Source of the DNA: an uncultured Clostridia bacterium
GTDB taxonomy: Bacteria > Bacillota > Clostridia > Christensenellales > Aristaeellaceae
Assembly: GCA_946408995.1 (NCBI GenBank)
Contig: CAMJUL010000005.1
Span: 1-64,000 of the forward strand
DNA length: 64,000 nucleotides
Direction: 5' to 3'
The first letter of the stretch is position 1; every line of letters begins with the position of its first letter. Under the pieces are notes generated by a model. It was not told the DNA's origin. It searched no databases and was given only the letters and a program-made list of their open reading frames with translations. Positions 1-64,000 of the stretch are shown in pieces. Position numbers and translations under genes: made by a program.

Positions 1-85
1 GCATGAGCGGTGGTGTGGGAGGACGGGGGTTAGCCACCCCCTCCTACCCGATTATAGCCACAGCTGGATTTCAGAGATTGAGCGT

Positions 86-131
86 AAAAAAACAAGCCTG
101 CGATTCGGCACGAAAGAACCGGATCGCAGGC
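86..131 (-). terminator. Intrinsic terminator of threonine aldolase gene
   Basis: On the reverse strand GCCTGCGATCCGG pairs with a downstream CCGAATCGCAGGC (13 pairs counting one G-T), followed by TTG and a run of seven T. It lies just after the stop of the aldolase gene. The 85 bases to its left hold no gene I can support; the forward ORF starting at base 3 runs antisense to the aldolase. Confidence 0.85.
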
Positions 132-140
132 AGATCATTT

Positions 141-1202
141 TTAATGAGCCCGGAGTCTTTCATCCCGCAAAAGGGCTTCCAGCATGGAAAGAAGCCGGTC
201 GACTTCGGCCTCCTCGGTAGCCCAGGAGGTACAAAAGCGCATTACCGTATGGGTGTCATCCGCTTTTTCCATGAAGGCAAGCACACAATGCTCTCTCAGA
301 CGTGCTGTCAGCGAATCAGGAAGACAAGCGAACACCTGATTGGTTGGCGTAGGGAACAGAAGCCGGATGCCCAGGTCGGACAGTCCAGTTTGGATCCTGC
401 CGGCAAGACGGACCGCAGAATCGCCGATGTGCAAATAAAGGTCGTTTGAAAAAAGGGCATCGAACTGGGCGGCGATGACGAATCCTTTTGCGCAAAGAGC
501 GCCCATCTGTTTGATGATCGTGAAAAAATGGGGGATCGTTCCGGCCTTCGGAACGACGACTGCTTCCCCGAGCAATGCGCCGCATTTTGTACCGCCGATA
601 TAGAAAACATCGCACAAACGCGCCAGATCAGGAAGCGTAACGTCGTTTTGCGGGGAAGATAGCGCGTAAGCAAGGCGGGCGCCGTCAATATACAAGAACA
701 AACGGTTCCTATCGCAAACCCTTCTTATGGCGGAAAGCTCCGGGAGCGAGTAAAGCGTGCCGTATTCCGTTGGCTGGGAGAGGTAAACCATTCCAGGCAT
801 GACCATGTGGTCGTGGTTGTCATCCGCATGGAACGCGTCCATGAAAGCTTCCAAATCGGACGCGTTGATCTTTCCCTGGGACTGGGGCAGGGGGAGAACT
901 TTGTGCCCTCCAAACTCGATAGCGCCTGCCTCATGCGTAGAGACATGACCGGTCTCGGCCGCGAGCACTCCCTGATAAGGCCTGAGCAGCGCACGGATAA
1001 CGACCGCGTTGGTTTGTGTGCCTCCTTCAAGAAAATGGATTTCAGCCTCCGGGCAATGGCATGCGTTTCGAATGCGGGATGCCGCAGATTGGGTGACAGG
1101 ATCCGTGCCATATCCGGGGAAATGGCAAAAATTTTGTTCCTGAAGCTTTTGCAGAATGGAAGGATGGGCGCCTTCCATATAGTCTGAGGCAAAATAAAGC
1201 AT
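141..1202 (-). CDS. ltaE: Low-specificity L-threonine aldolase (PLP-dependent)
   Basis: Fold-type I PLP enzyme of the beta-eliminating lyase/threonine aldolase family, which cleaves L-threonine or allo-threonine to glycine and acetaldehyde in the cytosol. The N-terminal FASDYMEGAHP matches the family opening, GGTQTN is the phosphate-binding turn, DGARLAYAL carries the PLP-pairing aspartate and FYIGGTKCGAL the Schiff-base lysine. Length (353 aa) fits. The ORF track begins 12 codons earlier, but AAAGGAGATGG sits about 12 bases before the ATG at 1202, so I start there. It is a single-gene unit with its own promoter and terminator. The family assignment is firm; substrate preference between threonine isomers cannot be read. 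Confidence 0.9.
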   Translation of the reverse strand: MLYFASDYMEGAHPSILQKLQEQNFCHFPGYGTDPVTQSAASRIRNACHCPEAEIHFLEGGTQTNAVVIRALLRPYQGVLAAETGHVSTHEAGAIEFGGHKVLPLPQSQGKINASDLEAFMDAFHADDNHDHMVMPGMVYLSQPTEYGTLYSLPELSAIRRVCDRNRLFLYIDGARLAYALSSPQNDVTLPDLARLCDVFYIGGTKCGALLGEAVVVPKAGTIPHFFTIIKQMGALCAKGFVIAAQFDALFSNDLYLHIGDSAVRLAGRIQTGLSDLGIRLLFPTPTNQVFACLPDSLTARLREHCVLAFMEKADDTHTVMRFCTSWATEEAEVDRLLSMLEALLRDERLRAH

Positions 1203-1237
1203 GTCCACGATTCCATCTCCTTTGCGGGAATAGGACA

Positions 1238-1266
1238 ATTGTAATCAAAAAGGGAACGAATGGCAA
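1238..1266 (-). promoter_or_regulatory. Promoter of ltaE
   Basis: Reverse strand TTGCCA, 17-base spacer, TACAAT, ending about 35 bases before the chosen start codon. The fit to the housekeeping consensus is good. Not tested. Confidence 0.6.
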
Positions 1267-1291
1267 GAGTGAATTGAAAAGATGCCGCGGT

Positions 1292-1346
1292 AGAAACAAA
1301 ACATGTCATCTTTTGTTTCTGCTAATATTAGAACATACGATGTTCT
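1292..1346. promoter_or_regulatory. Cluster of three palindromes in the ltaE / oxoamine synthase intergenic region
   Basis: The 385-base gap between the divergent genes contains AGAAACAAAA / TTTTGTTTCT (9-base spacer, 1292-1320), the perfect palindrome CTAATATTAG (1322-1331) and AGAACAT-acg-ATGTTCT (1330-1346), all within 55 bases. They lie upstream of the ltaE promoter. Such spacing suggests binding sites for one or more dimeric regulators, but no regulator gene is adjacent and none matches an operator I know. The stretch 1347-1450 shows nothing else. Confidence 0.45.
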
Positions 1347-1450
1347 GTTTAAAAAAAGTGCTGGATTATCATGTTTTTTGCAGGATCCTGCTGCTTTCCT
1401 GGTGATCTCCCTGTACTATTTATGACATGTAGCGCGTGTATGGGGAAATG

Positions 1451-1480
1451 TTGACAAAACGCCCTTCCTTCTGTTATTCT
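1451..1480 (+). promoter_or_regulatory. Probable promoter of the oxoamine synthase gene
   Basis: TTGACA followed after 17-18 bases by TTATTC/TATTCT: a perfect -35 with a weak -10. Downstream in the leader AACATTTT-attc-AAAATGTT (1505-1524) could form an 8-bp hairpin before the start codon at 1588; its role is unknown. Confidence 0.5.
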
Positions 1481-1587
1481 TCAAAGGTCATTTTGAGTTA
1501 TTTGAACATTTTATTCAAAATGTTAGGAAATGACAACGCCGTTTTCTGCTTTTGCCTGTCTTCTTGAACGAAAGGAACGCCGCGCTT

Positions 1588-2829
1588 ATGAATGACGGAA
1601 AAACAGTCACCCCGATAACCCGTTTTGAGGATTCTCCGGAGTATCTTGAGTTCGCCCTTCGCCGCGCCGAAATGGTCAAAGCAACCGGAAACCGAGATCC
1701 TTATTTCATCAGGCATGATTCCGCCCTTAAAGATACCTCTTTGGTGGACGGCGTCAAAAAGCTCAATTTTGCAAGCTACAATTATGTTGGCATGTCCGGA
1801 AGAAAAGAGGTCTCTGAGGCGGCCAAACACGCCATCGACCTCTACGGCACCTCTGCAAGCGGAAGCAGGCTTCTTGCCGGCGAAAAAAGCCTGTACCGCG
1901 AATTGGAAAAGGAGATCGCTGACTGGAAGAAATCAGACGATGCCCTTGTTCTTGTTTCCGGGCATGCGACCAACGTGACCTTTGTCGGCAATTTCTGCGG
2001 AGAGGGGGATCTTATCCTATATGATTCCTTATCCCACAATTCCGTTTGGCAGGGCTGTCAGCTGAGCAGGGCTACCTGCAGGCCTTTTCCCCACAATGAC
2101 GTTGAAGCGCTTGACCGGATCCTTTCCACAAGGCGCCATCGTTTTGGAAAGGTGCTGATCGTTGCCGAGGGTGCCTATTCCATGGATGGGGATATCGGGG
2201 ACATTCCCGGCCTGGTACGGGTGAAAAAAAAGTACGGCTGCTTCCTGATGGTGGACGAGGCCCATTCCTCCTGTGTGCTCGGCCCCACCGGGGGTGGTGT
2301 TGACGAGTATTTTTCCCTTGCCCGGGGAGACATTGACATCCATATGGGAACCCTTTCCAAGGGACTGGGCGCCTGCGGCGGCTATCTGGCAGGGAGTCAG
2401 GCCATTATCGATTACATGCGGTATATGCTGCCGGGCTTTGCTTTCTCGGTGGGAATCTCTCCTCCGCTTGCCGCTGCGGTGCTGACAGCCATCCGCCTGC
2501 TGAGGCAGGACGCTTCCATCATGGAAAAGCTTCATCACAACATCCGGTTTTTCTGCTCGGAAGCAAAAAAGAGGGGGCTGAATATCTGCCGTGCCGGGGA
2601 AACGGCCATCATCCCGGTGCTCATCGGGGATGACCTGAATGCCTATGTCCTGTCCAACGCGCTTCGGGATAAAAACGTTTGCGTACCGCCGGCGGTCTTT
2701 CCTGCCGTGCCAAGGGATCAGGCCAGGCTGCGCTTTAATGTCATCAGTGAACATTCGGACGAGCAGATCCTGTATGCGCTGGATACCTTGGTGGATTCCG
2801 CCAGGGAATTGGGCATCACTCTCCCGTAA
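1588..2829 (+). CDS. Alpha-oxoamine synthase family PLP enzyme (BioF/KBL/SPT-like)
   Basis: Family members condense an amino acid with an acyl thioester and release CO2 (8-amino-7-oxononanoate synthase, 2-amino-3-ketobutyrate CoA ligase, serine palmitoyltransferase). Visible marks: SGSRLLAG, GHATNVT, SLSHNSVW, VDEAHSSCVLGPTG with the PLP-binding aspartate, and TLSKGLGACGG with the Schiff-base lysine. About 413 aa, slightly long at the N-terminus. The track start is a TTG; GAAAGGA 11 bases before ATG 1588 supports the later start. No biotin, threonine dehydrogenase or acyl-carrier gene is adjacent, so the substrate pair is open. A role in making a long-chain base or small signalling ketone is possible but unsupported. 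Confidence 0.8.
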   Translation: MNDGKTVTPITRFEDSPEYLEFALRRAEMVKATGNRDPYFIRHDSALKDTSLVDGVKKLNFASYNYVGMSGRKEVSEAAKHAIDLYGTSASGSRLLAGEKSLYRELEKEIADWKKSDDALVLVSGHATNVTFVGNFCGEGDLILYDSLSHNSVWQGCQLSRATCRPFPHNDVEALDRILSTRRHRFGKVLIVAEGAYSMDGDIGDIPGLVRVKKKYGCFLMVDEAHSSCVLGPTGGGVDEYFSLARGDIDIHMGTLSKGLGACGGYLAGSQAIIDYMRYMLPGFAFSVGISPPLAAAVLTAIRLLRQDASIMEKLHHNIRFFCSEAKKRGLNICRAGETAIIPVLIGDDLNAYVLSNALRDKNVCVPPAVFPAVPRDQARLRFNVISEHSDEQILYALDTLVDSARELGITLP

Positions 2830-2923
2830 AATGAAGCATTTTCCTTCTCTTCATACAATGTTATCTTATTAAGACCCCCCTGCCGGGCAGACAGGAAGAA
2901 TCAACAGAAAGGAAATCCAAGCT

Positions 2924-3784
2924 ATGAAACCGTTCAAAGAGGGCAAAGTCAGAGAAATCTATGATGCCGATGCATCCCTGATTATGGTAGCGACCGATCG
3001 GATCAGCTGCTTTGATGTGATCCTGAACAATACAGTGACCGGCAAAGGGAAGGTCCTGACACAGATGTCCAGGTTCTGGTTTGAAGTGACCAAGGACATC
3101 CTTCCCAACCACATGATCACCTGTGACGTTAAAAAGATGCCTTCTTTCTTTAATTCGGACTATTTTGAGGGACGGACGATGATGTGCAGGAAGCTCCACA
3201 TGCTTCCGCTTGAGTGTATCGTGCGCGGATATATCACGGGCAGCGGCTGGGCAAGCTATCAGAAGAACGGTACGGTCTGCGGCATTTCCCTTCCGGAGGG
3301 CCTTCAGGAATCCCAAAAGCTTCCTGAGGCGATTTATACGCCGTCCACCAAGGCAGAAATCGGGGACCATGACGAAAACATCTCCTATGAGCAGTCCATC
3401 GCGCATCTGGAGAAGCATGAACCCGGTCAGGGAAAACGCCTTGCTGAGGCTCTGCGCGACGCCTCCCTGACGCTGTACCGGACCTGCGCCGATTATGCGC
3501 TGAAGCGCGGCATCATCATCGCCGATACAAAATTTGAGTTTGGTCTGGATGAGAATGGCAATCTTTGCCTGGCTGACGAGGTTTTGACGCCTGACTCAAG
3601 CCGGTTCTGGCCTGTGGAAGGATATACCCCCGGAAAAGCGCAGCCGTCCTTTGACAAACAGTTTGCAAGGGATTATCTGAAGGCTCATCCGGATTGCAAC
3701 TGGACGCTGCCCCAGGATGTGGTCGACAAAACCATCGAAAAGTACCACATGGCTTATGAGATGCTGACAGGAGAGCGGCTCTGA
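2924..3784 (+). CDS. purC: SAICAR synthetase (phosphoribosylaminoimidazole-succinocarboxamide synthase)
   Basis: ATP-dependent ligation of aspartate to CAIR in purine synthesis, cytosolic. The start MKPFKEGKVREIYD and later VATDRISCFDV, LPLECIVRGYITGSGW and IIADTKFEFGLDENG are classic SAICAR synthetase motifs; DEVLTPDSSRFWP carries the catalytic and metal residues. The length of 286 aa is the normal monofunctional size. GAAAGGAAA lies a suitable distance before the ATG. No other pur gene is nearby, so it is a lone purine gene, closed by a terminator immediately downstream. I see no convincing promoter of its own in the 94-base gap; readthrough from the oxoamine synthase gene is possible. Confidence 0.95.
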   Translation: MKPFKEGKVREIYDADASLIMVATDRISCFDVILNNTVTGKGKVLTQMSRFWFEVTKDILPNHMITCDVKKMPSFFNSDYFEGRTMMCRKLHMLPLECIVRGYITGSGWASYQKNGTVCGISLPEGLQESQKLPEAIYTPSTKAEIGDHDENISYEQSIAHLEKHEPGQGKRLAEALRDASLTLYRTCADYALKRGIIIADTKFEFGLDENGNLCLADEVLTPDSSRFWPVEGYTPGKAQPSFDKQFARDYLKAHPDCNWTLPQDVVDKTIEKYHMAYEMLTGERL

Positions 3785-3791
3785 AGCCATG

Positions 3792-3816
3792 AAACGCCGG
3801 AAACGGCGTTTTTTCT
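3792..3816 (+). terminator. Intrinsic terminator after purC
   Basis: AAACGCCG-GAAA-CGGCGTTT hairpin with a GNRA-type loop running straight into a T-rich tract. Confidence 0.9.
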
Positions 3817-3843
3817 TTGCCCGGAAAGCCTTGGAAACGGTCT

Positions 3844-3889
3844 CCCTTTTTGCAGATGAAGCAGGTCCCCTTTTGCAGATGAAGCAGGT
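3844..3889 (+). repeat. Tandem 23-bp duplication upstream of the dxs promoter
   Basis: TTTTGCAGATGAAGCAGGT occurs at 3848-3866 and again at 3871-3889, each preceded by CCCT or CCCC, so the unit is 23 bp repeated twice. The second copy ends 6 bases before the -35 box of the dxs promoter. This position would suit a two-site regulator, but it may equally be a replication-slippage duplication. Confidence 0.8.
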
Positions 3890-3895
3890 TGGAGA

Positions 3896-3924
3896 TTTAC
3901 TTTTTCCCGCGTTTTTGCTATACT
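3896..3924 (+). promoter_or_regulatory. Promoter of dxs-tlyA
   Basis: TTTACT, 17 bases, TATACT, about 40 bases before the dxs ATG. Confidence 0.65.
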
Positions 3925-3964
3925 TTACAGACACCGTTTGGCGTATTCTGTATTGGGGGAAATC

Positions 3965-5842
3965 ATGAGGCTGAACGCTTTGACTGGCCCGGATGAACTG
4001 AGAAAGGCATCTGTGGAGGATCTTGAGGAACTGGCGAAGGAAATCCGGAAAGTCATGCTCCGGACGGTTTCCGAAAACGGAGGACATCTTTCCTCGAATC
4101 TTGGGACCGTAGAACTGACGCTTTCGCTGTATCATGTTTTTGATTTTTCCAAGGACAAGCTTGTCTTTGATGTGGGCCATCAGTGCTATACTCATAAACT
4201 GGTGACTGGCAGATACGATTCCTTTTCCACACTACGGCTCGACGGCGGGATCAGCGGCTTTCCAAGAACCGCCGAAAGCGTGTATGATCTGTTCAACACC
4301 GGTCATTCCTCGACGGCGCTGTCCCTCTGTGCCGGCCTTTGCCGTGCGGGAAAACTGCTGGGGGATACGGGTAAAGTGATCGCCGTCGTTGGGGACGGCG
4401 CCATGACGGGCGGAATGTGCTATGAAGCGCTGAACGACATCGGGAATGACGACAGCCTGCGGCTTATCATCGTGCTCAACGACAACGGGATGTCCATTTC
4501 CAACAACGTCGGCGCGCTCTCAAAATATCTGACATACATGCGTCTCAGCAAAGGATGGCAACGGCTGAAACACCGTTTTTCGGACGTTCTGCTGAAAGTG
4601 CCCTTCGGCGGGAAGTGGCTTCACGAACGGTTTCAGAACATCAAGGACCATATCCGAAATGTGTTTATCAACGACAAGTTTTTTTCCTCTCTGGGGATCA
4701 GATACCTGGGACCCGTGGACGGACATGATATCCATAATCTTTCGATGGTGCTTCATAAGGCCGCTTCTTTGGATGGCCCGATTCTGATCCACGCCGTTAC
4801 CCAGAAGGGAAGGGGATATCTGCCGGCAGAGCAGGATCCGGAACGCTTTCATGGCACGGGCCCCTTCTGTATCGAAGACGGAAAACCCAGGGACCCAGCC
4901 GGCGGTCCTTCCTTTGGAAAGGCAGCCTGCGAGTGTCTGCTGGATCTGGCCGGGAAAGATCCCCGGCTGGTTTTGCTGACTGCGGCAATGACCCATGGCA
5001 CAGGGATGGAATCGTTTGCAAAACGCTTCCCGGACAGAAGTTTTGATACGGGCATCGCCGAAGAGCATTGCGTGACCATGGCCGCCGGAATGGCAAAGGG
5101 CGGCCTGAGGCCTGTCGTAGCGATCTACGATACGTTTCTCCAAAGGACTTATGATCAGATCATGGAGGACATCTGCTTTCAGAATCTTCCTGTCATTTTT
5201 CTGATCGACAGGGCAGGTCTGGCGTCCGGAGACGGGGGAAGCCATCACGGGATCTACGGCATCAGCTATCTGCGGACCATCCCGAACATGCGTATCTTTT
5301 GCCCAAGATGTGTCGAGGAACTGAAGGAGATCCTTGTTTGGGCCCTCTCGGCTTCCTTCCCCGTGGCCATTCGGTATCCGAAAGAGGACCCTTGCGCGGG
5401 GGTCCCATATCCCACGGAGCCGTTTAGACCCGGCAAATGGGAAATGCTTGCCGACGGACGGCAGGCCTGCATCGGCGCTGTCGGAAGCATGGTTCCCGTC
5501 GCATTGGAGACGGCAAAAGAATTGAAAAAGCGCGGGGTGGACGCGGCTGTCTACAGCTGCACCTCTGTGACCCCCTTGGATACCGCGGTCCTTCGTACCC
5601 TTTCGGAGAAGGATATCCCCTTTTTCACCATGGAGGAAAATGAGCTTGCGGGCGGCTTTGGCAGCGGCGTCGCGGAATGGTGCGCCGATAACGGCGTTCG
5701 TGTCCCGGCCAGGATCTTTGCGCTCCCCAAAGCCTTTCTCCCGCACGGAAGCCGTGAAATGGCGTTGACAAGGGCAGGAATGAATCCTGCTCAGGCCGCA
5801 CAAACGATTATGGAGAGGGTCCAACGTGAAGGAAAGAGCTGA
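3965..5842 (+). CDS. dxs: 1-deoxy-D-xylulose-5-phosphate synthase
   Basis: Thiamine-diphosphate enzyme that joins pyruvate and glyceraldehyde-3-phosphate, the first step of the MEP isoprenoid pathway. Seen: SSNLGTVELTLSLY, DVGHQCYTHKL, the ThDP/Mg motif GDGAMTGGMCYEALND, GPVDGHDIHNL, and FDTGIAEEHCVTMAAGMA with the proton-shuttling glutamate, followed by the transketolase C-terminal domain. About 625 aa, normal length. The track start is a TTG inside the promoter; the ATG at 3965 preceded by GGGGGAAATC is preferred. It overlaps tlyA by 17 bases, an arrangement also common elsewhere in Bacillota, where dxs and tlyA are often neighbours. Confidence 0.95.
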   Translation: MRLNALTGPDELRKASVEDLEELAKEIRKVMLRTVSENGGHLSSNLGTVELTLSLYHVFDFSKDKLVFDVGHQCYTHKLVTGRYDSFSTLRLDGGISGFPRTAESVYDLFNTGHSSTALSLCAGLCRAGKLLGDTGKVIAVVGDGAMTGGMCYEALNDIGNDDSLRLIIVLNDNGMSISNNVGALSKYLTYMRLSKGWQRLKHRFSDVLLKVPFGGKWLHERFQNIKDHIRNVFINDKFFSSLGIRYLGPVDGHDIHNLSMVLHKAASLDGPILIHAVTQKGRGYLPAEQDPERFHGTGPFCIEDGKPRDPAGGPSFGKAACECLLDLAGKDPRLVLLTAAMTHGTGMESFAKRFPDRSFDTGIAEEHCVTMAAGMAKGGLRPVVAIYDTFLQRTYDQIMEDICFQNLPVIFLIDRAGLASGDGGSHHGIYGISYLRTIPNMRIFCPRCVEELKEILVWALSASFPVAIRYPKEDPCAGVPYPTEPFRPGKWEMLADGRQACIGAVGSMVPVALETAKELKKRGVDAAVYSCTSVTPLDTAVLRTLSEKDIPFFTMEENELAGGFGSGVAEWCADNGVRVPARIFALPKAFLPHGSREMALTRAGMNPAQAAQTIMERVQREGKS

Positions 5843-6629
5843 TGTCCATCTGGTCCGTGCCGGGCAGGCGGAAAGCAGGGAAAAGGCGCAGGCCATGATC
5901 ATGGCCGGAGAGGTCTTCCTGGGAGAGAAACGGATCAATAAAGCGTCCGAGTCCGTGGAGGAAGACGCCGTTCTGATCTTGCGGGGCAATGATCTCGCTT
6001 ATGCCAGCAGAGGCGGCCATAAGCTTGAGAAAGCGCTGGATGTTTTCAAAACAGAGGTTGCCGGACGCATCGCCATGGATGTGGGGGCGGCGGCGGGCGG
6101 TTTTACGGACGTGCTTCTTCGGCACGGCGCCGCGCACGTTTATGCCATTGACGTTGGATACGGTCAATTTGATTGGAAGCTCAGAAACGATCCGCGGGTA
6201 ACCCTGATGGAAAGGACCAACGCAAGACTCCTCACCCGGGATCATTTTTCGGCCGTGCCTTCCCTGGCTGTCATGGATGTGTCCTTTATTTCGGTGCGGC
6301 TGATTCTGCCGGCCCTGGTCGGCATTCTGGGAGAACAGGGCCGGATCGTCAGCCTGATCAAGCCTCAGTTTGAAGCCGGAAAAGGTTCGGTTGGAAAGAA
6401 CGGCGTTGTCCGGGAAGCGGAAACCCATATCCGTGTCCTGACGGAGATCCGAGATTTTTGTCCGTCTCTTGGATGGCATGTAAATGATTTTACTTTTTCT
6501 CCGATCAAGGGTCCCAAAGGGAATATAGAGTTTCTCGCTGACCTGTCTTCCGGGAGAGAGGAATGCGTGACCGGGGAGGAGATTGGCTCCCTTGTCCGTC
6601 TTGCGCATGAGACGCTGAGAGGCGCCTAA
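5826..6629 (+). CDS. tlyA: TlyA-family 2'-O-ribose rRNA methyltransferase (hemolysin A family)
   Basis: Predicted SAM-dependent cytidine 2'-O-methyltransferase acting on rRNA; the old name hemolysin reflects heterologous phenotypes only. Residues 1-60 form an S4 RNA-binding domain (REKAQAMIMAGEVFL). RGGHKLEKAL leads into the FtsJ-type Rossmann domain, with the SAM loop at AMDVGAAAGGFTD, then MDVSFIS and LIKPQFEAGKG. 267 aa is standard. The start codon is GTG, preceded by GGAGAGG about six bases away, and lies within the end of dxs, implying translational coupling. Confidence 0.92.
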   Translation: MKERADVHLVRAGQAESREKAQAMIMAGEVFLGEKRINKASESVEEDAVLILRGNDLAYASRGGHKLEKALDVFKTEVAGRIAMDVGAAAGGFTDVLLRHGAAHVYAIDVGYGQFDWKLRNDPRVTLMERTNARLLTRDHFSAVPSLAVMDVSFISVRLILPALVGILGEQGRIVSLIKPQFEAGKGSVGKNGVVREAETHIRVLTEIRDFCPSLGWHVNDFTFSPIKGPKGNIEFLADLSSGREECVTGEEIGSLVRLAHETLRGA

Positions 6630-6634
6630 GCTTT

Positions 6635-6676
6635 TTCCGGCCGGACACGGCAAGGAGAAAAGCCGGAATCTCTTTT
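6635..6676 (+). terminator. Possible terminator after tlyA
   Basis: TTCCGGC and GCCGGAA are separated by a 20-base loop and followed by TCTCTTTT. The loop is long and the T tract is broken, so it is only a moderate candidate. Confidence 0.45.
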
Positions 6677-6694
6677 GAGTTGCGGCAAAAACCA

Positions 6695-6723
6695 TTGACG
6701 CTGATAATTTAATGTGCTAATAT
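6695..6723 (+). promoter_or_regulatory. Promoter of the histidine operon
   Basis: TTGACG, 17 bases, TAATAT. Transcription would start near 6730, about 110 bases before the first gene. Confidence 0.75.
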
Positions 6724-6740
6724 GCTATTGCGCTAAAGCG
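6715..6740 (+). promoter_or_regulatory. Candidate operator across the his promoter -10 and start site
   Basis: YGCTA occurs three times at exact 8-base steps (6715, 6723, 6731), and the last copy is part of the inverted repeat CGCT-AA-AGCG (6731-6740). The element covers the -10 box and the expected start point, a classical repressor position, directly ahead of a TrpR-like regulator gene. That this regulator binds here is inference. Confidence 0.5.
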
Positions 6741-6742
6741 AA

Positions 6743-6794
6743 CGGCCGATCCTGAATGCGTCCCTTTCAGGGAAGGACGGCCGGACCTTTTTTT
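6743..6794 (+). terminator. Leader hairpin with U-run (candidate attenuator) before the his operon
   Basis: CGGCCG (6743-6748) pairs with CGGCCG (6778-6783), and inside it CCTGAA (6751) pairs with TTCAGG (6766). GACC and seven T follow. The hairpin begins only about 13 bases after the predicted start of transcription. It resembles an intrinsic terminator located inside the leader, so either it attenuates the operon or readthrough is normally high. I see no T-box or His-rich leader peptide in the roughly 110-base leader. Confidence 0.6.
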
Positions 6795-6842
6795 GCCCGG
6801 ATGCCTGCATGGGCAGCCTGAACCAATGAAAGACGGTGCGTC

Positions 6843-7157
6843 ATGGATCTTTTGAACAACGGAAATGTGCAGCTGCTTGTCAAGGCGTTGACCAGTATCG
6901 ATTCACAGGAGGACTGTCAGGCTTTTCTGGAAGATCTTCTGACCGCCCAGGAACTGATGGAGATCGCGCAGCGGATCAAAGTCGCGGAGATGCTGGTGCA
7001 AAAACGCACGTATGAGGAAATTGCCAGAACGACTGGAGCCAGTACCGCTACCATCAGCCGGGTAAACCGCTGCATCCGGTTCGGGGACGGCGGCTATCAG
7101 CGGATTCTGGATAAAATCAACGGGCAAACGCTGCCATCCAGCCCCGGTGCGTGCTGA
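6843..7157 (+). CDS. TrpR/YerC-YecD family regulator, likely histidine operon repressor (HisR-like)
   Basis: 104-aa TrpR-superfamily protein. TAQELMEIAQRIKVAEML and YEEIARTTGASTATISRV form the helices and helix-turn-helix of the YerC/YecD family (COG4496), members of which have been proposed from comparative genomics as histidine-responsive repressors (HisR) in Bacillota. Being the first gene of the his operon strongly supports that role here. It probably binds near its own promoter, where a repeat-rich element overlaps the -10. The start ATG follows AAAGACGGTGCGTC, a poor ribosome site, which would keep expression low. The ligand and operator are inferred, not shown. Confidence 0.82.
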   Translation: MDLLNNGNVQLLVKALTSIDSQEDCQAFLEDLLTAQELMEIAQRIKVAEMLVQKRTYEEIARTTGASTATISRVNRCIRFGDGGYQRILDKINGQTLPSSPGAC

Positions 7158-7218
7158 GGGAATGGAAAGCAGGACACGGGAAGATGGATCCGATCATCTG
7201 AAAGGAACGAAATGGGTC

Positions 7219-8292
7219 ATGGAACAAAAATGGGACGTGCTGACAGTGGAGGAAAGCACAGGCATCGAATTGAGGCGGATCTATGCCTCTCACGGATATA
7301 CGCCCTATAAAATGTGTAAATTCGAGCCCTATGATCTCTACGCCGCAAACCGAAGCTTTATTACGGGAGAACACATTCTGACCTTTACGGACATCAACGG
7401 GAAACTGATGGCCCTGAAGCCGGATATTACCATCTCCATCATGAAAGGCTATCAGGGAGGAGAGCAAAAATCCTACTACAATGAGTATGTTTACCGGGAA
7501 GGAAGTACGGCAAGGGAGTTCCGCGAGATTCCCCAGGCAGGTGTGGAACGGATTGGTCACGTGGACCTTTACGAGGAGCTGGACGTGCTCTCCATGGCGG
7601 CTGAAAGCCTGGAACACATAAGCGAAGCCTGGATATTGAACCTGGGTTCCATGCAATTTCTTAAGGGCCTCCTGGAGGAGACGCACTGCTCAGAGGAAAC
7701 GGTGAAGCGTCTCCTGTCGTGTATCAAGAGCAAGAACAGGCACGAGATCGAGGAGATCCTGAAGCAATTATTCATGGACAAACGGATCCTCGAGGCCTGG
7801 AGAACGCTGGCTGTTTTGTACGGGCCCTTCAAGGAAACGCTGCCCGTGCTTGAAAGCATTTCCCTGAATGACCAGATGACAGAGGCTTTTCGGGAATTGA
7901 GCGCGCTGGACCGGGCGCTTGACGGAACGGCCTTTCAGGATCGGATCCATCTTGATTTTTCCATCATCTCGGATCTGGGGTATTATAACGGTTTGGTATT
8001 TCAGGGATTTACAGAGAATGTTCATGCCGCTGTTCTTTCCGGCGGAAGATATGATCATCTGGCGGAGCGGTTTGACAAGCACGCTCAAGCCATCGGGTTC
8101 GCGGTCTATCTGGACCTGATCCGGCCGCGGGATCGCTCCGGAGCGCAGAAGGATCCGGAGACGCTGATGCTCTATTACGATGAGCGTATCCCGCCGGAGG
8201 AGGTATTGGCGCAGGCAGCCAGAAAACGGAATGAGGGGTACAGCGTCCGCATTGCCAGGAGAGACCCGGACAGTAAGACTCTGAAAGGATAG
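7219..8292 (+). CDS. hisZ: ATP phosphoribosyltransferase regulatory subunit
   Basis: HisZ is a catalytically inactive histidyl-tRNA-synthetase paralogue that partners the short HisG and supplies histidine feedback inhibition. LKPDITISIMK, YNEYVYREGS and FREIPQAGVERIG are the class II synthetase-type motifs; YYNGLVFQGF and LSGGRYDHLAERF match motif 3 regions of HisZ. The track ORF begins at a GTG overlapping the end of the regulator gene; I prefer ATG 7219 (357 aa) because AAAGGAA lies 12 bases upstream and homology begins here. The C-terminus lacks the anticodon-binding domain, as expected for HisZ. Confidence 0.88.
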   Translation: MEQKWDVLTVEESTGIELRRIYASHGYTPYKMCKFEPYDLYAANRSFITGEHILTFTDINGKLMALKPDITISIMKGYQGGEQKSYYNEYVYREGSTAREFREIPQAGVERIGHVDLYEELDVLSMAAESLEHISEAWILNLGSMQFLKGLLEETHCSEETVKRLLSCIKSKNRHEIEEILKQLFMDKRILEAWRTLAVLYGPFKETLPVLESISLNDQMTEAFRELSALDRALDGTAFQDRIHLDFSIISDLGYYNGLVFQGFTENVHAAVLSGGRYDHLAERFDKHAQAIGFAVYLDLIRPRDRSGAQKDPETLMLYYDERIPPEEVLAQAARKRNEGYSVRIARRDPDSKTLKG

Positions 8293-8299
8293 ACTAGCC

Positions 8300-8989
8300 A
8301 TGATGATCCATGTGGCGCTTCCAAAGGGAAGACTTGGGGAAAAGGTGTACGAACTGTTTGAACAGGCCGGGTACGGCTGCCCCTCTATCCGTGAAAAAAA
8401 CCGGAAACTGATTTTTGAGAACCCGGAAGCCGGGATCAGTTTTTTCTGGGTCAAGCCCACGGATGTCGCCATCTATGTCGAACGGGGGGCGGCAGACGTA
8501 GGCGTTGCCGGAAAAGACATCCTGAATGAATACGAACCGGACGTGTATGAGCTTATGGACCTTCAGCTGGGGAAATGCAGAATGTGCGTCTGCGGGAAGG
8601 CGGACTTCACCCCGGACGCGAGCCGTCCGCTGAAAGTGGCTACCAAGTTTCCCCGGACGGCCAAGGCTTATTATTCGGGCCGCTCCAGGGATATCGACAT
8701 CATCAATCTGCATGGCTCCATTGAGCTGGCGCCGCTTCTTGGGCTGAGCGATGTCATTGTGGATATCGTGGAGACGGGAAAGACCCTGGCTGAAAACGGC
8801 CTTGTGCCTCTTGCGGAGGTCTATTCCATCAGTGCGAGGCTGATTTCCAACAAAGCCTCTTTGAAATTCAAATACCAGGCCATTGAATGCCTGAGAAGTT
8901 CCCTGGAACGTTGCGTAGAGAACGTACGGCCCGCTGGGGGCCAGGAGGCGGGTTTGTCTTCCGCCGGTCCTGTGAAAGGAGAAGTATGA
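8300..8989 (+). CDS. hisG: ATP phosphoribosyltransferase, short form catalytic subunit
   Basis: First committed step of histidine synthesis: ATP plus PRPP to PR-ATP. HVALPKGRLGEKV, PTDVAIYVERGAADVGVAGKD and the PRPP loop DIVETGKTLAENGL are diagnostic. 229 aa without the C-terminal ACT-like regulatory domain, so it needs HisZ, which is encoded immediately upstream. The last codons overlap the hisD start (ATGA). Two adjacent ATG codons (8300, 8303) are possible starts. Confidence 0.95.
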   Translation: MMIHVALPKGRLGEKVYELFEQAGYGCPSIREKNRKLIFENPEAGISFFWVKPTDVAIYVERGAADVGVAGKDILNEYEPDVYELMDLQLGKCRMCVCGKADFTPDASRPLKVATKFPRTAKAYYSGRSRDIDIINLHGSIELAPLLGLSDVIVDIVETGKTLAENGLVPLAEVYSISARLISNKASLKFKYQAIECLRSSLERCVENVRPAGGQEAGLSSAGPVKGEV

Positions 8990-10281
8990 AAATATTCAAT
9001 CTTCAGCAGCTCGGGATCGAAAAGATCCTGAACCGGGAGGAACAAAAGACCCAGGAAGAAAGCATTCGCGCCACGGTTGCCGGGATCCTGGAACAGGTTC
9101 GCCTCAGGGGGGATGAGGCCCTTCGCGAATACTCCAAACGCTTTGACGGATGGGAGGAAGGGGCGCTTGAGGTCACAGAGCAGGAAATCGAGAAAGCGTT
9201 CAGCGAATTGGATCCGGAGCTGGTCCGCGTCATGCGAAAGGCAGCGGACCGCATTCGCGCCTTCCATGCCAAGCAGATCCACCAGAGCTTTATTATGACA
9301 GAAGAGATGGGAACGGTCCTTGGGCAGAAGTATCAGCCGATCGAAAAAGCAGGCCTGTACGTTCCGGGCGGTACGGCCGCTTATCCAAGCACGGTGCTGA
9401 TGGATGCGATCCCTGCGCAGCTGGCCGGCTGTCCGCATATCGCAATGACCACGCCTGCAAAGAACGGGGTGGTCCCCCCGGCCATTCTGGCGGCGGCCAG
9501 GATCGCGGGCGTCCATCATATTTATAAGGTAGGCGGAGCGCAGGCCATCGCCGCGCTCGCGTACGGAACGCAGACCATCCCCAAGGTGGACAAAATCGTA
9601 GGGCCGGGCAACGCGTTCGTTGCGGAAGCCAAACGACAGGTATATGGCCTCGTTTCCATCGACATGATCGCCGGGCCCAGCGAGATCCTGATCATCGCGG
9701 ACGGGCGCTCGGACGCAAGTCATCTTGCGGCGGACCTGCTGTCCCAGGCCGAGCATGACAAAATGGCGACGGCGGTCCTTGTTACAGACGACCCGCAGCT
9801 CGCCAGGCAGGTCTCCCTTCAGGTGGATAAGCAGCTTGAATCCCTGCCAAGACGTGAAATCGCCTCCGCATCGATCGAGAACAACGGAAAAATCATCCTT
9901 ACCGACAGCATTGATACCGCCATAGAGGTGTCCAACCGCATCGCGCCGGAGCATCTTGAATTGTGCCTGGAAGATCCCTTCAAGTATCTGGACCGGATCA
10001 AAAACGCGGGATCGGTCTTCATGGGACGATACTGTCCGGAGGCGCTTGGGGATTATCTGGCCGGGCCGAATCATACCCTGCCGACCAGCGGGACCGCACG
10101 GTTTTCCAATCCGCTTTCGGTGGATGATTTTGTCAAAAAGACCCAGTTTACCTATTTTACCAGGGAGGCGCTGGACAGTGTCCGGGAGGATGTGGCGCTG
10201 TTTGCCCGGTCAGAGGGACTGGAAGGCCACGCCCGGAGCGCGTTGATCCGCGGACTCGCGTTAGAAAAACCCCTGGACTGA
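8986..10281 (+). CDS. hisD: Histidinol dehydrogenase
   Basis: Zinc enzyme that performs the last two oxidations, L-histidinol to L-histidine with 2 NAD+. Seen: [61 protein letters not shown], and the zinc/catalytic stretch [12 protein letters not shown]. The track start lies inside hisG; ATG 8986 overlaps the hisG stop as ATGA and is preceded by GAAAGGAG, giving 431 aa, the usual length. Confidence 0.95.
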
Positions 10282-10312
10282 AAGGGCCTTTGGCCCGGAC
10301 CGGAGGAAAGCA

Positions 10313-11371
10313 ATGAGCAGATTTCTGAAAGAAGCGTATCGTGAACTCAGGGAATATGTTCCGGGTGAGCAGTATCCTTCCGCCCGTTATATCAAGCTGA
10401 ACACGAACGAATCCCCCTATCCGCCCTCTCCCGGGGTCGCCCGCAAGGTCCAGGAAGCCGCCCTGACGCTGCGTCTTTACTCAGACCCGGAAAACGTCCT
10501 CCTGAGGGAGAAGCTTGCACGCCATTTGAACGTCGATCCCGCCAATCTGCTTGTTACCAACGGTTCCGACGAGGCATTGCTGTTCGCGTTTATGGCCTAC
10601 GGAGACAAAACGCATCCGTTTGTATTTCCTTTTCATACCTATGGCTTCTACAAAGTCCTGTGCGACGCTCTGGAGATCCCCTATCGTCAGATCCCGTTAA
10701 ATCCGAATTTTACCGTGAAGAGCGCGGATTACATGGGAACAGTGGAGAACGTCGTCCTTGCCAATCCAAACGCGCCGACAGGGATCGCGCATCCGATCCA
10801 TGAGATCGAACGGATCCTTGCGTCCAACCCGGACCGGATCCTGATCGCAGACGAGGCATACGCAGATTTCAATGTTGAAAACTGTCTGCCCCTGGTGGCC
10901 AGGTATGAAAATTTGGTGATTGTCCGCACGTTTTCCAAATCCTGGTCCCTGGCCGGGGCCCGGCTTGGGTACGTGATCGCCAATCCCACTTTGATAGCGG
11001 ACCTGAACAGAGTCAAGAATTCTATTGCGCCTTATAATGTGAATCGAATGACCGCTCAGGCTGCGATCACGGCGATCGAAGAATTCCCTTATTACGCCGC
11101 GATGCGGGATAAAATCGTCGCTACCCGGGAAAAAACCTCCAAATCCTTGCGGGAAATGGGGTTTGAGGTCCTTCCAAGCAGGACTAATTTTGTTTTCGCC
11201 CGTTACCCTGGGCTGGATGGGGAAAGGCTTTACCTTCGCCTGAAAGAAAAAGGGATCCTTGTGCGCCATTTCTCCACGGAGGGGATCCGGGATTTCAACC
11301 GGATTTCCATTGGCCTGGAGGAAGAAATGGATACCCTTTTGGCCCGGTTGCGGGAAATCATCCAAGAATGA
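10313..11371 (+). CDS. hisC: Histidinol-phosphate aminotransferase
   Basis: PLP class I/II aminotransferase converting imidazole-acetol phosphate and glutamate to histidinol phosphate. LNTNESPYPPSPGV, NGSDEALL, NPNAPTG, DEAYADF and the lysine-containing TFSKSWSLAGARLGY match HisC. 352 aa. GGAGGAAAGC precedes the ATG. No histidinol-phosphatase gene is found in this operon, so that step must be encoded elsewhere. Confidence 0.93.
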   Translation: MSRFLKEAYRELREYVPGEQYPSARYIKLNTNESPYPPSPGVARKVQEAALTLRLYSDPENVLLREKLARHLNVDPANLLVTNGSDEALLFAFMAYGDKTHPFVFPFHTYGFYKVLCDALEIPYRQIPLNPNFTVKSADYMGTVENVVLANPNAPTGIAHPIHEIERILASNPDRILIADEAYADFNVENCLPLVARYENLVIVRTFSKSWSLAGARLGYVIANPTLIADLNRVKNSIAPYNVNRMTAQAAITAIEEFPYYAAMRDKIVATREKTSKSLREMGFEVLPSRTNFVFARYPGLDGERLYLRLKEKGILVRHFSTEGIRDFNRISIGLEEEMDTLLARLREIIQE

Positions 11372-11383
11372 AGGGAGACGTCT

Positions 11384-11971
11384 ATGCGCACCGCTGAGAT
11401 TCATCGTCAGACGAAGGAAACGGATATCCGGGTCAGCCTTGCCCTGGAGGGGAAGGGAAGTACGCAAATCCAAACCTCGTGCGGTTTTTTGGACCATATG
11501 CTTGAACTGTTTGCGGCGCATGGCCGGTTCGACCTCCGGATCTCATGCATGGGGGATACCCACGTGGATTATCACCATACCACGGAGGATGTAGGCATCA
11601 CCCTGGGAGAGGCGTTCTCCAAAGCGCTTGGCGGCAAAAAAGGCATTAAGCGGTATGGCAGTTTTTTGCTTCCGATGGACGAATCTCTGGTTTTGTGCGC
11701 CCTGGACCTGTCCGGACGGACGATGCTCCGGTATTCTCTCCAGCCGCCGGCGGAAAAAGTGGGGGATTTTGATTCTGAATTGGTCCAGGAATTCTTTTGG
11801 GGCTTCGTCCGTGCCTGTCCCATGACGCTGCATTTGAAACAATTGGACGGCATCAATACCCATCATCTGTTTGAAGCGGCCTTCAAGGGCTTTGGACGCG
11901 CGATGAAGGAAGCCGTGACGGTGGATGTCGATTTTCCGGATGCTGTTCCGTCCACCAAAGGAGTGTTATGA
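11384..11971 (+). CDS. hisB: Imidazoleglycerol-phosphate dehydratase
   Basis: Manganese-dependent dehydration of IGP to imidazole-acetol phosphate. GFLDHMLELFAAHG, DYHHTTEDVGI and INTHHLFEAAFKGFGRA contain the repeated HHxxE metal-binding motifs. Monofunctional, 195 aa, no phosphatase domain. The stop overlaps the hisH start as ATGA. Confidence 0.95.
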   Translation: MRTAEIHRQTKETDIRVSLALEGKGSTQIQTSCGFLDHMLELFAAHGRFDLRISCMGDTHVDYHHTTEDVGITLGEAFSKALGGKKGIKRYGSFLLPMDESLVLCALDLSGRTMLRYSLQPPAEKVGDFDSELVQEFFWGFVRACPMTLHLKQLDGINTHHLFEAAFKGFGRAMKEAVTVDVDFPDAVPSTKGVL

Positions 11972-12579
11972 TCACGATCATCGATTATGGCGTCGGAAAC
12001 CTGTTTTCGCTGAAAAGCTCTCTTCAGGCGATCCATGTCGAGGCGCAGGTGACAGCGGACATGGATACAATCGTCCACGCGGACAAGATCATTCTGCCTG
12101 GAGTCGGCGCCTTCGGGGATGCCGCGAAAAAGCTCAGACAAACGGGCCTGGACAAGATCGCGGTGGAAAGGGCTTCGGAAGGGATCCCCCTGCTTGGAAT
12201 CTGTGTGGGAATGCAGCTTTTGTTTGAAAGAAGCCATGAGTTTGGCGTACATCCCGGCCTGGGTCTGATCCCCGGTGAAGTGAAGCCCATTCGGGAAACG
12301 ATTTCTTCCGAATTGAAAATACCTCAGATCGGATGGAATCAGCTTCAAATGATTCAGAAAGAGCATCCGTTATTCAGATATCTCCGGGACGGTGCGTATG
12401 TGTATTTTGTCCATTCCTACCATGCCGTGACGCCCAGGGAATATGTGCTTGCCCGGACCGATTACGGCGGCCTTCTGACTGCTGCTGTCGCCAGGGAAAA
12501 CGTGATGGGATGCCAATTCCATCCGGAAAAAAGCGGAAGGGCCGGTCTGGCTATTTTGAAGGCATTTGCCGAACTGTGA
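11968..12579 (+). CDS. hisH: Imidazole glycerol phosphate synthase, glutaminase subunit
   Basis: Class I glutamine amidotransferase that feeds ammonia to HisF. IIDYGVGNLFSL at the N-terminus, nucleophile cysteine in LLGICVGMQLLFE, and the His-Glu pair in GCQFHPEKSG complete the triad. 203 aa. Overlaps hisB by four bases and is followed by hisA after eight bases. Confidence 0.95.
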   Translation: MITIIDYGVGNLFSLKSSLQAIHVEAQVTADMDTIVHADKIILPGVGAFGDAAKKLRQTGLDKIAVERASEGIPLLGICVGMQLLFERSHEFGVHPGLGLIPGEVKPIRETISSELKIPQIGWNQLQMIQKEHPLFRYLRDGAYVYFVHSYHAVTPREYVLARTDYGGLLTAAVARENVMGCQFHPEKSGRAGLAILKAFAEL

Positions 12580-12587
12580 GGTGCGTC

Positions 12588-13301
12588 ATGCAGATTTTAC
12601 CTGCGATCGATCTGATGGAAGGGAGAGCCGTCCGCCTGTACCAGGGGGATTACAGCCAAAAAACCGTCTATGGAAACGATCCGGCTGAGACGGCGCTGTC
12701 CTTTAAAAAGGCAGGGGCCAAGGCCCTCCATCTTGTGGACCTGGATGGGGCAAAAGCGGGATATGCCGTAAACGCGGAGGCTATCAGGCGTATTCTTGCC
12801 GGGACGAAGCTTCCGGTAGAGGTTGGAGGCGGGATCCGGAACATGGAGACGCTCAAGCAGTACTTGGACTTGGGCGTCGAACGCGTCATCCTTGGGACTG
12901 CCGCTACCGGGCAAACGGCGTTTCTTGAAAGCTGCCTTGCCCGCTACGGAGAGAAAATCGCCGTTGGCGTCGATATCAAGGACGGCAGGGTCGCGGTGAA
13001 AGGCTGGACCGAGACGGTGGAAGGCAGCCCGGAGGCATTTTGCGGACGCCTTGCCGGCATGGGTGTACAAACCCTCATCGTGACCGATATCAGCAGGGAC
13101 GGCGCGATGCGGGGGACCAACCTGGAATTGTACGGCACGCTGGTCCAACGCTGTCCCTGCCGGCTGATCGCTTCCGGCGGTATTTCTTCCCTGGAGGAGC
13201 TTGTGCGGCTGAAAGCGCTTGGCGTTTACGGTGCGGTGCTTGGGAAAGCCCTTTATACCGGCGCGCTTGACCTGCATACGGCCATTGAGGTGAGCGAATG
13301 A
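12588..13301 (+). CDS. hisA: Phosphoribosylformimino-5-aminoimidazole carboxamide ribotide isomerase (ProFAR isomerase)
   Basis: TIM-barrel isomerase. MQILPAIDLMEGRAVRLYQG carries the first catalytic aspartate, VEVGGGIR and VERVILGTAA bind phosphate, and TDISRDGAMRGTN carries the second acid. The track ORF extends 85 codons upstream through hisH and is spurious; ATG 12588 gives 237 aa, the normal size. The stop overlaps hisF as ATGA. Confidence 0.95.
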   Translation: MQILPAIDLMEGRAVRLYQGDYSQKTVYGNDPAETALSFKKAGAKALHLVDLDGAKAGYAVNAEAIRRILAGTKLPVEVGGGIRNMETLKQYLDLGVERVILGTAATGQTAFLESCLARYGEKIAVGVDIKDGRVAVKGWTETVEGSPEAFCGRLAGMGVQTLIVTDISRDGAMRGTNLELYGTLVQRCPCRLIASGGISSLEELVRLKALGVYGAVLGKALYTGALDLHTAIEVSE

Positions 13302-14086
13302 TCACAAAACGCATTATTCCCTGTCTGGACGTCAGGGACGGAAGAGTCGTCAAGGGGACGCGTTTTTTAGGCCTTCGTGATGTGGCTTCTCCGGTGGAAC
13401 TGGCCGCCCTGTATTCGGATCAGGGGGCGGACGAATTGGTCTTTTATGACATTACCGCCTCCAGCGACGGCAGAAAGATCTTCACAGAAATTCTCAGGGA
13501 AACCGCCTCCAGGGTTTTTATCCCGCTGACGGTGGGCGGGGGGATCTCCACCATAGAGGATTTTGACCGCGTGCTCAAATGCGGCGCTGACAAAGTCAGC
13601 GTCAATTCCGGGGCGCTGCGGGATCCGGAGCTGATCTCCCAGGCCGCCAAAAAATATGGCAGTCAGTGCGTGGTCCTTTCCGTGGATGCGAAAAGAGTGG
13701 ATGGTCAATTCCGCGTGTTTTCCAAAGGCGGGCGGGAAGATACCTCCCTGGATGCACTTGAATGGATCCGTAAAGGGGTCGGTTTGGGCGCGGGGGAGAT
13801 CGTGCTCAATTCCATCGATACGGATGGGGTCAAAAAAGGATTTGATCTGGAAATGCTGGAGGCGGTATGCGCCGCTGTTCAGGTGCCCGTAATTGCCTCC
13901 GGCGGTGCCGGAAGCATGGAGGATTTTGAGATCCTCTTCAAAACCCTTCCGGGGGTTGACGCGGGGCTTGCTGCTTCCATTTTTCACTTTGGTCAGATCC
14001 GGATCCCGGATCTGAAACAGTTCCTTGATGAAAAAGGGATCAATATGAGAATAGAAAAGAGGGATGAAGATGGTTTCGCTGGATGA
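13298..14086 (+). CDS. hisF: Imidazole glycerol phosphate synthase, cyclase subunit
   Basis: Closes the imidazole ring and releases AICAR. The start [16 protein letters not shown] has the catalytic Asp; [25 protein letters not shown] (second Asp) and [11 protein letters not shown] are the phosphate-binding and catalytic loops. 262 aa. Its last 23 bases overlap hisIE. Confidence 0.95.
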
Positions 14087-14756
14087 ACTTCAATTTGATT
14101 CCAACGGACTGATTCCGGCGGTGATCCAGGAAGAGGGCACAAACAAGGTGTTGATGCTGGCCTATATGAATCGGGAAAGCCTGAAACTGTCCATGGATAA
14201 GCGCCTGACCTGCTTTTATTCCAGGTCCAGGCATCAGCTTTGGCTGAAAGGGGAGACCTCCGGTCACTTTCAGCATATCCACTCAATCCGTACCGATTGT
14301 GACCATGACGCACTTTTGATCTCTGTCACAAAGGACGGGCCCGCCTGCCATACCGGCAGCGACAGCTGCTTTTTTAATCCAATCATGATCGAAGAGGACC
14401 GGGAAGCCGCCTTTTCCATGCAGGACCTGTATGCGCTGATCGAGGGCAGGAAGAAAGAAAAAAAGGAAGGCTCCTATACCAGTTATCTGTTTGAAAAGGG
14501 ACTGGACAAGATCCTGAAAAAAATCGGCGAAGAATCCACGGAAGTGGTCATCGCCGGAAAAGCCGAGGACAGGGGAGAAACCGTTTATGAAATCGCGGAT
14601 CTTGTCTACCATGTGCTGGTTTTGATGGTGGAAATGGGGATCAAGCCCGGGGAGATCATGGAAGAGCTGGAGTCCAGGCATGTGATCGACCACAAGGTCA
14701 AGCAGGAAAAAATGACCGGAAAACCTGAAGGGGAAACAGCATCCCGGAAAGGATAA
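14064..14756 (+). CDS. hisIE: Bifunctional phosphoribosyl-AMP cyclohydrolase / phosphoribosyl-ATP pyrophosphatase
   Basis: Steps two and three of the pathway in one protein. Residues 1-115 are HisI ([28 protein letters not shown], zinc cysteines in [14 protein letters not shown]). Residues about 135-215 are HisE ([33 protein letters not shown]), joined by a Lys/Glu-rich linker. 230 aa. Starts inside hisF; ATG 14064 and 14070 are both possible. Confidence 0.95.
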
Positions 14757-14758
14757 AC

Positions 14759-15556
14759 ATGCAGAAGAAAAGCATCGGATTGATCGGCTGCGGGAACATG
14801 GGCGAAGTCCTTCTCCGGGGCATGACTGCTGGGGGGACCGCACCGGCAGAGATTCTTGTCTCAAGAAAAAACAGGAGTCTCCTTAAGGAGATCACGCAGA
14901 AGTATCCGGTCCGGGAAGCCGAAAACCGGGAAGCCGCGGCTTGCGATGTGGTCCTGTTTGCGGTTAAGCCACAGCAGTATGCTTCCGTGGTCCCGGACAT
15001 CAAAGGGGCCCTTCGTAAGGACGCGCTGTTTGTATATCTGGCGCCCGGCTTTTCTCCAGAGAAAATCGTCCAAATGACCGGCCTGGATTCGCTGCGCGTA
15101 ATCCATCTGATGCCGAACACCCCTTGTAAAATAGGGCAGGGCGTTTTGGCCTATTCCTGCGGGACGGGGGTTACGGCCGAGGATGAAGCCCTTCTTCGGA
15201 CCCTTTTTGGGGATCTGGGCCTGCTTTTGAAGGTGGAGGAAAGCAAAATGAGCGCCGTGGTCGGCATCAGCGGATCTTCGCCGGCCTATTACTACATGAT
15301 GCTGGATGCCCTGGTGTGCGCCGGTATCCGGGCAGGCCTCAAAAAACAGGACGCGCTTGAAATGGCCGCACAGACCATGAAGGGTTCAGCCATGCTTGCC
15401 ATGGAAGGGAAACACGTGGCAGCGCTGCGGGATGAAGTATGCTCGCCGGGCGGGACCACCATAGAAGCGGTTTATGCCCTCGAAAAAGCCGGGTTCGGCG
15501 GGATCATCATGGAAGCGGTGCAAAAGTGCATCGACCGGTCCAAGGCGCTGGGCTGA
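14759..15556 (+). CDS. proC: Pyrroline-5-carboxylate reductase
   Basis: NAD(P)H-dependent last step of proline synthesis. Rossmann start IGLIGCGNMGEVLL, FAVKPQQY, HLMPNTPCKIGQG, GISGSSPAYYYMMLDAL and the family signature CSPGGTTIEAVYALEKAGF. 265 aa. The ATG lies two bases after the hisIE stop, and GGAAAGGATAAAC serves both, so proC is evidently the last gene of the histidine operon. No proA or proB is near. Confidence 0.95.
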   Translation: MQKKSIGLIGCGNMGEVLLRGMTAGGTAPAEILVSRKNRSLLKEITQKYPVREAENREAAACDVVLFAVKPQQYASVVPDIKGALRKDALFVYLAPGFSPEKIVQMTGLDSLRVIHLMPNTPCKIGQGVLAYSCGTGVTAEDEALLRTLFGDLGLLLKVEESKMSAVVGISGSSPAYYYMMLDALVCAGIRAGLKKQDALEMAAQTMKGSAMLAMEGKHVAALRDEVCSPGGTTIEAVYALEKAGFGGIIMEAVQKCIDRSKALG

Positions 15557-15569
15557 CCGAACGAAAGCG

Positions 15570-15618
15570 AAAACCGCATGTCTCCGGGAAAGTTCCCCGG
15601 TGAGACATGCGGTTTTTT
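15570..15618. terminator. Bidirectional terminator between the his operon and sbcC
   Basis: AAACCGCATGTCTC (15571) pairs with GAGACATGCGGTTT (15602), extended inside by CGGG/CCCG. T-rich on both sides, so it can stop the his operon and the converging sbcC transcript. Confidence 0.92.
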
Positions 15619-15632
15619 TGGAGACCGCACCT

Positions 15633-18600
15633 TCACAGCCAGACTGCGGTGCTGCCATTGTTTCCCTTGGTGACCGCGAGTTGATCGTCGATCTCCTGCT
15701 TCAATTCGGAAACATGGGAAATGATGCCGATCAACCGTTTTGAACCGGCCATTTCCTTCAGGACGCGGACAGCCTGTCCCCGAGCGTGGTCATCAAGACT
15801 TCCAAAGCCCTCATCGATGAACATCATGTCCAGATGCAGGGCGGCGCTTTGGGCTTGAATACGGTCCGCCATGCCAAGGGCCAGGGAAAGCGCGGCCATA
15901 AAGGATTCACCGCCGGAAAGGGTCCTGATTTCCCTGGTTTTGCCGGTGACAAAAGAATACACCATCAGATCGAGCCCATGATTTTTCCCTTCTCCGGCAC
16001 GTTCCAGGTCGATCATTCGCATTTCATACTGTCCGCCGGTCATTTCGGTGAAGCGCTGATTGGCGGCATAGAGGATGTTTTGCAAATAAGAGCGCTGCAC
16101 AAAAGTTTCCAGATCCATTCTGCTTCCGGAGACGTTTCCGCTGAGCAGCTTGTAAAGCGTATCCAGGATCGTATACGCCTCGAGCAGGGCTTTCCGCTCG
16201 GTCCTGTGATGGACCAGCATATCCAGCACCGAAAGATTCAGCGCGAGAATGGACTGGATCTGCTGATGTGTCCGCTGCTTTTCCCTAAAGAGCCGGTCCG
16301 CTTCGGCAAAATCCTGTTCCGCGGCTTTTTTGTCCATAGGTTTCCGGCCGGAAACCAGCTCCTCCGCCGCCTGGAGCCGTCCGGAAACCAGGGAACGTCG
16401 GCTTTCCCATGACCGGACTTCCTGCCGGAGCCGTTCGATGTCCTCTTTTTTTCTGCCCTGGATCAGGGACATCCATTCCTCCTGCGTAAGATCCCTTTGA
16501 TCCAGGGCGGCTTCGTACTGCTCCCTTAACGACAAGGCCTGTCGGCTGATATCCGGCAGGCCAGCCTCTGCTTTGGCCAAAAGGGCTTTGAGATGACTGA
16601 CTTCCTCCTGCGCCCTTACCGCCGATTCTCTGGCCAGCTTTTCCTCCTTCAGCCGGAGCGCGTGCTCCTGTTCAGCCTGTGAAAGCAGCCGGTCAGCTGC
16701 CTCCATGGTATCAAGATCAACCCCCTTGCGCTTTTCACTCAGCGTTGCCTCACAAGCGGAGAGCGTACGCAGCTTTTCATTCAGGATCTCCTTGGCCCCT
16801 TCAAGCCTCCGGGCGCTGCCCTGTATGCTTTTTTCCAGCTGCTCCTGCTCGTCTCTGAGGGAAAGAAGCTGCGTCTTTCGTCTCCCGGCTTCTACGCCCT
16901 CTGCTTCGATCCGTTTGAACACTTTTTCCGCTTCCGCTGAGAGCGTATCAAGGGACGCGTCCTTTGATACGTCCACCTCAAGGGCCGCAAGCTGCTCCCG
17001 GAACAGACTGATCTCAAGGTTATACTGTTTTTTCAGTTCAAGAAACCGCGCTGCCGCGGAACCGGAGGCAGCCGAACGGGTTTCCCTTTCGCCTTCAAGG
17101 GCCTTCATACGTCCTTCTATGGCCTCAAGCGCGGCCCGATCGATCAGGGGCTCATTCTCCGTCAGGCGGGCTTTTAAAGGATGGTCGGTGGAACCGCAGA
17201 CCGGGCAGGGGTGGCCGGGAATCAGTTCCCTGGCCAGCAGTCCCGCTTGCGCTGTAAAAAAGGCGGAACGGGCCGAAAGGTATTCCTGAGAAGCCGTCTG
17301 GGCAAGTTTGGCCGCGTCGGCATACGCCCTGGCGGCTTTTTCCGCTGACGCTTCCGCTTCTTTGACTTCAAGGGACCGCGCACGCAGGGCTGTGTCCATG
17401 GCCTTCAGCTGCTCCGCGCTGTTTTGTTTCCGGGACCATAGAAGCCATTCCTCCTCCGCTCCCTGAAGGAGCCCCAGAAGGGTCGCAAGGCGATTTTTTT
17501 GGTCAGTCAGGCGATCCAGTTCCCTTTGAAGCATGTCTGCCTGCCGGCTTTCTTCCTCCCATTGGCGTTTTACCTGTTCAAGCTCCCCTTCAGCTTCCTT
17601 AACGCGCTGTAAAGCGTCCTTTGCCCGCAGGACCCGGTCCTGCACACGGGTCAGGAGGTCTCTGGCCCGGGCTGTATCTTGAAGAGAGGCGAGGTACTTT
17701 TCCTGTGCGTCGGAGGAATGCCGTTCGCTTTCCGGCAGCTTGGTCCGGCAGTTCTCCATTTCGTTTATCAAAATACGGCGCTGATCATCGTCCCTCTTCC
17801 AGTTCTGATAAAGCTGTGACAGCTCGAACGCGGCTGAGAGCTGGTCCGCCAGACGGCTGTTTGCCTCGTTTTCCTCCCGGTGGGCAAGGATCTCCTCCAG
17901 TTCTTCCCGCGCGGTCCTGCAGGCGGTGAATTGCTTTTCCGTCTCAGAGGCGAGTGCGCAGACCGCCTGCTTTTCATCCCTGTTGCCGGACAGGACTTCC
18001 AGCTCCTCCCGGGATTTGAGCACAGTCTCTTTCTCTGCAAGGCAAAAGGCGCTGAGTTCCTCCGTCAGCGCTTCAAGGTCGGTGATGGAGAACTTCCCGG
18101 TCAGGATCTGCTTGCGCGATTCCAAAAGGGGAGACCCCTCCGGAAGGGAGGGCAGTTGGATCTGCGCGCATTCACTGACTGCGGCCCTCAGGTGTGCCTG
18201 TGCGGCAGCCTCTTTTTCTTTTCGTCTTCTGGCGATTTCATTGGTAACGTCCTGATAAAATCCGGTATTGAACAGCTTCCGGAAGATGATCTTTTTATCA
18301 TCCGACTTTGCCCGAAGAAGGTCCATGAATTCGCCCTGGGCGATCATGGCGATCTGCATGAACTGCCCCTTGGTCAAGCCGATCAGTCCCTGCAGGTAAG
18401 CGTCTGTTTCTTTGACCGGATAAAGACTGCCGTCCGGCATCGTCAGTTCGACGGAGCCGGGCTGCTCCTTGCTGCCGGCGCCTCTTTTCAGTTTCCGTAT
18501 GTGACGGGGGACGCGATGGACCGTATATACCTGTCCGGCCTCCTGAAACGTCATGTCGACGCAAGGGGTCACGCCTTCATCCGTGTATTGGCTCTGAAGC

Positions 18601-18797
18601 TCGATGCCGCTCTTTTTGTTGCTCTCGCTGCTTGCTTCCCCGTAAAGCGCAAACACGATCGCATCAAAAATGGTGGTTTTTCCGGAGCCGGTGTCCCCGG
18701 TGATCAGAAAAAAGTTTTGTTTGGGCACGGTAAAATCGATCACCGTGGGCTTGCCGTAGGAACCAAAGGCCTGCATGGTCAATCGAAGCGGTCTCAT
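15633..18797 (-). CDS. sbcC: Nuclease SbcCD subunit C (SMC-like ATPase)
   Basis: Large Rad50-type ATPase that with SbcD forms the SbcCD nuclease, which cleaves hairpins and blocked DNA ends. Walker A GDTGSGKTT at about residue 34, long coiled-coil arms rich in Glu/Arg/Ala, a zinc-hook CPVCGSTDHP near residue 527, ABC signature LSGGESFMAALSLALG near 960 and Walker B MMFIDEGFGSLD near 990. The start ATG 18797 (1054 aa) is chosen because MRPLRLTMQAFGSY is the canonical beginning; the track adds 40 unrelated residues. Third gene of a pct-sbcD-sbcC unit. Confidence 0.94.
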   Translation of the reverse strand: MRPLRLTMQAFGSYGKPTVIDFTVPKQNFFLITGDTGSGKTTIFDAIVFALYGEASSESNKKSGIELQSQYTDEGVTPCVDMTFQEAGQVYTVHRVPRHIRKLKRGAGSKEQPGSVELTMPDGSLYPVKETDAYLQGLIGLTKGQFMQIAMIAQGEFMDLLRAKSDDKKIIFRKLFNTGFYQDVTNEIARRRKEKEAAAQAHLRAAVSECAQIQLPSLPEGSPLLESRKQILTGKFSITDLEALTEELSAFCLAEKETVLKSREELEVLSGNRDEKQAVCALASETEKQFTACRTAREELEEILAHREENEANSRLADQLSAAFELSQLYQNWKRDDDQRRILINEMENCRTKLPESERHSSDAQEKYLASLQDTARARDLLTRVQDRVLRAKDALQRVKEAEGELEQVKRQWEEESRQADMLQRELDRLTDQKNRLATLLGLLQGAEEEWLLWSRKQNSAEQLKAMDTALRARSLEVKEAEASAEKAARAYADAAKLAQTASQEYLSARSAFFTAQAGLLARELIPGHPCPVCGSTDHPLKARLTENEPLIDRAALEAIEGRMKALEGERETRSAASGSAAARFLELKKQYNLEISLFREQLAALEVDVSKDASLDTLSAEAEKVFKRIEAEGVEAGRRKTQLLSLRDEQEQLEKSIQGSARRLEGAKEILNEKLRTLSACEATLSEKRKGVDLDTMEAADRLLSQAEQEHALRLKEEKLARESAVRAQEEVSHLKALLAKAEAGLPDISRQALSLREQYEAALDQRDLTQEEWMSLIQGRKKEDIERLRQEVRSWESRRSLVSGRLQAAEELVSGRKPMDKKAAEQDFAEADRLFREKQRTHQQIQSILALNLSVLDMLVHHRTERKALLEAYTILDTLYKLLSGNVSGSRMDLETFVQRSYLQNILYAANQRFTEMTGGQYEMRMIDLERAGEGKNHGLDLMVYSFVTGKTREIRTLSGGESFMAALSLALGMADRIQAQSAALHLDMMFIDEGFGSLDDHARGQAVRVLKEMAGSKRLIGIISHVSELKQEIDDQLAVTKGNNGSTAVWL

Positions 18798-18831
18798 AGC
18801 CTGTCCCTTTCCGTTTTCCGTTTCGTTCAGC

Positions 18832-19983
18832 TCATCCGCCGGTTTGGTCCCGAACCGTGTTGATGACGTCCTGAAGGATCGTTCGCTCCCTTTCATCCGC
18901 GGATTTGAGAAAATCAAGGATCATTTCAAACGGATCTTTCAAAGCCTCTTCCGGAACAGGGCGAAGATCCGCCCTGCGAATGTCACATCTGCGGACCTGC
19001 AGAAGATTCGGAAACGCATTCCGAAGGCGATCCAGGGCATCCGCGGAATCCAGATCCACCGGATCGGTCAGCAGGACAGTCACATAATCATCGCAGGCAT
19101 CTTCAAGGACGTCTTTCAGAAGGCCTTTGATGACCCGAACCTGTCTGAGGGGCGTCAGCGGGAGGCTTTGGACGGACAGCCGGCCCTTTTCTTTCAATTC
19201 GACGCACAGCAGCGCTTTCTGCTGGCCCGCTTCCGATACAGAACTGCAGAGAGGGGTTCCGGAGTAGCGGAAAGCTTTATTCCCAACGGTCATGGGTTTG
19301 TGGATGTGCCCAAGCGCCGCATAATCAAAGGGGGCGAGGACCGCGGCGGGGATCGCGTCGATGTTTCCGGCCATTCGGATCTCGCTGTCCGCGCGTTCGA
19401 TCTCTTCCGGAAGGGCGCCGGCAGGCAGATAAAACTGATGACTGACAAGAACGTTCCGGTCACGTGTGTCGATGCGTTCGCGTTCGATCATCGCCGAGAC
19501 GGCTTCCGCATATGAAAGGCAGGATCCATCGGGCCGGTTTCCCGTGATCGAGCGGACCATAGACGGACGGATAAAAGGAAGAAGATAAAAATGAACGTTT
19601 CCGTAAGGATCCTGCAGCGTGACTTTTTCCAATGATTCCCCGGCAGCCTTCGGAGGATGTCCGGCCATATAAAGGCGCTGCCTGCGAAGGAACCCTCTGT
19701 ACAGATTCAGCCTGTCCGGGCTGTCGTGATTTCCGCTGATCACCATGACCGCTGCGTCAGGAATGGCGGCGCACAGGTCGGAGACAAAGGCGTCGAACAC
19801 CTCCACGGCCTCCGCGCTGGGAAGTGGTTTGTCAAAGATATCCCCGGCGATCACGAACGCGTCCGGCTTCTCGGCGGCGGCAATGCGGCAGATCTGGCGC
19901 AGAATATGACACTGATCCTCTTTCAGATCGTGGTTGATCAGTTTGAGCCCGATATGCAGGTCACTGGTATGAAGGATTTTCAT
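18832..19983 (-). CDS. sbcD: Nuclease SbcCD subunit D (Mre11-type exonuclease)
   Basis: Calcineurin-like metallophosphoesterase. MKILHTSDLHIGLKL (D-x-H), AGDIFDKPLPS (GD), SGNHDSPDRL (GNHD), LVSHQFYLPAG and LGHIHKP (GHxH) supply the metal ligands in order. 383 aa with an SbcD C-terminal capping domain. GAGAGGA precedes the ATG. It begins ten bases after the CoA-transferase stop and is followed by sbcC after 34 bases. Confidence 0.94.
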   Translation of the reverse strand: MKILHTSDLHIGLKLINHDLKEDQCHILRQICRIAAAEKPDAFVIAGDIFDKPLPSAEAVEVFDAFVSDLCAAIPDAAVMVISGNHDSPDRLNLYRGFLRRQRLYMAGHPPKAAGESLEKVTLQDPYGNVHFYLLPFIRPSMVRSITGNRPDGSCLSYAEAVSAMIERERIDTRDRNVLVSHQFYLPAGALPEEIERADSEIRMAGNIDAIPAAVLAPFDYAALGHIHKPMTVGNKAFRYSGTPLCSSVSEAGQQKALLCVELKEKGRLSVQSLPLTPLRQVRVIKGLLKDVLEDACDDYVTVLLTDPVDLDSADALDRLRNAFPNLLQVRRCDIRRADLRPVPEEALKDPFEMILDFLKSADERERTILQDVINTVRDQTGG

Positions 19984-19993
19984 AGGCGTCCTC

Positions 19994-21526
19994 TCAGGAA
20001 CGTTTCAGGTCCGGATGAAGCTGCACAGGGAAAGGAAGAAGGGACAGAACGTCTTTTTCCATATCCACCCCTGGATAGACCTCTTTCAGGCATAGCCCTG
20101 AGGGACACAGTTCAAAGACGCACCTTTCCGTGACGTATAATACCCGCTGTCCGTTCTTTATTGCCCGGTCAGCCGAAAAACTGACGGAACGGACGTTGGA
20201 AACAAATTTAGGAATGACGCCGTTCTGGAGAATGGTGACTTCGTCTTTTTTCCGCTCGATCAAAAGCCCGTGTGTGTTGAATGTCAGGCAGAAAATGACC
20301 GTAGGGGTATTGGCCGTGATATTGGCGAACCCACCGATGCCCGAGAAGGCATCCGGCCCCCGGTGGGAATTGGCATTCCCGAACCGGTCCACTTCAAACG
20401 CCCCCATAAAGCAAATGTTGAGTCCGCCGGAATCATACAAATCAAACTGGTTGGCCATATCATAGACCGACGCGGCGCCGATCATGGCGCCGAAGACGGT
20501 TCCGGACGCGGGAAACCCGCCGATGCCTCCGGATTCGACGGTCAGGGTGATTTTATCCAGGAGGTTGTTCTTCCTGGCATATTTGGCGACCGTTTCCGGA
20601 ATGCCGATGCCGATATTGACGATATCGTCCTCGCGAAGCTCCCGCGCGGCCCTTCGGCCAATGGTGTTGTACGCAGGATTGCTTTTGCTTTTGGCCTGAC
20701 TCAGCTCGTCGATCATCTCCTGCCAGCCCTTCCATTCCTCATAGGGGATCTCAAAGGAACCGGTCAGTGCCTTGAAGGCCACAGGCCTGGTTTCAGGCTC
20801 CGTCACTACAAGTACATCTACCAGGCATCCTGGAATAATGGTGTTGCGGGGCCGGGAAGGCGTGGTTACAAGCCGGTCCACCTGCACGATGACCAGACCA
20901 TGGTTGGCTTTGGCCGCCTGACATATGGACAGGGCGTCCCCGGACATGTACATATCGTCAAAGGAAACATTGCCGAACCGGTCCGCAGCGGTGCCCTTGA
21001 TCAGGGCGACGTTGATAGGCGGCAGCTGGTAGTACAGAAACTCCTCGCCGTCCACCTGGACCAGCTTGCAGAGGGAAGCATCCTTGGAAAGACGGTTGAT
21101 CCCGGGCCCTTCTCGTCTGGGATCCACAAAAATATCCAATCCCACCTTGGAGAGCGCCCCGGGAAGGCCTCCGGCCTGGGCCCGTATGGCGTGGGAAATG
21201 CAGCCAAGGGGGAGATTGTATGCCTCGAACCGGTCTTCCATGACGATTTTTTTGGTTGAAAGCATGGCGCCGAAATGGCCGCAGATCAGTTTTTTGACTG
21301 CGCCTTCCCGGATATATCCCTCCGCGTTTCTGTTTTCATCCCAAACGCCGAATCCTGCGCTTGAGATCAAGGTCAGGTTGTTGGGTTCCCCAAATGAATG
21401 GAACCGTCTGTAAAGCGCTTCGTGAAGCTCCACAGGGTTTTCGATCCCGACAAAGGAGTTCACGCAAATGCAGTCCCCGTTTCGGATCAGTTTGACGGCG
21501 TCGTCGGAAGACAAAATTCTAAACAT
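19994..21526 (-). CDS. Acyl-CoA:carboxylate (acetate/propionate) CoA-transferase, fused alpha-beta type
   Basis: Family I CoA-transferase similar to propionate CoA-transferase (Pct) and YdiF, moving CoA between short-chain acids. About 510 aa with both halves fused: N-terminal half begins SSDDAVKLIRNGDCICVNSF; the C-terminal half has GIGIPE and VESGGIGGFPASG, whose glutamate is the expected nucleophile that forms the CoA thioester. Useful in a fermentative anaerobe for propionate, lactate or butyrate metabolism. First gene ahead of sbcDC; its -35 overlaps a perfect 12-bp palindrome. The exact acids used cannot be told. Confidence 0.88.
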   Translation of the reverse strand: MFRILSSDDAVKLIRNGDCICVNSFVGIENPVELHEALYRRFHSFGEPNNLTLISSAGFGVWDENRNAEGYIREGAVKKLICGHFGAMLSTKKIVMEDRFEAYNLPLGCISHAIRAQAGGLPGALSKVGLDIFVDPRREGPGINRLSKDASLCKLVQVDGEEFLYYQLPPINVALIKGTAADRFGNVSFDDMYMSGDALSICQAAKANHGLVIVQVDRLVTTPSRPRNTIIPGCLVDVLVVTEPETRPVAFKALTGSFEIPYEEWKGWQEMIDELSQAKSKSNPAYNTIGRRAARELREDDIVNIGIGIPETVAKYARKNNLLDKITLTVESGGIGGFPASGTVFGAMIGAASVYDMANQFDLYDSGGLNICFMGAFEVDRFGNANSHRGPDAFSGIGGFANITANTPTVIFCLTFNTHGLLIERKKDEVTILQNGVIPKFVSNVRSVSFSADRAIKNGQRVLYVTERCVFELCPSGLCLKEVYPGVDMEKDVLSLLPFPVQLHPDLKRS

Positions 21527-21597
21527 TGGTTTGTCCTTTCAATAAAGAAACAATCCGGTCCAGGCGCGTTTGCAGGGCTGAAAAAAAGAACCAGTCA

Positions 21598-21629
21598 ACT
21601 ATAGCACGGACTTGAGAAACTGTACAGTT
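21598..21629 (-). promoter_or_regulatory. Promoter of pct-sbcD-sbcC with overlapping palindrome
   Basis: Reverse strand TGTACA, 17 bases, TATAGT with a TGC just upstream (extended -10). The -35 is the centre of the perfect palindrome AACTGTACAGTT (21618-21629), which is a possible operator. Confidence 0.55.
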
Positions 21630-21646
21630 CCTTTTTGAAAACAGGC

Positions 21647-21675
21647 TTGCGGGATTTGTCTTTCGGGCATATAAT
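21647..21675 (+). promoter_or_regulatory. Promoter of the DUF6508 gene
   Basis: TTGCGG, 17 bases, TATAAT, diverging from the CoA-transferase promoter. Confidence 0.55.
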
Positions 21676-21730
21676 AATGTAAAAGACTGTGTCTTGGCAG
21701 ACACAAATCAATAAAAAGAGGAACACACAA

Positions 21731-22099
21731 ATGACCGAACAGTATCGTTCTTTGACTGCATATATCGAGCCCATCAAACGGATGTCGGAAAGCTGTCATG
21801 AGGGCTGGAGCAGAGAGGGGGACTCCGCCCTGGTCCATTCCTTTGCCGATACCTTCCATGATTTTGTAAATGAGCGGACGGATCTGCGTCTGGATTATTA
21901 CCGGGATATCCTGGCCCAGAACGGGATCGTGACAGACCGGCTGGACGAGGCGGACGTTTCCTCCAAAGACGCCGTCTGCGTGCTTGCAATGATGTTCGCG
22001 GCGGTACGCGCGGAACGCTTCTGCGATGGATTTTTGCTGGAAAATTGCAAGAACGGCACCATCGTACGCTGGCTTGAGCGTCTCAAAAGCCTGGATTGA
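21731..22099 (+). CDS. DUF6508 family protein, function unknown
   Basis: 122-aa mainly helical, acidic, soluble protein. The C-terminal VRAERFCDGFLLENCKNGTI followed by VRWLERL is what I recognise as the DUF6508 signature found in small clostridial proteins; no catalytic motif is evident and no function is known to me. The track start is a GTG/TTG type 14 codons upstream; ATG 21731, preceded by AAGAGGAACACACAA, is preferred. It converges on the recombinase gene with only 13 bases between the stops. TGAACC-ggaggca-GGTTCA there is too short, and lacks a T run, to call a terminator. Confidence 0.7.
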   Translation: MTEQYRSLTAYIEPIKRMSESCHEGWSREGDSALVHSFADTFHDFVNERTDLRLDYYRDILAQNGIVTDRLDEADVSSKDAVCVLAMMFAAVRAERFCDGFLLENCKNGTIVRWLERLKSLD

Positions 22100-22112
22100 A
22101 CCGGAGGCAGGT

Positions 22113-23237
22113 TCAGGATCGCTCCTGATGCGGGTCCACCCAGGTAACGCTGCCGGCGGCCGCTCTTTTCTGATCCTCATCCGAGGCGGCGTAATGGGAA
22201 CGGGTCGTATTGACATTGGAATGCCCAAGACTTGCGGCCACAAGATAGATATCGCCTGTCTCCCTGTACAGATTTGTACCGTAAGTGGAACGCAGTTTGT
22301 GGGGGCTGAGTCGCTTTTTGAGCGGCGCGGCACAGGAGGCGTATTTCTTGACCAGATCCTGAAGTGCGCGCGCGCTGATGCGCTTTCTTTGCGTAGAGAG
22401 GAACAAGGCGTTCTCATGTCCGGGAAACGGTTCGATTTCCTTCCGCTGGCGGTAATACGCCTCAAGTGCGTCCCGGACCTGGTCGTTAAAATATAAAATC
22501 ACCTGATTTCCGCCTTTCCGGGTCACGACAAATCCCTTGCTGTCCAAATCTACATCGTCCATATCCAGGCCGATCAACTCGCTTGCCCGGATCCCGGTCC
22601 CGACCAGCATACAAATAATGGCCATATCCCTGAGCCGGGTGTTGTTCAGGTATTTTTTTTGCCTTTCGCTCAGACCTTCTCCACTGTATACCGTATCCAG
22701 CATCCGGCTGACTTCCTCCCGGTCCAGATAGACAATGGGCTTTTCACGGATCTTGGGCATGGCTATTTTCTCTGTGACGTTCTGTCGGATGTATTCGTGT
22801 GTATACAGGTATTTATAAAAGGACCGGATGGCAGATAGTTTTCTGGCAATGGATACATCCTGATTGGTGGTAAATTCCGGAAGCGCCTCCTGATCCTCAA
22901 ACAGCGCGTCCGAGCCGTAATCCGGCTTGACGTATAAACGAAGGTATTCCTGATACATCTCCAAATCCCGCAGGGTGACTTTTTCCAGGTCCGAAGCCGT
23001 AAAACCGTCCGGCTTGAGATGACCAAAGGGAGGACGCTCAAGCACCAGGTAAAAGAAGAACGTCCGCAGATCATGCACATAGCCGAGCCTGGTCAGCGGC
23101 GTCGTTGTCGACAGAATGGAACGGATATAGTCATGGCAAAGTGGCGGAAGTTCCCGGAGGATCTCCGTTACCTGTCGCTGGATTTTTTGTCTGTGGGCTT
23201 CCTGATAGCTCAAAGGGCTTTTGCCGGCCATAAGCAT
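22113..23237 (-). CDS. Tyrosine site-specific recombinase (XerC/D-like)
   Basis: 374-aa tyrosine recombinase. N-terminal SAM-like core-binding domain (to about residue 165, ends with IARKLSAIRSFYKYLY), then the catalytic domain: first Arg in GTGIRASELIGLDMDDVD, Lys in VTRKGGNQ, HxxR in SPHKLRSTYGT, His in LGHSNVNTTRSHY and the nucleophile tyrosine in that same stretch. All catalytic residues are present. Longer at the N-terminus than XerC/XerD (about 300 aa) and not next to a dif-like site known to me. Strong promoter directly upstream, abutting a perfect 14-6-14 inverted repeat that resembles a recombinase core site. Role (chromosome dimer resolution, DNA switch or element mobility) is open. 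Confidence 0.9.
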   Translation of the reverse strand: MLMAGKSPLSYQEAHRQKIQRQVTEILRELPPLCHDYIRSILSTTTPLTRLGYVHDLRTFFFYLVLERPPFGHLKPDGFTASDLEKVTLRDLEMYQEYLRLYVKPDYGSDALFEDQEALPEFTTNQDVSIARKLSAIRSFYKYLYTHEYIRQNVTEKIAMPKIREKPIVYLDREEVSRMLDTVYSGEGLSERQKKYLNNTRLRDMAIICMLVGTGIRASELIGLDMDDVDLDSKGFVVTRKGGNQVILYFNDQVRDALEAYYRQRKEIEPFPGHENALFLSTQRKRISARALQDLVKKYASCAAPLKKRLSPHKLRSTYGTNLYRETGDIYLVAASLGHSNVNTTRSHYAASDEDQKRAAAGSVTWVDPHQERS

Positions 23238-23289
23238 GGACCTCCGATGGTTGAATCAATCCGGATTAAAACCACTGCCGGATGCTTTT

Positions 23290-23318
23290 AGTATACTCCC
23301 CCTGCTTTCGGATGTCAA
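23290..23318 (-). promoter_or_regulatory. Promoter of the tyrosine recombinase gene
   Basis: Reverse strand TTGACA, 17 bases, TATACT; near-consensus. Its -35 touches the inverted repeat at 23318. Confidence 0.75.
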
Positions 23319-23351
23319 TCTCTGCCGAAAAGTGACATTTTCGGCAGAGAT
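23318..23351. repeat. Perfect 14-6-14 inverted repeat beside the recombinase promoter
   Basis: ATCTCTGCCGAAAA (23318-23331), spacer gtgaca, TTTTCGGCAGAGAT (23338-23351). Arm length and six-base spacer are of the kind seen in tyrosine-recombinase core sites (dif has 11-6-11). It lacks a T run in either direction, so it is not a terminator. It could also be an operator for the recombinase promoter. Confidence 0.9.
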
Positions 23352-23695
23352 ATAGAATGATTCCCCCCCTTTCCAGATTCCGTGAAATCGCGCCGATGGT
23401 CTGGCGTCACCGCACGCCTCTTTGATCATCGCAGGATTTCGATAAGTCCGATGTGTTCAAGACGCTTCTCTCCGGTACGGCATCCCGATCAGAAAATCCT
23501 TTTTCCTGTTTTCAATAGGATTATTCGTACAGCCACACAAAAACAGGCCGTTTTTCGTTCATGGTCCTTTTCATCTGGTTCAGGGGGCTTGAAAGGTCTT
23601 TTTGCATTTTCTTTCAATTTGTCAAAAGAAGGATGCCTTGCAAGGTGTACCGGATCCTTCCCCTCCCGGTTTTCTTGCAGGATGCCTCCCTTGAT
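23352..23695. other. 344-base stretch without a convincing gene between repeat copies
   Basis: Lies between the palindrome and a further single copy of its arm. The forward ORF across it (starts 23382) is rich in Ser/Arg/Phe and has no recognisable motif; codon use is unlike the neighbours. I see a good TTGACA on the reverse strand near 23620 but no matching -10. Being bounded by inverted copies of the repeat, it could be an invertible segment. Confidence 0.4.
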
Positions 23696-23711
23696 ATTTT
23701 CGGCAGAGATA
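23696..23711 (+). repeat. Third copy of the recombinase-site arm
   Basis: ATTTTCGGCAGAGATA, identical over 16 bases to 23337-23352. It is in direct orientation to the right arm and inverted to the left arm of the palindrome, and sits 52 bases before the -35 of the next promoter. No partner arm is found at the six-base spacing here. Confidence 0.85.
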
Positions 23712-23762
23712 GGGATTTGCTCCTCCCCCTTCCATGCGCCGCGAAAGATTCGATCTTCGGAA

Positions 23763-23791
23763 TTGACCTTTTCTTTCTGAACAGGTATAAT
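23763..23791 (+). promoter_or_regulatory. Promoter of the phosphoribosyltransferase-deaminase-epimerase cassette
   Basis: TTGACC, 17 bases, TATAAT; close to consensus, 50 bases before the start codon. Confidence 0.78.
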
Positions 23792-23841
23792 GATATCAAT
23801 CGCTTCCACGCGTCTGAACACATAAACCGGAGGGATGTAAA

Positions 23842-24483
23842 ATGGCCATTCAGCTTTTTGATATGCCCAGTGTTGACGGGAGTCTTCCTTTCCGCGCGGC
23901 AAGGGGGCATTTTGCGACCAGCCACAGTCATGTCAATTATTATATCGACCTGACGATGACAAAGCATCGTTTGTCCGAGGCAAGGCTTGCCGCCAGAATC
24001 CTTTGCAGCAAGTATCAGTCCTCTACCATTATTGACACCATTCTTTGTCTGGATGGGACGGAGGTTCTCGGCGCGTGCCTTGCCAGCGCTCTTTCGGAAG
24101 CGGGCTACATGAATATGAATGCCCACAGAACCATTTATGTGCTTACGCCGGAACATACCTCCGGAAGTCAGCTGATTTTCCGCGACAACACGGCCCCGAT
24201 GATCGTCGGCAAGCATGTTTTGGTGCTCTCCTCCTCTGTTACCACCGGCTATACGGCCCAGGCCGCAGTTGAAGCCATTCGTTATTATAACGGCATCACG
24301 GTCGGGATCAGCGCCATTTATTCTTATCTGGATCAATGCGAGGGGTTCCCGGTGATGAGCATCTTCAATACCCGGGACAATCTTCCGGATTATATGACCT
24401 GTTCCTCACATGACTGTCCCCTTTGCAAAGCGGGCAAAAAGCTGGACGGCATGATAAACAGTCATGGCATTTCCACTTTCTGA
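23842..24483 (+). CDS. Phosphoribosyltransferase-like protein (orotate PRTase-like), acidic PRPP motif altered
   Basis: 213 aa. The segment VLVLSSSVTTGYTAQAAVEA (near residue 126-145) aligns with the PRPP-binding loop of type I phosphoribosyltransferases, normally hhhhDDhhTTG(G/S)T; here the two acidic residues are replaced by serines while TTG is kept. A C-terminal CSSHDCPLCKAGKKLDG looks like a small metal-binding cysteine cluster, also present in some orotate-PRTase-like clostridial proteins. It may use or only sense a phosphoribosyl or nucleotide ligand. GGAGGGATGTAAA precedes the ATG. First gene of a cassette with a deaminase-like protein; a hairpin with T tracts sits between them. Confidence 0.72.
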   Translation: MAIQLFDMPSVDGSLPFRAARGHFATSHSHVNYYIDLTMTKHRLSEARLAARILCSKYQSSTIIDTILCLDGTEVLGACLASALSEAGYMNMNAHRTIYVLTPEHTSGSQLIFRDNTAPMIVGKHVLVLSSSVTTGYTAQAAVEAIRYYNGITVGISAIYSYLDQCEGFPVMSIFNTRDNLPDYMTCSSHDCPLCKAGKKLDGMINSHGISTF

Positions 24484-24492
24484 CGGAACATC

Positions 24493-24523
24493 CCGGCTTT
24501 GAAAAAAGCCGGTTTTCGCTTTT
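24493..24523 (+). terminator. Hairpin terminator/attenuator between cassette genes 1 and 2
   Basis: CCGGCTT-tgaaaa-AAGCCGG followed by TTTTCGCTTTT. It probably lowers rather than abolishes transcription of the deaminase-like gene, since the only clear promoter lies upstream. Confidence 0.7.
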
Positions 24524-24546
24524 ATAGTGAGGTGGGAGGTTCCGTC

Positions 24547-27048
24547 ATGGCATACTTTGGACAGTTTTATCTGGACAAGGAAAAGGATCTGATCGTTGAC
24601 CTGTATATGGAAGACGGTACGCTTTCCTATGTACTGAGTACGCCAAATCATCATACAGGCAATCTGATCACCAACCTTGCGTCGCTCTGCGGGCTTCCGC
24701 TGAGTCTGGATGCGGCTGGAATGAAAACCATCCGGGGCACAATCCCATGCTATGTTGACGGAAACGGCAGGAGGATCTACATTTTCCGTCTCCGGGATAC
24801 AAAAATCGCAAATATCTTTCCGGATGGAACCGTTGAACGGAAAGCGACGATCCCTGCCATTTCCAAAACGCTGATGAGCCAGACCAAGGATTATCACCTT
24901 GATTTTTACAAAACCGTGGTCAAGGCCTGGATACGTGAGGACTGCAAATTCAGGACGGATCTTCACACGCATATGAACGCCAATCTGTCTCCGGATCTCC
25001 TGATCGCACTGGGGATCTGCCATCAGATCGGCTATCCGCTGTACTACATTAAAAAGCTCGGGCTGAAAGTGACGGAGGCGCAGGCTCGTCTTCTGGCGCA
25101 GCGCAGGGCGGAAGCCGAAAAACGGATCAGGCTTTCTACCGCGCTGACCGGGAAAAACCTGGAGAGGCGCATCGATGATCATACGCTTCTCAATTTTGCT
25201 TCGCTCCTCCTTGAGGAGCCCGCCAACGCCCTTTGGAATATCAGACGCATTCGGGCATCGCTTGCCATTTTAAAAGACGGACAGGCTGTTTTTACCAACC
25301 TTGAGAAGGTCTATCTGTACCGGTATGTATTTACAAAAGGGACTCCTGCTCCGGACCGCTATTTGCTGAAAGGGGATGCGGAATCCGTGGGGCGTCCCGC
25401 CTTCCCCATGCTGGATCCCGCGTTGCTCCCGGATGAAGATATCCTGAACGCCGTACGCCGGATCCAGCAGGACCGTGGCCATCCCGTCTTCGGGAGCAAT
25501 ACGCTGTTTGAGGACAAGCTTCTTTGGATCGCCCGATCCTGCGCCAAATGCTGCCTGAAGTATATTGAGATTTCGGATACCTCCCTGGTCAAACAGGAGC
25601 AGGCCTTTGAAACCCTCCGGCAGGTCCACAGGGTCATGCCTGCGATCACCCGGGAAACGGGCGTTCTGATCCGTTTGCTTGCCGCCGTAAGAAGGATCCC
25701 GCTGACCCTTGTCAAGGACCAGGTGCCCAATGCGGATTATATCCTGGAAAACCTGAGTGTGCTTCGCGCTGTCGCGCCGGACCCCTACGTTGCAGGCAGC
25801 GATATCATCGGAGAAGAAATCAATGACATTCGGGAAATGCGTCCTGTGATCGAGGCCATGGTGCGGATCGCGCGGGAGATCCCCGGGTTCGTCATCCGGA
25901 TTCACGCGGGTGAAAACGATTCCCTGCGGGACAACGTGGAAGGCAGTATCACCTGCGTGCTGGACGCGCTCGCACCCGGGCAGCCTGTGCCCAGGATCCG
26001 GATCGGGCATGGCCTGTACACTGCGAATCTGGCCTCGGCGAAAGGCCAGAAATTGATGGAATTGATCCGAAAATGCGGCGCGGTTCTTGAATTTCAGATC
26101 ACCTCCAACGTACGCCTGAACAATCTGAGCAATCTGAGCCGCCATCCGCTGCGGAAATACCTGCAGGATGGCATTCTGTGCGTGCAGGGGACGGACGGAG
26201 GTGCCATTTACGGGACGGATTCCATCGACGAACAGCTCGCCCTTGGAAACCTTTTGAACCTGACCCAGACAGAACAAATGCAGATGCGTTCTGCGGAGGA
26301 CAGGATCCTCGCCCAAAGTCTTAAGGATTTCGAGGATAAACAAGCCGCCGTCTCCGGGAAATCGACCGGAGAATGGATCGAGGAACTGCGCTCACGGCTG
26401 GGATCCCTTCCTTCCTCTTGCAGCACACTTGAGTCCGGAGAAAGCAAGCTGGACAGCGCCAGGGTTCTTTCCGATGCTGTCTCCCCTCTCCCCGCCGAAG
26501 GCATTCCCCTGATGATCGTGGGGGGAAGCTTTAACAGCTCCGGAAGAGCGTCTCGAATTCGCCCCGGAGAGGCCGAATTGATCCGTCAGATCTTGGACCA
26601 CGTGGATCCTGAAAAGGTTTTTCTGGTCCTTGGGCACACATTGAGCGGTCAGGAGAAGCTCTTTCACGCCCTGAACCGGGGCAGACTGCGGGAGTGGGCT
26701 TTTGTTCCCTCAAGAATCACCGAAAAGGAAGCGAAAACCCTGCGTGACAGCGGAGTTGGCATCCGGATCGCCATCGAGCCTACGGCCATGGGGGTCTACA
26801 AAAGCGTTTCCTATGAAATATTCAAGCGAAGAGCTTCCGTTCTGATGGCGTTTGACGGGAATTCGGCAGGCTGCAACATGATCCAGGAAGCCAGAAACGG
26901 CAAAGGGAAGTGCGCCATTTTGGTCAGCGGACGTTCCCGTTTGCTCCGTTCCAAAGCCAACACCCTCGAAGGCTATGTCTCGCTTTGGGATACCGGCGTG
27001 CAGGCCGTTTCAAAGGTCCTTGAAGCGCTCGAACAAAACCGATCATAA
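24547..27048 (+). CDS. Large adenosine-deaminase-like metal hydrolase with a C-terminal SLOG-like domain
   Basis: 833 aa. Ordered amidohydrolase (adenosine/AMP deaminase) motifs: TDLHTHMNANL near 136 (HxH), RIHAGENDS near 451 (HAGE, metal/catalytic), RIGHGLY near 485, FQITSNVRLNNL near 514 and CVQGTDGGAIYGTD near 543 (metal Asp). The N-terminal 130 residues are unlike classical deaminases. Residues about 653-820 form a Rossmann-like domain (MIVGGSFNSSG, VFLVLGHTLSGQEKL, VLMAFDGNSAGC, GKGKCAILVSG) that resembles the SLOG superfamily (DprA, LOG, YspA), which binds nucleotide ligands. The track start is TTG within a hairpin; ATG 24547 after GGGAGG is better. Family marks are firm for the deaminase part, moderate for SLOG; substrate unknown. 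Confidence 0.75.
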   Translation: MAYFGQFYLDKEKDLIVDLYMEDGTLSYVLSTPNHHTGNLITNLASLCGLPLSLDAAGMKTIRGTIPCYVDGNGRRIYIFRLRDTKIANIFPDGTVERKATIPAISKTLMSQTKDYHLDFYKTVVKAWIREDCKFRTDLHTHMNANLSPDLLIALGICHQIGYPLYYIKKLGLKVTEAQARLLAQRRAEAEKRIRLSTALTGKNLERRIDDHTLLNFASLLLEEPANALWNIRRIRASLAILKDGQAVFTNLEKVYLYRYVFTKGTPAPDRYLLKGDAESVGRPAFPMLDPALLPDEDILNAVRRIQQDRGHPVFGSNTLFEDKLLWIARSCAKCCLKYIEISDTSLVKQEQAFETLRQVHRVMPAITRETGVLIRLLAAVRRIPLTLVKDQVPNADYILENLSVLRAVAPDPYVAGSDIIGEEINDIREMRPVIEAMVRIAREIPGFVIRIHAGENDSLRDNVEGSITCVLDALAPGQPVPRIRIGHGLYTANLASAKGQKLMELIRKCGAVLEFQITSNVRLNNLSNLSRHPLRKYLQDGILCVQGTDGGAIYGTDSIDEQLALGNLLNLTQTEQMQMRSAEDRILAQSLKDFEDKQAAVSGKSTGEWIEELRSRLGSLPSSCSTLESGESKLDSARVLSDAVSPLPAEGIPLMIVGGSFNSSGRASRIRPGEAELIRQILDHVDPEKVFLVLGHTLSGQEKLFHALNRGRLREWAFVPSRITEKEAKTLRDSGVGIRIAIEPTAMGVYKSVSYEIFKRRASVLMAFDGNSAGCNMIQEARNGKGKCAILVSGRSRLLRSKANTLEGYVSLWDTGVQAVSKVLEALEQNRS

Positions 27049-27077
27049 AAAAAGTCATACAAAAAAGGAGGCAGCCT

Positions 27078-28100
27078 ATGAAAAAGGCGTTATTCATCGG
27101 CGGGACCGGCACCATCAGCATGGCGATCACAAAAAGACTGTCCAAGGATCCTCAGTGGCAGCTTTTTCTGATCAACAGGGGCCGACGGCTTGAGGAGATT
27201 CCTGAAAATGTAACGGTCATACAGGCAGACATCAATGATGAGGAAACGGTCAGGAACGCGTTGGACGGGCTCACATTTGACTCCGTCTGTGATTTCATCG
27301 CATTTGTTCCCCAGCAGCTGGAAAGAGATATCCGGCTTTTCGAGGGAAAAACCAGGCAGCTGATGCTTATCAGCTCCGCTTCCGCATATCACAAGCCTGT
27401 TCGGGATTACCGGATTACAGAAGGAACTTCCCTGGCCAATCCGTATTGGGAATACTCCAGGAACAAAATCGCCTGTGAAGCGCTTTTGATGAAAGCCTAC
27501 CGGGATAAGGGACTTCCTGTGACCATCATCCGTCCCAGCCATACCTATGACAATCGCTCCGTTCCCGTAGGCGTTCACGGGGACAAAGGACCCTGGCAGG
27601 TGATTCGGAGGATACTGGACAACAAACCCGTTTTGATTCCGGGAGACGGGACCTCTCTTTGGACCGTCACTTATAACGAAGACTTTGCGAAAGGGTTTAT
27701 CGGACTGATGGCGAATCCGCACGCGATCGGTGAAGCCTTCCATATCACCTCCGATGAGGCACTGACTTGGAACCAGATCCATGAAACCATCGCTGCCATC
27801 CTTGGACGTACCCTAATCCCCTGCCATGTGTCCTCGGACTTTCTTGCAGAGACCGCGCCTTACGATTATCGCGGTTCCTTACTTGGTGACAAGGCTTGTT
27901 CCGTTGTCTTTGACTGCACCAAGCTCAAGCGGGCTATCCCGGGGTATCAGGCGGATATCCGCTTTGAGCAGGGCGCTGCCATAGCCCTGGAGAACATTCT
28001 GGCCCATCCGGAACTCCAGACCCCGGACCCCGAATTTGACGCCTGGACGGATCGTGTGATTTGCGCGCTTGACACAGCAAAGAAGACCCTTCTTGGCTGA
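27078..28100 (+). CDS. NAD-dependent epimerase/dehydratase (extended SDR)
   Basis: 340 aa. N-terminal nucleotide-binding ALFIGGTGTISMAIT, LISSASAYHKP and the active-site pair in EYSRNKIACE (Y-x3-K), then TIIRPSHTYD and a C-terminal substrate lobe. Close to the group of SDRs annotated as nucleotide-sugar or sugar-acid epimerases in Bacillota. AAAGGAGG precedes the ATG, 30 bases after the deaminase-like gene, so it is read with the cassette, and a strong terminator follows. Substrate unknown; the variant GGTGTIS instead of GGTGFIG suggests the atypical isoflavone-reductase-like branch. Confidence 0.83.
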   Translation: MKKALFIGGTGTISMAITKRLSKDPQWQLFLINRGRRLEEIPENVTVIQADINDEETVRNALDGLTFDSVCDFIAFVPQQLERDIRLFEGKTRQLMLISSASAYHKPVRDYRITEGTSLANPYWEYSRNKIACEALLMKAYRDKGLPVTIIRPSHTYDNRSVPVGVHGDKGPWQVIRRILDNKPVLIPGDGTSLWTVTYNEDFAKGFIGLMANPHAIGEAFHITSDEALTWNQIHETIAAILGRTLIPCHVSSDFLAETAPYDYRGSLLGDKACSVVFDCTKLKRAIPGYQADIRFEQGAAIALENILAHPELQTPDPEFDAWTDRVICALDTAKKTLLG

Positions 28101-28104
28101 ACCC

Positions 28105-28147
28105 AAAACAGCCTGCCGTTCTTTCTGGGGGACGGCAGGCTGTTTTT
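28105..28147. terminator. Bidirectional terminator between the cassette and the kinase gene
   Basis: AACAGCCTGCCGT pairs with ACGGCAGGCTGTT across a 12-base loop, with A-rich left and T-rich right flanks. Confidence 0.92.
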
Positions 28148-28160
28148 GAGTTGTCTTTTT

Positions 28161-29318
28161 TTATTTTCTTTCTTCCGGATCTCCTGCCGTGTATTTCTTG
28201 GCGACCTCACGAACGATCCCCTGCATCGCGTCCATCTTTTTCATCATATCCTTCGCAAGGGCGATTTGACAGCGCGCGCGGACAAGATTATGATCCTGAT
28301 AATGGATATGGAAATACTTGTCTCCGGTGATATAATCGTCCAAAAAACGGGCTGCCAGTTCGCAAGCCAGGCAAAAACAGCTGTTTGCCAGGGAGAAGAT
28401 CTCCGTGTCGGTCAGCTTGGAAGCGGTCTTTTGCAGAAAGCCCTCGGCAAAGGCCCAAAAAACATTCAAATCCAGGCCTGCACGCGCCGTATCCCGGGAA
28501 TCCTCCTCTACATAATTGGCAGAAAACCGGACCGCGTCTCCAAAGTCATGTCCGACAAGCCCAGGCATGACAGTATCCAGATCAATGACTACAAGCGGTT
28601 TTCTGGTCTGCTCGTCAAACAGGACATTGTTTATTTTGGTGTCGTTATGGGTGACCCGCAGAGGCAGACGGCCCTGCGTATACAGGTCGGTCAGCAGACA
28701 GGCCTGGTCCTGGACCTTCAGGAGGTAGTCAATTTCCTCCCTGGCCGTCTGGGCCCTTCCGATCGGATCCTGCCGGATGTCCGAAATCAGGGTCTGATAC
28801 CGTTTGCGGGTGTTGTGAAAATCGGGAATGGTATAATGCAGGGTGCCGGGATCATAGTCAGAGAGCATCATCTGAAATTGTCCAAAGGCCTTGCCGGCGT
28901 CCCGGACCATTTCAAGATCCTTGCAGGCACTGAAAGTCAGGGAAGGGATATAGTTGCACATCCGCCAAAATCCGCCGTCTTCTTCGGACAGATAGTTGGT
29001 GCCTTCAACTGTCCTGTAGTAGTGAAGGCAGAGCTTGGTTGGCTGCTGTTTGTGAATGTATTCGGTGACGTTATCGATGTTCTCCATCAGGAAAACAGGT
29101 TCCCGGAAAGCGTAGGTGTTGATCTTCTGGACAAGATAGCTCTTGATCCTTGCCATGTGGTTTTCATCAGAAAGGATGTAGTTGACTTTATAGGTGTGGT
29201 TCACATTGCCGACTTTAATCTCTTCATAGCTAAGGAAAGGAGCATTGATCCCGAATTGTCTTCCAACGCGCTGCAGGGTTTCAGCCATCATGGGGTCTTT
29301 GCTCAGCGGAATGCTCAT
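28161..29318 (-). CDS. APH-fold phosphotransferase, NahK (N-acetylhexosamine kinase)-like
   Basis: About 385 aa with the aminoglycoside/choline kinase fold. Near the N-terminus GNVNHTYKV is the nucleotide loop; THNDTKINNVLFDE is the catalytic HxD...N loop and VIDLDTVMPGLVGHDFGD the metal-binding acid. The latter two are strikingly like bifidobacterial NahK, which phosphorylates N-acetylhexosamines at C1. So a cytosolic sugar-1-kinase is likely, antibiotic resistance is not. ATG 29318 is chosen because AAGGAGG lies 11 bases upstream, inside the longer track ORF. It follows dprA by 40 bases and may be cotranscribed. Confidence 0.78.
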   Translation of the reverse strand: MSIPLSKDPMMAETLQRVGRQFGINAPFLSYEEIKVGNVNHTYKVNYILSDENHMARIKSYLVQKINTYAFREPVFLMENIDNVTEYIHKQQPTKLCLHYYRTVEGTNYLSEEDGGFWRMCNYIPSLTFSACKDLEMVRDAGKAFGQFQMMLSDYDPGTLHYTIPDFHNTRKRYQTLISDIRQDPIGRAQTAREEIDYLLKVQDQACLLTDLYTQGRLPLRVTHNDTKINNVLFDEQTRKPLVVIDLDTVMPGLVGHDFGDAVRFSANYVEEDSRDTARAGLDLNVFWAFAEGFLQKTASKLTDTEIFSLANSCFCLACELAARFLDDYITGDKYFHIHYQDHNLVRARCQIALAKDMMKKMDAMQGIVREVAKKYTAGDPEERK

Positions 29319-29358
29319 GGAAGCAAGTTCCTCCTTCATCAGTCCGAAACGGGAGCGA

Positions 29359-30477
29359 TCAAAAAGGAGATCTCCCTGTGCTGAGGGTATAGGTTCTTCC
29401 CCCCAGACGTTCTATCGTTCCTTCAAGTTCAAGCATGGTCAAACGCGCGCCCAATTCCTGCGGGCTCATCCGAAGCTCCTCCGAGAGCTCCTCAAAGGTC
29501 TTGGATTCGAGCCGGAGTGCCTCCAGAACAGGGTCTGTTGCTTCCCCTGTTCCTTTGTCGGCGGACGGCGGATCAAAAAGAGAAAGCTGTTTTTCCTTTC
29601 GGTCCCAGGACATTTCCTGAAGGATGTCCTGCCCGGATATGCAAAGGTGTGCGCCCTCTCTGAGCAGCTGCAGCGGCAGTTCGCTTCCTGGCGCGTCCAC
29701 GTTTCCGGGAAGGGCAAAGATCTCCTTCCCCTGGGAAAGGGCGTGATGGACCGTGCTGGCGGTTCCGCTTTTCCGCTGCGCCTCAATAAGCAGCAAGGCG
29801 TCACTTAATCCGCTGATCAGCCGGTTCCTGATCGGGAAATGAAAACCGAGCGGATCGCTGTCCGGCGCGTATTCGCTGATGACCGCGCCTCCTGAGGCAA
29901 TGAGCCGTTCGCACAGGTCCCTGTTTTCCGGCGGATATACGCTGCTGATACCGTTTCCGAGCACAGCCACGGTGATCCCGCCGGCATCCAGGGCCCCGGA
30001 ATGGGCTGCCGTGTCAATGCCGCGGGCCAGTCCGGAAACGATGACCACTCCGTTTTCGGCAAGCTCCCTGGCGATCCGGTAAGCCTGATTTCTGCCATAG
30101 CGCGTATCCCGTCGCGCACCGATGACGGCAACGGCCGGACAGCGCCCGGAAGGAATCTTTCCCCGGAAAAACAGCACTCTTGGCGGATCTGAAAGACTTT
30201 GAAGCCGCGAGGGAAACTCCTCGCTTGCGCTTGTGACCGCCTGCGCACCGACCCTGTCCAGTGCTGAAAGGAGGCTGTCCAGTCCTTTCTCCCTGATCGA
30301 CAGAAGATGATGGGCAGTCTTCTCCCCCAGCTGTTCCAAAACGCCTGGATCCTGTAAATGCGTCCAAAGGGCAAGGGCAGTGCCGTAGTGTTCAAGGAGT
30401 TTGTCGATCCCCCTCCAGGCTCCAACCGGCGTATGCTGAAGTGCGATCAGGCACATTTCTTCCTGGCTGTAATTCAT
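29359..30477 (-). CDS. dprA: DNA-processing protein DprA/Smf
   Basis: Loads RecA on incoming single-stranded DNA during transformation. N-terminal SAM-like region, then the Rossmann/SLOG core: AVIGARRDTRYGRNQA, VIVSGLARGIDTAAHSGAL, FPIRNRLISGLSDALLLIEA, KEIFALPGN, and a C-terminal winged-helix domain (residues about 310-372). ATG 30477 follows ATGGAGGGCAT and gives 372 aa; the track start ten codons earlier lacks a site. Confidence 0.93.
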   Translation of the reverse strand: MNYSQEEMCLIALQHTPVGAWRGIDKLLEHYGTALALWTHLQDPGVLEQLGEKTAHHLLSIREKGLDSLLSALDRVGAQAVTSASEEFPSRLQSLSDPPRVLFFRGKIPSGRCPAVAVIGARRDTRYGRNQAYRIARELAENGVVIVSGLARGIDTAAHSGALDAGGITVAVLGNGISSVYPPENRDLCERLIASGGAVISEYAPDSDPLGFHFPIRNRLISGLSDALLLIEAQRKSGTASTVHHALSQGKEIFALPGNVDAPGSELPLQLLREGAHLCISGQDILQEMSWDRKEKQLSLFDPPSADKGTGEATDPVLEALRLESKTFEELSEELRMSPQELGARLTMLELEGTIERLGGRTYTLSTGRSPF

Positions 30478-30563
30478 ATGCCCTCCATATGGGCAAAAGA
30501 AATGCATGACGAATGACCGTATAAAACCATACGCTAAACGGTCTGAAATGATTCGGACAACAG

Positions 30564-30593
30564 ATTATAGCACGGTTTCCGCATTTTACGCAA
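30564..30593 (-). promoter_or_regulatory. Promoter of dprA
   Basis: Reverse strand TTGCGT, 18 bases, TATAAT with TGC before the -10. Confidence 0.6.
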
Positions 30594-30644
30594 CTTTCTT
30601 TAAATGACGGCTGCTTTCCTGGACATGGCCTGCTCAGCCGACAG

Positions 30645-30680
30645 AAAAAGCCGGAGCAGCATCAAAAGCGTATCTCCGGC
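30645..30680 (-). terminator. Terminator of pcrA
   Basis: Reverse strand GCCGGAG ... CTCCGGC followed by five T; 17-base loop. The opposite strand also has five T after the stem. Confidence 0.75.
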
Positions 30681-30719
30681 GATTTTTGGCATATGCAAAA
30701 GCAATGGGCGCTGTGTTTA

Positions 30720-33011
30720 TTAATGGGTTTCAATCTTCACGATCGGAGCCATGGAGAGGGAAAAGATCTTTTCGCCGTACGCGGTAAAAAAGATCCGGAT
30801 GCGGGCGTCGGACCCATTTCCAAAGACTTCAAGCACCTTTCCCTCGCCAAATTTCCGGTGCAGGACCGAATCCCCCGGGCTGAAGAGCATTTTGAGCGTC
30901 CCGTTTTCCGCCTCTCTGACCTTGGAAGGCACGAATCCTTTGGTAACGCCGGGAATATTCAGAACGCCTTTCTGCTTCATGCCGGGCGTACCAAAGGAAA
31001 GATTGGGCTTCCGGGCCTTTGGAAAATCCATGCGCGGAGGGGTCTCGCGTTTCCAGGCAGGGGTGGAGGCGGCCAAAGCTCTGTCATGCACACCGGTCCA
31101 TTGATCAAGGAGCAGCCGGTCCGGGATCTCGCGAAGAAAGCGGGAGCGTTCGTTATGCATGATCTCGTTGTAGAGGTTCCGGCGCTTGGCATAAGACAGG
31201 AACAGACGCTCCTTTGCCCGGGTGATCCCGACATAGCACAGTCTGCGTTCCTCCTCCAAACGCTCCGGGTCGGAAGCGGAGCGGTTATTCGGAAACAGGC
31301 CTTCCTCAAGACCGGCGATGAAGACGGCTCTGTATTCAAGCCCTTTGGCGGAATGAAGGGTCATCAGCGTCAGGTACTGAGGGGCCTCCCCTTCACGGTC
31401 CAGATCCGTTACCAGGGCCACATTTTCCAGGAACGCCTCCAGGGTGGGCTCCTCGCTTTCGTTTGCGAATTGCCGGGCGGCTCCGATAAACTCTTTCATA
31501 TTTTGGATCCGTTCCAGGTTTTCCTCGGAGGTCTCCCCTTTGAACTGGGAAATCAGGCCTGTCTTGTCTACAACAAGCTGCATGAAGTCCCCCAAAGGCA
31601 TCCCGTTACGTTCCTTCTCAAGCCCCTCCATCAGGGTATAAAAATCCTGGATGCATTTTCGGGGCCTGGATGAGAGCGACTCCGGAGGGGTCCGGACCGA
31701 GTCATAAAGCGATTGATGAAGCATCAGGGCATGTTCGCGAAGAGCGTCTACAGTGGAATCCCCGATAGAACGCCGCGGAGTGTTGATGATTCTTTCGAGG
31801 GACACGTTGTCGTCATGGTTGACCAGCAGCCGAAGATAAGCCAGGATATCTTTGATTTCCTTTCGGTCGTAAAACCGGGGTCCGCCGAAGGTTTTGTAAG
31901 GAATACCGGCCCGGGTCAGCATTTCTTCCAGTACACGGCTCTGCGCATGGGTCCTGTAAAGAACGGCGATATCGCTGTATGCGTATTGTTTTTCATGCAG
32001 CTGCTTGACACGCTCGCATACCCAAGCGGCTTCTTCCCGTTCGTCACCGGCCCTGAACAGCAGGATGCTTTCCCCCGGAGCTGTTTCAGTCCAGAGGGTC
32101 TTCTCCTTCCGGCCGCTGTTGTGGGCGATCACCTGATTGGCTGCGTCCAGAATGTTCGCGGTGGAGCGGTAGTTTTGTTCAAGCTTGATGACCGCAGCTT
32201 CGGGATAATCCTTTTCAAAATCGAGGATGTTGTGAATATCCGCTCCGCGCCAGCCATAAATGGACTGATCGTCATCGCCCACCACGCAAAGGTTCCTGTT
32301 GGTCATCGACAATAAACGAACCAATTGGTATTGGGTCTGGTTTGTATCCTGGTATTCATCCACGTGGATATACTTGAATTTCCGACGGTAATAATCCAGG
32401 ACCGGAGGATGATCCACAAAAAGCTGTAACGTTTTGAACAGCAGATCGTCAAAATCCAATGCGTTGGCGTTTTTCAGCTTGGCTTCATACCGTACAAATA
32501 CATCGTGGATCCGTTGGCACCGGTAATCCTTCGGCCCTTTGGCGAACCATTCGTCGGCGGTAAGCATTTTGTTTTTGGCGTCGGAAATATACCGGCGTAC
32601 TTCCTTTGGAGGCAGGGTCTTATCGTCGATATCCAGTTCCTTGAGGGATTCCCTGCATACCTTTACGGAATCATCCTCGTCATAAATGGTGAAAGACCGG
32701 CTGTAGCCGATTTTCTCGATATCGCGGCGAAGGATACGCACGCAAATCGAATGAAAGGTGCCTACCCACATGTCCGTCACTTCACTGCCGATCAACTGCT
32801 CTATGCGGTTCTTCATTTCTTTGGCCGCTTTATTGGTAAACGTCAGCGCGAGAATGGCATAGGGCGGGATCCCGTGCGCGATCAGATTGGCGATCCGATA
32901 AGTAAGCGCGCGGGTTTTCCCGCTGCCTGCGCCGGCGAGGATCAGGACAGGGCCTTCAAGCGTCTCTGCCGCCTTTCGTTGCATCGGGTTTAAGGCATTC
33001 AGATCAAACAT
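30720..33011 (-). CDS. pcrA: ATP-dependent 3'-5' DNA helicase PcrA (UvrD/Rep family)
   Basis: Superfamily 1A helicase for repair and rolling-circle plasmid replication. Motif I ILAGAGSGKTRALTYRI, motif Ia TFTNKAAKEMK, motif II VDEYQDTNQTQY, motif III VVGDDDQSIYGWRGAD, motif IV LEQNYRST, motif V/VI TLMTLHSAKGLEY and YVGITRAKERL are all intact. The last 60 residues (GDSVLHRKFGEGKVLEV) form the Tudor-like RNA-polymerase-binding tail typical of PcrA. 763 aa. Preceded by a good promoter. Confidence 0.96.
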   Translation of the reverse strand: MFDLNALNPMQRKAAETLEGPVLILAGAGSGKTRALTYRIANLIAHGIPPYAILALTFTNKAAKEMKNRIEQLIGSEVTDMWVGTFHSICVRILRRDIEKIGYSRSFTIYDEDDSVKVCRESLKELDIDDKTLPPKEVRRYISDAKNKMLTADEWFAKGPKDYRCQRIHDVFVRYEAKLKNANALDFDDLLFKTLQLFVDHPPVLDYYRRKFKYIHVDEYQDTNQTQYQLVRLLSMTNRNLCVVGDDDQSIYGWRGADIHNILDFEKDYPEAAVIKLEQNYRSTANILDAANQVIAHNSGRKEKTLWTETAPGESILLFRAGDEREEAAWVCERVKQLHEKQYAYSDIAVLYRTHAQSRVLEEMLTRAGIPYKTFGGPRFYDRKEIKDILAYLRLLVNHDDNVSLERIINTPRRSIGDSTVDALREHALMLHQSLYDSVRTPPESLSSRPRKCIQDFYTLMEGLEKERNGMPLGDFMQLVVDKTGLISQFKGETSEENLERIQNMKEFIGAARQFANESEEPTLEAFLENVALVTDLDREGEAPQYLTLMTLHSAKGLEYRAVFIAGLEEGLFPNNRSASDPERLEEERRLCYVGITRAKERLFLSYAKRRNLYNEIMHNERSRFLREIPDRLLLDQWTGVHDRALAASTPAWKRETPPRMDFPKARKPNLSFGTPGMKQKGVLNIPGVTKGFVPSKVREAENGTLKMLFSPGDSVLHRKFGEGKVLEVFGNGSDARIRIFFTAYGEKIFSLSMAPIVKIETH

Positions 33012-33085
33012 GATTCAACCCCCCATCCTTTTTCAAGGCACAACGCCCTATCGGCGGGAAAACGAAAACAATACAATCCTTAACC

Positions 33086-33114
33086 ATTATACATGGAAAA
33101 ATCTGCGGTTTCAA
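33086..33114 (-). promoter_or_regulatory. Promoter of pcrA
   Basis: Reverse strand TTGAAA, 17 bases, TATAAT, with ATG just before the -10. Confidence 0.7.
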
Positions 33115-33184
33115 GTGAAAAGTTGCATTTTGCTTACCCTTTTGGACATTATTCTATCCGGTCAAACGGAGAAAACAAATGAAA

Positions 33185-33204
33185 GCCGGCCCCTTCGGGC
33201 CGGC
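33185..33204 (-). terminator. Hairpin closing the ior operon
   Basis: GCCGGCCC-GAAG-GGGCCGGC on the reverse strand, then CTTTCATTTGTTTTC. The stem is very strong, but the T tract is interrupted. Confidence 0.65.
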
Positions 33205-33227
33205 AGAATGCAAGATCCGGGCAGCGT

Positions 33228-33662
33228 TCACAGATCAGCTATGTCCTCATTGGACATGATGTGGAGTCCAAGCCCCTGCAGGCGACTTTCGGCGGCTTTC
33301 GTGTCCCCCACGCGGAAAATCATGCAGGCGTGATCGGCTTCCTTGCCGCCGAGAAAAGCGTACATGTATTCGATATTCACTTTGGCTTTGTCAAACACAT
33401 CCAGCAATTTGTCCAGTCCGCCGGGCTCATCCGGGATCGCAACGGCCAATACCGAGGTCAGGCTGGCGACAAATACGTTTTCTTTCAGAATATTGGCGGC
33501 CTCATAGGCATCGTCCACGACGACGCGGGCGATGCCAAAGTCCTTGGTTTCGGCGATGGAGAGCGCGCGCATATCGATCTGATGCTGTGCGAGGACACTG
33601 GTCATTTTCTTCAGCTGGCCTGGCTTGTTCTCCAGAAAAACGGAAATCTGCTTGATGCTCAT
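33228..33662 (-). CDS. Tandem ACT-domain protein
   Basis: 144 aa with two ACT domains: ISVFLENKPGQLKKMTSVLA opens the first and LAVAIPDEPGGLDKLLDVF the second. ACT pairs bind amino acids; this type is commonly encoded beside indolepyruvate oxidoreductase and PaaK-like ligases and is presumably an aromatic or branched-chain amino acid sensor for that pathway. The track ORF is 55 codons longer and overlaps paaK; ATG 33662 with AAGGAGG upstream is the real start. Last gene of the operon. Confidence 0.88.
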   Translation of the reverse strand: MSIKQISVFLENKPGQLKKMTSVLAQHQIDMRALSIAETKDFGIARVVVDDAYEAANILKENVFVASLTSVLAVAIPDEPGGLDKLLDVFDKAKVNIEYMYAFLGGKEADHACMIFRVGDTKAAESRLQGLGLHIMSNEDIADL

Positions 33663-33678
33663 GGCGTACCTCCTTGTG

Positions 33679-34980
33679 TCAGATCTTCCTTTTGTCGATG
33701 ACGCGAACGGCTTTTCCTTCGCTGCGAGCAATGCTCTTGGGCGAAACAAGGGAAACCTTGGCCTTGATGCCCAGCATGGATTTGAGACCATCGGAGAGCT
33801 TCTTCTGACGTTCTTCGATCTCGCCAACGTTGTCCGTGAACATTTCGGGAGTCATTTCCACCTGTACGTCAAAGGTGTCCGTATTGTTCACACGGTCCAC
33901 GATAATCTGATAATTGGCCGCATAGCCATGGTTGAGAAGAACGGTTTCGATCTGGCTGGGGAATACATTGACGCCGCGGATGATCAGCATATCGTCACTG
34001 CGCCCCTTGGGCTTGGACATACGCACGTGGGTCCGCCCACAGGAGCACTTTTCACGCGTCAGGGTGCAGATGTCCCGGGTACGGTAGCGGATCATGGGAA
34101 AAGCTTCCTTATCAATGGCGGTAAACACCAGTTCCCCCTGAGTGCCTTCCGGAAGCACTTCCCCGGTATCCGGATCGATGATTTCGGCAATGAAATGATC
34201 CTCGTTGATGTGCATTCCTCCCTGGGCGGAGCATTCAAAGGCGACCCCGGGGCCGGAAAGTTCAGTCAGTCCGTAGATATCATATGCTTTGATGCCAAGG
34301 GTGCTCTCGATCTCCCTGCGCATCTCCTCGCTCCAGGCCTCGGCGCCAAAGATACCGGCCTTCAGGGGAATATCGTCGGGACCATAACCCATTTCACGCA
34401 TTCTTTCCCCAAGATAGGCCGCGTAGCTGGGCGTGCAGCAAAGAATAGTCGCCTTCAGGTCCATGATGAACATGATCTGGCGGTCCGTATTGCCTGAGCT
34501 GGTGGGAATGGTCAGACACCCGACCTTGTGGGAGCCCCCGTTGAGTCCGGGCCCGCCGGTGAAAAGACCGTATCCGTACGAAACCTGACACACATCCTCA
34601 TCGGTGCCGCCCGCGGCGGTGATGGCGCGTGCGCAGCATTCCTCCCAAAGGTCAATGTCGTGCTGGGTATAAAAAGCGACCACTCTTTTGCCGGTGGTCC
34701 CGGATGTGGATTGTATCCGGACGCACTCCTTCAGCGGTTTGCCCAGCAGCCCGTAGGGATAGGCTGTACGCAGGTCGTCCTTGGATAAAAAAGGAAGCTT
34801 TGAAAGATCTTCAATGGAATGGATATCCTCAGGCGCAACGCCTTTGGCTTCCATTTTTTTTCTGTAGTAGGGAACGTTGTCCCATACACGGCGAATTTGA
34901 GCGACAAGCCGTTCGTTCTGAATACGGACGATTTCTTCCCTGCTGGCACACTCAATGGTCTCCTGATAATATCTTTCCAT
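33679..34980 (-). CDS. paaK: Phenylacetate-CoA ligase family enzyme
   Basis: Adenylate-forming ligase, 433 aa. STSGTTGKRVVAFYT is the P-loop-like A3 motif, DIYGLTELSGPGVAFEC the A5 motif and MIRYRTRDICTL the A7 region; SDDMLIIRGVNVFPSQIE precedes the mobile C-terminal domain. Together with IorAB it would make or use arylacetyl-CoA esters (phenyl-, hydroxyphenyl- or indole-acetyl-CoA) formed by oxidative decarboxylation of arylpyruvates. 20 bases after iorB; same operon. Confidence 0.9.
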   Translation of the reverse strand: MERYYQETIECASREEIVRIQNERLVAQIRRVWDNVPYYRKKMEAKGVAPEDIHSIEDLSKLPFLSKDDLRTAYPYGLLGKPLKECVRIQSTSGTTGKRVVAFYTQHDIDLWEECCARAITAAGGTDEDVCQVSYGYGLFTGGPGLNGGSHKVGCLTIPTSSGNTDRQIMFIMDLKATILCCTPSYAAYLGERMREMGYGPDDIPLKAGIFGAEAWSEEMRREIESTLGIKAYDIYGLTELSGPGVAFECSAQGGMHINEDHFIAEIIDPDTGEVLPEGTQGELVFTAIDKEAFPMIRYRTRDICTLTREKCSCGRTHVRMSKPKGRSDDMLIIRGVNVFPSQIETVLLNHGYAANYQIIVDRVNNTDTFDVQVEMTPEMFTDNVGEIEERQKKLSDGLKSMLGIKAKVSLVSPKSIARSEGKAVRVIDKRKI

Positions 34981-35000
34981 AACAGATCTTCCTTTCTTTT

Positions 35001-35579
35001 TTATTCGGAAGCCTCACGACCGAGCCGGAAGGCGTTCTGGTTCATTTCAAGGAATTTGGCCGGGACATTGGCTTCGATGGATCTCATCCAGGCTTCCAGG
35101 GGAAGATCGAAATAGTGGGAAAGCCGACCGAGCAGCACGATGTTGACCGCTTTGGCGGAGCCGGCCTCCTGGGCCAGTTTCAGGCAGTCAAGGGCGTCCA
35201 CTTTTGCGCCGGCGTCCCGCATCTTATCCACAAGCTGATCCGGATAAACCGCGGCCCCCGTGATGACGGGCATCGGATCGATCTGCTGGGTATTGGTTAC
35301 GATGACGCCGCCCTTCCTCAGGTAGGAGATCCAACGCGCAGCCTCCAGAAGTTCAAAGGATACAATGAAATCCGCTTCCCCCTGGTCGATCACCGGCGAA
35401 TAGACATGGTCCCCGTACCGGACATAGGTTACCACGCTTCCTCCCCGCTGGGACATGCCGTGGACCTCTGAAACCTTTACGTCATACCCCTGGGACAAAA
35501 GCAGATGTCCAAGCAGTTTGCTGGCAAGCAGAGAGCCTTGACCGCCCACGCCGACAATCATGATGTTTTTAGCTTTCAT
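35001..35579 (-). CDS. iorB: Indolepyruvate:ferredoxin oxidoreductase, beta subunit
   Basis: Gamma-type subunit of 2-oxoacid:ferredoxin oxidoreductases. IMIVGVGGQGSLLASKLLG at the N-terminus, HGMSQRGGSVVTYVRYG and PVIDQGEADFIVSFELLEA are typical. 192 aa. Begins three bases after iorA ends and works as its obligate partner. Confidence 0.94.
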   Translation of the reverse strand: MKAKNIMIVGVGGQGSLLASKLLGHLLLSQGYDVKVSEVHGMSQRGGSVVTYVRYGDHVYSPVIDQGEADFIVSFELLEAARWISYLRKGGVIVTNTQQIDPMPVITGAAVYPDQLVDKMRDAGAKVDALDCLKLAQEAGSAKAVNIVLLGRLSHYFDLPLEAWMRSIEANVPAKFLEMNQNAFRLGREASE

Positions 35580-35582
35580 GTC

Positions 35583-37334
35583 TTAGGCCTCCTTCCCGGT
35601 GCTTTCAAACGCGCCGAAACGGCACAGCTGACTGCAGACACCGCAGCCAACGCAGAGGGTATTGTCTACATGCGCTTTTCCCGCTTTAATGGAGATGGCG
35701 GGGCAGCCGATCCGCATGCAGGATTTGCAGCCGACACAGCGATCCGAAGAGACCCGGAGAGGCGCCTTGTGCCTGACATATTTGAGCAGCGCGCAGGGAC
35801 GCCTTGAAATGATCACGGAAGGAGCGGCGATGGACAATTCTTCCTTCAGGACAGTGTCGCACTGGGCCAGGTCGTAGGGGTCCACCACGCGTACGCATTC
35901 AAACCCCATGGCCCTGCACAGGGCTTCCAGGTCGATTTTGCCTGCAGGGTCTCCCTTGATGTTGTATCCGGTGGTCGGATTCTGCTGATGGCCCGTCATG
36001 CCGGTGATCGAGTTGTCCAGGATGATGACCGTAGAATTGGATTGATTGTAGGCTACATTCGCAAGACCGGTCATGCCGGAATGCATGAAGGTGGAATCAC
36101 CGATCACGGCCACGGTTTTCCCTTCGCTTTCAGCGCCACGAACTTTGTTGAAGCCGTGAAGCGCGCCGATGGAGGCGCCCATGCACAAGGTCATCTCAAT
36201 GCTGCTCAGGGGAGCGACGGCACCCAGGGTATAGCAGCCGATGTCTCCAAGCACGGTACAGTTGTTGCGCTTGAGGGTGTAAAACAGTCCCCTGTGGGGG
36301 CATCCGGCGCACATGACGGGCGGACGGCCCGGGATGCTTTCCCCGAGGCTGTAAGGCACATCGCATGTTCTTCCAAAGGCACGGGCAATCAGGTTCTGGG
36401 AGAATTCACCGCAAACAGGCAGCAGGTCCTTGCCGGACACCGTAAGTCCAAGTCCGCGGACGTGGTTTTCAATGATGGGGTCCAGTTCCTCGACCACGCA
36501 AAGCTTTTTGACCCTGGAGGCGAATTCACGGATCAGACGGACGGGAAGCGGATGGACAAGTCCCAGCTTCAGCACGCTCACCCGGTCCCCGAAGACTTCC
36601 TTTACATACTGATAGGAGGTCGAGGAGGTGATGATTCCAAGCTCCGTGCCGCCCATCTCGACCCTGTTCAGCGGGGAGGTCTCGGCGTATTCGATCAGCG
36701 CACGGGTACGCTCCTCCACGATGGGGTGGCGCCTGATGGCGTTTCCGGGCATCATAACATATTTGGGAATGTTCTTCTCATAGGGCTTGTCAGGGACCGT
36801 ACGGGTCCCCGTTTCAACAATCGATTGAGAATGCGCAACCCTTGTGCACATTTTCAGGAGCACGGGGGTATCGAACCGTTCGGACAATTCGTATGCAAGC
36901 CGGGTATATTCCAGGGCTTCCCGGGAATCGGAGGGTTCGATCATCGGCACCTTCGCGGCGATGGCGTGGTGCCGGCTGTCCTGCTCGTTCTGGGAGGAAT
37001 GCATGCCGGCGTCATCCGCGACTGCAATGACGAAGCCCGCGTTGACGCCCGTATAGGACATGGTATAAAGCGGATCCGCCGCCACATTGAGTCCGACGTG
37101 TTTCTGGGCGCAGAAAGCCCTGCGGCCGGCCAGACTCGCGCCAAAGGCAGCCTCCATGGCAACCTTCTCGTTGGGGGCCCACTCGCAGTAGATTTCGTCG
37201 TATTTGGCCGCTTCCTCTGTAATCTCGGTGCTGGGGGTCCCCGGATAGCTGGAAATGAAGCAAACGCCGGCTTCGTACAGGCCGCGGGCAACCGCTTTGT
37301 TCCCAAGCATCAGTTCTTTTTGTTTTTCAGTCAT
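35583..37334 (-). CDS. iorA: Indolepyruvate:ferredoxin oxidoreductase, alpha subunit
   Basis: Oxidatively decarboxylates arylpyruvates to aryl-acetyl-CoA, reducing ferredoxin; used when anaerobes ferment aromatic amino acids. SSYPGTPSTEI and EWAPNEKVAMEAAFGAS start the pyrimidine-binding domain; ThDP/Mg binding is at GDIGCYTLG and GDSTFMHSGMTGL. The C-terminus has a two-cluster ferredoxin domain (CVGCKSCMRIGCP, CVGCGVCSQLC). 583 aa. ATG 37334 is preferred over 37343 because AAGGAGG touches the latter. Transcribed iorA-iorB-paaK-ACT from a TATACT -10 covered upstream by an inverted repeat. Confidence 0.95.
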   Translation of the reverse strand: MTEKQKELMLGNKAVARGLYEAGVCFISSYPGTPSTEITEEAAKYDEIYCEWAPNEKVAMEAAFGASLAGRRAFCAQKHVGLNVAADPLYTMSYTGVNAGFVIAVADDAGMHSSQNEQDSRHHAIAAKVPMIEPSDSREALEYTRLAYELSERFDTPVLLKMCTRVAHSQSIVETGTRTVPDKPYEKNIPKYVMMPGNAIRRHPIVEERTRALIEYAETSPLNRVEMGGTELGIITSSTSYQYVKEVFGDRVSVLKLGLVHPLPVRLIREFASRVKKLCVVEELDPIIENHVRGLGLTVSGKDLLPVCGEFSQNLIARAFGRTCDVPYSLGESIPGRPPVMCAGCPHRGLFYTLKRNNCTVLGDIGCYTLGAVAPLSSIEMTLCMGASIGALHGFNKVRGAESEGKTVAVIGDSTFMHSGMTGLANVAYNQSNSTVIILDNSITGMTGHQQNPTTGYNIKGDPAGKIDLEALCRAMGFECVRVVDPYDLAQCDTVLKEELSIAAPSVIISRRPCALLKYVRHKAPLRVSSDRCVGCKSCMRIGCPAISIKAGKAHVDNTLCVGCGVCSQLCRFGAFESTGKEA

Positions 37335-37357
37335 GCCACCCATTCCTCCTTCATTTT

Positions 37358-37397
37358 AGTATACTTCCCAGACGAGAATCCACGCAAGGGTGGATTC
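37358..37397 (-). promoter_or_regulatory. Promoter and inverted-repeat operator of the ior operon
   Basis: TATACT -10 on the reverse strand at 37358-37363. The region where the -35 belongs is poor (TGCGTG) and is occupied by GAATCCAC-gcaagg-GTGGATTC (37376-37397). A weak -35 inside a palindrome is typical of an activator or repressor target. I do not recognise the regulator. Confidence 0.6.
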
Positions 37398-37502
37398 CAG
37401 CGGAAAGGAGTCCAGACAAAAAAAATACAATCCGGGCAAGAAACCGTCCTGCCCCTGACCGCGTCCGACGATCCCTGAGACGGTATGCCATACCCATGCC
37501 CA

Positions 37503-38642
37503 TTATCCGGGAAAAACCGTTGTGCCGGACGCAATATAGTTGCGCTGCACCCGTTTGCTGATCCCGCAGACCACTTCGTAGCCGATGGTGCCGATCATTT
37601 CGGCCATCTCATCCGCCGTCAGTTCAAGATTGCCGCTTTTCCCGATCAGGATCACATCCGTACCGATGTGAACATTCGATATTCCCGTCACGTCCACCAT
37701 GATCTGGTCCATGCAGACCCGGCCGAGCAACGGGGCCTTCTGACCGTTGATGAGCACATACCCAAGGCCGGAAAGCCTTCTTGAATAGCCGTCGGCGTAT
37801 CCCGTGGGAATGGTCGCGACCCTTCGCGGCGTATCCGCCAGGTAGGTCCGCCCGTAGCCAACGGATTCTCCGGGCCTGACAGACTTGATCATGGACACGA
37901 CAGAATGCCATTCCAGCGCAGGGCGGATCCCTTCGGGCAGGAGAACACATGCATCCGGCTTCAGGCCATACATCATGATGCCAAGGCGAACGATGGAATC
38001 GTATTTGCTTTTGTATCGTAGCCCGCCCGCCGTGTTCATGCAATGGATCATTTCAAGGTTCAGGTCCTGTGTCCGGTCCGCAACGGCCTCGAATTTGCGG
38101 ATCTGACCTTCGGTAAAGATCCTGTCACTTTCACGGTCACTGTCCGCACAGCACAGATGGGTGAACAGCCCTGTCAGTTTCAGCGGACCACGGGCAGTCT
38201 GGCGAAGAACCCTTTCGCACATTTCAGGATCATCCGCGTCCAGGCCGATCCGGTTCATGCCGGTGTCCAATGCCATCTGACAGCGGATAGGCAATCCCGT
38301 GGAGGCGAGCATGCGGGTATAGTCCTCATCCAGAAGCGCCTGATCCAGTTCAAGATCCATCAGCCTTGCCGCTTCATGCACCGGCGTGTATCCAAGAATG
38401 AGGATGGTTCCGCCAATGCCTTCTTCCCGAAGGCCGGCGGCTTCCTCGATATTGGAGACCGCGAACAAACGAATGCCGTGATTCCAAAGGAAGCGGGCTA
38501 CCTGCCGATCGCCATGCCCATACGCGTCTGCCTTGACGACGGCCATGATCCGATTCGGGCGGCCCAATGCTTCCTGGTAAAAGCGGATATTGTTTACAAT
38601 TACGGAAGGGTCCACATTGACCCAGGACCGTTTGATGAACAT
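37503..38642 (-). CDS. alr: Alanine racemase
   Basis: PLP enzyme that makes D-alanine for peptidoglycan. MAVVKADAYGHG holds the Schiff-base lysine, GYGRTY the start of the second domain with its catalytic tyrosine, GRVCMDQIMVDV the conserved C-terminal core. About 379 aa. ATG 38642 is used, since GGAAAGGAA abuts the track ATG three codons before. It has its own promoter, diverging from the fucosidase. Downstream a 5-bp hairpin and an eight-T tract near 37420-37440 may terminate it weakly. Confidence 0.94.
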   Translation of the reverse strand: MFIKRSWVNVDPSVIVNNIRFYQEALGRPNRIMAVVKADAYGHGDRQVARFLWNHGIRLFAVSNIEEAAGLREEGIGGTILILGYTPVHEAARLMDLELDQALLDEDYTRMLASTGLPIRCQMALDTGMNRIGLDADDPEMCERVLRQTARGPLKLTGLFTHLCCADSDRESDRIFTEGQIRKFEAVADRTQDLNLEMIHCMNTAGGLRYKSKYDSIVRLGIMMYGLKPDACVLLPEGIRPALEWHSVVSMIKSVRPGESVGYGRTYLADTPRRVATIPTGYADGYSRRLSGLGYVLINGQKAPLLGRVCMDQIMVDVTGISNVHIGTDVILIGKSGNLELTADEMAEMIGTIGYEVVCGISKRVQRNYIASGTTVFPG

Positions 38643-38722
38643 CGCAGCCATTTCCTTTCCGTTTACAGAAAAACAATCCGAGCAGGGAGTCCCCCGTCGG
38701 CCGTTTCAAATCTGTCCTACAA

Positions 38723-38751
38723 AGTCTATCATTAATCGAAAGGCAAGTCAA
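38723..38751 (-). promoter_or_regulatory. Promoter of alr
   Basis: Reverse strand TTGACT, 17 bases, TAGACT. Confidence 0.65.
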
Positions 38752-38755
38752 ATCC

Positions 38756-38784
38756 TTTCCAAGTTTCCCGGTTCATGCTATAAT
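38756..38784 (+). promoter_or_regulatory. Promoter of the fucosidase gene
   Basis: TTTCCA, 17 bases, TATAAT with an extended TGC. Its -35 lies 4 bases from that of alr on the other strand, so the two may compete. Confidence 0.6.
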
Positions 38785-38805
38785 CCGCATACAGGAGGTG
38801 ACGAA

Positions 38806-40275
38806 ATGGACAGAAAACGGTATCTGAAGCAAATTGAGCAGGTGATCCGGGACGGGAAATACCATGCGGATTGGGAAAGCCTTGCGGAGCATCCGATCCC
38901 CGCCTGGTACAGGGAACTGCGGCTTGGGATTTTTCTGCACTGGGGCCCCTTCTCCGTGCCGGCATATCATGATTGGTACGCAAGAAACATGTATATCCAG
39001 GATTCCCCGGAATACAGGCACCACCTGCAGGTCTACGGGGATCACAAGGAACATGGCTATAAATCCTTTATCCCCGCGTTTACAATGGAGCAGTTTTCCC
39101 CCGCTCAATGGGTAGACCTGTTCCGCGCGGCAGGCGCGGATTATATCGTTCCCGTGGCGGAGCATCATGACGGCTTTCAGAATTACAGGAGCGAATTGAG
39201 CGCTTGGAACGCCGTTGAAAAAGGACCCCACAGAGACATTATGGGGGACCTTCTGCTGGAAGGGGAAAAAGCCGGGATGATGAGAGGCGCGTCTTCTCAC
39301 CGGGTGGAGCATTGGTGGTTCCTTGGCAACGGCAGGGAGTTTGACAGCGACGTCAACAGCTGCCAAGACAAGGACGATCTGTACTGGCCCGCCCGCAAGG
39401 AGCCCGCCAACCAGCATGACCTTTACGGAGAGCCTGCTCCGGATGAGGCCTTCCTGGAGGATTGGCTGCTTAGAAGCTGTGAAATCGTCGACCGGTACCA
39501 TCCCAGGGTTTTTTATTTTGATTGGTGGATCCAGCACAGCGCGGTCAAGTCCTGGCTGATGAAATTTGCGGCCTATTATTTCAACCGGGCCGAAAGCTGG
39601 GGCGGATGCGTGATCAATTACAAGCACGATGCCTTCCCCTGGGGGATCGGGGTGCCGGATATTGAACGCGGACAGTTTGCCGAGGCCAAGCCTTTCCTTT
39701 GGCAAAGCGATACCAGCGTGATGCGCAATTCCTGGTGCTATTCCCGGTTCGCCGATTATAAGGCTCCGATCGAGATCCTGTGGGATCTGATCGACGTGGT
39801 CAGCAAAAACGGACGACTGCTCCTGAACTTTGGACCTCGTCCGGACGGGACCCTGACGGAAAAGGATCTGGAGATCCTTGAAGTTCTGAAGAACTGGATG
39901 AGGATCAACGACGAGGCCATTCACGCAGCAGGGCTGTGGCGCGTTTCCCAGGAAGGGCCCACCCGCGTTGAGGAGGGACAGTTTGCCGACAGTAAAAGCC
40001 GCGGGTTCACCAGCGATGATATCCGGTTTACTTGCCGCGGACCGTACATATATGCCATTGCCATGCGTTTTCCGGAAAACCGAGAACTGTGTATCCGCAG
40101 CCTGAGGAAAGCGGACGCAAGCCGGCTTCCCCTTTGGCACGGCATCATTCAGGAAGTGGAGGCCCTCGGATACGGTCCCGTCAAGTGGCGCAGGGACGAA
40201 GAAGGACTGCATGTGCGTTTCAAGCAGGAAGATGCCGGGGATTATCCCGTCGTCATCCGCGTCAAAACCACATAA
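38806..40275 (+). CDS. Alpha-L-fucosidase, glycoside hydrolase family 29
   Basis: Retaining fucosidase of about 489 aa. LGIFLHWGPFSVPAYHDWYA, VAEHHDGFQNYRSELSAWNA and VFYFDWWIQH (nucleophile Asp near residue 239) are the family 29 signatures; GRLLLNFGPRPDGTL closes the catalytic barrel and is followed by a short C-terminal beta domain. There is no signal peptide, so it would act on imported fucosyl-oligosaccharides. The track ORF begins 72 codons upstream within the alr promoter; ATG 38806 with AGGAGGTGAC is clear. Its terminator is embedded in the end of dusB. Confidence 0.93.
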   Translation: MDRKRYLKQIEQVIRDGKYHADWESLAEHPIPAWYRELRLGIFLHWGPFSVPAYHDWYARNMYIQDSPEYRHHLQVYGDHKEHGYKSFIPAFTMEQFSPAQWVDLFRAAGADYIVPVAEHHDGFQNYRSELSAWNAVEKGPHRDIMGDLLLEGEKAGMMRGASSHRVEHWWFLGNGREFDSDVNSCQDKDDLYWPARKEPANQHDLYGEPAPDEAFLEDWLLRSCEIVDRYHPRVFYFDWWIQHSAVKSWLMKFAAYYFNRAESWGGCVINYKHDAFPWGIGVPDIERGQFAEAKPFLWQSDTSVMRNSWCYSRFADYKAPIEILWDLIDVVSKNGRLLLNFGPRPDGTLTEKDLEILEVLKNWMRINDEAIHAAGLWRVSQEGPTRVEEGQFADSKSRGFTSDDIRFTCRGPYIYAIAMRFPENRELCIRSLRKADASRLPLWHGIIQEVEALGYGPVKWRRDEEGLHVRFKQEDAGDYPVVIRVKTT

Positions 40276-40285
40276 TGCGCCCATC

Positions 40286-41326
40286 TCAGACGCCGGCTGA
40301 ACCGGCGTCTGTTTTTTCTTGCCCGAATTCCGGTCCGTCTGTCAGAAAAGCGTCCCGCCCCTCATCCAATTCCAGCAGGATGTCTGTGACCTCGCTCAGG
40401 GTTTCAGCCTGATTGATTCGGGTACGAAGCCTGGCGCAGCCTCGTCTGCCGGATATATACCAGGAAAAATGCTTGCGCATTTCAAGCACGGCACGATGCT
40501 CGCCTTTCCAGGCAGACATTTCCTCCGCCTGGCGAAGAGCGGTTTGCAGGATTTCTTTATAGGACGGCGGGGTCCACGTATTCCCTTGGAGGAAGGCCTT
40601 GATCCGGGAAAACACCCATGGATTCCCAAGCGCGGCCCTGCCCACCGAAAGGCCGTCACAGTTCGTTGTCCTCAGCATCTCCAGGGCGCTTTCTCCGCTG
40701 TCAATGTCCCCGTTGGCATAGACCGGGATATGGACAGCGTTTTTGACCATGGCGATCTTTTCCCTGTCCGCTTTTCCGGCGTAAAACTGACTGCGATAAC
40801 GGCCGTGAACCGTCAGGCAGGCCGCGCCGTTCTCTTCTGCAGCCCTGGCGACCTCCACAGCCGTAAAGCAGCTATCGTCCCATCCAAGCCGCATTTTGAC
40901 CGTTACGGGAAGGACCGTGGCTCTCACGCATGCCTCAACGATTTTTCCGCACAGGGAAGGGTCTTTCATCAGGGCGCTCCCGTTTCCCCCGCCGGTCACC
41001 TTTTGGGCCGGACAGCCCATGTTGATGTCGATCGCGCTGAACCGTCCAAGCCCCGTCAGAACATCTGTGGCCATCGACATCCATTTAGGGTCCCGGCCGA
41101 AGATCTGCACGGCAACGGGACCTTCGCCGGGAAGGGTTTTCAGCAGGTTCCCATACGCTTCCAAGGCCTTCGGGGCGGTTATATATCCCTGAGCGCTGAC
41201 CATTTCGGTGGTGGCTCCGTCACAGCCCTGTTCAAAGCAAAGACGCCTGAAAACACAGTCGGTGATCCCCGCCATGGGTGCGAGAACCACGGGATTGAAA
41301 GATGCTTTCTTTGTGCCTGCGGTCAT
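40286..41326 (-). CDS. dusB: tRNA-dihydrouridine synthase (DusB-type)
   Basis: FMN enzyme that reduces uridines in the tRNA D-loop. VVLAPMAGITDCVFRRLC binds FMN, DINMGCPAQKVTGGGNGSALM carries the catalytic cysteine, and VHGRYRSQFYAGKAD, IPVYANGDIDS and GLSVGRAALGNPW complete the TIM barrel; a helical C-terminal domain follows. 346 aa. It overlaps the upstream small membrane protein gene by 4 bases and is the last gene of the operon headed by the FMN riboswitch, fitting for a flavin-using enzyme. Confidence 0.94.
   Translation of the reverse strand: MTAGTKKASFNPVVLAPMAGITDCVFRRLCFEQGCDGATTEMVSAQGYITAPKALEAYGNLLKTLPGEGPVAVQIFGRDPKWMSMATDVLTGLGRFSAIDINMGCPAQKVTGGGNGSALMKDPSLCGKIVEACVRATVLPVTVKMRLGWDDSCFTAVEVARAAEENGAACLTVHGRYRSQFYAGKADREKIAMVKNAVHIPVYANGDIDSGESALEMLRTTNCDGLSVGRAALGNPWVFSRIKAFLQGNTWTPPSYKEILQTALRQAEEMSAWKGEHRAVLEMRKHFSWYISGRRGCARLRTRINQAETLSEVTDILLELDEGRDAFLTDGPEFGQEKTDAGSAGV
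40287..40317 (+). terminator. Terminator of the fucosidase gene, inside dusB coding sequence
   Basis: CAGACGCCGG-ctgaa-CCGGCGTCTG then six T. The hairpin also encodes, on the reverse strand, the last residues of DusB (DAGSAGV). Confidence 0.9.
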
Positions 41327-41859
41327 GGATTTACAACCTCTCGCTGCGTTAAGTTCCGGATAATCCAGCGTCCGTTTTCCCTGGCCAGGATGGCGTCATA
41401 GCGGATGGTTTGCCAGGCCGGGGGCGCAATGCCAAGGCCCATTTCCATCGCCTGTGTGCGCACGGAAGCTTTCAGCCTCCCGTCGATCCCGCGTACGGAT
41501 TCCACAAAAACAGCGGTCGCCGTATCATCCCAGGGCCAGCACCATACCCGTTCAAGACTCAGTCGGTGATCAATGCCCTTAATATCATAATAATTCGTAT
41601 ACACGGAACCCTGGGTGTCCATGTTTTTGAGCATGGTATCCCTTTCAAGGTATGATGCCGAAAAGTAATTGTTCAGGGTCTCAAGGTCGCTGTTCATCAT
41701 GATCACCTGGGTCCGCCTGGCCATGCCGTCCTTGAGAATGACATAGATGTTGCTTGCGTTCATGGAAAAGTAGAAAACAGTGACGAGGATTCCGAGGACA
41801 GCCACGAGTACCAGCAGCCGTCCCGCAACAAACAGAACGAACCGTCTGAAATACTTCAT
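41323..41859 (-). CDS. Small membrane-anchored protein of unknown function
   Basis: 178 aa. One N-terminal transmembrane helix (FVLFVAGRLLVLVAVLGILV, about residues 7-30), then an extracytoplasmic domain with a pattern of alternating strands and a closing RENGRWIIRNL typical of NTF2-like or lipid-sensing folds. I do not recognise the family. ATGA overlaps on both sides show translational coupling to the TIM-barrel protein and to DusB. Confidence 0.7.
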   Translation of the reverse strand: MKYFRRFVLFVAGRLLVLVAVLGILVTVFYFSMNASNIYVILKDGMARRTQVIMMNSDLETLNNYFSASYLERDTMLKNMDTQGSVYTNYYDIKGIDHRLSLERVWCWPWDDTATAVFVESVRGIDGRLKASVRTQAMEMGLGIAPPAWQTIRYDAILARENGRWIIRNLTQREVVNP

Positions 41860-42761
41860 GCTTCCTCCTCCCCGTTTTCAAACATTTCCACCAGCCTGGC
41901 GCCGACCTTCAGGCTCAGTTCCGGAACCAGGTACTTCATATCGTCAGGCAGATATCTGCCGAATTCCTGCACTTCAAAGGTGAGGTCTCCCTGATAACGG
42001 ATATCCCGCAGGCCCAGCATGCACTGCTTCCAGTCGATGGAGCCAAAGAACGGAAGCAGATGCTCATCGCTGTTCCCGTGGTTGTCCTGTACATGGAGGG
42101 CTTTGAGACGGTGGGAGATCATGTTCAGATTCTGTCTGTGACAATTCGGACCGGTCAGGTTGGCATGGCCGAAATCATAGCAGATCCCGGCGTGCTCGTC
42201 ATCCCCAAAGGCGTCACACAGGTCAACCAGCTCCGCGATGCCCGCACAGTAGACCCGGCCTGCGGGCTGTCCTGCCCGGTACTCAAAATCGTTTTCCAGG
42301 GCGATCCCGATCCCAAGTCCGGCAGCCATGTCCACAAGGGGCGTAAAATACGCCAGATTGGCGTTGCGGACAGCGCATACATCCGGTCCGAAAGAAGAAA
42401 CCGTAAAGGGATGGGTTACGGCCCAGCGGGCCCCCAGAAGGGCTGTTCCTTCAACGGAACGGCGGATCAGTTTTTCCATTTCCCGGCCCACTTCCGTTTC
42501 CCTCTCCTGTTCAACCGGATAATACGGAAGATGGCTTTGATTGAATCGGATGCCATACCGGGCAGCCAGATCCCCAATGGAAAGGACATATTCCTTCCAT
42601 CGGTCACCCCGCATGGGCGAGTCCGGATTCAGACTCATGCAGAAATTGATATCCAGCACCCGATAACCGGCCTGAGCGCATTCCATAATGCTTTTCTCCA
42701 CCGGAAGGCGTTTTCTGCCGGGACCAAAGGCGCATATGTTGGTGGACGTAGAAATCTCCAT
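41856..42761 (-). CDS. Sugar phosphate isomerase/epimerase (AP-endonuclease 2-like TIM barrel)
   Basis: 301 aa. Xylose-isomerase-like TIM barrel with expected metal ligands: IALENDFEYR (Glu), CYDFGHANL (Asp, His), ALHVQDNHG (His, Asp) and LTFEVQEFG (Glu). Family members isomerise, epimerise or dehydrate small sugars and inositols. In this riboswitch operon it may act on the ribityl or sugar moiety of whatever the adjacent importer brings in, which is inference. Follows the binding-protein gene by 36 bases. Confidence 0.85.
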   Translation of the reverse strand: MEISTSTNICAFGPGRKRLPVEKSIMECAQAGYRVLDINFCMSLNPDSPMRGDRWKEYVLSIGDLAARYGIRFNQSHLPYYPVEQERETEVGREMEKLIRRSVEGTALLGARWAVTHPFTVSSFGPDVCAVRNANLAYFTPLVDMAAGLGIGIALENDFEYRAGQPAGRVYCAGIAELVDLCDAFGDDEHAGICYDFGHANLTGPNCHRQNLNMISHRLKALHVQDNHGNSDEHLLPFFGSIDWKQCMLGLRDIRYQGDLTFEVQEFGRYLPDDMKYLVPELSLKVGARLVEMFENGEEEA

Positions 42762-42797
42762 GGTGTCTCCCGCCTGCGTAAAATATCCTTTGAAGGT

Positions 42798-44105
42798 TCA
42801 ACGGTTGTTCCGGGCGAATTGCTCAAGCATCCCTGTCAGGTCTTCCTCCATCATCTGTGCGGTTTCACTCGCGGACAGGTCCTGATCGAGCATTTCGGAG
42901 ACATCGTTCATGATGGAATAGTAGAAATCCGCGGAAGGACCGACTGTAACAGAGCGCATCATGACCGGGGTAAGGGCAAGCTGCTCCGCACCCGCAGCAT
43001 ATTGCGGATGCTGAAGGATGAAGGAGCGCCAGGTATCCGTTTGCAGGGCGGATCCCACGGCGGGGATGTATCCCGCCTTCATGGCAAATTCCGCCTGCGC
43101 TTCAGGGCCGGTCAAAAAACGGATCACTTTCCAGGCCGCTTCGCGCTTTTCCTGCCCGTGATCGAACATGACCAGGCAGCTTCCGGATACAGTAGCGCCG
43201 GAAGAGGATGCTTCATTGACCTTTGGATAGGCACAGACCCCCAGCTCAAACCTGCCGCCGATCTTGTTTTCAAGGCTTGCGATGGTCGAGGAGGATGCCG
43301 TCATGATCAGCAATTTGCCGGCGGCGAACTCGTCCGTGGAAGCTTCCCTGTTCGCAAGCGCGCCGGTGTCGTACAAATCCTTCCAAACCTGCAGGAAGGT
43401 CTCCAATGCGCCGTTTTGGATGCAGTCCAGGCGCTCTGCCATGCCGGCTGACCCGTTTTCGCAGTCGACCAGGTAGCTGCCAAGCTGTCCAAGCCAGTTG
43501 GCAAGAGAAGGCGTATTGGGAATACACGCGTAAACCGTGGCATCCTCCTCCAGGGGGAATGCGGCAATCCGACCGATCTCCTGCAGCGTTTCAGGCGCCG
43601 GAATCCCCAAACCGTCAAGGACCGTTTTGTTGTAATACGTCAGGGTGGTAGAAGTCGCAAAGGGGACGCCCAGCTGTACTCCGTCCACATTCCAGTTCTG
43701 CAGCGCCGAAGGCAGATAGTCGCTCAGGTCCGTATCCGGCGCCTCCTGCAGGAGCTCGTCGACGGTGTACGCAGCGTCTGCCGCGCCATATACGATTTTG
43801 CCGGTAGCGTCCAGCTGCATCACATCAGGCAGATGCTCCGTATCCCCGGAATTGAGCATGCTGTTCATTTTTGTCACGGAATCGACGTATTTCCCTTGAT
43901 AAACCAGGGTAACATGGATCCCTTCCTCGGCGCCGGTCGTTTCGTTATAGCGTTCCACAATGCGGGAAAGCGCTTCGCCCGCTTCCTCGGACATGGAATG
44001 CCAGAAGGTCACATCGACAGTCGTTTGGGCAAGACCTGAAAAGGGAAGAGCGCTTGTCAGCAAAAACAGTGCGGAAAAGAGGGCGGAAAGGACGTGCTTT
44101 TTCAT
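42798..44105 (-). CDS. Extracellular solute-binding protein of CUT1-type ABC importer (UgpB-like)
   Basis: 435 aa. Signal peptide of about 27 residues (KKHVLSALFSALFLLTSALP, cleavage near GLA-Q), then family 1 binding protein motifs: VTFWHSMSEEAGEAL at the start, PDVMQLDATGKIVY, VPFATSTTLTYYNK and FDHGQEKREAAWKVIRFLTG. No lipobox cysteine is seen, which is odd for a Gram-positive binding protein; it may stay attached through its uncleaved signal. ATG 44105 follows AAGGAGG. Family members bind sugars or glycerol-3-phosphate, but here the operon is under FMN control, so the ligand is uncertain. Confidence 0.88.
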   Translation of the reverse strand: MKKHVLSALFSALFLLTSALPFSGLAQTTVDVTFWHSMSEEAGEALSRIVERYNETTGAEEGIHVTLVYQGKYVDSVTKMNSMLNSGDTEHLPDVMQLDATGKIVYGAADAAYTVDELLQEAPDTDLSDYLPSALQNWNVDGVQLGVPFATSTTLTYYNKTVLDGLGIPAPETLQEIGRIAAFPLEEDATVYACIPNTPSLANWLGQLGSYLVDCENGSAGMAERLDCIQNGALETFLQVWKDLYDTGALANREASTDEFAAGKLLIMTASSSTIASLENKIGGRFELGVCAYPKVNEASSSGATVSGSCLVMFDHGQEKREAAWKVIRFLTGPEAQAEFAMKAGYIPAVGSALQTDTWRSFILQHPQYAAGAEQLALTPVMMRSVTVGPSADFYYSIMNDVSEMLDQDLSASETAQMMEEDLTGMLEQFARNNR

Positions 44106-44181
44106 GTTCGGGTTCCTCCTTGTCAAATTGAAATGCACAGGCTAAATAACGTAAATCAGGCGAAAAAGAGGAAAGCAGCGC

Positions 44182-45015
44182 TCATCCGGACACCGCGCCC
44201 TCCGTAAGGGAATGACTGATCAACCGTCTGACCAGAATAAAGAGAAGCACGGGCGGCAAAATGGCGGCAACGGTCCCGGCCAGGATGACCTGGTAATTGG
44301 TGTCTTCGGTGCTGGTCAGCATCGAGATGCCCACCTGGACTGTACGCATCCGGTCGCTGTTGGTGACAAGCAAGGGCCACAGATAAGCGTTCCATTGGGC
44401 GACAAAGGCCTGCATGAACAGCGTTACCCATACCGGCCGGCAGTAGGGCAAAAGCACCGAAAACAGAAAACGCAGATCCGAGCAGCCGTCCAGAAAGGCC
44501 GCTTGTCTAAGGGCCAAGGGAGCTTGGGAAAACGCCTGGGTAAGCATGAACATCTGGCTGGCACCGGCAAAGGACACGATGGCGATCCCGAGCCACGTAT
44601 CCGTCAAAGCAAGTCTTGAAACCGTCTGATAGTTTGTGACGATAACGGTATCGGCAGGGATCATCATGGTTCCGAGCAGGAAAACAAACAGCGTCTTTTT
44701 GAAACGAAAATCAAAATAGGTAAAAGCATAGGCCGCGAGCATGGCGGAGAGCAGCTTTACGATGCATACCAGAAGGGTCGTTCCTGCACTGTTGAAAAAA
44801 TACCTCCCCATAGGTGCCAAAGTAAAAACGGCCTCATAGTTGGACAGATTCAAAAAACTGTCCGGAAAAAGGCGGGGAGGCAGGCGTGAAAACTCGTCCG
44901 CGGTTTTGAAGGAACCGAGAAAAGCGTACACGCAGGGAAAGACCACCAGCAGGCAAAGAAAGATGCGGAGCAGAAGAAGAGCGGCGTCCGGCAGGGAAAA
45001 AGAATGCTTTTTCAT
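44182..45015 (-). CDS. ABC importer permease, inner component E type (CUT1)
   Basis: 277 aa, six predicted membrane helices. The EAA loop, where the ATPase docks, is at RQAAFLDGCSDLRFLFSVLLP. Closest in style to UgpE/MalG permeases. The track ORF includes 74 extra residues antisense-like in composition; ATG 45015 preceded by GGGAGGGGATCGG overlaps the stop of the other permease by four bases. No ATPase gene is in this operon; a shared MsmK/UgpC-like ATPase elsewhere is needed. Confidence 0.9.
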   Translation of the reverse strand: MKKHSFSLPDAALLLLRIFLCLLVVFPCVYAFLGSFKTADEFSRLPPRLFPDSFLNLSNYEAVFTLAPMGRYFFNSAGTTLLVCIVKLLSAMLAAYAFTYFDFRFKKTLFVFLLGTMMIPADTVIVTNYQTVSRLALTDTWLGIAIVSFAGASQMFMLTQAFSQAPLALRQAAFLDGCSDLRFLFSVLLPYCRPVWVTLFMQAFVAQWNAYLWPLLVTNSDRMRTVQVGISMLTSTEDTNYQVILAGTVAAILPPVLLFILVRRLISHSLTEGAVSG

Positions 45016-45890
45016 CCGATCCCCTCCCCTTTGTTGCTTTGCAGGCTGACCAAGGTAAACAGGAGCGTCAGGAAGAAGCTGACGATCGCGATGCAGGCGG
45101 CCATTGCGTAATTGCCTGATCCGTATCCTGTGGTATACATCAGATAGATCAGCGTGGTGGTTGCACGGCTGGGTCCTCCTTTGGTGATGATCATCACCGG
45201 CCCGGAGGTCATCAAGGCAAGAATGGTGTTGGTGCATACGGAATACAGGATGGTCGGCCGGATCAGCGGAAGCTCAATCAGAAGCAGGATTCGCATCCCG
45301 CCTGCGCCGTCGAGCCGGGCGCTGTCGACCACGGAACGGTCCACATTCCGGAACGCGGCCTGAAACAACAGGAATCCAAAGCCGATCCCCATCCAAACGG
45401 TAACCATCAGGATGCCGTAGAGGGCTGTGTTCCGGTCCTCATACCAGCGGACGCCGATGCCTAAAAAGGCATTCAGCCAGCCAATCGTAGGGTTGAGAAG
45501 CACCCGGAAGGTCATGGAGGCGGCACTCATGGACACGGCCATGGTGGAAGCGATCAGCGTCTGAAACAGGCCGTTCCCCGGACGGGAATTGGAAAAGAGC
45601 TTCCCCAGGCAGAGGGCGATCAGCAGAGTCAGCGGGACATTGATGGCTGTCAGACGAAGGGTATTGCCCAGTGCTGCGGAGAACTCCCTTCTGGAAAACA
45701 GGTACCTGTAATTGTCAAGCCCGGAAAAGCCTGTGATCTCTCCCATGAAATTGACGGTCGAAACGGAAAAAAGCGCGGTTTTCAGGAACGGGTAATAGAC
45801 AAACACCACAGAAAAAAGCAGGATTGGAAAAAGATACAGGTACGCGCGCGCCTGTTCCCGTTTTTTGTGCCGTTTCAAGGACATAAGCAT
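45012..45890 (-). CDS. ABC importer permease, inner component A type (CUT1)
   Basis: About 292 aa, six membrane helices, UgpA/MalF-like. LYLFPILLFSVVFVYYPFLK is helix one; the EAA loop is at SARLDGAGGMRILLLIELP. Start: GGAGG lies 5 bases before ATG 45890 and 11 bases before ATG 45884, so the latter may be used. It is the first gene after the FMN riboswitch terminator, with the ribosome site directly behind the T run. Confidence 0.9.
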   Translation of the reverse strand: MLMSLKRHKKREQARAYLYLFPILLFSVVFVYYPFLKTALFSVSTVNFMGEITGFSGLDNYRYLFSRREFSAALGNTLRLTAINVPLTLLIALCLGKLFSNSRPGNGLFQTLIASTMAVSMSAASMTFRVLLNPTIGWLNAFLGIGVRWYEDRNTALYGILMVTVWMGIGFGFLLFQAAFRNVDRSVVDSARLDGAGGMRILLLIELPLIRPTILYSVCTNTILALMTSGPVMIITKGGPSRATTTLIYLMYTTGYGSGNYAMAACIAIVSFFLTLLFTLVSLQSNKGEGIG

Positions 45891-45902
45891 GCGTACCTCC
45901 AT

Positions 45903-45939
45903 AAAAAAAATCTTCCGAAAAAACTTCAGAAGACGGAAA
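45903..45939 (-). terminator. Riboswitch-controlled terminator
   Basis: Reverse strand TTTCCG/CGGAAG and TCTTC/GAAGA pairings followed by eight T, directly before the GGAGG of the first gene. The TCTTC arm can alternatively pair with the GAAGAA 3' strand of aptamer helix P1, giving a plausible antiterminator: FMN-bound P1 frees the terminator. Confidence 0.75.
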
Positions 45940-45953
45940 GCGGCCAAAACCGC

Positions 45954-46064
45954 ATTCTTCTTTCATCCAGACTGTACTGTCGGCTCCGGAATTGGACCGG
46001 ATCGGCCAAAAGGCTCGCGGGCTAACACCGCCGGTGGGGACTTTCACCCCGCCCTGAAGAATTC
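45954..46064 (-). ncRNA. FMN riboswitch (RFN element)
   Basis: The reverse strand contains the conserved RFN blocks in order: TTCTTC (P1), AGGGCGGGGTGAAAGTCCCC, ACCGGCGGT, AGCCCGCGAGCC, GATCCGGT, TTCCGGAGCCGACAGTA, CAGTCTGGATGAAAGAAGAA (P1 3' strand). All are near-identical to the known FMN aptamer. It senses flavin mononucleotide and is expected to shut off transcription of the downstream ABC-importer operon when FMN is high. Confidence 0.96.
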
Positions 46065-46077
46065 TTTAATTGCGATT

Positions 46078-46106
46078 ATTATAGCCGCAGCGCCCCTCCC
46101 TGTCAA
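46078..46106 (-). promoter_or_regulatory. Consensus promoter of the FMN-riboswitch operon
   Basis: Reverse strand TTGACA, 17 bases, TATAAT: both boxes perfect. Transcription would begin near 46071, just before the aptamer. Confidence 0.9.
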
Positions 46107-46156
46107 TATCAACCGGTGTCCGGTCCGCTCTTTTTACCCCCTTTTCCCGCACGCAC

Positions 46157-46185
46157 TTTACAAAAAGGGGCCGGGAGGATATGAT
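46157..46185 (+). promoter_or_regulatory. Promoter of the DUF6273 gene
   Basis: TTTACA, 17 bases, TATGAT; 40 bases before the GTG start. Together with the riboswitch, its terminator and promoter, this fills the 335-base gap 45891-46225. Confidence 0.65.
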
Positions 46186-46225
46186 AGGGGCAGGAAAATC
46201 ATCCAGACGAAAAGGAGCTGAGATT

Positions 46226-47893
46226 GTGCGAAAAAGATGGATTTCGTGGCTGCTGGTCCTCCTGATCGCAATTCTGCCTGTCCAGGTCTATGGAACCACC
46301 CAGGAAGCGTGGAATGAAACCTGCCGATATAAAACCAGCAGGGACACGGCCGTTTATGACCGCACCGTTTCCGGTGCCTCCTCATATTTTTATCAGACGG
46401 ACATCCTTCCCGCGGGCACTTACATCAACGTGATCAGCGGAGAAACAAACGGGAAACGCAGGATCCTTTATTTGAAGGACGGAAAGGAAACGGTTGCCTG
46501 GCTGGACACGGACGCCTTTACCTCCGCCTTGAAAACCGTCATCGCGGCAGACGGAAATACCTATTCCCTTCCGGAAGCTGTCTGGGGAAATGAAACCGCT
46601 GTTCGCCGGTTCATGGCATCCTATTATACCCCCGATCAGATCCAGATGGTCCTCAACCAGATGTACGCAGAGGCACAGTCTTATGCCGTGCTTCCGGAAG
46701 ATAGCTGGACGTGCCCCGTCTGCGGACGCGCCGGAAACACGAATCTTTTCTGCCCGGAATGCGGAACAAGACGCGGCACCGTCCCCATGACCACGGTCCC
46801 TTATCAGAGGCCGGCTGTCTCCGTTGGAGAGGTTCTTCTGATCGGCAGATACGGCGGGGAAGAGCTTCTTTGGCAGGTAATTGGCGTTCAGGGCAGCAAA
46901 GTGCTCCTGCTCAGCCGCTATGGGCTTGAGAAAAACTGTTTCAACACCAATTGTGCCGGACAGACGTGGGAAAACTGTACCCTTCGCAAATGGCTCAACG
47001 GCGCTTTCCTCAGCCAGGCGTTTTCCGCCGCCGAGGCCCAGGCCATCCTGGAAACCTATGTCAACGAAGCGGAAGACCAGGCCTCCAAAGCATTCGCCCC
47101 GAAGCGGATCGGCGCGAGTACGTACGACCATCTGTTCCTCCTGAGCTACGCGGAGCTGACGGCATACCTGCCTTCCATCCGGGACAGGCAGTGCGTTCCC
47201 ACAGCACATGCCCTCGCGGAGGGCTGCAATTACAGCGATACCCTTCTGATAGACGGCCAGCCGGCCTGCTGGTGGTGGCTCAGGTCTCCCGCTTACAGAA
47301 ACAACGCCCTTGTCGTCAATGCCTCCGGCAACGTGGAGGCCTGTATGATGAGCCAGTCCTATGGCGCCGTTCGTCCGGTCATGTGGGTGGATGTGGATAC
47401 GCTTGACAGAAACGGAGAACTGTCCTTTGGAAGTCCTTACAGTCATGCTCCGGTACGCGTACCTGTGGGGACCTCCAATCCGGCTGCCCGCATCGCTACC
47501 CAGAACACGCCTTCCCCCACCCCCGGCGTACCGACCGCACAGCCGTCGCAAAAAGACGCCCGCCAGGAAGTATGCCGTTCGTTCATCCTCAATGCCCAGT
47601 ATCAGAGCTTCTCCGGCTCCTTTGACAGCGACAGGATCTCCTTCGCCCTGCACGATACAGACGGGGACAATGCGCCGGAACTTCTGGTCCACAATGGGGA
47701 AACGGAACAGGGAAGATCCCGCATTTATGTGGTTGCGCTCTACGACAACGGGTACCGTTTGCTCCAGGTTCTTACGCAGGATAAAGAACAGGTGATCTAT
47801 ACGGAAACCAACGGTTTTGTGGCAGACTTCTGGTCTCTTCAGAACATCCTCTCCTTTGGCTGGAACGCCTTCTTTGCTACGGCGAACCGCTGA
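46226..47893 (+). CDS. Secreted DUF6273 protein with a zinc-ribbon insert
   Basis: About 555 aa. Signal peptide (WISWLLVLLIAILPVQVYG), then an SH3-like segment (AVYDRTVSGASSYFYQTDIL), a zinc-ribbon CPVCG...CPECG near residues 162-182, a DUF6273 domain about 195-395 (TLRKWLNGAFLSQAF, FLLSYAELTAYL, WWWLRSP, VRPVMWVD), a Pro/Thr-rich linker and a C-terminal FALHDTDGDNAPELLV calcium-loop-like domain. DUF6273 resembles the formylglycine/C-type-lectin-like modules of cell-surface proteins. Start: GTG 46226 after AAAGGAGCTGAGATT; the track start lacks a site. Function unknown. Confidence 0.8.
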   Translation: MRKRWISWLLVLLIAILPVQVYGTTQEAWNETCRYKTSRDTAVYDRTVSGASSYFYQTDILPAGTYINVISGETNGKRRILYLKDGKETVAWLDTDAFTSALKTVIAADGNTYSLPEAVWGNETAVRRFMASYYTPDQIQMVLNQMYAEAQSYAVLPEDSWTCPVCGRAGNTNLFCPECGTRRGTVPMTTVPYQRPAVSVGEVLLIGRYGGEELLWQVIGVQGSKVLLLSRYGLEKNCFNTNCAGQTWENCTLRKWLNGAFLSQAFSAAEAQAILETYVNEAEDQASKAFAPKRIGASTYDHLFLLSYAELTAYLPSIRDRQCVPTAHALAEGCNYSDTLLIDGQPACWWWLRSPAYRNNALVVNASGNVEACMMSQSYGAVRPVMWVDVDTLDRNGELSFGSPYSHAPVRVPVGTSNPAARIATQNTPSPTPGVPTAQPSQKDARQEVCRSFILNAQYQSFSGSFDSDRISFALHDTDGDNAPELLVHNGETEQGRSRIYVVALYDNGYRLLQVLTQDKEQVIYTETNGFVADFWSLQNILSFGWNAFFATANR

Positions 47894-47912
47894 AACACTT
47901 GTCCCCAAATAT

Positions 47913-47955
47913 CAAGGCCGGATTTCGCTGCGAGACGAAATCCGGCCTTGTTTAG
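47913..47955 (+). terminator. Terminator of the DUF6273 gene
   Basis: CAAGGCCGGATTTCG pairs with CGAAATCCGGCCTTG (15 bp, 8-base loop), followed by TTTAGTTT. It may also serve the converging glycosyltransferase gene, though the T tract on that side is poor. Confidence 0.85.
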
Positions 47956-47995
47956 TTTATTGCAAACAGGGATCGCACCCGACGTCAAAGCCTGC

Positions 47996-48988
47996 TCAGG
48001 AAGGATCCTTCTCTTCCAGCCAGTGGCGCTTGCTTTCTTCCCAGGTGCGTTCACTGATGATGTAGCGGGGTCTGCGTTTACTCTCCAGATATGTTTTCCC
48101 GACATACTGTCCGATAATACCGGTTGAAATGAGCTGAATGCCGCCAATGATGCAAATCAGGCACACAGTGGAAGCCCATCCCGCGACAGACTGTCCGCGA
48201 ATCGCTTCCACAATGGCCCATACCGCAGCGGCAAGTCCGGCAAGGCTGAAAAAGATGCCCACCCCCGTAACGATCGAAAGGGGCTTGACAGACAGACTCG
48301 TGATCCCGTTGAACGCGAGGGCAAGCATTTTTTTCAGCGGATAATGGCTCTCCCCGGCCAGGCGTTCCGCCCGTTCATAATACACTCTGGTGCTCTTGAA
48401 GCCCACAAGGGGGAACAGGCCCCGAAGGAAAATATTGACCTCTTCATAATCCGCAAAGTGCTGCAGCACCAGACTGCTGACCAAACGGTAATCCGCGTGA
48501 TTGAAAATGACCTCGGCCCCGAGGGTATTCATCAACTTATAGAAGCTTTCTGCGGTAAAACGTTTGAACCAGGTGTCCGTTGTCCGCTTGGAGCGGACAC
48601 CATAGACCACCTCGCTGCCCTCCAGGTAAGCGTCCACCATCTGGTCCATGGCATGAATGTCATCCTGACCGTCACAATCAATGGATATGGTGATATCGCA
48701 GCGGTCCTTCGCCTCCATAAGACCTGCAAGGACCGCGTTTTGATGTCCCCGGTTACGGCTTTGACTGATGCCGATATAATGGACGTCCTGTTTGGAAAGG
48801 TCCTGTATGATCTGCCAGGTCCGGTCTCTGGAACCGTCGTTTACAAACAGTACACGGCTGGAATCGCTGATTTTTCCCTGATCCCTGAGGGAACAAATCT
48901 CCTCCAGGAACATCGGAGCGGTCATTGGCAGCACTTTTTCCTCGTTATAACAGGGAATCACAATCCAAAGAACAGGTCTTGCTTCCAT
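47996..48988 (-). CDS. Family 2 glycosyltransferase, polyprenyl-phosphate sugar type (GtrB/DPM1-like)
   Basis: 330 aa. WIVIPCYNEEKVLP opens the GT-A domain, ISIDCDGQDDIHAMDQM holds the metal-binding DxD, and YPLKKMLALAFNGITSLSVKP precedes two C-terminal membrane helices ending in YVGKTYLESKRRPRYII, the signature of bactoprenol-phosphate glucosyl/mannosyl transferases. Likely transfers a sugar to undecaprenyl phosphate for surface glycan decoration. ATG 48988 follows AAAAGGAG; own promoter upstream. No flippase is adjacent. Confidence 0.9.
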   Translation of the reverse strand: MEARPVLWIVIPCYNEEKVLPMTAPMFLEEICSLRDQGKISDSSRVLFVNDGSRDRTWQIIQDLSKQDVHYIGISQSRNRGHQNAVLAGLMEAKDRCDITISIDCDGQDDIHAMDQMVDAYLEGSEVVYGVRSKRTTDTWFKRFTAESFYKLMNTLGAEVIFNHADYRLVSSLVLQHFADYEEVNIFLRGLFPLVGFKSTRVYYERAERLAGESHYPLKKMLALAFNGITSLSVKPLSIVTGVGIFFSLAGLAAAVWAIVEAIRGQSVAGWASTVCLICIIGGIQLISTGIIGQYVGKTYLESKRRPRYIISERTWEESKRHWLEEKDPS

Positions 48989-49032
48989 TTTAGTAAACTC
49001 CTTTTCAATAGCAGCCATGCATTTGCCAAAGC

Positions 49033-49061
49033 AGTATACCATAAGCCGGACCAGGAGTAAA
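49033..49061 (-). promoter_or_regulatory. Promoter of the GT2 gene
   Basis: Reverse strand TTTACT, 17 bases, TATACT. Confidence 0.6.
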
Positions 49062-49093
49062 GTAAAAGACCGTATGGGGCAGCGTTGCGGGAA

Positions 49094-50482
49094 TCAGCGG
49101 ACCTTTTCCAGTTCCCCGAGGAGTTTTTCCCGCTGTGAGGTGCGAACCAGGAAACGTGCCCCATCCACCGACGCGGCATCATAGAAAAGATCATGGGCAA
49201 AAAAACGCACTGCCTTTTCCGTACCGTCCGTAAGCGTATAAAAAAGAGTCAGGGTTTCATTCCCCCCGGGAGGGGCGTAAAGCAGATCATCCACCGTCAT
49301 CCCGACAACGCAGCGATAGATTTCGGAATAGCGCTCAGGATCGACAGCCTGGCCGTCCAGGAAATACAGGGTTTCTTCCCCCTGGGCTTTCCTCTCCAGC
49401 AGATGCTCCCCGTTCTGGTGGACGATCTTCAGCGAACGAACAAGATCTGCCGAGATCAGATAGACGAAAGGATCCAGAAGCGCGTTTGGAGGACAGTCTT
49501 CCAAAAAGCGAATCTGGTCTGTTCCGACGGTGTACACCGCGTCGCTCCGGTCAAACCGGATGTATCTTTGCCCGGTTCCCGTATTTCCGCCAACAGTATA
49601 ATCCAGCACGCTTCCGTCCGAAAATGCGGCAAGCAGTCTTTTTCCCGTATCAAGGCCGAAGGCGCGCATCTCTTCCGGGGTCTGAACCGTCCCGGCGTAT
49701 CCTTCAGCGTGAAGGGCACAAATTCCTGTCACATATTTTTCAACGAAAGCGGTATTGGCGTCATGGGTAAATGGGGCTGTCATCTGCCATTTGGCAAGGC
49801 TTCCTTCCCTGCCTTTCCGCGTGAGGATCCAGGAGGTATCCCGGTCCACCAGGGCCGCCTGTACCGCGTATTCTGCATGCTGGACCGACGCGCCCGGCAG
49901 CGCATGAAGCGAATAAAGCGGCTGCGTCACTGTTTCATAAAAATCGCTTGGTGCCAGATAAACCGTTGTTTCCCCGGCGACGGCAACATAGCACCCCAGC
50001 TGGGGCGAGAGATAATTGCCCACCAGCAGGGTCAGCATCTCCTCCCCGGAATAGCGGAGGGTCAGTTTTGCCTTTGGCGGATTCAAACCGCAGGCCGTTT
50101 GGTCCAGGCCTTCCCACCGTGCGGTAACAGGCAGGTGCTGCGCTGCGACCATAAAGACCTGCCAGGCGTTCTCCTGCAGGGCGAAGCCAGGATGGTCCTG
50201 TACGGTAAGCGGCTGTCCAAGAACATTGTTGACCCCAAGAAGAAGGCCATCCTCAGAATAGACCAGGTCGCTTATAAGGGTATACCGCTCCTCAGGCAGT
50301 TCCAGCGTCAGGGACTGAAAGGATGGCAGCTTCCGTTCGTACAACATCTCATAGTTGGAGCGGACCGTCTGCTCATCTGCGAAAGGCCCAGTGCCCTGCA
50401 CAGGAACGCAAAGAAGCTGCCAAAGAAGAACAAGGCAGACACAGGCGGCCAAAAGGCAGAATAGTTTTCCTGTTCTGCGCAT
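49094..50482 (-). CDS. DUF4340 domain protein
   Basis: 462 aa. N-terminal membrane anchor (LFCLLAACVCLVLLWQLLCV), then the extracytoplasmic DUF4340 domain with repeated strands (LTLRYSGEEMLTLLVGN, YVAVAGETTVYLAPSDF) as found downstream of gldG-like genes. The family has no settled function; it is thought to be a periplasmic or cell-surface part of GldFG-type ABC complexes. Starts immediately after the GldG-like stop, last of the six-gene unit. Confidence 0.85.
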   Translation of the reverse strand: MRRTGKLFCLLAACVCLVLLWQLLCVPVQGTGPFADEQTVRSNYEMLYERKLPSFQSLTLELPEERYTLISDLVYSEDGLLLGVNNVLGQPLTVQDHPGFALQENAWQVFMVAAQHLPVTARWEGLDQTACGLNPPKAKLTLRYSGEEMLTLLVGNYLSPQLGCYVAVAGETTVYLAPSDFYETVTQPLYSLHALPGASVQHAEYAVQAALVDRDTSWILTRKGREGSLAKWQMTAPFTHDANTAFVEKYVTGICALHAEGYAGTVQTPEEMRAFGLDTGKRLLAAFSDGSVLDYTVGGNTGTGQRYIRFDRSDAVYTVGTDQIRFLEDCPPNALLDPFVYLISADLVRSLKIVHQNGEHLLERKAQGEETLYFLDGQAVDPERYSEIYRCVVGMTVDDLLYAPPGGNETLTLFYTLTDGTEKAVRFFAHDLFYDAASVDGARFLVRTSQREKLLGELEKVR

Positions 50483-51895
50483 TTACAGGCGCCTCCTTTT
50501 GATCAGGACTGCCGCCATCGTCAGCAGCAGGATGCACGGCAGCAAAGCAAGCAGAAAGATGGATGTCCGGATGCGCACCTGTTCATTTGGGAAACGGATG
50601 GTATGGGCAGGAAGGCGCTTGACCCCCGCATCCAGGGAATAGGTTACCTCCTGATGCGTCATCCGGAGCAGCATAGAAGAGATCAGGTCCAGGTTTTCGC
50701 TTGCATCCAGCCATTCCCCATCCCGGAGCATATCCGCGCTGCCAAGCAACAGAAAACGCATTCCGGCGCTGTTCCCCGCGTAAGCCCCCAAAAGGAACCC
50801 GCCTGTTACGTCCCCTTCCGCGCTTTGGTCCGCGCGGCCCGTGCTGTCCCTGTGGAGCACGGCGCGCCCGGAAGTGGATAAAAGCCGCTCCAGCGTAACG
50901 CCGGGACGGTAAAGGGGGGACGACAGAGCGGCCGCGTTTGGCAGGATCAGCCTGCCGGACAGGTTGTCTGCCAGGGATTGATCCCCCTCAAGCCTCGGAT
51001 TCAGCCATTCGACCCGGTCAATATACCGCTGCGTCTCCAAAGGGTTTTCAACCAACCAGCCCTGTTCCATACCAAGCCCATACAAAGAGCACACGGCCTG
51101 AAGCCTCGAAAGACCAGAAACCGGCGTACCCGATCCGAAGGACAGGAAAAACGCTCCTCCGCGGTCAAGGTGATCCGCGAGCATCAACTGTTCCCTTTCC
51201 GTAAGGTCCGTCCTGGGGTCGATCATCAGCAGCACATCGTTCGGCTCGGCGGTAAAGTTGCTCAAATTCGCGGTGATGACCCGTAATCCAACGGCATTGA
51301 GCTGCAGCGAGAGGGAGGTGCAGTCCTGCTCGCCAGTCTCGCCATGCCCGCTGAGGAACACTGCGCGCGCGGCAGATGGACTGCTTACATGGGAAACAGC
51401 GCCGATCACACGGGCTTCCCCTGTATAAATGGTGTAGATCTCCTCCCCGATCCTGGTTGAAAAGAGCAGTTCGGAGGGAAGGATCCGTACGGTACGGGTG
51501 CCGTCACTGCCGCGCACAAACAGGGTCCCTTCTTCCACCAACGTGCTTCCGTTCAGGGAAAGGAGGCGCTGTGGTTCCCCGGCGGGATTCACCTCCGCCG
51601 TTTTCAGATTGGGATTGATCGAACGCATGCGGCTCAAGGTTTCCTGCACCAGGTCCAAAAGGGAAGAATGTGTACCGGGCGTATGCACCAGGTAAACAGA
51701 AACCTCCGTGTCAAGGGATTTCAGTTTTTCCGTGGTATAATCGCTCAAAGCCGAAAGACGGTCCGGGGACAAATCCCATTTGAGATACCAGCGGTCCTCC
51801 GCCGCCTGAAAGCAAAGACACAGCAAGATGCAGAAGATCACCGCAAGAAGACACAGCAGCAGGTTGTAAAGGGGAAAACGCATGCCTTTATTCAT
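50483..51895 (-). CDS. GldG-family ABC transporter auxiliary protein
   Basis: 470 aa. Membrane anchor near the N-terminus (YNLLLCLLAVIFCILLCLCF), LSDYTTEKLKSLDTEVSVYL as in gliding motility GldG, an IFT52/GldG-like domain (AVFLSGHGETGEQD, DVLLMIDPRTDLTERE), and a C-terminal membrane helix (SIFLLALLPCILLLTMAAVL). In Bacteroidetes GldG works with GldA and GldF; in Bacillota the role is unknown. ATGA overlap with the permease gene. Confidence 0.86.
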   Translation of the reverse strand: MNKGMRFPLYNLLLCLLAVIFCILLCLCFQAAEDRWYLKWDLSPDRLSALSDYTTEKLKSLDTEVSVYLVHTPGTHSSLLDLVQETLSRMRSINPNLKTAEVNPAGEPQRLLSLNGSTLVEEGTLFVRGSDGTRTVRILPSELLFSTRIGEEIYTIYTGEARVIGAVSHVSSPSAARAVFLSGHGETGEQDCTSLSLQLNAVGLRVITANLSNFTAEPNDVLLMIDPRTDLTEREQLMLADHLDRGGAFFLSFGSGTPVSGLSRLQAVCSLYGLGMEQGWLVENPLETQRYIDRVEWLNPRLEGDQSLADNLSGRLILPNAAALSSPLYRPGVTLERLLSTSGRAVLHRDSTGRADQSAEGDVTGGFLLGAYAGNSAGMRFLLLGSADMLRDGEWLDASENLDLISSMLLRMTHQEVTYSLDAGVKRLPAHTIRFPNEQVRIRTSIFLLALLPCILLLTMAAVLIKRRRL

Positions 51896-52626
51896 CCCGC
51901 CCGCCTCCTTTGATGCTTGCGCGCCTCAAGCAAACGTGTCGTCAGAAACAGCATCAGAAACGAAAAAACAAGGTAATAGACCAGGTCCGATAGGCTCAGA
52001 ATGCCGTTGGCAAAATCCCCGAGCCTGTCCTGCCCGGGAAGGGCGGAAAGAAGACCGCCAAGAACGTTCCACGGCCGATTCGTCAACTGAGGCTGGATAT
52101 AATGCTCATTCAGATACAGAAATACGTTGATGCCAAGGGTTAGGACGCCGGCGGTCATCTGATTGAAACACAGGGAGGAGATCAGCAATCCGACGGAAAG
52201 CAGGGAGGTCCCCAGCAGATAATAGCCCAAATAAGTGCAAAGCGTCTCAAGAACGGAGATCTGCGCGAACCGTGAGATCACCAGGGTGTAAAGCCCTGTC
52301 AGGAGCATTGCGATCAAAAGCATGACGCAAGCAGCAAGAAACTTGCCAAATACGATCGCGCCTGTCCGGACCGGAAGGGTAAACAGCAGCTGATCGGTAC
52401 GCATGCGCCTCTCCTCCGCGAAAAGACGCATGGTCAAAAGCGGCGCGATCAAAAGAAACGGCAGATGCATGGCGGAAAGCATCACGTTCATGCTCGCGCT
52501 CATTTCCTGCCCAATGTTGACAAAAACAAACACAATCCCGGACAGAAGGGTATACATTGCCAGAAACACGTACCCGACAGGAGTCGCGAAATACCCGTGC
52601 AGTTCCCTGAGAAAAAGCGTCTTCAT
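51892..52626 (-). CDS. ABC-2 type permease, GldF-like
   Basis: 244 aa, six predicted membrane helices. FLRELHGYFATPVGYVFLAMY is the usual GldF/ABC-2 opening, and LLTMRLFAEERRMRTDQLLFTLPV is the cytoplasmic loop near helix 2. It exports an unknown substrate with the adjacent ATPase. Overlaps both neighbours by four bases. Confidence 0.9.
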   Translation of the reverse strand: MKTLFLRELHGYFATPVGYVFLAMYTLLSGIVFVFVNIGQEMSASMNVMLSAMHLPFLLIAPLLTMRLFAEERRMRTDQLLFTLPVRTGAIVFGKFLAACVMLLIAMLLTGLYTLVISRFAQISVLETLCTYLGYYLLGTSLLSVGLLISSLCFNQMTAGVLTLGINVFLYLNEHYIQPQLTNRPWNVLGGLLSALPGQDRLGDFANGILSLSDLVYYLVFSFLMLFLTTRLLEARKHQRRRAG

Positions 52627-53549
52627 GATTCCGGCGCTCCTTTCCCGGTCAAACGGAGAAACGCATCTTCCAGTGTTTCTTTTTCGTCCCGCATTTCCGC
52701 CAAAGCGCCTTTCATTTTTTTGAATGCCTCGTACACTGCCGGGCCGCAGTCAGCTTCCGGCCGGTAGCGGATGACGATTTCATCCCCTTGTCTGGATACG
52801 GAAAGGATCCCAGGCAGGGAGGAGACCGCCTCCATAGAGGCGTCCTCCCCCTGATACCGTACACGCAATTCGCCCTTTTTCCGAAGAAGGGCGGACAGCG
52901 GACCATCGTAAACAGCCTGTCCTTCCTCCAGGACCAGCGCCCTTGAGCAAATGCCCGTAAACTCACTAAGCATATGGGAGGAAAGCAGCACCGTGCTTGT
53001 TTCGCCTGCCTGCCTGATCACATCCCGCATCTGCACCATCTGAAGCGGGTCCATGCCGCTTCCGGGCTCGTCAAGGATCAGCAAGGGAGGGCTGCCAAGC
53101 AGCGCCTGGGCCAGTCCCAGCCGCTGCCGATACCCCTTGGACAGGCTTCCGCTCAGCCTGTTTGCCCAGTTTCCCAGACCGGCCGCGGCAATCACCCGTT
53201 CCGTTTCGCTTTTCTTTTTTGATTCAGGGATCGGCTTCAGGTCCGCGCAGAACCGCAGATATTCCTTAACCGTCATGTCCGGGTACAGAGGAGGCTGCTC
53301 CGGAAGGTATCCGATACAGGCGCGCGCCTTCAGGGAGTCCTCCGTCATGTCGTGGCCGCAGATCCTCACCTGCCCGGAAGTGGGGGCAAGATAACCGGTC
53401 AGGATATTCATCAGGGTGGATTTGCCTGCGCCGTTCCGGCCCAGCAGCGCGATGATCTCGCCCGGACTTGCCGTAAAGGAAACCTCACGAAGGGCGTCCC
53501 TTTTCAGATAGCGCTTGCAGATCCGTTCAGCCTTCAGGAGACACATCAC
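52623..53549 (-). CDS. ABC transporter ATP-binding protein, GldA-like
   Basis: 308 aa. Walker A LLGRNGAGKSTLMNILTG, Q-loop CIGYLPEQPPLYPDM, signature LSGSLSKGYRQRLGLAQALL, Walker B LLILDEPGSGMDPLQM, H-loop LSSHML. The C-terminal extension is as in GldA/CcmA exporters. GTG 53549 or ATG 53546 is the start, inside the end of the AraC-sensor gene (overlap of 23 bases) with AAGGAGG upstream, so translation is coupled to it. Confidence 0.92.
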   Translation of the reverse strand: MMCLLKAERICKRYLKRDALREVSFTASPGEIIALLGRNGAGKSTLMNILTGYLAPTSGQVRICGHDMTEDSLKARACIGYLPEQPPLYPDMTVKEYLRFCADLKPIPESKKKSETERVIAAAGLGNWANRLSGSLSKGYRQRLGLAQALLGSPPLLILDEPGSGMDPLQMVQMRDVIRQAGETSTVLLSSHMLSEFTGICSRALVLEEGQAVYDGPLSALLRKKGELRVRYQGEDASMEAVSSLPGILSVSRQGDEIVIRYRPEADCGPAVYEAFKKMKGALAEMRDEKETLEDAFLRLTGKGAPES

Positions 53550-55779
53550 TTCCGGGTTCCTCCTTGCTTCGTTTGAACTGCATGGGCGTCATCCCTACTT
53601 TTTGCCGGAACCGTCTGATAAAGGAACCGGCGTCATAATACCCGACCGCCTCGGCGATTTCCTTGACGGAAAGATCCGAATTTACAAGGAGATCCTTGGA
53701 ATGTTCAACCCTCAGCATGGTCAGGTACTCAAGCGGGGTGACCCGCATTTTGCTTTTAAAGAGCTGTGAAAGCCTTGCGTTTGGCATGTTGAAGGTCTCG
53801 GCGATGGCGCTGATGGAAAGCTCCTTGTCGTAGTAATGCGTGTCGATATAGCCGACGACACGGTCCATCAGGTCACCGGATGCCTCATCCGGCTCGGCAG
53901 GGGCGCTCCCCTCCCCACAGGAAAGGATAAAATGGCACAAACGTCTCAGCAGTTCGCTGACATCATCCATGCTGGCACACCCGGAAAGCATGAGGATATC
54001 GTAAACCTCCTGTGCCCCGCGTTCCCTGCTCAGCGCGTCCATATGCTCCTTGAGAAGCGTCTCTATGACGTTGTTGTATATCAGCCTGAAGGAGAAGGAA
54101 GACATGCTGTTCCGTTTTAAAAAATGCAGCAGCTCGGCGATCTTGCTGTTGAGCAGATCCTCACTGCGAAGCAGGAGGGCCTGATGAATCCCTTCCGTAA
54201 TCCGCTGTGCCTGCGGAAGGATCTCTCCGAAATTCGTGGGAATGCTCCCGTAAAACAGCGGCTTGTCGGCATCCATGACAAACCGGTTGTCATAGGTGGC
54301 TGCCGCCTCAAGGTAGGCGCTGGAGACCTCGGAAAAGTCCTCATGGATCCCAGAGATCGTCGTTACCGCCTGGCCGCTCTGTTCCTGGGTACGGCGGTGG
54401 ATCTCCTCCGCCATGGAAACAAGGGCCTCCTGGCTGTCTGCAAATACGAGGTACAAAATGGCGTCCAGGGCCACAAGCTCCGTCCCGCAGGCGCATACGC
54501 CCGGGATTGGGCAGTCGCCACCCGCAAATACCATGGGCTGCCTCCCGGCCTCCTGGTCAAAGCAAAGCACAACCGCGTAGTATTTCCGGTCGATCTTTAA
54601 TTCGACTCCGGCCGCGGCCTGAAGCGCATCCTGCCTGGTCGGATAGTGGTTTTTCAGGAAGCTGAGGACAAAATCGTGTCTGCGCATGGGCAGCGCGTTT
54701 TCCAGCTGGATGCTTAGGGCCGCATTCTGCCTGGAGAGCTCGCTGATGCCCTGCTTGATTTTCTGCCATTCATCCCCCTGTTTTTCCTCAGAGGAAAGCA
54801 GGCTTGATATCTCATGGACCGGCTGCCAATTGCGTCGGGCCAGCCGATAGGCAATGAAAAACGCCAGGAGACTTCCAACGGCCAGGATGATCAATCCCCC
54901 GCTCAGATTGGCGGCAAGGGATGCGGCAAGATCCCCGCTCCGGATCAGGGAAACATACTCCATGCTCCAGCCGGGCACCGTTACACGGGAAAGAATGTAT
55001 TCGTCCCCCTGGAAACGGAAGGCGTCCAGGCCACTGACCATGGCTGAGCGGATCTCCTCGTCCGGAATTGAATAGCTGCACGAGGAAACAAGCGTCCGAT
55101 CCCGGTAAAAAATATACGTATTGTTCTTTGTGGCGATGGCATCAGAGAACATTTCGTCAAACACGGTCTTGCGAACCAGAAACATCAGGCATCCCCGTTC
55201 CTCCCGAAGCATGCCAAAGGGCATAAAATACGTGATGATGGGTTCGCTGCTGCCGTCGAGCAGCGTTCCCTGGACCCGCTGAGCAGGAAGAATGGTCAAT
55301 TCCTCGGAGCCATGCAGCACGCTTTCCAATTGGGAAGCGGAGAAATGCTCAAAGTGGGTCAGACTGGTCAGCGCGTCCAGCGTCATGGAATTCTGCGAAG
55401 AGTAAATATGGCTGTCGATGGCAAAGCAGAGGAACATCCTTTCGCAGAAAGTATTTGTGGCTGCATATAAGGAAAGGTATTTCATCAGCTGATACGCCAT
55501 GTCGGGGTGTTCCTGAAAGACAAAAGCCTTGATAAAGGGGGAAATGCTCATCTGGTCCGCAGTATTCTGCATGGCCGTCAGGTATTCGCCGTGACGTTCC
55601 GCGATGCGGGCAAGGCGGTTGAACTGGCTGTTCCTCGCCTCCGTCCACATGGAATCATAGGTGCGCAGCGTCATAAAGAAAGAAAAAACGACCGCCAGCA
55701 GCACGATGACGATGATATAGGAGAACAGGAGCCTTTTAAAGGCGCCAGACTGAAAGAAGGATCGCTTCCCTCCGGTCAT
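53527..55779 (-). CDS. Membrane-anchored AraC-family regulator with extracellular sensor domain
   Basis: 750 aa. TM1 about residues 17-38 (LFSYIIVIVLLAVVFSFFMT), extracytoplasmic Cache-like domain 40-285, TM2 about 290-312, a cytoplasmic linker domain, and the C-terminal AraC DNA-binding domain about 640-742 (LSISAIAETFNMPNARLSQLF; VKEIAEAVGYYDAGSFIRRF). A one-component transmembrane regulator found beside Lpl-type sugar importers. It overlaps the binding-lipoprotein gene by four bases (ATGA); probably senses ligand directly or via that lipoprotein and controls the divergent lpl operon. Confidence 0.88.
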   Translation of the reverse strand: MTGGKRSFFQSGAFKRLLFSYIIVIVLLAVVFSFFMTLRTYDSMWTEARNSQFNRLARIAERHGEYLTAMQNTADQMSISPFIKAFVFQEHPDMAYQLMKYLSLYAATNTFCERMFLCFAIDSHIYSSQNSMTLDALTSLTHFEHFSASQLESVLHGSEELTILPAQRVQGTLLDGSSEPIITYFMPFGMLREERGCLMFLVRKTVFDEMFSDAIATKNNTYIFYRDRTLVSSCSYSIPDEEIRSAMVSGLDAFRFQGDEYILSRVTVPGWSMEYVSLIRSGDLAASLAANLSGGLIILAVGSLLAFFIAYRLARRNWQPVHEISSLLSSEEKQGDEWQKIKQGISELSRQNAALSIQLENALPMRRHDFVLSFLKNHYPTRQDALQAAAGVELKIDRKYYAVVLCFDQEAGRQPMVFAGGDCPIPGVCACGTELVALDAILYLVFADSQEALVSMAEEIHRRTQEQSGQAVTTISGIHEDFSEVSSAYLEAAATYDNRFVMDADKPLFYGSIPTNFGEILPQAQRITEGIHQALLLRSEDLLNSKIAELLHFLKRNSMSSFSFRLIYNNVIETLLKEHMDALSRERGAQEVYDILMLSGCASMDDVSELLRRLCHFILSCGEGSAPAEPDEASGDLMDRVVGYIDTHYYDKELSISAIAETFNMPNARLSQLFKSKMRVTPLEYLTMLRVEHSKDLLVNSDLSVKEIAEAVGYYDAGSFIRRFRQKVGMTPMQFKRSKEEPGSDVSPEG

Positions 55780-57341
55780 TTTTCAGCCTCCCCCGTTCTT
55801 CCGGTATGACGGTTGTAGATCTGCTGATAAAGCTCCCGGTATTCCAGCGCGCCCTCGGCTTTCAGATCCTCTATAAAAGCGTCAAACGCCTGATCCGTAA
55901 CGCCGTGAACAACAGCATTCACGATAAAATCATCCACAACCGTCTTTATGCGTTTTTTCAGCTGTGTCAGACGGGCCGATTCCTGACTGGTTTTCGCCGA
56001 TTCCACCGTCAGCACCTTTTCCGAAACGGGCTCCAGCACGCCAGATGCGTCATAGGCCTCGCAATACCCGCTTTTTTCCACCCGATGCGGCGCGGGCACG
56101 TATACAGAACGGTAATACTCCTTCGGCGCAAAAAACTGGCCGCAGATAACGGGAACGATCTCGTACAGCCGGTTGGCCTCCGGAACGGCGATCACCTGGT
56201 ATCTGCCGTCCTCCCCCCGCTGGAGCATTTCCCCCACCGGGCCATTTTGGGAAACAAGCATGGTTTCCGTATCCATCTGGGCATCCAGCCAGCGAAGGGA
56301 AGCGGGGATATCCCGGTTTTGGATGGTGAGCGCAGCGCCGAATTCAACGGTATCCTTGATCCTGGATAGGCGCGCATCGTATCCATCGGCGTGCACCGGA
56401 AGCATGCAGACGAACTGGGACGCGATCCCGGCCTGCAGGGCCGTATTGCCCAAGCGCCAGTAACTGAAAAAGCCGGCCGTATTCCGGTTCACTTTCGCGC
56501 TCCACAGGTTGGAACCCTGCGTAATGCTTTCCACGTCCAGAAGCTTTTCCTCGCAGAGAAGATGCATCCATTCCGCCGTTTCGCGGAAGCCGTCCTGAAA
56601 CGGCGCAAAACGGACGATGCCGTCTGAACCCGCGAAGACGAAATCTTCATTCATCGGGATCCCCCAGGCACTGAAAAGATTATACAGCCCCGTATTACAG
56701 TCATCCAGGGTCGCTTCATAAGGGACCTCGTCCTTCAGCCCGTTGCCGTTTGGATCCCCGTCCCGGAAGGCGCGGAGCACGTCCGTAAGCTCGCGGACGG
56801 TCGTCGGAACCTCAAGGTGCAGGCGGTCCAGCCATTGCCGGTTGATAAAAAAATGCCCGTTAACGCTGACATCCTGGGAAAGAAGAAAACCGACATAGTA
56901 ACAACGCCCATCAGAGGAGGGAATGACCTCCGCCATATCGCTCTCCGCAAGCCTTGCGGAATAGACCGGCATGTATTCCTTCAAATACGTATCAAGCGGC
57001 ACAAGAAGGTGACGATTGACGCCGTATTCCTCGGTATCCAGAGAACCCCGAAGGACAAGATCCTTGTATTGTCCGGAAGCAAACATCAATTGCTGACGGT
57101 TCTTCCATTCGGCGTCCCTGACCGTTTCAAACTCCACATGCACATGGGTCTTCTCTTCCAGTTCCCTGTAAAACCAGAGATTCGCAAAATCAATGGCCTG
57201 GTTCTCCAATTCGTATTGGAGGGCCGTTAGATCTGTTTTTCCTTCCGTCCTGACGGCAGGATCCGGCGCGCACCCGGACAGGAGCACGGTCAAAGCCAAC
57301 AGCAGAAATGCAAAAAAGCGGTTTCTCCTTGATGTTTTCAT
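55776..57341 (-). CDS. Sugar-binding lipoprotein (LplA-like), paralogue of 59659-61164
   Basis: 521 aa. Clear lipoprotein signal ending LLSGC, then LTALQYELENQAIDFANLWF, the same opening as the binding protein of the divergent operon; further matches (EEYGV, LLVPLDTYL, VPTTVRELTDVLRAF, EVPYE) are spread along the length. Unlike the paralogue it is coupled to a membrane AraC sensor, not to permeases. It may serve as the sensor's ligand-presenting partner or compete for the same permeases. Confidence 0.88.
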   Translation of the reverse strand: MKTSRRNRFFAFLLLALTVLLSGCAPDPAVRTEGKTDLTALQYELENQAIDFANLWFYRELEEKTHVHVEFETVRDAEWKNRQQLMFASGQYKDLVLRGSLDTEEYGVNRHLLVPLDTYLKEYMPVYSARLAESDMAEVIPSSDGRCYYVGFLLSQDVSVNGHFFINRQWLDRLHLEVPTTVRELTDVLRAFRDGDPNGNGLKDEVPYEATLDDCNTGLYNLFSAWGIPMNEDFVFAGSDGIVRFAPFQDGFRETAEWMHLLCEEKLLDVESITQGSNLWSAKVNRNTAGFFSYWRLGNTALQAGIASQFVCMLPVHADGYDARLSRIKDTVEFGAALTIQNRDIPASLRWLDAQMDTETMLVSQNGPVGEMLQRGEDGRYQVIAVPEANRLYEIVPVICGQFFAPKEYYRSVYVPAPHRVEKSGYCEAYDASGVLEPVSEKVLTVESAKTSQESARLTQLKKRIKTVVDDFIVNAVVHGVTDQAFDAFIEDLKAEGALEYRELYQQIYNRHTGRTGEAEK

Positions 57342-57689
57342 GGCATTTCCTTCAGCGTTCGTTCTGTTCGCCCTTTCGTGCAGACAAAGATCCGTTCCAA
57401 ATAAGCCGCACAGAAGGCAAAGAGCCTTGTTTCAGGGGATTTTTGCTTTTTCTGTTTGATAATTATACAGGAAAAACGTCCAAAAGGGAATAGGCAGAAC
57501 TTTTGCCAATGCCCCAAAGGGCTTCATTCGGACCTTCCAGGCGATATGCGCAATAATTTTGTCTATTTTCAAGCGGTAAAAAACATGCTATTATATGACC
57601 AGATAAACAAAATGAAGCACAGCACGCGTTCCGTTTTTGACGGAACTGTTCTCTCGGATCCAGATTCGACCAATGGAAGGAGGATCCTT
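57342..57689. promoter_or_regulatory. Divergent promoter region between the AraC/Gld and lpl operons
   Basis: A 348-base gap with no gene. Reverse-strand TATAAT at 57462-57467 is the likely -10 for the lipoprotein operon; its -35 is poor, which suits activation. Forward TTTTCA-17-TATTAT with a TGC extension at 57566-57594 fits the lpl operon. No clear operator repeat found by eye. Confidence 0.55.
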
Positions 57690-58646
57690 ATGCAGGTCTC
57701 CCCCAAAAAGAACACGCGTTCCAAGCCACCGCTCGCCACCCGTTTTGCAAAGGCCGTTTACCGGGACTGGCAGCTCTGGGTTTTTTTGCTGCCCGCACTG
57801 CTGTTCTTCCTTTTTTTCTGCTATTTTCCCATGTATGGCGTGCAAATCGCCTTCAAGGATTACAAGGCAGCCTTTGGTATCATAGGGAGCAAATGGGCCA
57901 ATCCCTGGTTCAAGCATTTCAGGACCTTCTTTAATTCCTTCTACTGCGGAAGGATGTTCGCAAATACCTTCCTTTTGAATCTATATGGCCTTTTGGTCGG
58001 GTTCCCGGTCCCCGTGCTGCTGGCCATCCTGCTCAATCAACTGACGCACAAAAGGTTCAAGGGATTCGCCCAGACCGCCATTTATGTGCCCCATTTCATT
58101 TCCACGGTGGTTCTTGCCGGCATGATCTATCTGTTCTTTTCCCCTTCCAGCGGGATCGTCAACAAAGCCATTGAGGCCTTCGGAGGAAAAGCGATCTACT
58201 TTATGCTGGAGGAAAAATGGTTCCGTCCGCTCTTTATTGGGTCGGATGTGTGGCAGAACGCTGGATGGAACACCATCCTTTATATCGCGACGCTGACCAG
58301 CATCGATCCGCAGCTGTATGAGGCCGCCACCATTGACGGCGCATCCCGCTTTCAGCGTATCCGGCATATTGACCTGCCCCACCTGATCCCCATCTGCGTG
58401 ATGATGCTCATCCTCAACTGCGGCTCCCTCCTGTCTTCGGATACCAACAAAGCCCTGCTTCTGCAGACCAGCGGAAACATCAAGACTTCTGACATTATCG
58501 GCGTTTATGTATACAACACAGGCATCGGCAAGGCGCAGTACAGTTACACCTCCGCCATAGGGCTGTGCCTGAATGTGATCAATTTCGCCATTATCATTCT
58601 CGTTAATACCATCTCCCGCAAGGTAAGCGAAATCAGCCTGTTCTGA
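57690..58646 (+). CDS. ABC sugar importer permease LplB-type
   Basis: 318 aa, six membrane helices. WVFLLPALLFFLFFCYFPMYG is helix one and QLYEAATIDGASRFQRIRHIDLP the EAA loop that contacts the ATPase. The start at ATG 57690 has AAGGAGGATCC just upstream; the track ORF adds 78 non-homologous residues. First gene of a permease-permease-binding-protein set. Confidence 0.93.
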   Translation: MQVSPKKNTRSKPPLATRFAKAVYRDWQLWVFLLPALLFFLFFCYFPMYGVQIAFKDYKAAFGIIGSKWANPWFKHFRTFFNSFYCGRMFANTFLLNLYGLLVGFPVPVLLAILLNQLTHKRFKGFAQTAIYVPHFISTVVLAGMIYLFFSPSSGIVNKAIEAFGGKAIYFMLEEKWFRPLFIGSDVWQNAGWNTILYIATLTSIDPQLYEAATIDGASRFQRIRHIDLPHLIPICVMMLILNCGSLLSSDTNKALLLQTSGNIKTSDIIGVYVYNTGIGKAQYSYTSAIGLCLNVINFAIIILVNTISRKVSEISLF

Positions 58647-58667
58647 CGCAGAAGGGAGGAACCTGCC

Positions 58668-59594
58668 ATGACAGCAGCACCGCATACCGGTACCCGGATC
58701 CGCGAGACAAAGCAGGACCGGATCTTCAATTTTTGCAATACGGTTTTCTGGGTCATCGTACTTCTCATTGTGCTTTATCCCCTTTGGCTGATCATTGTAG
58801 CCTCGGTATCCGATCCGGACGCCGTTCTGGCAGGTAAGGTTTTTTTGTGGCCGGTCAATTTCTCCACCATGGGGTATGACGCTGTATTCCAGTACAGCGA
58901 ACTGTGGGGCAGTTATCTGAATTCCATCTTCTATACCCTGGTGGGCGGCGGACTGAGCGTCTTTGTGACAATGATGGCAGCCTATGCCCTCAGCCACCGC
59001 TTTTCCGGCAAAAAGTTTGTAAACCTTGCCATTACCTTTACGATGTTTTTTTCCGGCGGCCTGATCCCCATCTTTCTGAACGTCCGGGATCTTGGCCTGT
59101 ACAATACCCGCACAGTGATGATCCTGATCAACCTGGTATCCGTTTGGAACCTGATGGTGGCCCGCACTTATATCCAGTCTTCCATCCCCTATGAAATGTA
59201 TGAGGCAGCCACCATTGACGGCGCAGACCATTTTACCTATTTCTTCCGCTGCGTTCTCCCCTTGTCCGGCACCATTCTTGCGGTCCTTGCCGTTTATTAC
59301 GGGGTCGCCAGGTGGAATGACTATTTTACAGGGCTGGTCTTTTTGCGGGACCGCACCAAATTCCCTCTCCAGACCGTTTTGAGGGAAATCCTGGCTTCGC
59401 TCTCCGTCGGCAATTCGGATACGTTTTTTGAAGCCTACGCCGACAACCTTGGCGGACTGCAGGAAGCCCTGCGGAAAGCTGAAGTCGCCAAATACTGCTG
59501 TATTGTCGTTTCAACGGTCCCCTGTGTCGTCCTGTACATCTTTATGCAGAAATTCTTTGTCAAAGGGGTCATGATCGGATCCCTGAAAGGCTGA
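58668..59594 (+). CDS. ABC sugar importer permease LplC-type
   Basis: 308 aa, six membrane helices. NFCNTVFWVIVLLIVLYPLW is helix one; EMYEAATIDGADHFTYFFRC is the EAA loop and MQKFFVKGVMIGSLKG the usual C-terminal end. Partner of the LplB-type permease 21 bases upstream. No ATPase is encoded with them. Confidence 0.93.
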   Translation: MTAAPHTGTRIRETKQDRIFNFCNTVFWVIVLLIVLYPLWLIIVASVSDPDAVLAGKVFLWPVNFSTMGYDAVFQYSELWGSYLNSIFYTLVGGGLSVFVTMMAAYALSHRFSGKKFVNLAITFTMFFSGGLIPIFLNVRDLGLYNTRTVMILINLVSVWNLMVARTYIQSSIPYEMYEAATIDGADHFTYFFRCVLPLSGTILAVLAVYYGVARWNDYFTGLVFLRDRTKFPLQTVLREILASLSVGNSDTFFEAYADNLGGLQEALRKAEVAKYCCIVVSTVPCVVLYIFMQKFFVKGVMIGSLKG

Positions 59595-59658
59595 GCCGCG
59601 CGGAATTCTCGTCCGCCGCGGGGCGGGCGCGGATCATAAAAAGAAAGGAGTTGTCCCC

Positions 59659-61164
59659 ATGAAAAGAATCGCAGCATTGTTTCTGGCACTGATGATGCTT
59701 TCCTGCGGCCTGGCCGTGGCCGAAGAGAAAGTCAACCTGACCGCTTTCCAGTATGAGCTGGACAACCAGAGCACCGATTTCAACCAGATCTGGTACTTCA
59801 AGATGATCGAGGAACTGACCAATGTGCACGTGGACTTCCGTATGGTGAAGGATTCCGATTTCGACATGCAGGTGAACCTGATGTTCGCTACGCCCAATGA
59901 AATGGAAGACATGATCCTTCGCCGCAGCGTGGATGTGGAAGAATACGGTGTCTCCCAGGGCCTGCTTCTGCCGCTGGATCAGTATCTGACGGAAGACCTG
60001 ATGCCCAACTATGTCAGCCGTCTGAACATGAACGAGGCCAATGCTTCCATTCCCGCCTCCGACGGCCAGAGCTACTTCATCGGCTATCTGCTGGCGCAGA
60101 GCGTAAATCATGAACCCACCTGGTATATCAATGTCGATCTCCTCGCCAAGCTGGGTCTTGAAGTTCCCACCACCATTGAAGAATACACCAATGTGCTGCG
60201 GGCCTTCAAGGCGGACGGCATCAAGTACCCGCTTGCCACCGCCTTTACCGATTATGGCCCGGAAACCCTCTGGTACCAGTTTGCTTCCTTCGGTGTGCCG
60301 ATCAACGTGCAGACGTTCCTCTTCATCGACAAAGACGAAAAGGTTGAGTTCGCCGGTTTTGCAGACGGTTTCCGCGCCGGGCTCGAATGGCTGCACAGTC
60401 TGTATGAGGAAGGCCTGCTGGATCCCGAATCCCTGACGCAGGATTCCAACCTCTGGGCCAATAAGGTCAACGCGGGCGAGGTTGCCTCCTTCAATTACCT
60501 GCGCCTGATCAACACCGCCCTGACCCCCGACACCTATGCCCACTTCAAATCCATGCTTCCTCCTGCCGCCGAAGGCTACAAGGTCGCGGTCCCCAGCGTT
60601 CTGGAAGTTCCGGAAGCCGGTGCCTACCTGACCAGCACCAACCCGAATCCCGAAGCCTCTCTTCGCTGGATCGATGCGCAGCTGGAAACCGAGAACATGT
60701 ACGTAGCCCAGAACGGACAGATGGGTGAACATCTGAAAGTCAACGATGAAGGAAAATACGAAGTCATCTACGTGCCTGAGAACAATGGCCTGTATCAGAT
60801 CGTTCCTGTTTCCATGGGCCAGTTCTTCGCCCCCGGCGATTTTCAGAGCGCGCATTATCAGATGGCTCCGCATCGCGTGGAACGCTATGAGGACAGCAAG
60901 ACCTACGCTGCCGCCGACGTACTGGAGTACAAGTCTTTCCACTACCTGTCCAAGCTCAGCAAGATGAACAATGAGGATTCCGTGGAAGCCGCCAACATTT
61001 ACACCGAACTGAAGAAATTCATGGGTGAATCTGTGGTTGACTTTGTCAAGAGCGGCGTGACGGACGCTTCCTTCAACGAGTTTATGAACAATGCCAAGTC
61101 CCTTGGCGTGGATCGCTACATTGAACTGTATCAGGCCGCGTATGACGCCTATATGGCAAAATAA
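59659..61164 (+). CDS. Extracellular sugar-binding protein (LplA-like)
   Basis: 501 aa. Signal peptide KRIAALFLALMMLSCGLAVA; the cysteine context (MLSCG) is a poor lipobox, so cleavage after AVA is equally likely. LTAFQYELDNQSTDFNQIWY opens the mature protein. Codon use is more biased towards frequent G/C-ending codons than in its neighbours, as expected for a highly expressed binding protein. GAAAGGAG precedes the ATG. Binds an unknown oligosaccharide; clustered with a secreted CE15-like esterase. Confidence 0.92.
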   Translation: MKRIAALFLALMMLSCGLAVAEEKVNLTAFQYELDNQSTDFNQIWYFKMIEELTNVHVDFRMVKDSDFDMQVNLMFATPNEMEDMILRRSVDVEEYGVSQGLLLPLDQYLTEDLMPNYVSRLNMNEANASIPASDGQSYFIGYLLAQSVNHEPTWYINVDLLAKLGLEVPTTIEEYTNVLRAFKADGIKYPLATAFTDYGPETLWYQFASFGVPINVQTFLFIDKDEKVEFAGFADGFRAGLEWLHSLYEEGLLDPESLTQDSNLWANKVNAGEVASFNYLRLINTALTPDTYAHFKSMLPPAAEGYKVAVPSVLEVPEAGAYLTSTNPNPEASLRWIDAQLETENMYVAQNGQMGEHLKVNDEGKYEVIYVPENNGLYQIVPVSMGQFFAPGDFQSAHYQMAPHRVERYEDSKTYAAADVLEYKSFHYLSKLSKMNNEDSVEAANIYTELKKFMGESVVDFVKSGVTDASFNEFMNNAKSLGVDRYIELYQAAYDAYMAK

Positions 61165-61178
61165 GTCCGTACAGTCTG

Positions 61179-61206
61179 CCCGGGTCTCTCATGACCCGGG
61201 TTTTTT
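61179..61206 (+). terminator. Terminator after the binding-protein gene
   Basis: CCCGGGTC-tctcat-GACCCGGG plus six T, 12 bases before the esterase ribosome site (AAAGGAG). It probably reduces esterase expression relative to the binding protein, since I see no new promoter in between. Confidence 0.92.
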
Positions 61207-61230
61207 ATGCCCAAAAGGAGATGAAACCAC

Positions 61231-63801
61231 ATGAAATCCGGGATATTTCGGGCCATTTTGGCCTCCTTTACGGCCCTGTGCCTGTTGATCGGCCAGGCGG
61301 GGGCTGTCAATGACAGCCATATCCTGACCTATACCGATCCCTATGACGCCCAGGCTTATCCTCCAAACCAGGCAAGCGCTGCCTTTACGCAGGACAAGAT
61401 CCTTCTTGACGGACTTCGGGACGATGGCTACGGGATCGCCACTTCATCTTCCGTTTCCTTCGCGATCCCTATAAATAAAGAATACCATGCTCCTGCGTCC
61501 GGCGTTTTGACCGCGGTATGGAATGGACCTTTGCTCTATTTGCTGGTGGAAGTCAAGGACACAACAAGAGCGCGCACGCCGACAGAAGAAGGACCGACCG
61601 GTGACAATCCGGCCGCCCCTGGACAGACCGACAGCGTAACTTTTGCCTTTGACCTTTACAACGATAAGGTCAATTTCGGCACAGACACCACCGGCGCCTT
61701 TACGGTGGATGCCAATGGAAAGCTGCATTTTTTCCATAGCGGGATGATTTCTTCTCAAAGCTCCGTCCTTGCCGACCCCGAAGCGCCGGAATATACCGGA
61801 CGTCTTGCGGGGTGGGCAGCAACGGAAACCGATGAAGGGTACAACGTCGAGATCGGTCTGCACCTGGAGGAGCTGGGGGATCTTCAGGAATACCATATGG
61901 GGCTTGAAGTCGTACTAAATGACGCGCATATCCCCAGCGAAGCGGAATCCATTCTTCCGGAACCCTCCGGAGATCCCTTTGCCCCTGCCCCAAAGCTGCC
62001 CTCAACGGTGGACGGGCGCGTGTTCTGGAGCCATCAAATGCAGGAACTGTACGCCGTCATTGACGAATCCAACCCCAACGGATTGGATTGGGGGGTCCTC
62101 ACCCTGACCGGGTGGGACGGAACGGCTCCGTTCGCCTACAGTGACTGGCGTATAACCAATACCCTGCGCTATATCGACTCCCTGGCCTTCGCCAAAGGCG
62201 TCTATACCGAAGCGACCCAGCGCCGGCTGGATGAGGCGGTTGCCAGGGCACAGGAGCTGCTTGACAACAGCGAAAAGGACAAGGCGCAGACAGACACAGC
62301 GGCCGACGAACTGCTTGCCGCTTTGAAAGGACTTCGCTGGGCCGACGAACGGTACCCGGATCCATTTGATCTGCCTGAGGTGTTTACGCTTCCGGATCCA
62401 TATCGGTTTTTTCTGAGTGAACGAAGGGTGGAAACCGTTTCCGATTGGGCAGAACGGCGTTTGGAAATCCTGGATCTGGCGCAGTTTTATGAATACGGTT
62501 ATAAGCCTGACGCTCCGGAAAGTCTGTCTGTCGAAGCCATATCGCATTTTGAACCCGGAGAAGTCCGTTCTGTTCTTTTCTGGGGCTTCTGGCCGATGGA
62601 TGTGCCGGTTACCTGTCCTACGGACATCGTCACGGTCAGAATCACGGACCATGGCGTTTCCGCCACCCTTGATTTTACCGTGTATCTGCCAACGCAGGTG
62701 CAGCTGCTTTCCGCCGGCGTTTCAGGCAAATCCCCTGTGGTCCTCTCCTATGACGGAGATAACGAGACGTACCGGAATGCGGGCTTTGCGGTCGTGGAAG
62801 TTCCATCCGGCAGCGGTGGAGACGGCCGGACAAACGAGTATGCCTGGGGCGTACGCACGGGGGCCTTCTATGAACTGTATCCCTATTCAAGGAACGGAAA
62901 AGAAGCCCTCAAGGAGGTCAGCAGTGAAATGGCTGCTGCCTGGAGCGCCTCCAGGGTCCTTGATGCCCTTGCGATCATCGCGGACAGTTCTTTGCCGTAT
63001 GCCGATGAAATCGCCGCCGGCACGGATGCGGATCGAGCAGCGGTAAGTGGTTTTTCCATCAACGGAAAATATGCCTTTGTGGCGGCGGTCTTTGATGAAA
63101 GGATCGACGTCTGCATCCCCGGTGCGGCAGGCGCAACCGGGCCTTCCCCCTGGCGGTATGTATACACAGGCCATGTCTATGACTGGACAAATACCCTCTT
63201 TGCTCCGGGCGAAGGGGTCCAAGCCCCCGCTCTTCAGGTCTCCTGGGGCACGGAAACCCTGGGAAACAGCGTAAGGCATAACCGTGTCCGGGAAACCGAA
63301 GTGTTCCGCAAATTCCTGACCCCGGGCAATTTCTATCAGCGACTTCCCGGTGCGTGGGGATATGCCGCCCGCCTTCCCTTTGACCAGAATGACCTGGTGT
63401 CGACATTGGCCCCAAGAGCGATCGTACTTGTCAACACCGTCAACGATTACAACGACGGCTGTGAGGCGGATGCGCTTGGTCTGGAAGCAGCCAAGTCTGT
63501 TTACCGGAACCTGGGATATGACGCGGATGAGCTGGTCAAATTCAACTATCGTTCTGTCCAGGACGGCGATCCGCACGGCACGGATACGCTTCAAACCAAG
63601 CGGACCGCGGAATACCTGCGTCATTATTTCTTTGGCACGCAGCTAACGGACGATGTAGCCCATTGGCTGAATACAGATCCCTTCCTGCTGCCAGTCAGCG
63701 AGGGGGCATCGCCATTTGAAACCTATTATGGCGGCTTTAACACCATCACCGGTGGCCATGCCTCGGAAGATGGATGGTATTTTACAAAACTGAAAGATTG
63801 A
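61231..63801 (+). CDS. Secreted CE15-like (glucuronoyl) esterase with CBM9-like and FIVAR-like modules
   Basis: 856 aa. Signal peptide (ILASFTALCLLIGQAGA); CBM9-like beta domain about 50-240 (ILLDGLRDDGYGI, LLYLLVEVKD, DSVTFAFDLYND); FIVAR-like helices about 330-370; then a CE15 esterase. Canonical CE15 has GCSRNGKGA with the nucleophile, here GFSINGKYA (Ser near 608), so the oxyanion-stabilising Arg is Ile. The usual xESGxGG, which carries the catalytic Glu, reads GAAGATG. NTVNDYND near 735 may offer the alternative Asp; DPHGTD near 781 the His. It would cleave ester links between glucuronoxylan and lignin, if active. Confidence 0.85.
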   Translation: MKSGIFRAILASFTALCLLIGQAGAVNDSHILTYTDPYDAQAYPPNQASAAFTQDKILLDGLRDDGYGIATSSSVSFAIPINKEYHAPASGVLTAVWNGPLLYLLVEVKDTTRARTPTEEGPTGDNPAAPGQTDSVTFAFDLYNDKVNFGTDTTGAFTVDANGKLHFFHSGMISSQSSVLADPEAPEYTGRLAGWAATETDEGYNVEIGLHLEELGDLQEYHMGLEVVLNDAHIPSEAESILPEPSGDPFAPAPKLPSTVDGRVFWSHQMQELYAVIDESNPNGLDWGVLTLTGWDGTAPFAYSDWRITNTLRYIDSLAFAKGVYTEATQRRLDEAVARAQELLDNSEKDKAQTDTAADELLAALKGLRWADERYPDPFDLPEVFTLPDPYRFFLSERRVETVSDWAERRLEILDLAQFYEYGYKPDAPESLSVEAISHFEPGEVRSVLFWGFWPMDVPVTCPTDIVTVRITDHGVSATLDFTVYLPTQVQLLSAGVSGKSPVVLSYDGDNETYRNAGFAVVEVPSGSGGDGRTNEYAWGVRTGAFYELYPYSRNGKEALKEVSSEMAAAWSASRVLDALAIIADSSLPYADEIAAGTDADRAAVSGFSINGKYAFVAAVFDERIDVCIPGAAGATGPSPWRYVYTGHVYDWTNTLFAPGEGVQAPALQVSWGTETLGNSVRHNRVRETEVFRKFLTPGNFYQRLPGAWGYAARLPFDQNDLVSTLAPRAIVLVNTVNDYNDGCEADALGLEAAKSVYRNLGYDADELVKFNYRSVQDGDPHGTDTLQTKRTAEYLRHYFFGTQLTDDVAHWLNTDPFLLPVSEGASPFETYYGGFNTITGGHASEDGWYFTKLKD

Positions 63802-63820
63802 TCCAAAGCAGGTATTTCGT

Positions 63821-63860
63821 AAATACACAGGGACCGGGTGAACCCGGTCCCTGTGTATTT
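63821..63860. terminator. Long bidirectional terminator
   Basis: AAATACACAGGGACCGGG pairs perfectly (18 bp) with CCCGGTCCCTGTGTATTT around a TGAA loop; A-rich and T-rich ends suit both the esterase and a converging gene. Confidence 0.88.
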
Positions 63861-63943
63861 AAACAACCTGTGTTTTTCAGCATCGCAAAGCCTGCGGCCT
63901 CTTGGAAAGGCCCCCGGACCGCGCGAATGGAAAACGGAAGCAA

Positions 63944-64000
63944 TTACCGTTTGACCCTGGCGCCGGCGCCACCCATGATGGCTTCCACTTCGCTCTTGCG
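63944..64000 (-). CDS. C-terminal end of a converging gene, cut by the window edge
   Basis: Reverse strand reads open from the edge to TAA at 63944-63946, giving 18 residues ending in EAIMGGAGARVKR. Codon use fits the neighbours and the bidirectional terminator lies correctly downstream. Too short to identify. Confidence 0.5.
   Translation of the reverse strand, partial: RKSEVEAIMGGAGARVKR

Follow-up and report, generated by a model that had tools for sequence, protein, structure and literature searches.

A CE15 protein of an uncultured Clostridia bacterium belongs to a clade with isoleucine in place of the hallmark arginine

The Arg residue that follows the nucleophilic Ser is regarded as a hallmark of CE15 catalysis, and few exceptions are known. 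A gene in the window, which is the whole stretch of 64,000 nucleotides analysed here, encodes a CE15-like protein with Ile at this position, raising the question of how its active site is built and which ester it cleaves. We propose, with moderate confidence, that the protein is a secreted CE15-fold serine esterase that de-esterifies uronic acids of the plant cell wall, most likely pectic ones (galacturonate/rhamnose). In the proposed mechanism, the CBM9 module would anchor the enzyme to the plant wall, and Ser609, activated by His782 and Asp739, would attack the ester carbonyl to form a uronoyl-enzyme intermediate, which would then be hydrolysed. The uronate would be held by Lys613 and Glu690. 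At the oxyanion site, the backbone NH of Ile610 would remain, and Arg533, located beside the Asp that formerly locked the Arg, probably provides the positive charge. The freed sugars would then be imported by the adjacent Lpl-type transporter.

Domain organization of the encoded protein

The sequence aaggag, about 10 nt upstream of the ATG, is plausible as a ribosome-binding site, and the open reading frame is organized as follows.

61231..63801, plus strand: CDS of 856 aa, with signal peptide, CBM9, helical linker and CE15 domain
61231..61305, plus strand: signal-peptide-like N-terminus, residues 1-25, read from the sequence as a basic start, a hydrophobic stretch and an AxA-like end
61408..61926, plus strand: CBM9 module, Pfam match (PF06452) at residues 60-232, the fold reaching to about residue 293
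62146..62328, plus strand: helical linker, residues 306-366, from Pfam score and AF2, three helices predicted
62347..63798, plus strand: CE15 alpha/beta-hydrolase domain, residues 373-856, from Pfam, sequence and fold matches

The preliminary description had assigned a CE15-like fold to this protein, and it is indeed a CE15 member by both fold and sequence profile. The CE15 profile PF22244 scores 92.8 bits against a curated cut-off of 27, the AF2 model of the domain has a pLDDT of 94 and a pTM of 0.95, and the top 42 PDB matches of the model in Foldseek are CE15 structures without exception (42/42). No NCBIfam model matches the protein. The CBM9-like module that had been described is confirmed by a CBM9_1 (PF06452) score of 29 bits against a cut-off of 23.4 and by the AF2 model of the N-terminal part (pLDDT 91), whose best PDB matches are the CBM9 structures 1i82 (Foldseek E 3.7e-12) and 7nwn. 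A FIVAR-like module had been proposed as well; it was dropped because FIVAR (PF07554) reaches only 18.6 bits in the linker, below the Pfam gathering score of 29.2 (20.4 bits in one relative, L045).

Active-site residues and the GxSI clade

To assign the active-site residues, OtCE15A of Opitutus terrae was placed in the domain alignment, its residue numbering agreeing with that published (PMC6937553). The features that bear on catalysis are the following.

62821..62847, plus strand: inserted loop Asp531-x-Arg533...Trp539, adjoining the equivalent of OtCE15A Asp207; candidate site of a relocated oxyanion Arg
63049..63069, plus strand: nucleophile elbow GFSINGK, with Ser609, Ile610 for Arg, and Lys613 (alignment)
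63124..63126, plus strand: Ala632 at the canonical catalytic Glu site (OtCE15A Glu290, Ser+23; alignment)
63274..63309, plus strand: clade motif RHNRVRETEVFR, residues 682-693, in which Glu690 corresponds to the uronate-binding OtCE15A Glu305
63445..63447, plus strand: Asp739, probable catalytic acid, equivalent to OtCE15A Asp356 and RfCE15 Glu677 (alignment and spacing)
63451..63453, plus strand: Asn741 for the uronate-contacting Trp (OtCE15A Trp358; alignment)
63574..63576, plus strand: His782, catalytic base, conserved in 42/42 clade domains

The motifs in the reading frame are G607-F-S609-I610-N-G-K613, I629-P-G-A632-A-G-A-T-G and N735-T-V-N-D739-Y-N-D742. In the alignment, Ser267, Arg268, Lys271 and Glu290 of OtCE15A correspond to Ser609, Ile610, Lys613 and Ala632, respectively, and Asp356 and Trp358 to Asp739 and Asn741; the pairing of Glu305 with Glu690 falls in a gapped stretch and is of moderate confidence, less certain than the other pairs. 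Neither the Glu nor the Arg is thus present at the equivalent position, and both losses that had been read from GFSINGK and GAAGATG stand. The canonical Glu position is occupied by Ala in 40 and by Gly in 13 of 53 ORFs, some of which occur in two collections, and never by an acidic residue.

An Asp in NTVNDYND had been suggested to take over as the catalytic acid, and Asp739 is the best candidate. RfCE15-like relatives have Glu at Ser+112 and His at Ser+149, the same spacing as Ser565, Glu677 and His714 of RfCE15 (PMC11345330), and the column of this Glu holds Asp739, which is therefore very likely the acid, as judged from alignment and spacing. The acid would thereby occupy one of the two known CE15 positions, completing a triad of Ser609, His782 and Asp739 that we infer to be functional. 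In the scheme of Ernst et al., the protein fits the CE15-A subgroup, which carries the acid after beta-8, where Asp739 is present, and no acid at the earlier position, here Ala632. Loss of the canonical Glu is not an unusual trait in its own right, as it is common in bacterial CE15 proteins, including CkGE15A, RfCE15 and L004, a GxSR paralogue in the genome of the window. In MZ0003, Asp332, the acid that corresponds to Asp739, has been confirmed by mutation (PMC5722869). Because Glu loss with the acid on another loop is ordinary, only the loss of the Arg is unusual.

The Arg loss is a trait of a whole clade, which lifts the protein above a single odd sequence. All 46 species-genome loci found in a collection of 84,980 species carry GxSI, with Ile at the elbow position, and of 200 genomes sampled from the family to which the window belongs, 6 encode a homologue at 49-68% identity. 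The motifs hold throughout, down to relatives of 34-36% identity, and are thus neither chance nor sequencing error; a sequencing or assembly error behind GxSI is ruled out by its fixation. In a tree of 73 CE15 domains, the 42 GxSI domains form one clade with a support of 100/100 and a stem of 1.65 changes per column, and the GxSI state requires a single change, compared with a mean of 23.9 after shuffling. Where the clade attaches among the remaining CE15 groups is uncertain, since long branches come together there, a problem flagged by the tree program. Members come from at least six phyla (Bacillota, Actinomycetota, Chloroflexota, Acidobacteriota, Verrucomicrobiota and Pseudomonadota), several of those behind this count being metagenome bins. 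SLH, dockerin, InlB-type repeats or Ig/cadherin domains lie C-terminal to CE15 in relatives, which are thus surface or dockerin-borne proteins. Two clade genes are disrupted, one by an in-frame stop (L047:5797-9351) and one by being spread across several frames (L079:5605-8400); each is either a decayed gene or a sequencing error.

The equivalents of Ser609, Asp739, His782, Lys613 and Glu690 are invariant in 42/42 clade domains, the Ser and Lys being those of the GxSRxGK elbow, and such invariance over six phyla speaks for a working enzyme under selection. How the clade manages without the Arg is a weighty question because the R268A mutation of OtCE15A lowers kcat more than 80-fold and traps the acyl-enzyme (PMC8933493). 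In OtCE15A, Asp207 locks Arg268 in place (PMC6937553). At the probable equivalent of this residue, all 42 clade domains carry an Asp, followed by one or two further residues, an Arg and, a few residues later, a Trp, in a stretch that is mostly gapped in the controls. Of two alignments, one sets Asp531 a single column away from Asp207 and the other places it in an invariant Asp column. Residues that the clade conserves and the controls lack include Arg533, Trp539, His683, Asn684, Arg687 and Arg693. This pattern suggests that the guanidinium was relocated to the Arg533 loop to serve as the oxyanion arginine. The replacement charge may instead come from Arg682, Arg687 or Arg693 of the RHNRxRExE motif, with the chemistry otherwise unchanged, since no clade domain lacks any of the three, and controls have neither Arg687 nor Arg693. 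We regard this as somewhat unlikely: in OtCE15A, Arg268 is contacted by the Asp207 loop (PMC6937553), which is the loop of Arg533, and the alignment matches RHNR to the loop on the sugar side that bears Glu305.

The cost of R268A in OtCE15A could also be taken to mean that the protein is a non-catalytic or near-inactive relative that merely binds wall polysaccharide, and some CE15 members do show little or no activity on model substrates (PMC11096219). However, a dead enzyme would lose the Ser, Asp and His that are invariant over six phyla, which makes this reading very improbable. A whole Arg-less clade makes oxyanion stabilization directly testable by comparing natural with mutant enzymes.

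Gene neighbourhood and the probable substrate

The CE15 gene lies downstream of transporter genes, arranged as follows.

53527..55779, minus strand: AraC-type regulator, kept beside CE15 in close relatives
55776..57341, minus strand: second solute-binding protein, a paralogue (43% identity) of the gene at 59659
57456..58646, plus strand: LplB-like permease, named from sequence character; the listed start is TTG, the true start probably lying further in
58668..59594, plus strand: LplC-like permease, named from sequence character
59659..61164, plus strand: solute-binding protein of AlgQ / 5g5y type, directly upstream of the CE15 gene

The two paralogous binding-protein genes are divergently oriented, with the one permease pair between them. 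Binding protein and regulator adjoin CE15 in two close relatives, and permeases and binding protein do so in L062, where homologues of the LplB-like and LplC-like permeases are 66% and 64% identical, respectively. A terminator-like hairpin with a T-run at 61178-61201, between the binding-protein and CE15 genes, may keep CE15 expression below that of the transporter, and a second inverted repeat was seen by eye 3' of the CE15 gene at about 63826-63857. Adjoining the AraC regulator, consecutive minus-strand genes at 49094-53549 encode an ABC ATPase, an ABC-2 permease, an ABC_transp_aux-like protein and a DUF4340 protein, together resembling an exporter of the gliding-type ABC systems. At 46181-47908, two long ORFs of 570 aa (plus strand) and 508 aa (minus strand) overlap on opposite strands, and the minus-strand one has no Pfam match.

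No glycosidase is present at the window's own locus. The neighbours of CE15 were surveyed within 15 kb in 29 clade-bearing genomes, which are not fully independent and in which many contigs are short. Five of 16 strong matches to the LplD alpha-galacturonidase lie within this distance (G205, G206, G207, G217 and G219), and the best PDB match of the LplD genes is 3fef (E 7.5e-143). GH43 is near CE15 in 5/16 (G168, G205, G206, G217 and G219), RhaA in 2/15, GH28 in 1/30 and GH10 in 1/57; proximity of GH4 versus GH10 differs with a Fisher p of 0.0015, subject to the same incomplete independence of genomes and shortness of contigs. A xylan context, sought through GH10 neighbours, thus appeared once in 57. 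Individual loci add further detail: the neighbours in L047 are a mannitol-dehydrogenase-family (UxaB-like) protein, an altronate dehydratase, a rhamnose isomerase and a class II (RhaD-like) aldolase, and genes of rhamnose and galacturonate catabolism lie near CE15 in L070. GH43 stands behind the regulator in L081, a GH10-like gene is the neighbour in L062 and GH26 in L060. The window's genome contains six GH28 matches and encodes, on contig C35 (L114:2137-4758, minus strand), an 873-aa GH43-GH28 fusion whose GH43 part is a homologue of the GH43 proteins encoded next to CE15 genes of the clade in other genomes. RhaA and LplD are absent from this genome, and the case for pectin therefore depends on relatives.

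From these neighbour genes, pectic uronate esters are the favoured substrate. A pectic role has been proposed for other CE15 enzymes (PMC10807430), and the clade suggests that Gram-positive bacteria have CE15 enzymes acting on pectic uronate esters. The preliminary description had considered a shift to another ester, which is possible; the neighbour genes suggest that the change concerns the polysaccharide (pectin) rather than an acetyl or feruloyl ester. Of the residues lining the glucuronate pocket of OtCE15A (Lys271, Glu305 and Trp358), Lys and Glu are kept and Trp is replaced in 42/42 domains, its column holding Asn in 37/42 and Trp in 0/42. When OtCE15A holds galacturonate in the flipped pose, O4 lies close to Trp358 (PMC6937553); we speculate that Asn in place of the Trp might make room for a chain-internal galacturonate.

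Retention of the uronate-pocket Lys and Glu also suits an ordinary glucuronoyl esterase acting on the lignin-glucuronoxylan ester, slower or differently tuned through replacement of the Arg, as in OtCE15B and BeCE15A. The CBM9-CE15-SLH order matches that of the xylan enzyme CkXyn10C-GE15A (PMC8280721), GH10 genes occur in 22/29 clade-bearing genomes, and L062 has its GH10-like neighbour. However, the whole clade lacks the Trp that binds the 2-OH of glucuronate, alpha-galacturonidase is near CE15 far more often than GH10 is, and a glucuronoyl esterase would be redundant given L002, a separate CE15 in the same genome with both Arg and Glu present. This alternative is therefore unlikely. Because the CE15-type elbow Arg and the glucuronate Trp are both missing, the name glucuronoyl esterase is unwarranted without an assay.

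Still less likely is an esterase of CE15 fold that acts on acetyl, feruloyl or other acyl esters and has a backbone-amide oxyanion hole, as in most alpha/beta-hydrolases. Most alpha/beta-hydrolases, CE7 relatives included, have no Arg after the Ser (PMC6937553), MZ0003 cleaves p-nitrophenyl acetate (PMC5722869), and the loss of the Trp in the clade would be compatible with such an activity. In contrast, the uronate-binding Lys613 and Glu690 are invariant, and the nearest folds are all glucuronoyl esterases, with no acyl esterase among the first 42 PDB matches. For the pectic reading, a broader picture can be put forward tentatively: the clade may be a widespread, deeply branching CE15 lineage whose oxyanion Arg moved from the position after the nucleophile to the inserted D-x(1,2)-R...W loop, next to its former Asp partner, and which lost the glucuronate-contacting Trp, giving a pectic (galacturonate) esterase. 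If this is true, a catalytic residue was relocated within one fold alongside a change of substrate.

Comparison with known CE15 enzymes

For many CE15 members, the natural role has yet to be established (PMC11096219, PMC10807430). A search confined to the open-licence PMC literature yielded no description of the GxSI clade, no characterized member of it and no case in which Arg loss together with an Asp on the later loop is fixed across a deep clade. Other residues than Arg after the Ser have been reported: Tyr in OtCE15B, with markedly reduced activity (PMC6069808), Phe231 in BeCE15A, which keeps Glu253, is weakly active and is killed by F231R (PMC8417218), and Tyr in PrCE15 and likewise in 26/35 anaerobic-fungal enzymes (PMC11345330). 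These enzymes resemble the clade in lacking the Arg, but none has Ile, and BeCE15A and PrCE15 retain the canonical Glu, which the clade lacks. The precedents are single enzymes or an anaerobic-fungal group, whereas the loss described here is a whole-clade trait. Two further Arg-less CE15 relatives were observed, L003 (G000:C46) in the window's own genome, with GCSHAGK and PSDPGGAG, and L110 (G214:C142), with GCSTGGK and Asp at the canonical Glu site; published work thus seems to understate how often CE15 proteins lack the Arg.

CkGE15A, part of CkXyn10C-GE15A of Caldicellulosiruptor kristjansonii (PDB 7nn3), is the best match in both sequence (E 1e-26) and fold (E 5e-27, 27% identity). Like the window protein, it has CBM9 before CE15, is surface-anchored and lacks the canonical Glu, but it differs in its GFSRYGK Arg, in a xylanase on the same chain and in having no Arg533/Trp539 insertion. 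The second-best match, RfCE15 (CesA of Ruminococcus flavefaciens, PDB 8tse), has its acid Glu677 after beta-8 in the Asp739 column, but the acid is Glu rather than Asp, and Arg and Trp are retained. OtCE15A shares the fold and the equivalents of Ser, His, Asp356, Lys271 and Glu305, whereas its Arg268, Glu290 and Trp358 are all missing from the window protein. PvCE15-type enzymes of pectin loci in Bacteroidota have a pectin gene context and an acid at the Asp site (Asp353), but unlike the clade they retain Arg265 and Trp355, and in vitro they mostly favour glucuronate esters (PMC10807430). The fold, the alternative acid and the loss of the Arg as Tyr or Phe are thus known from other CE15 enzymes, and what sets the protein apart from these precedents is Ile in place of the Arg, as a deep clade trait.
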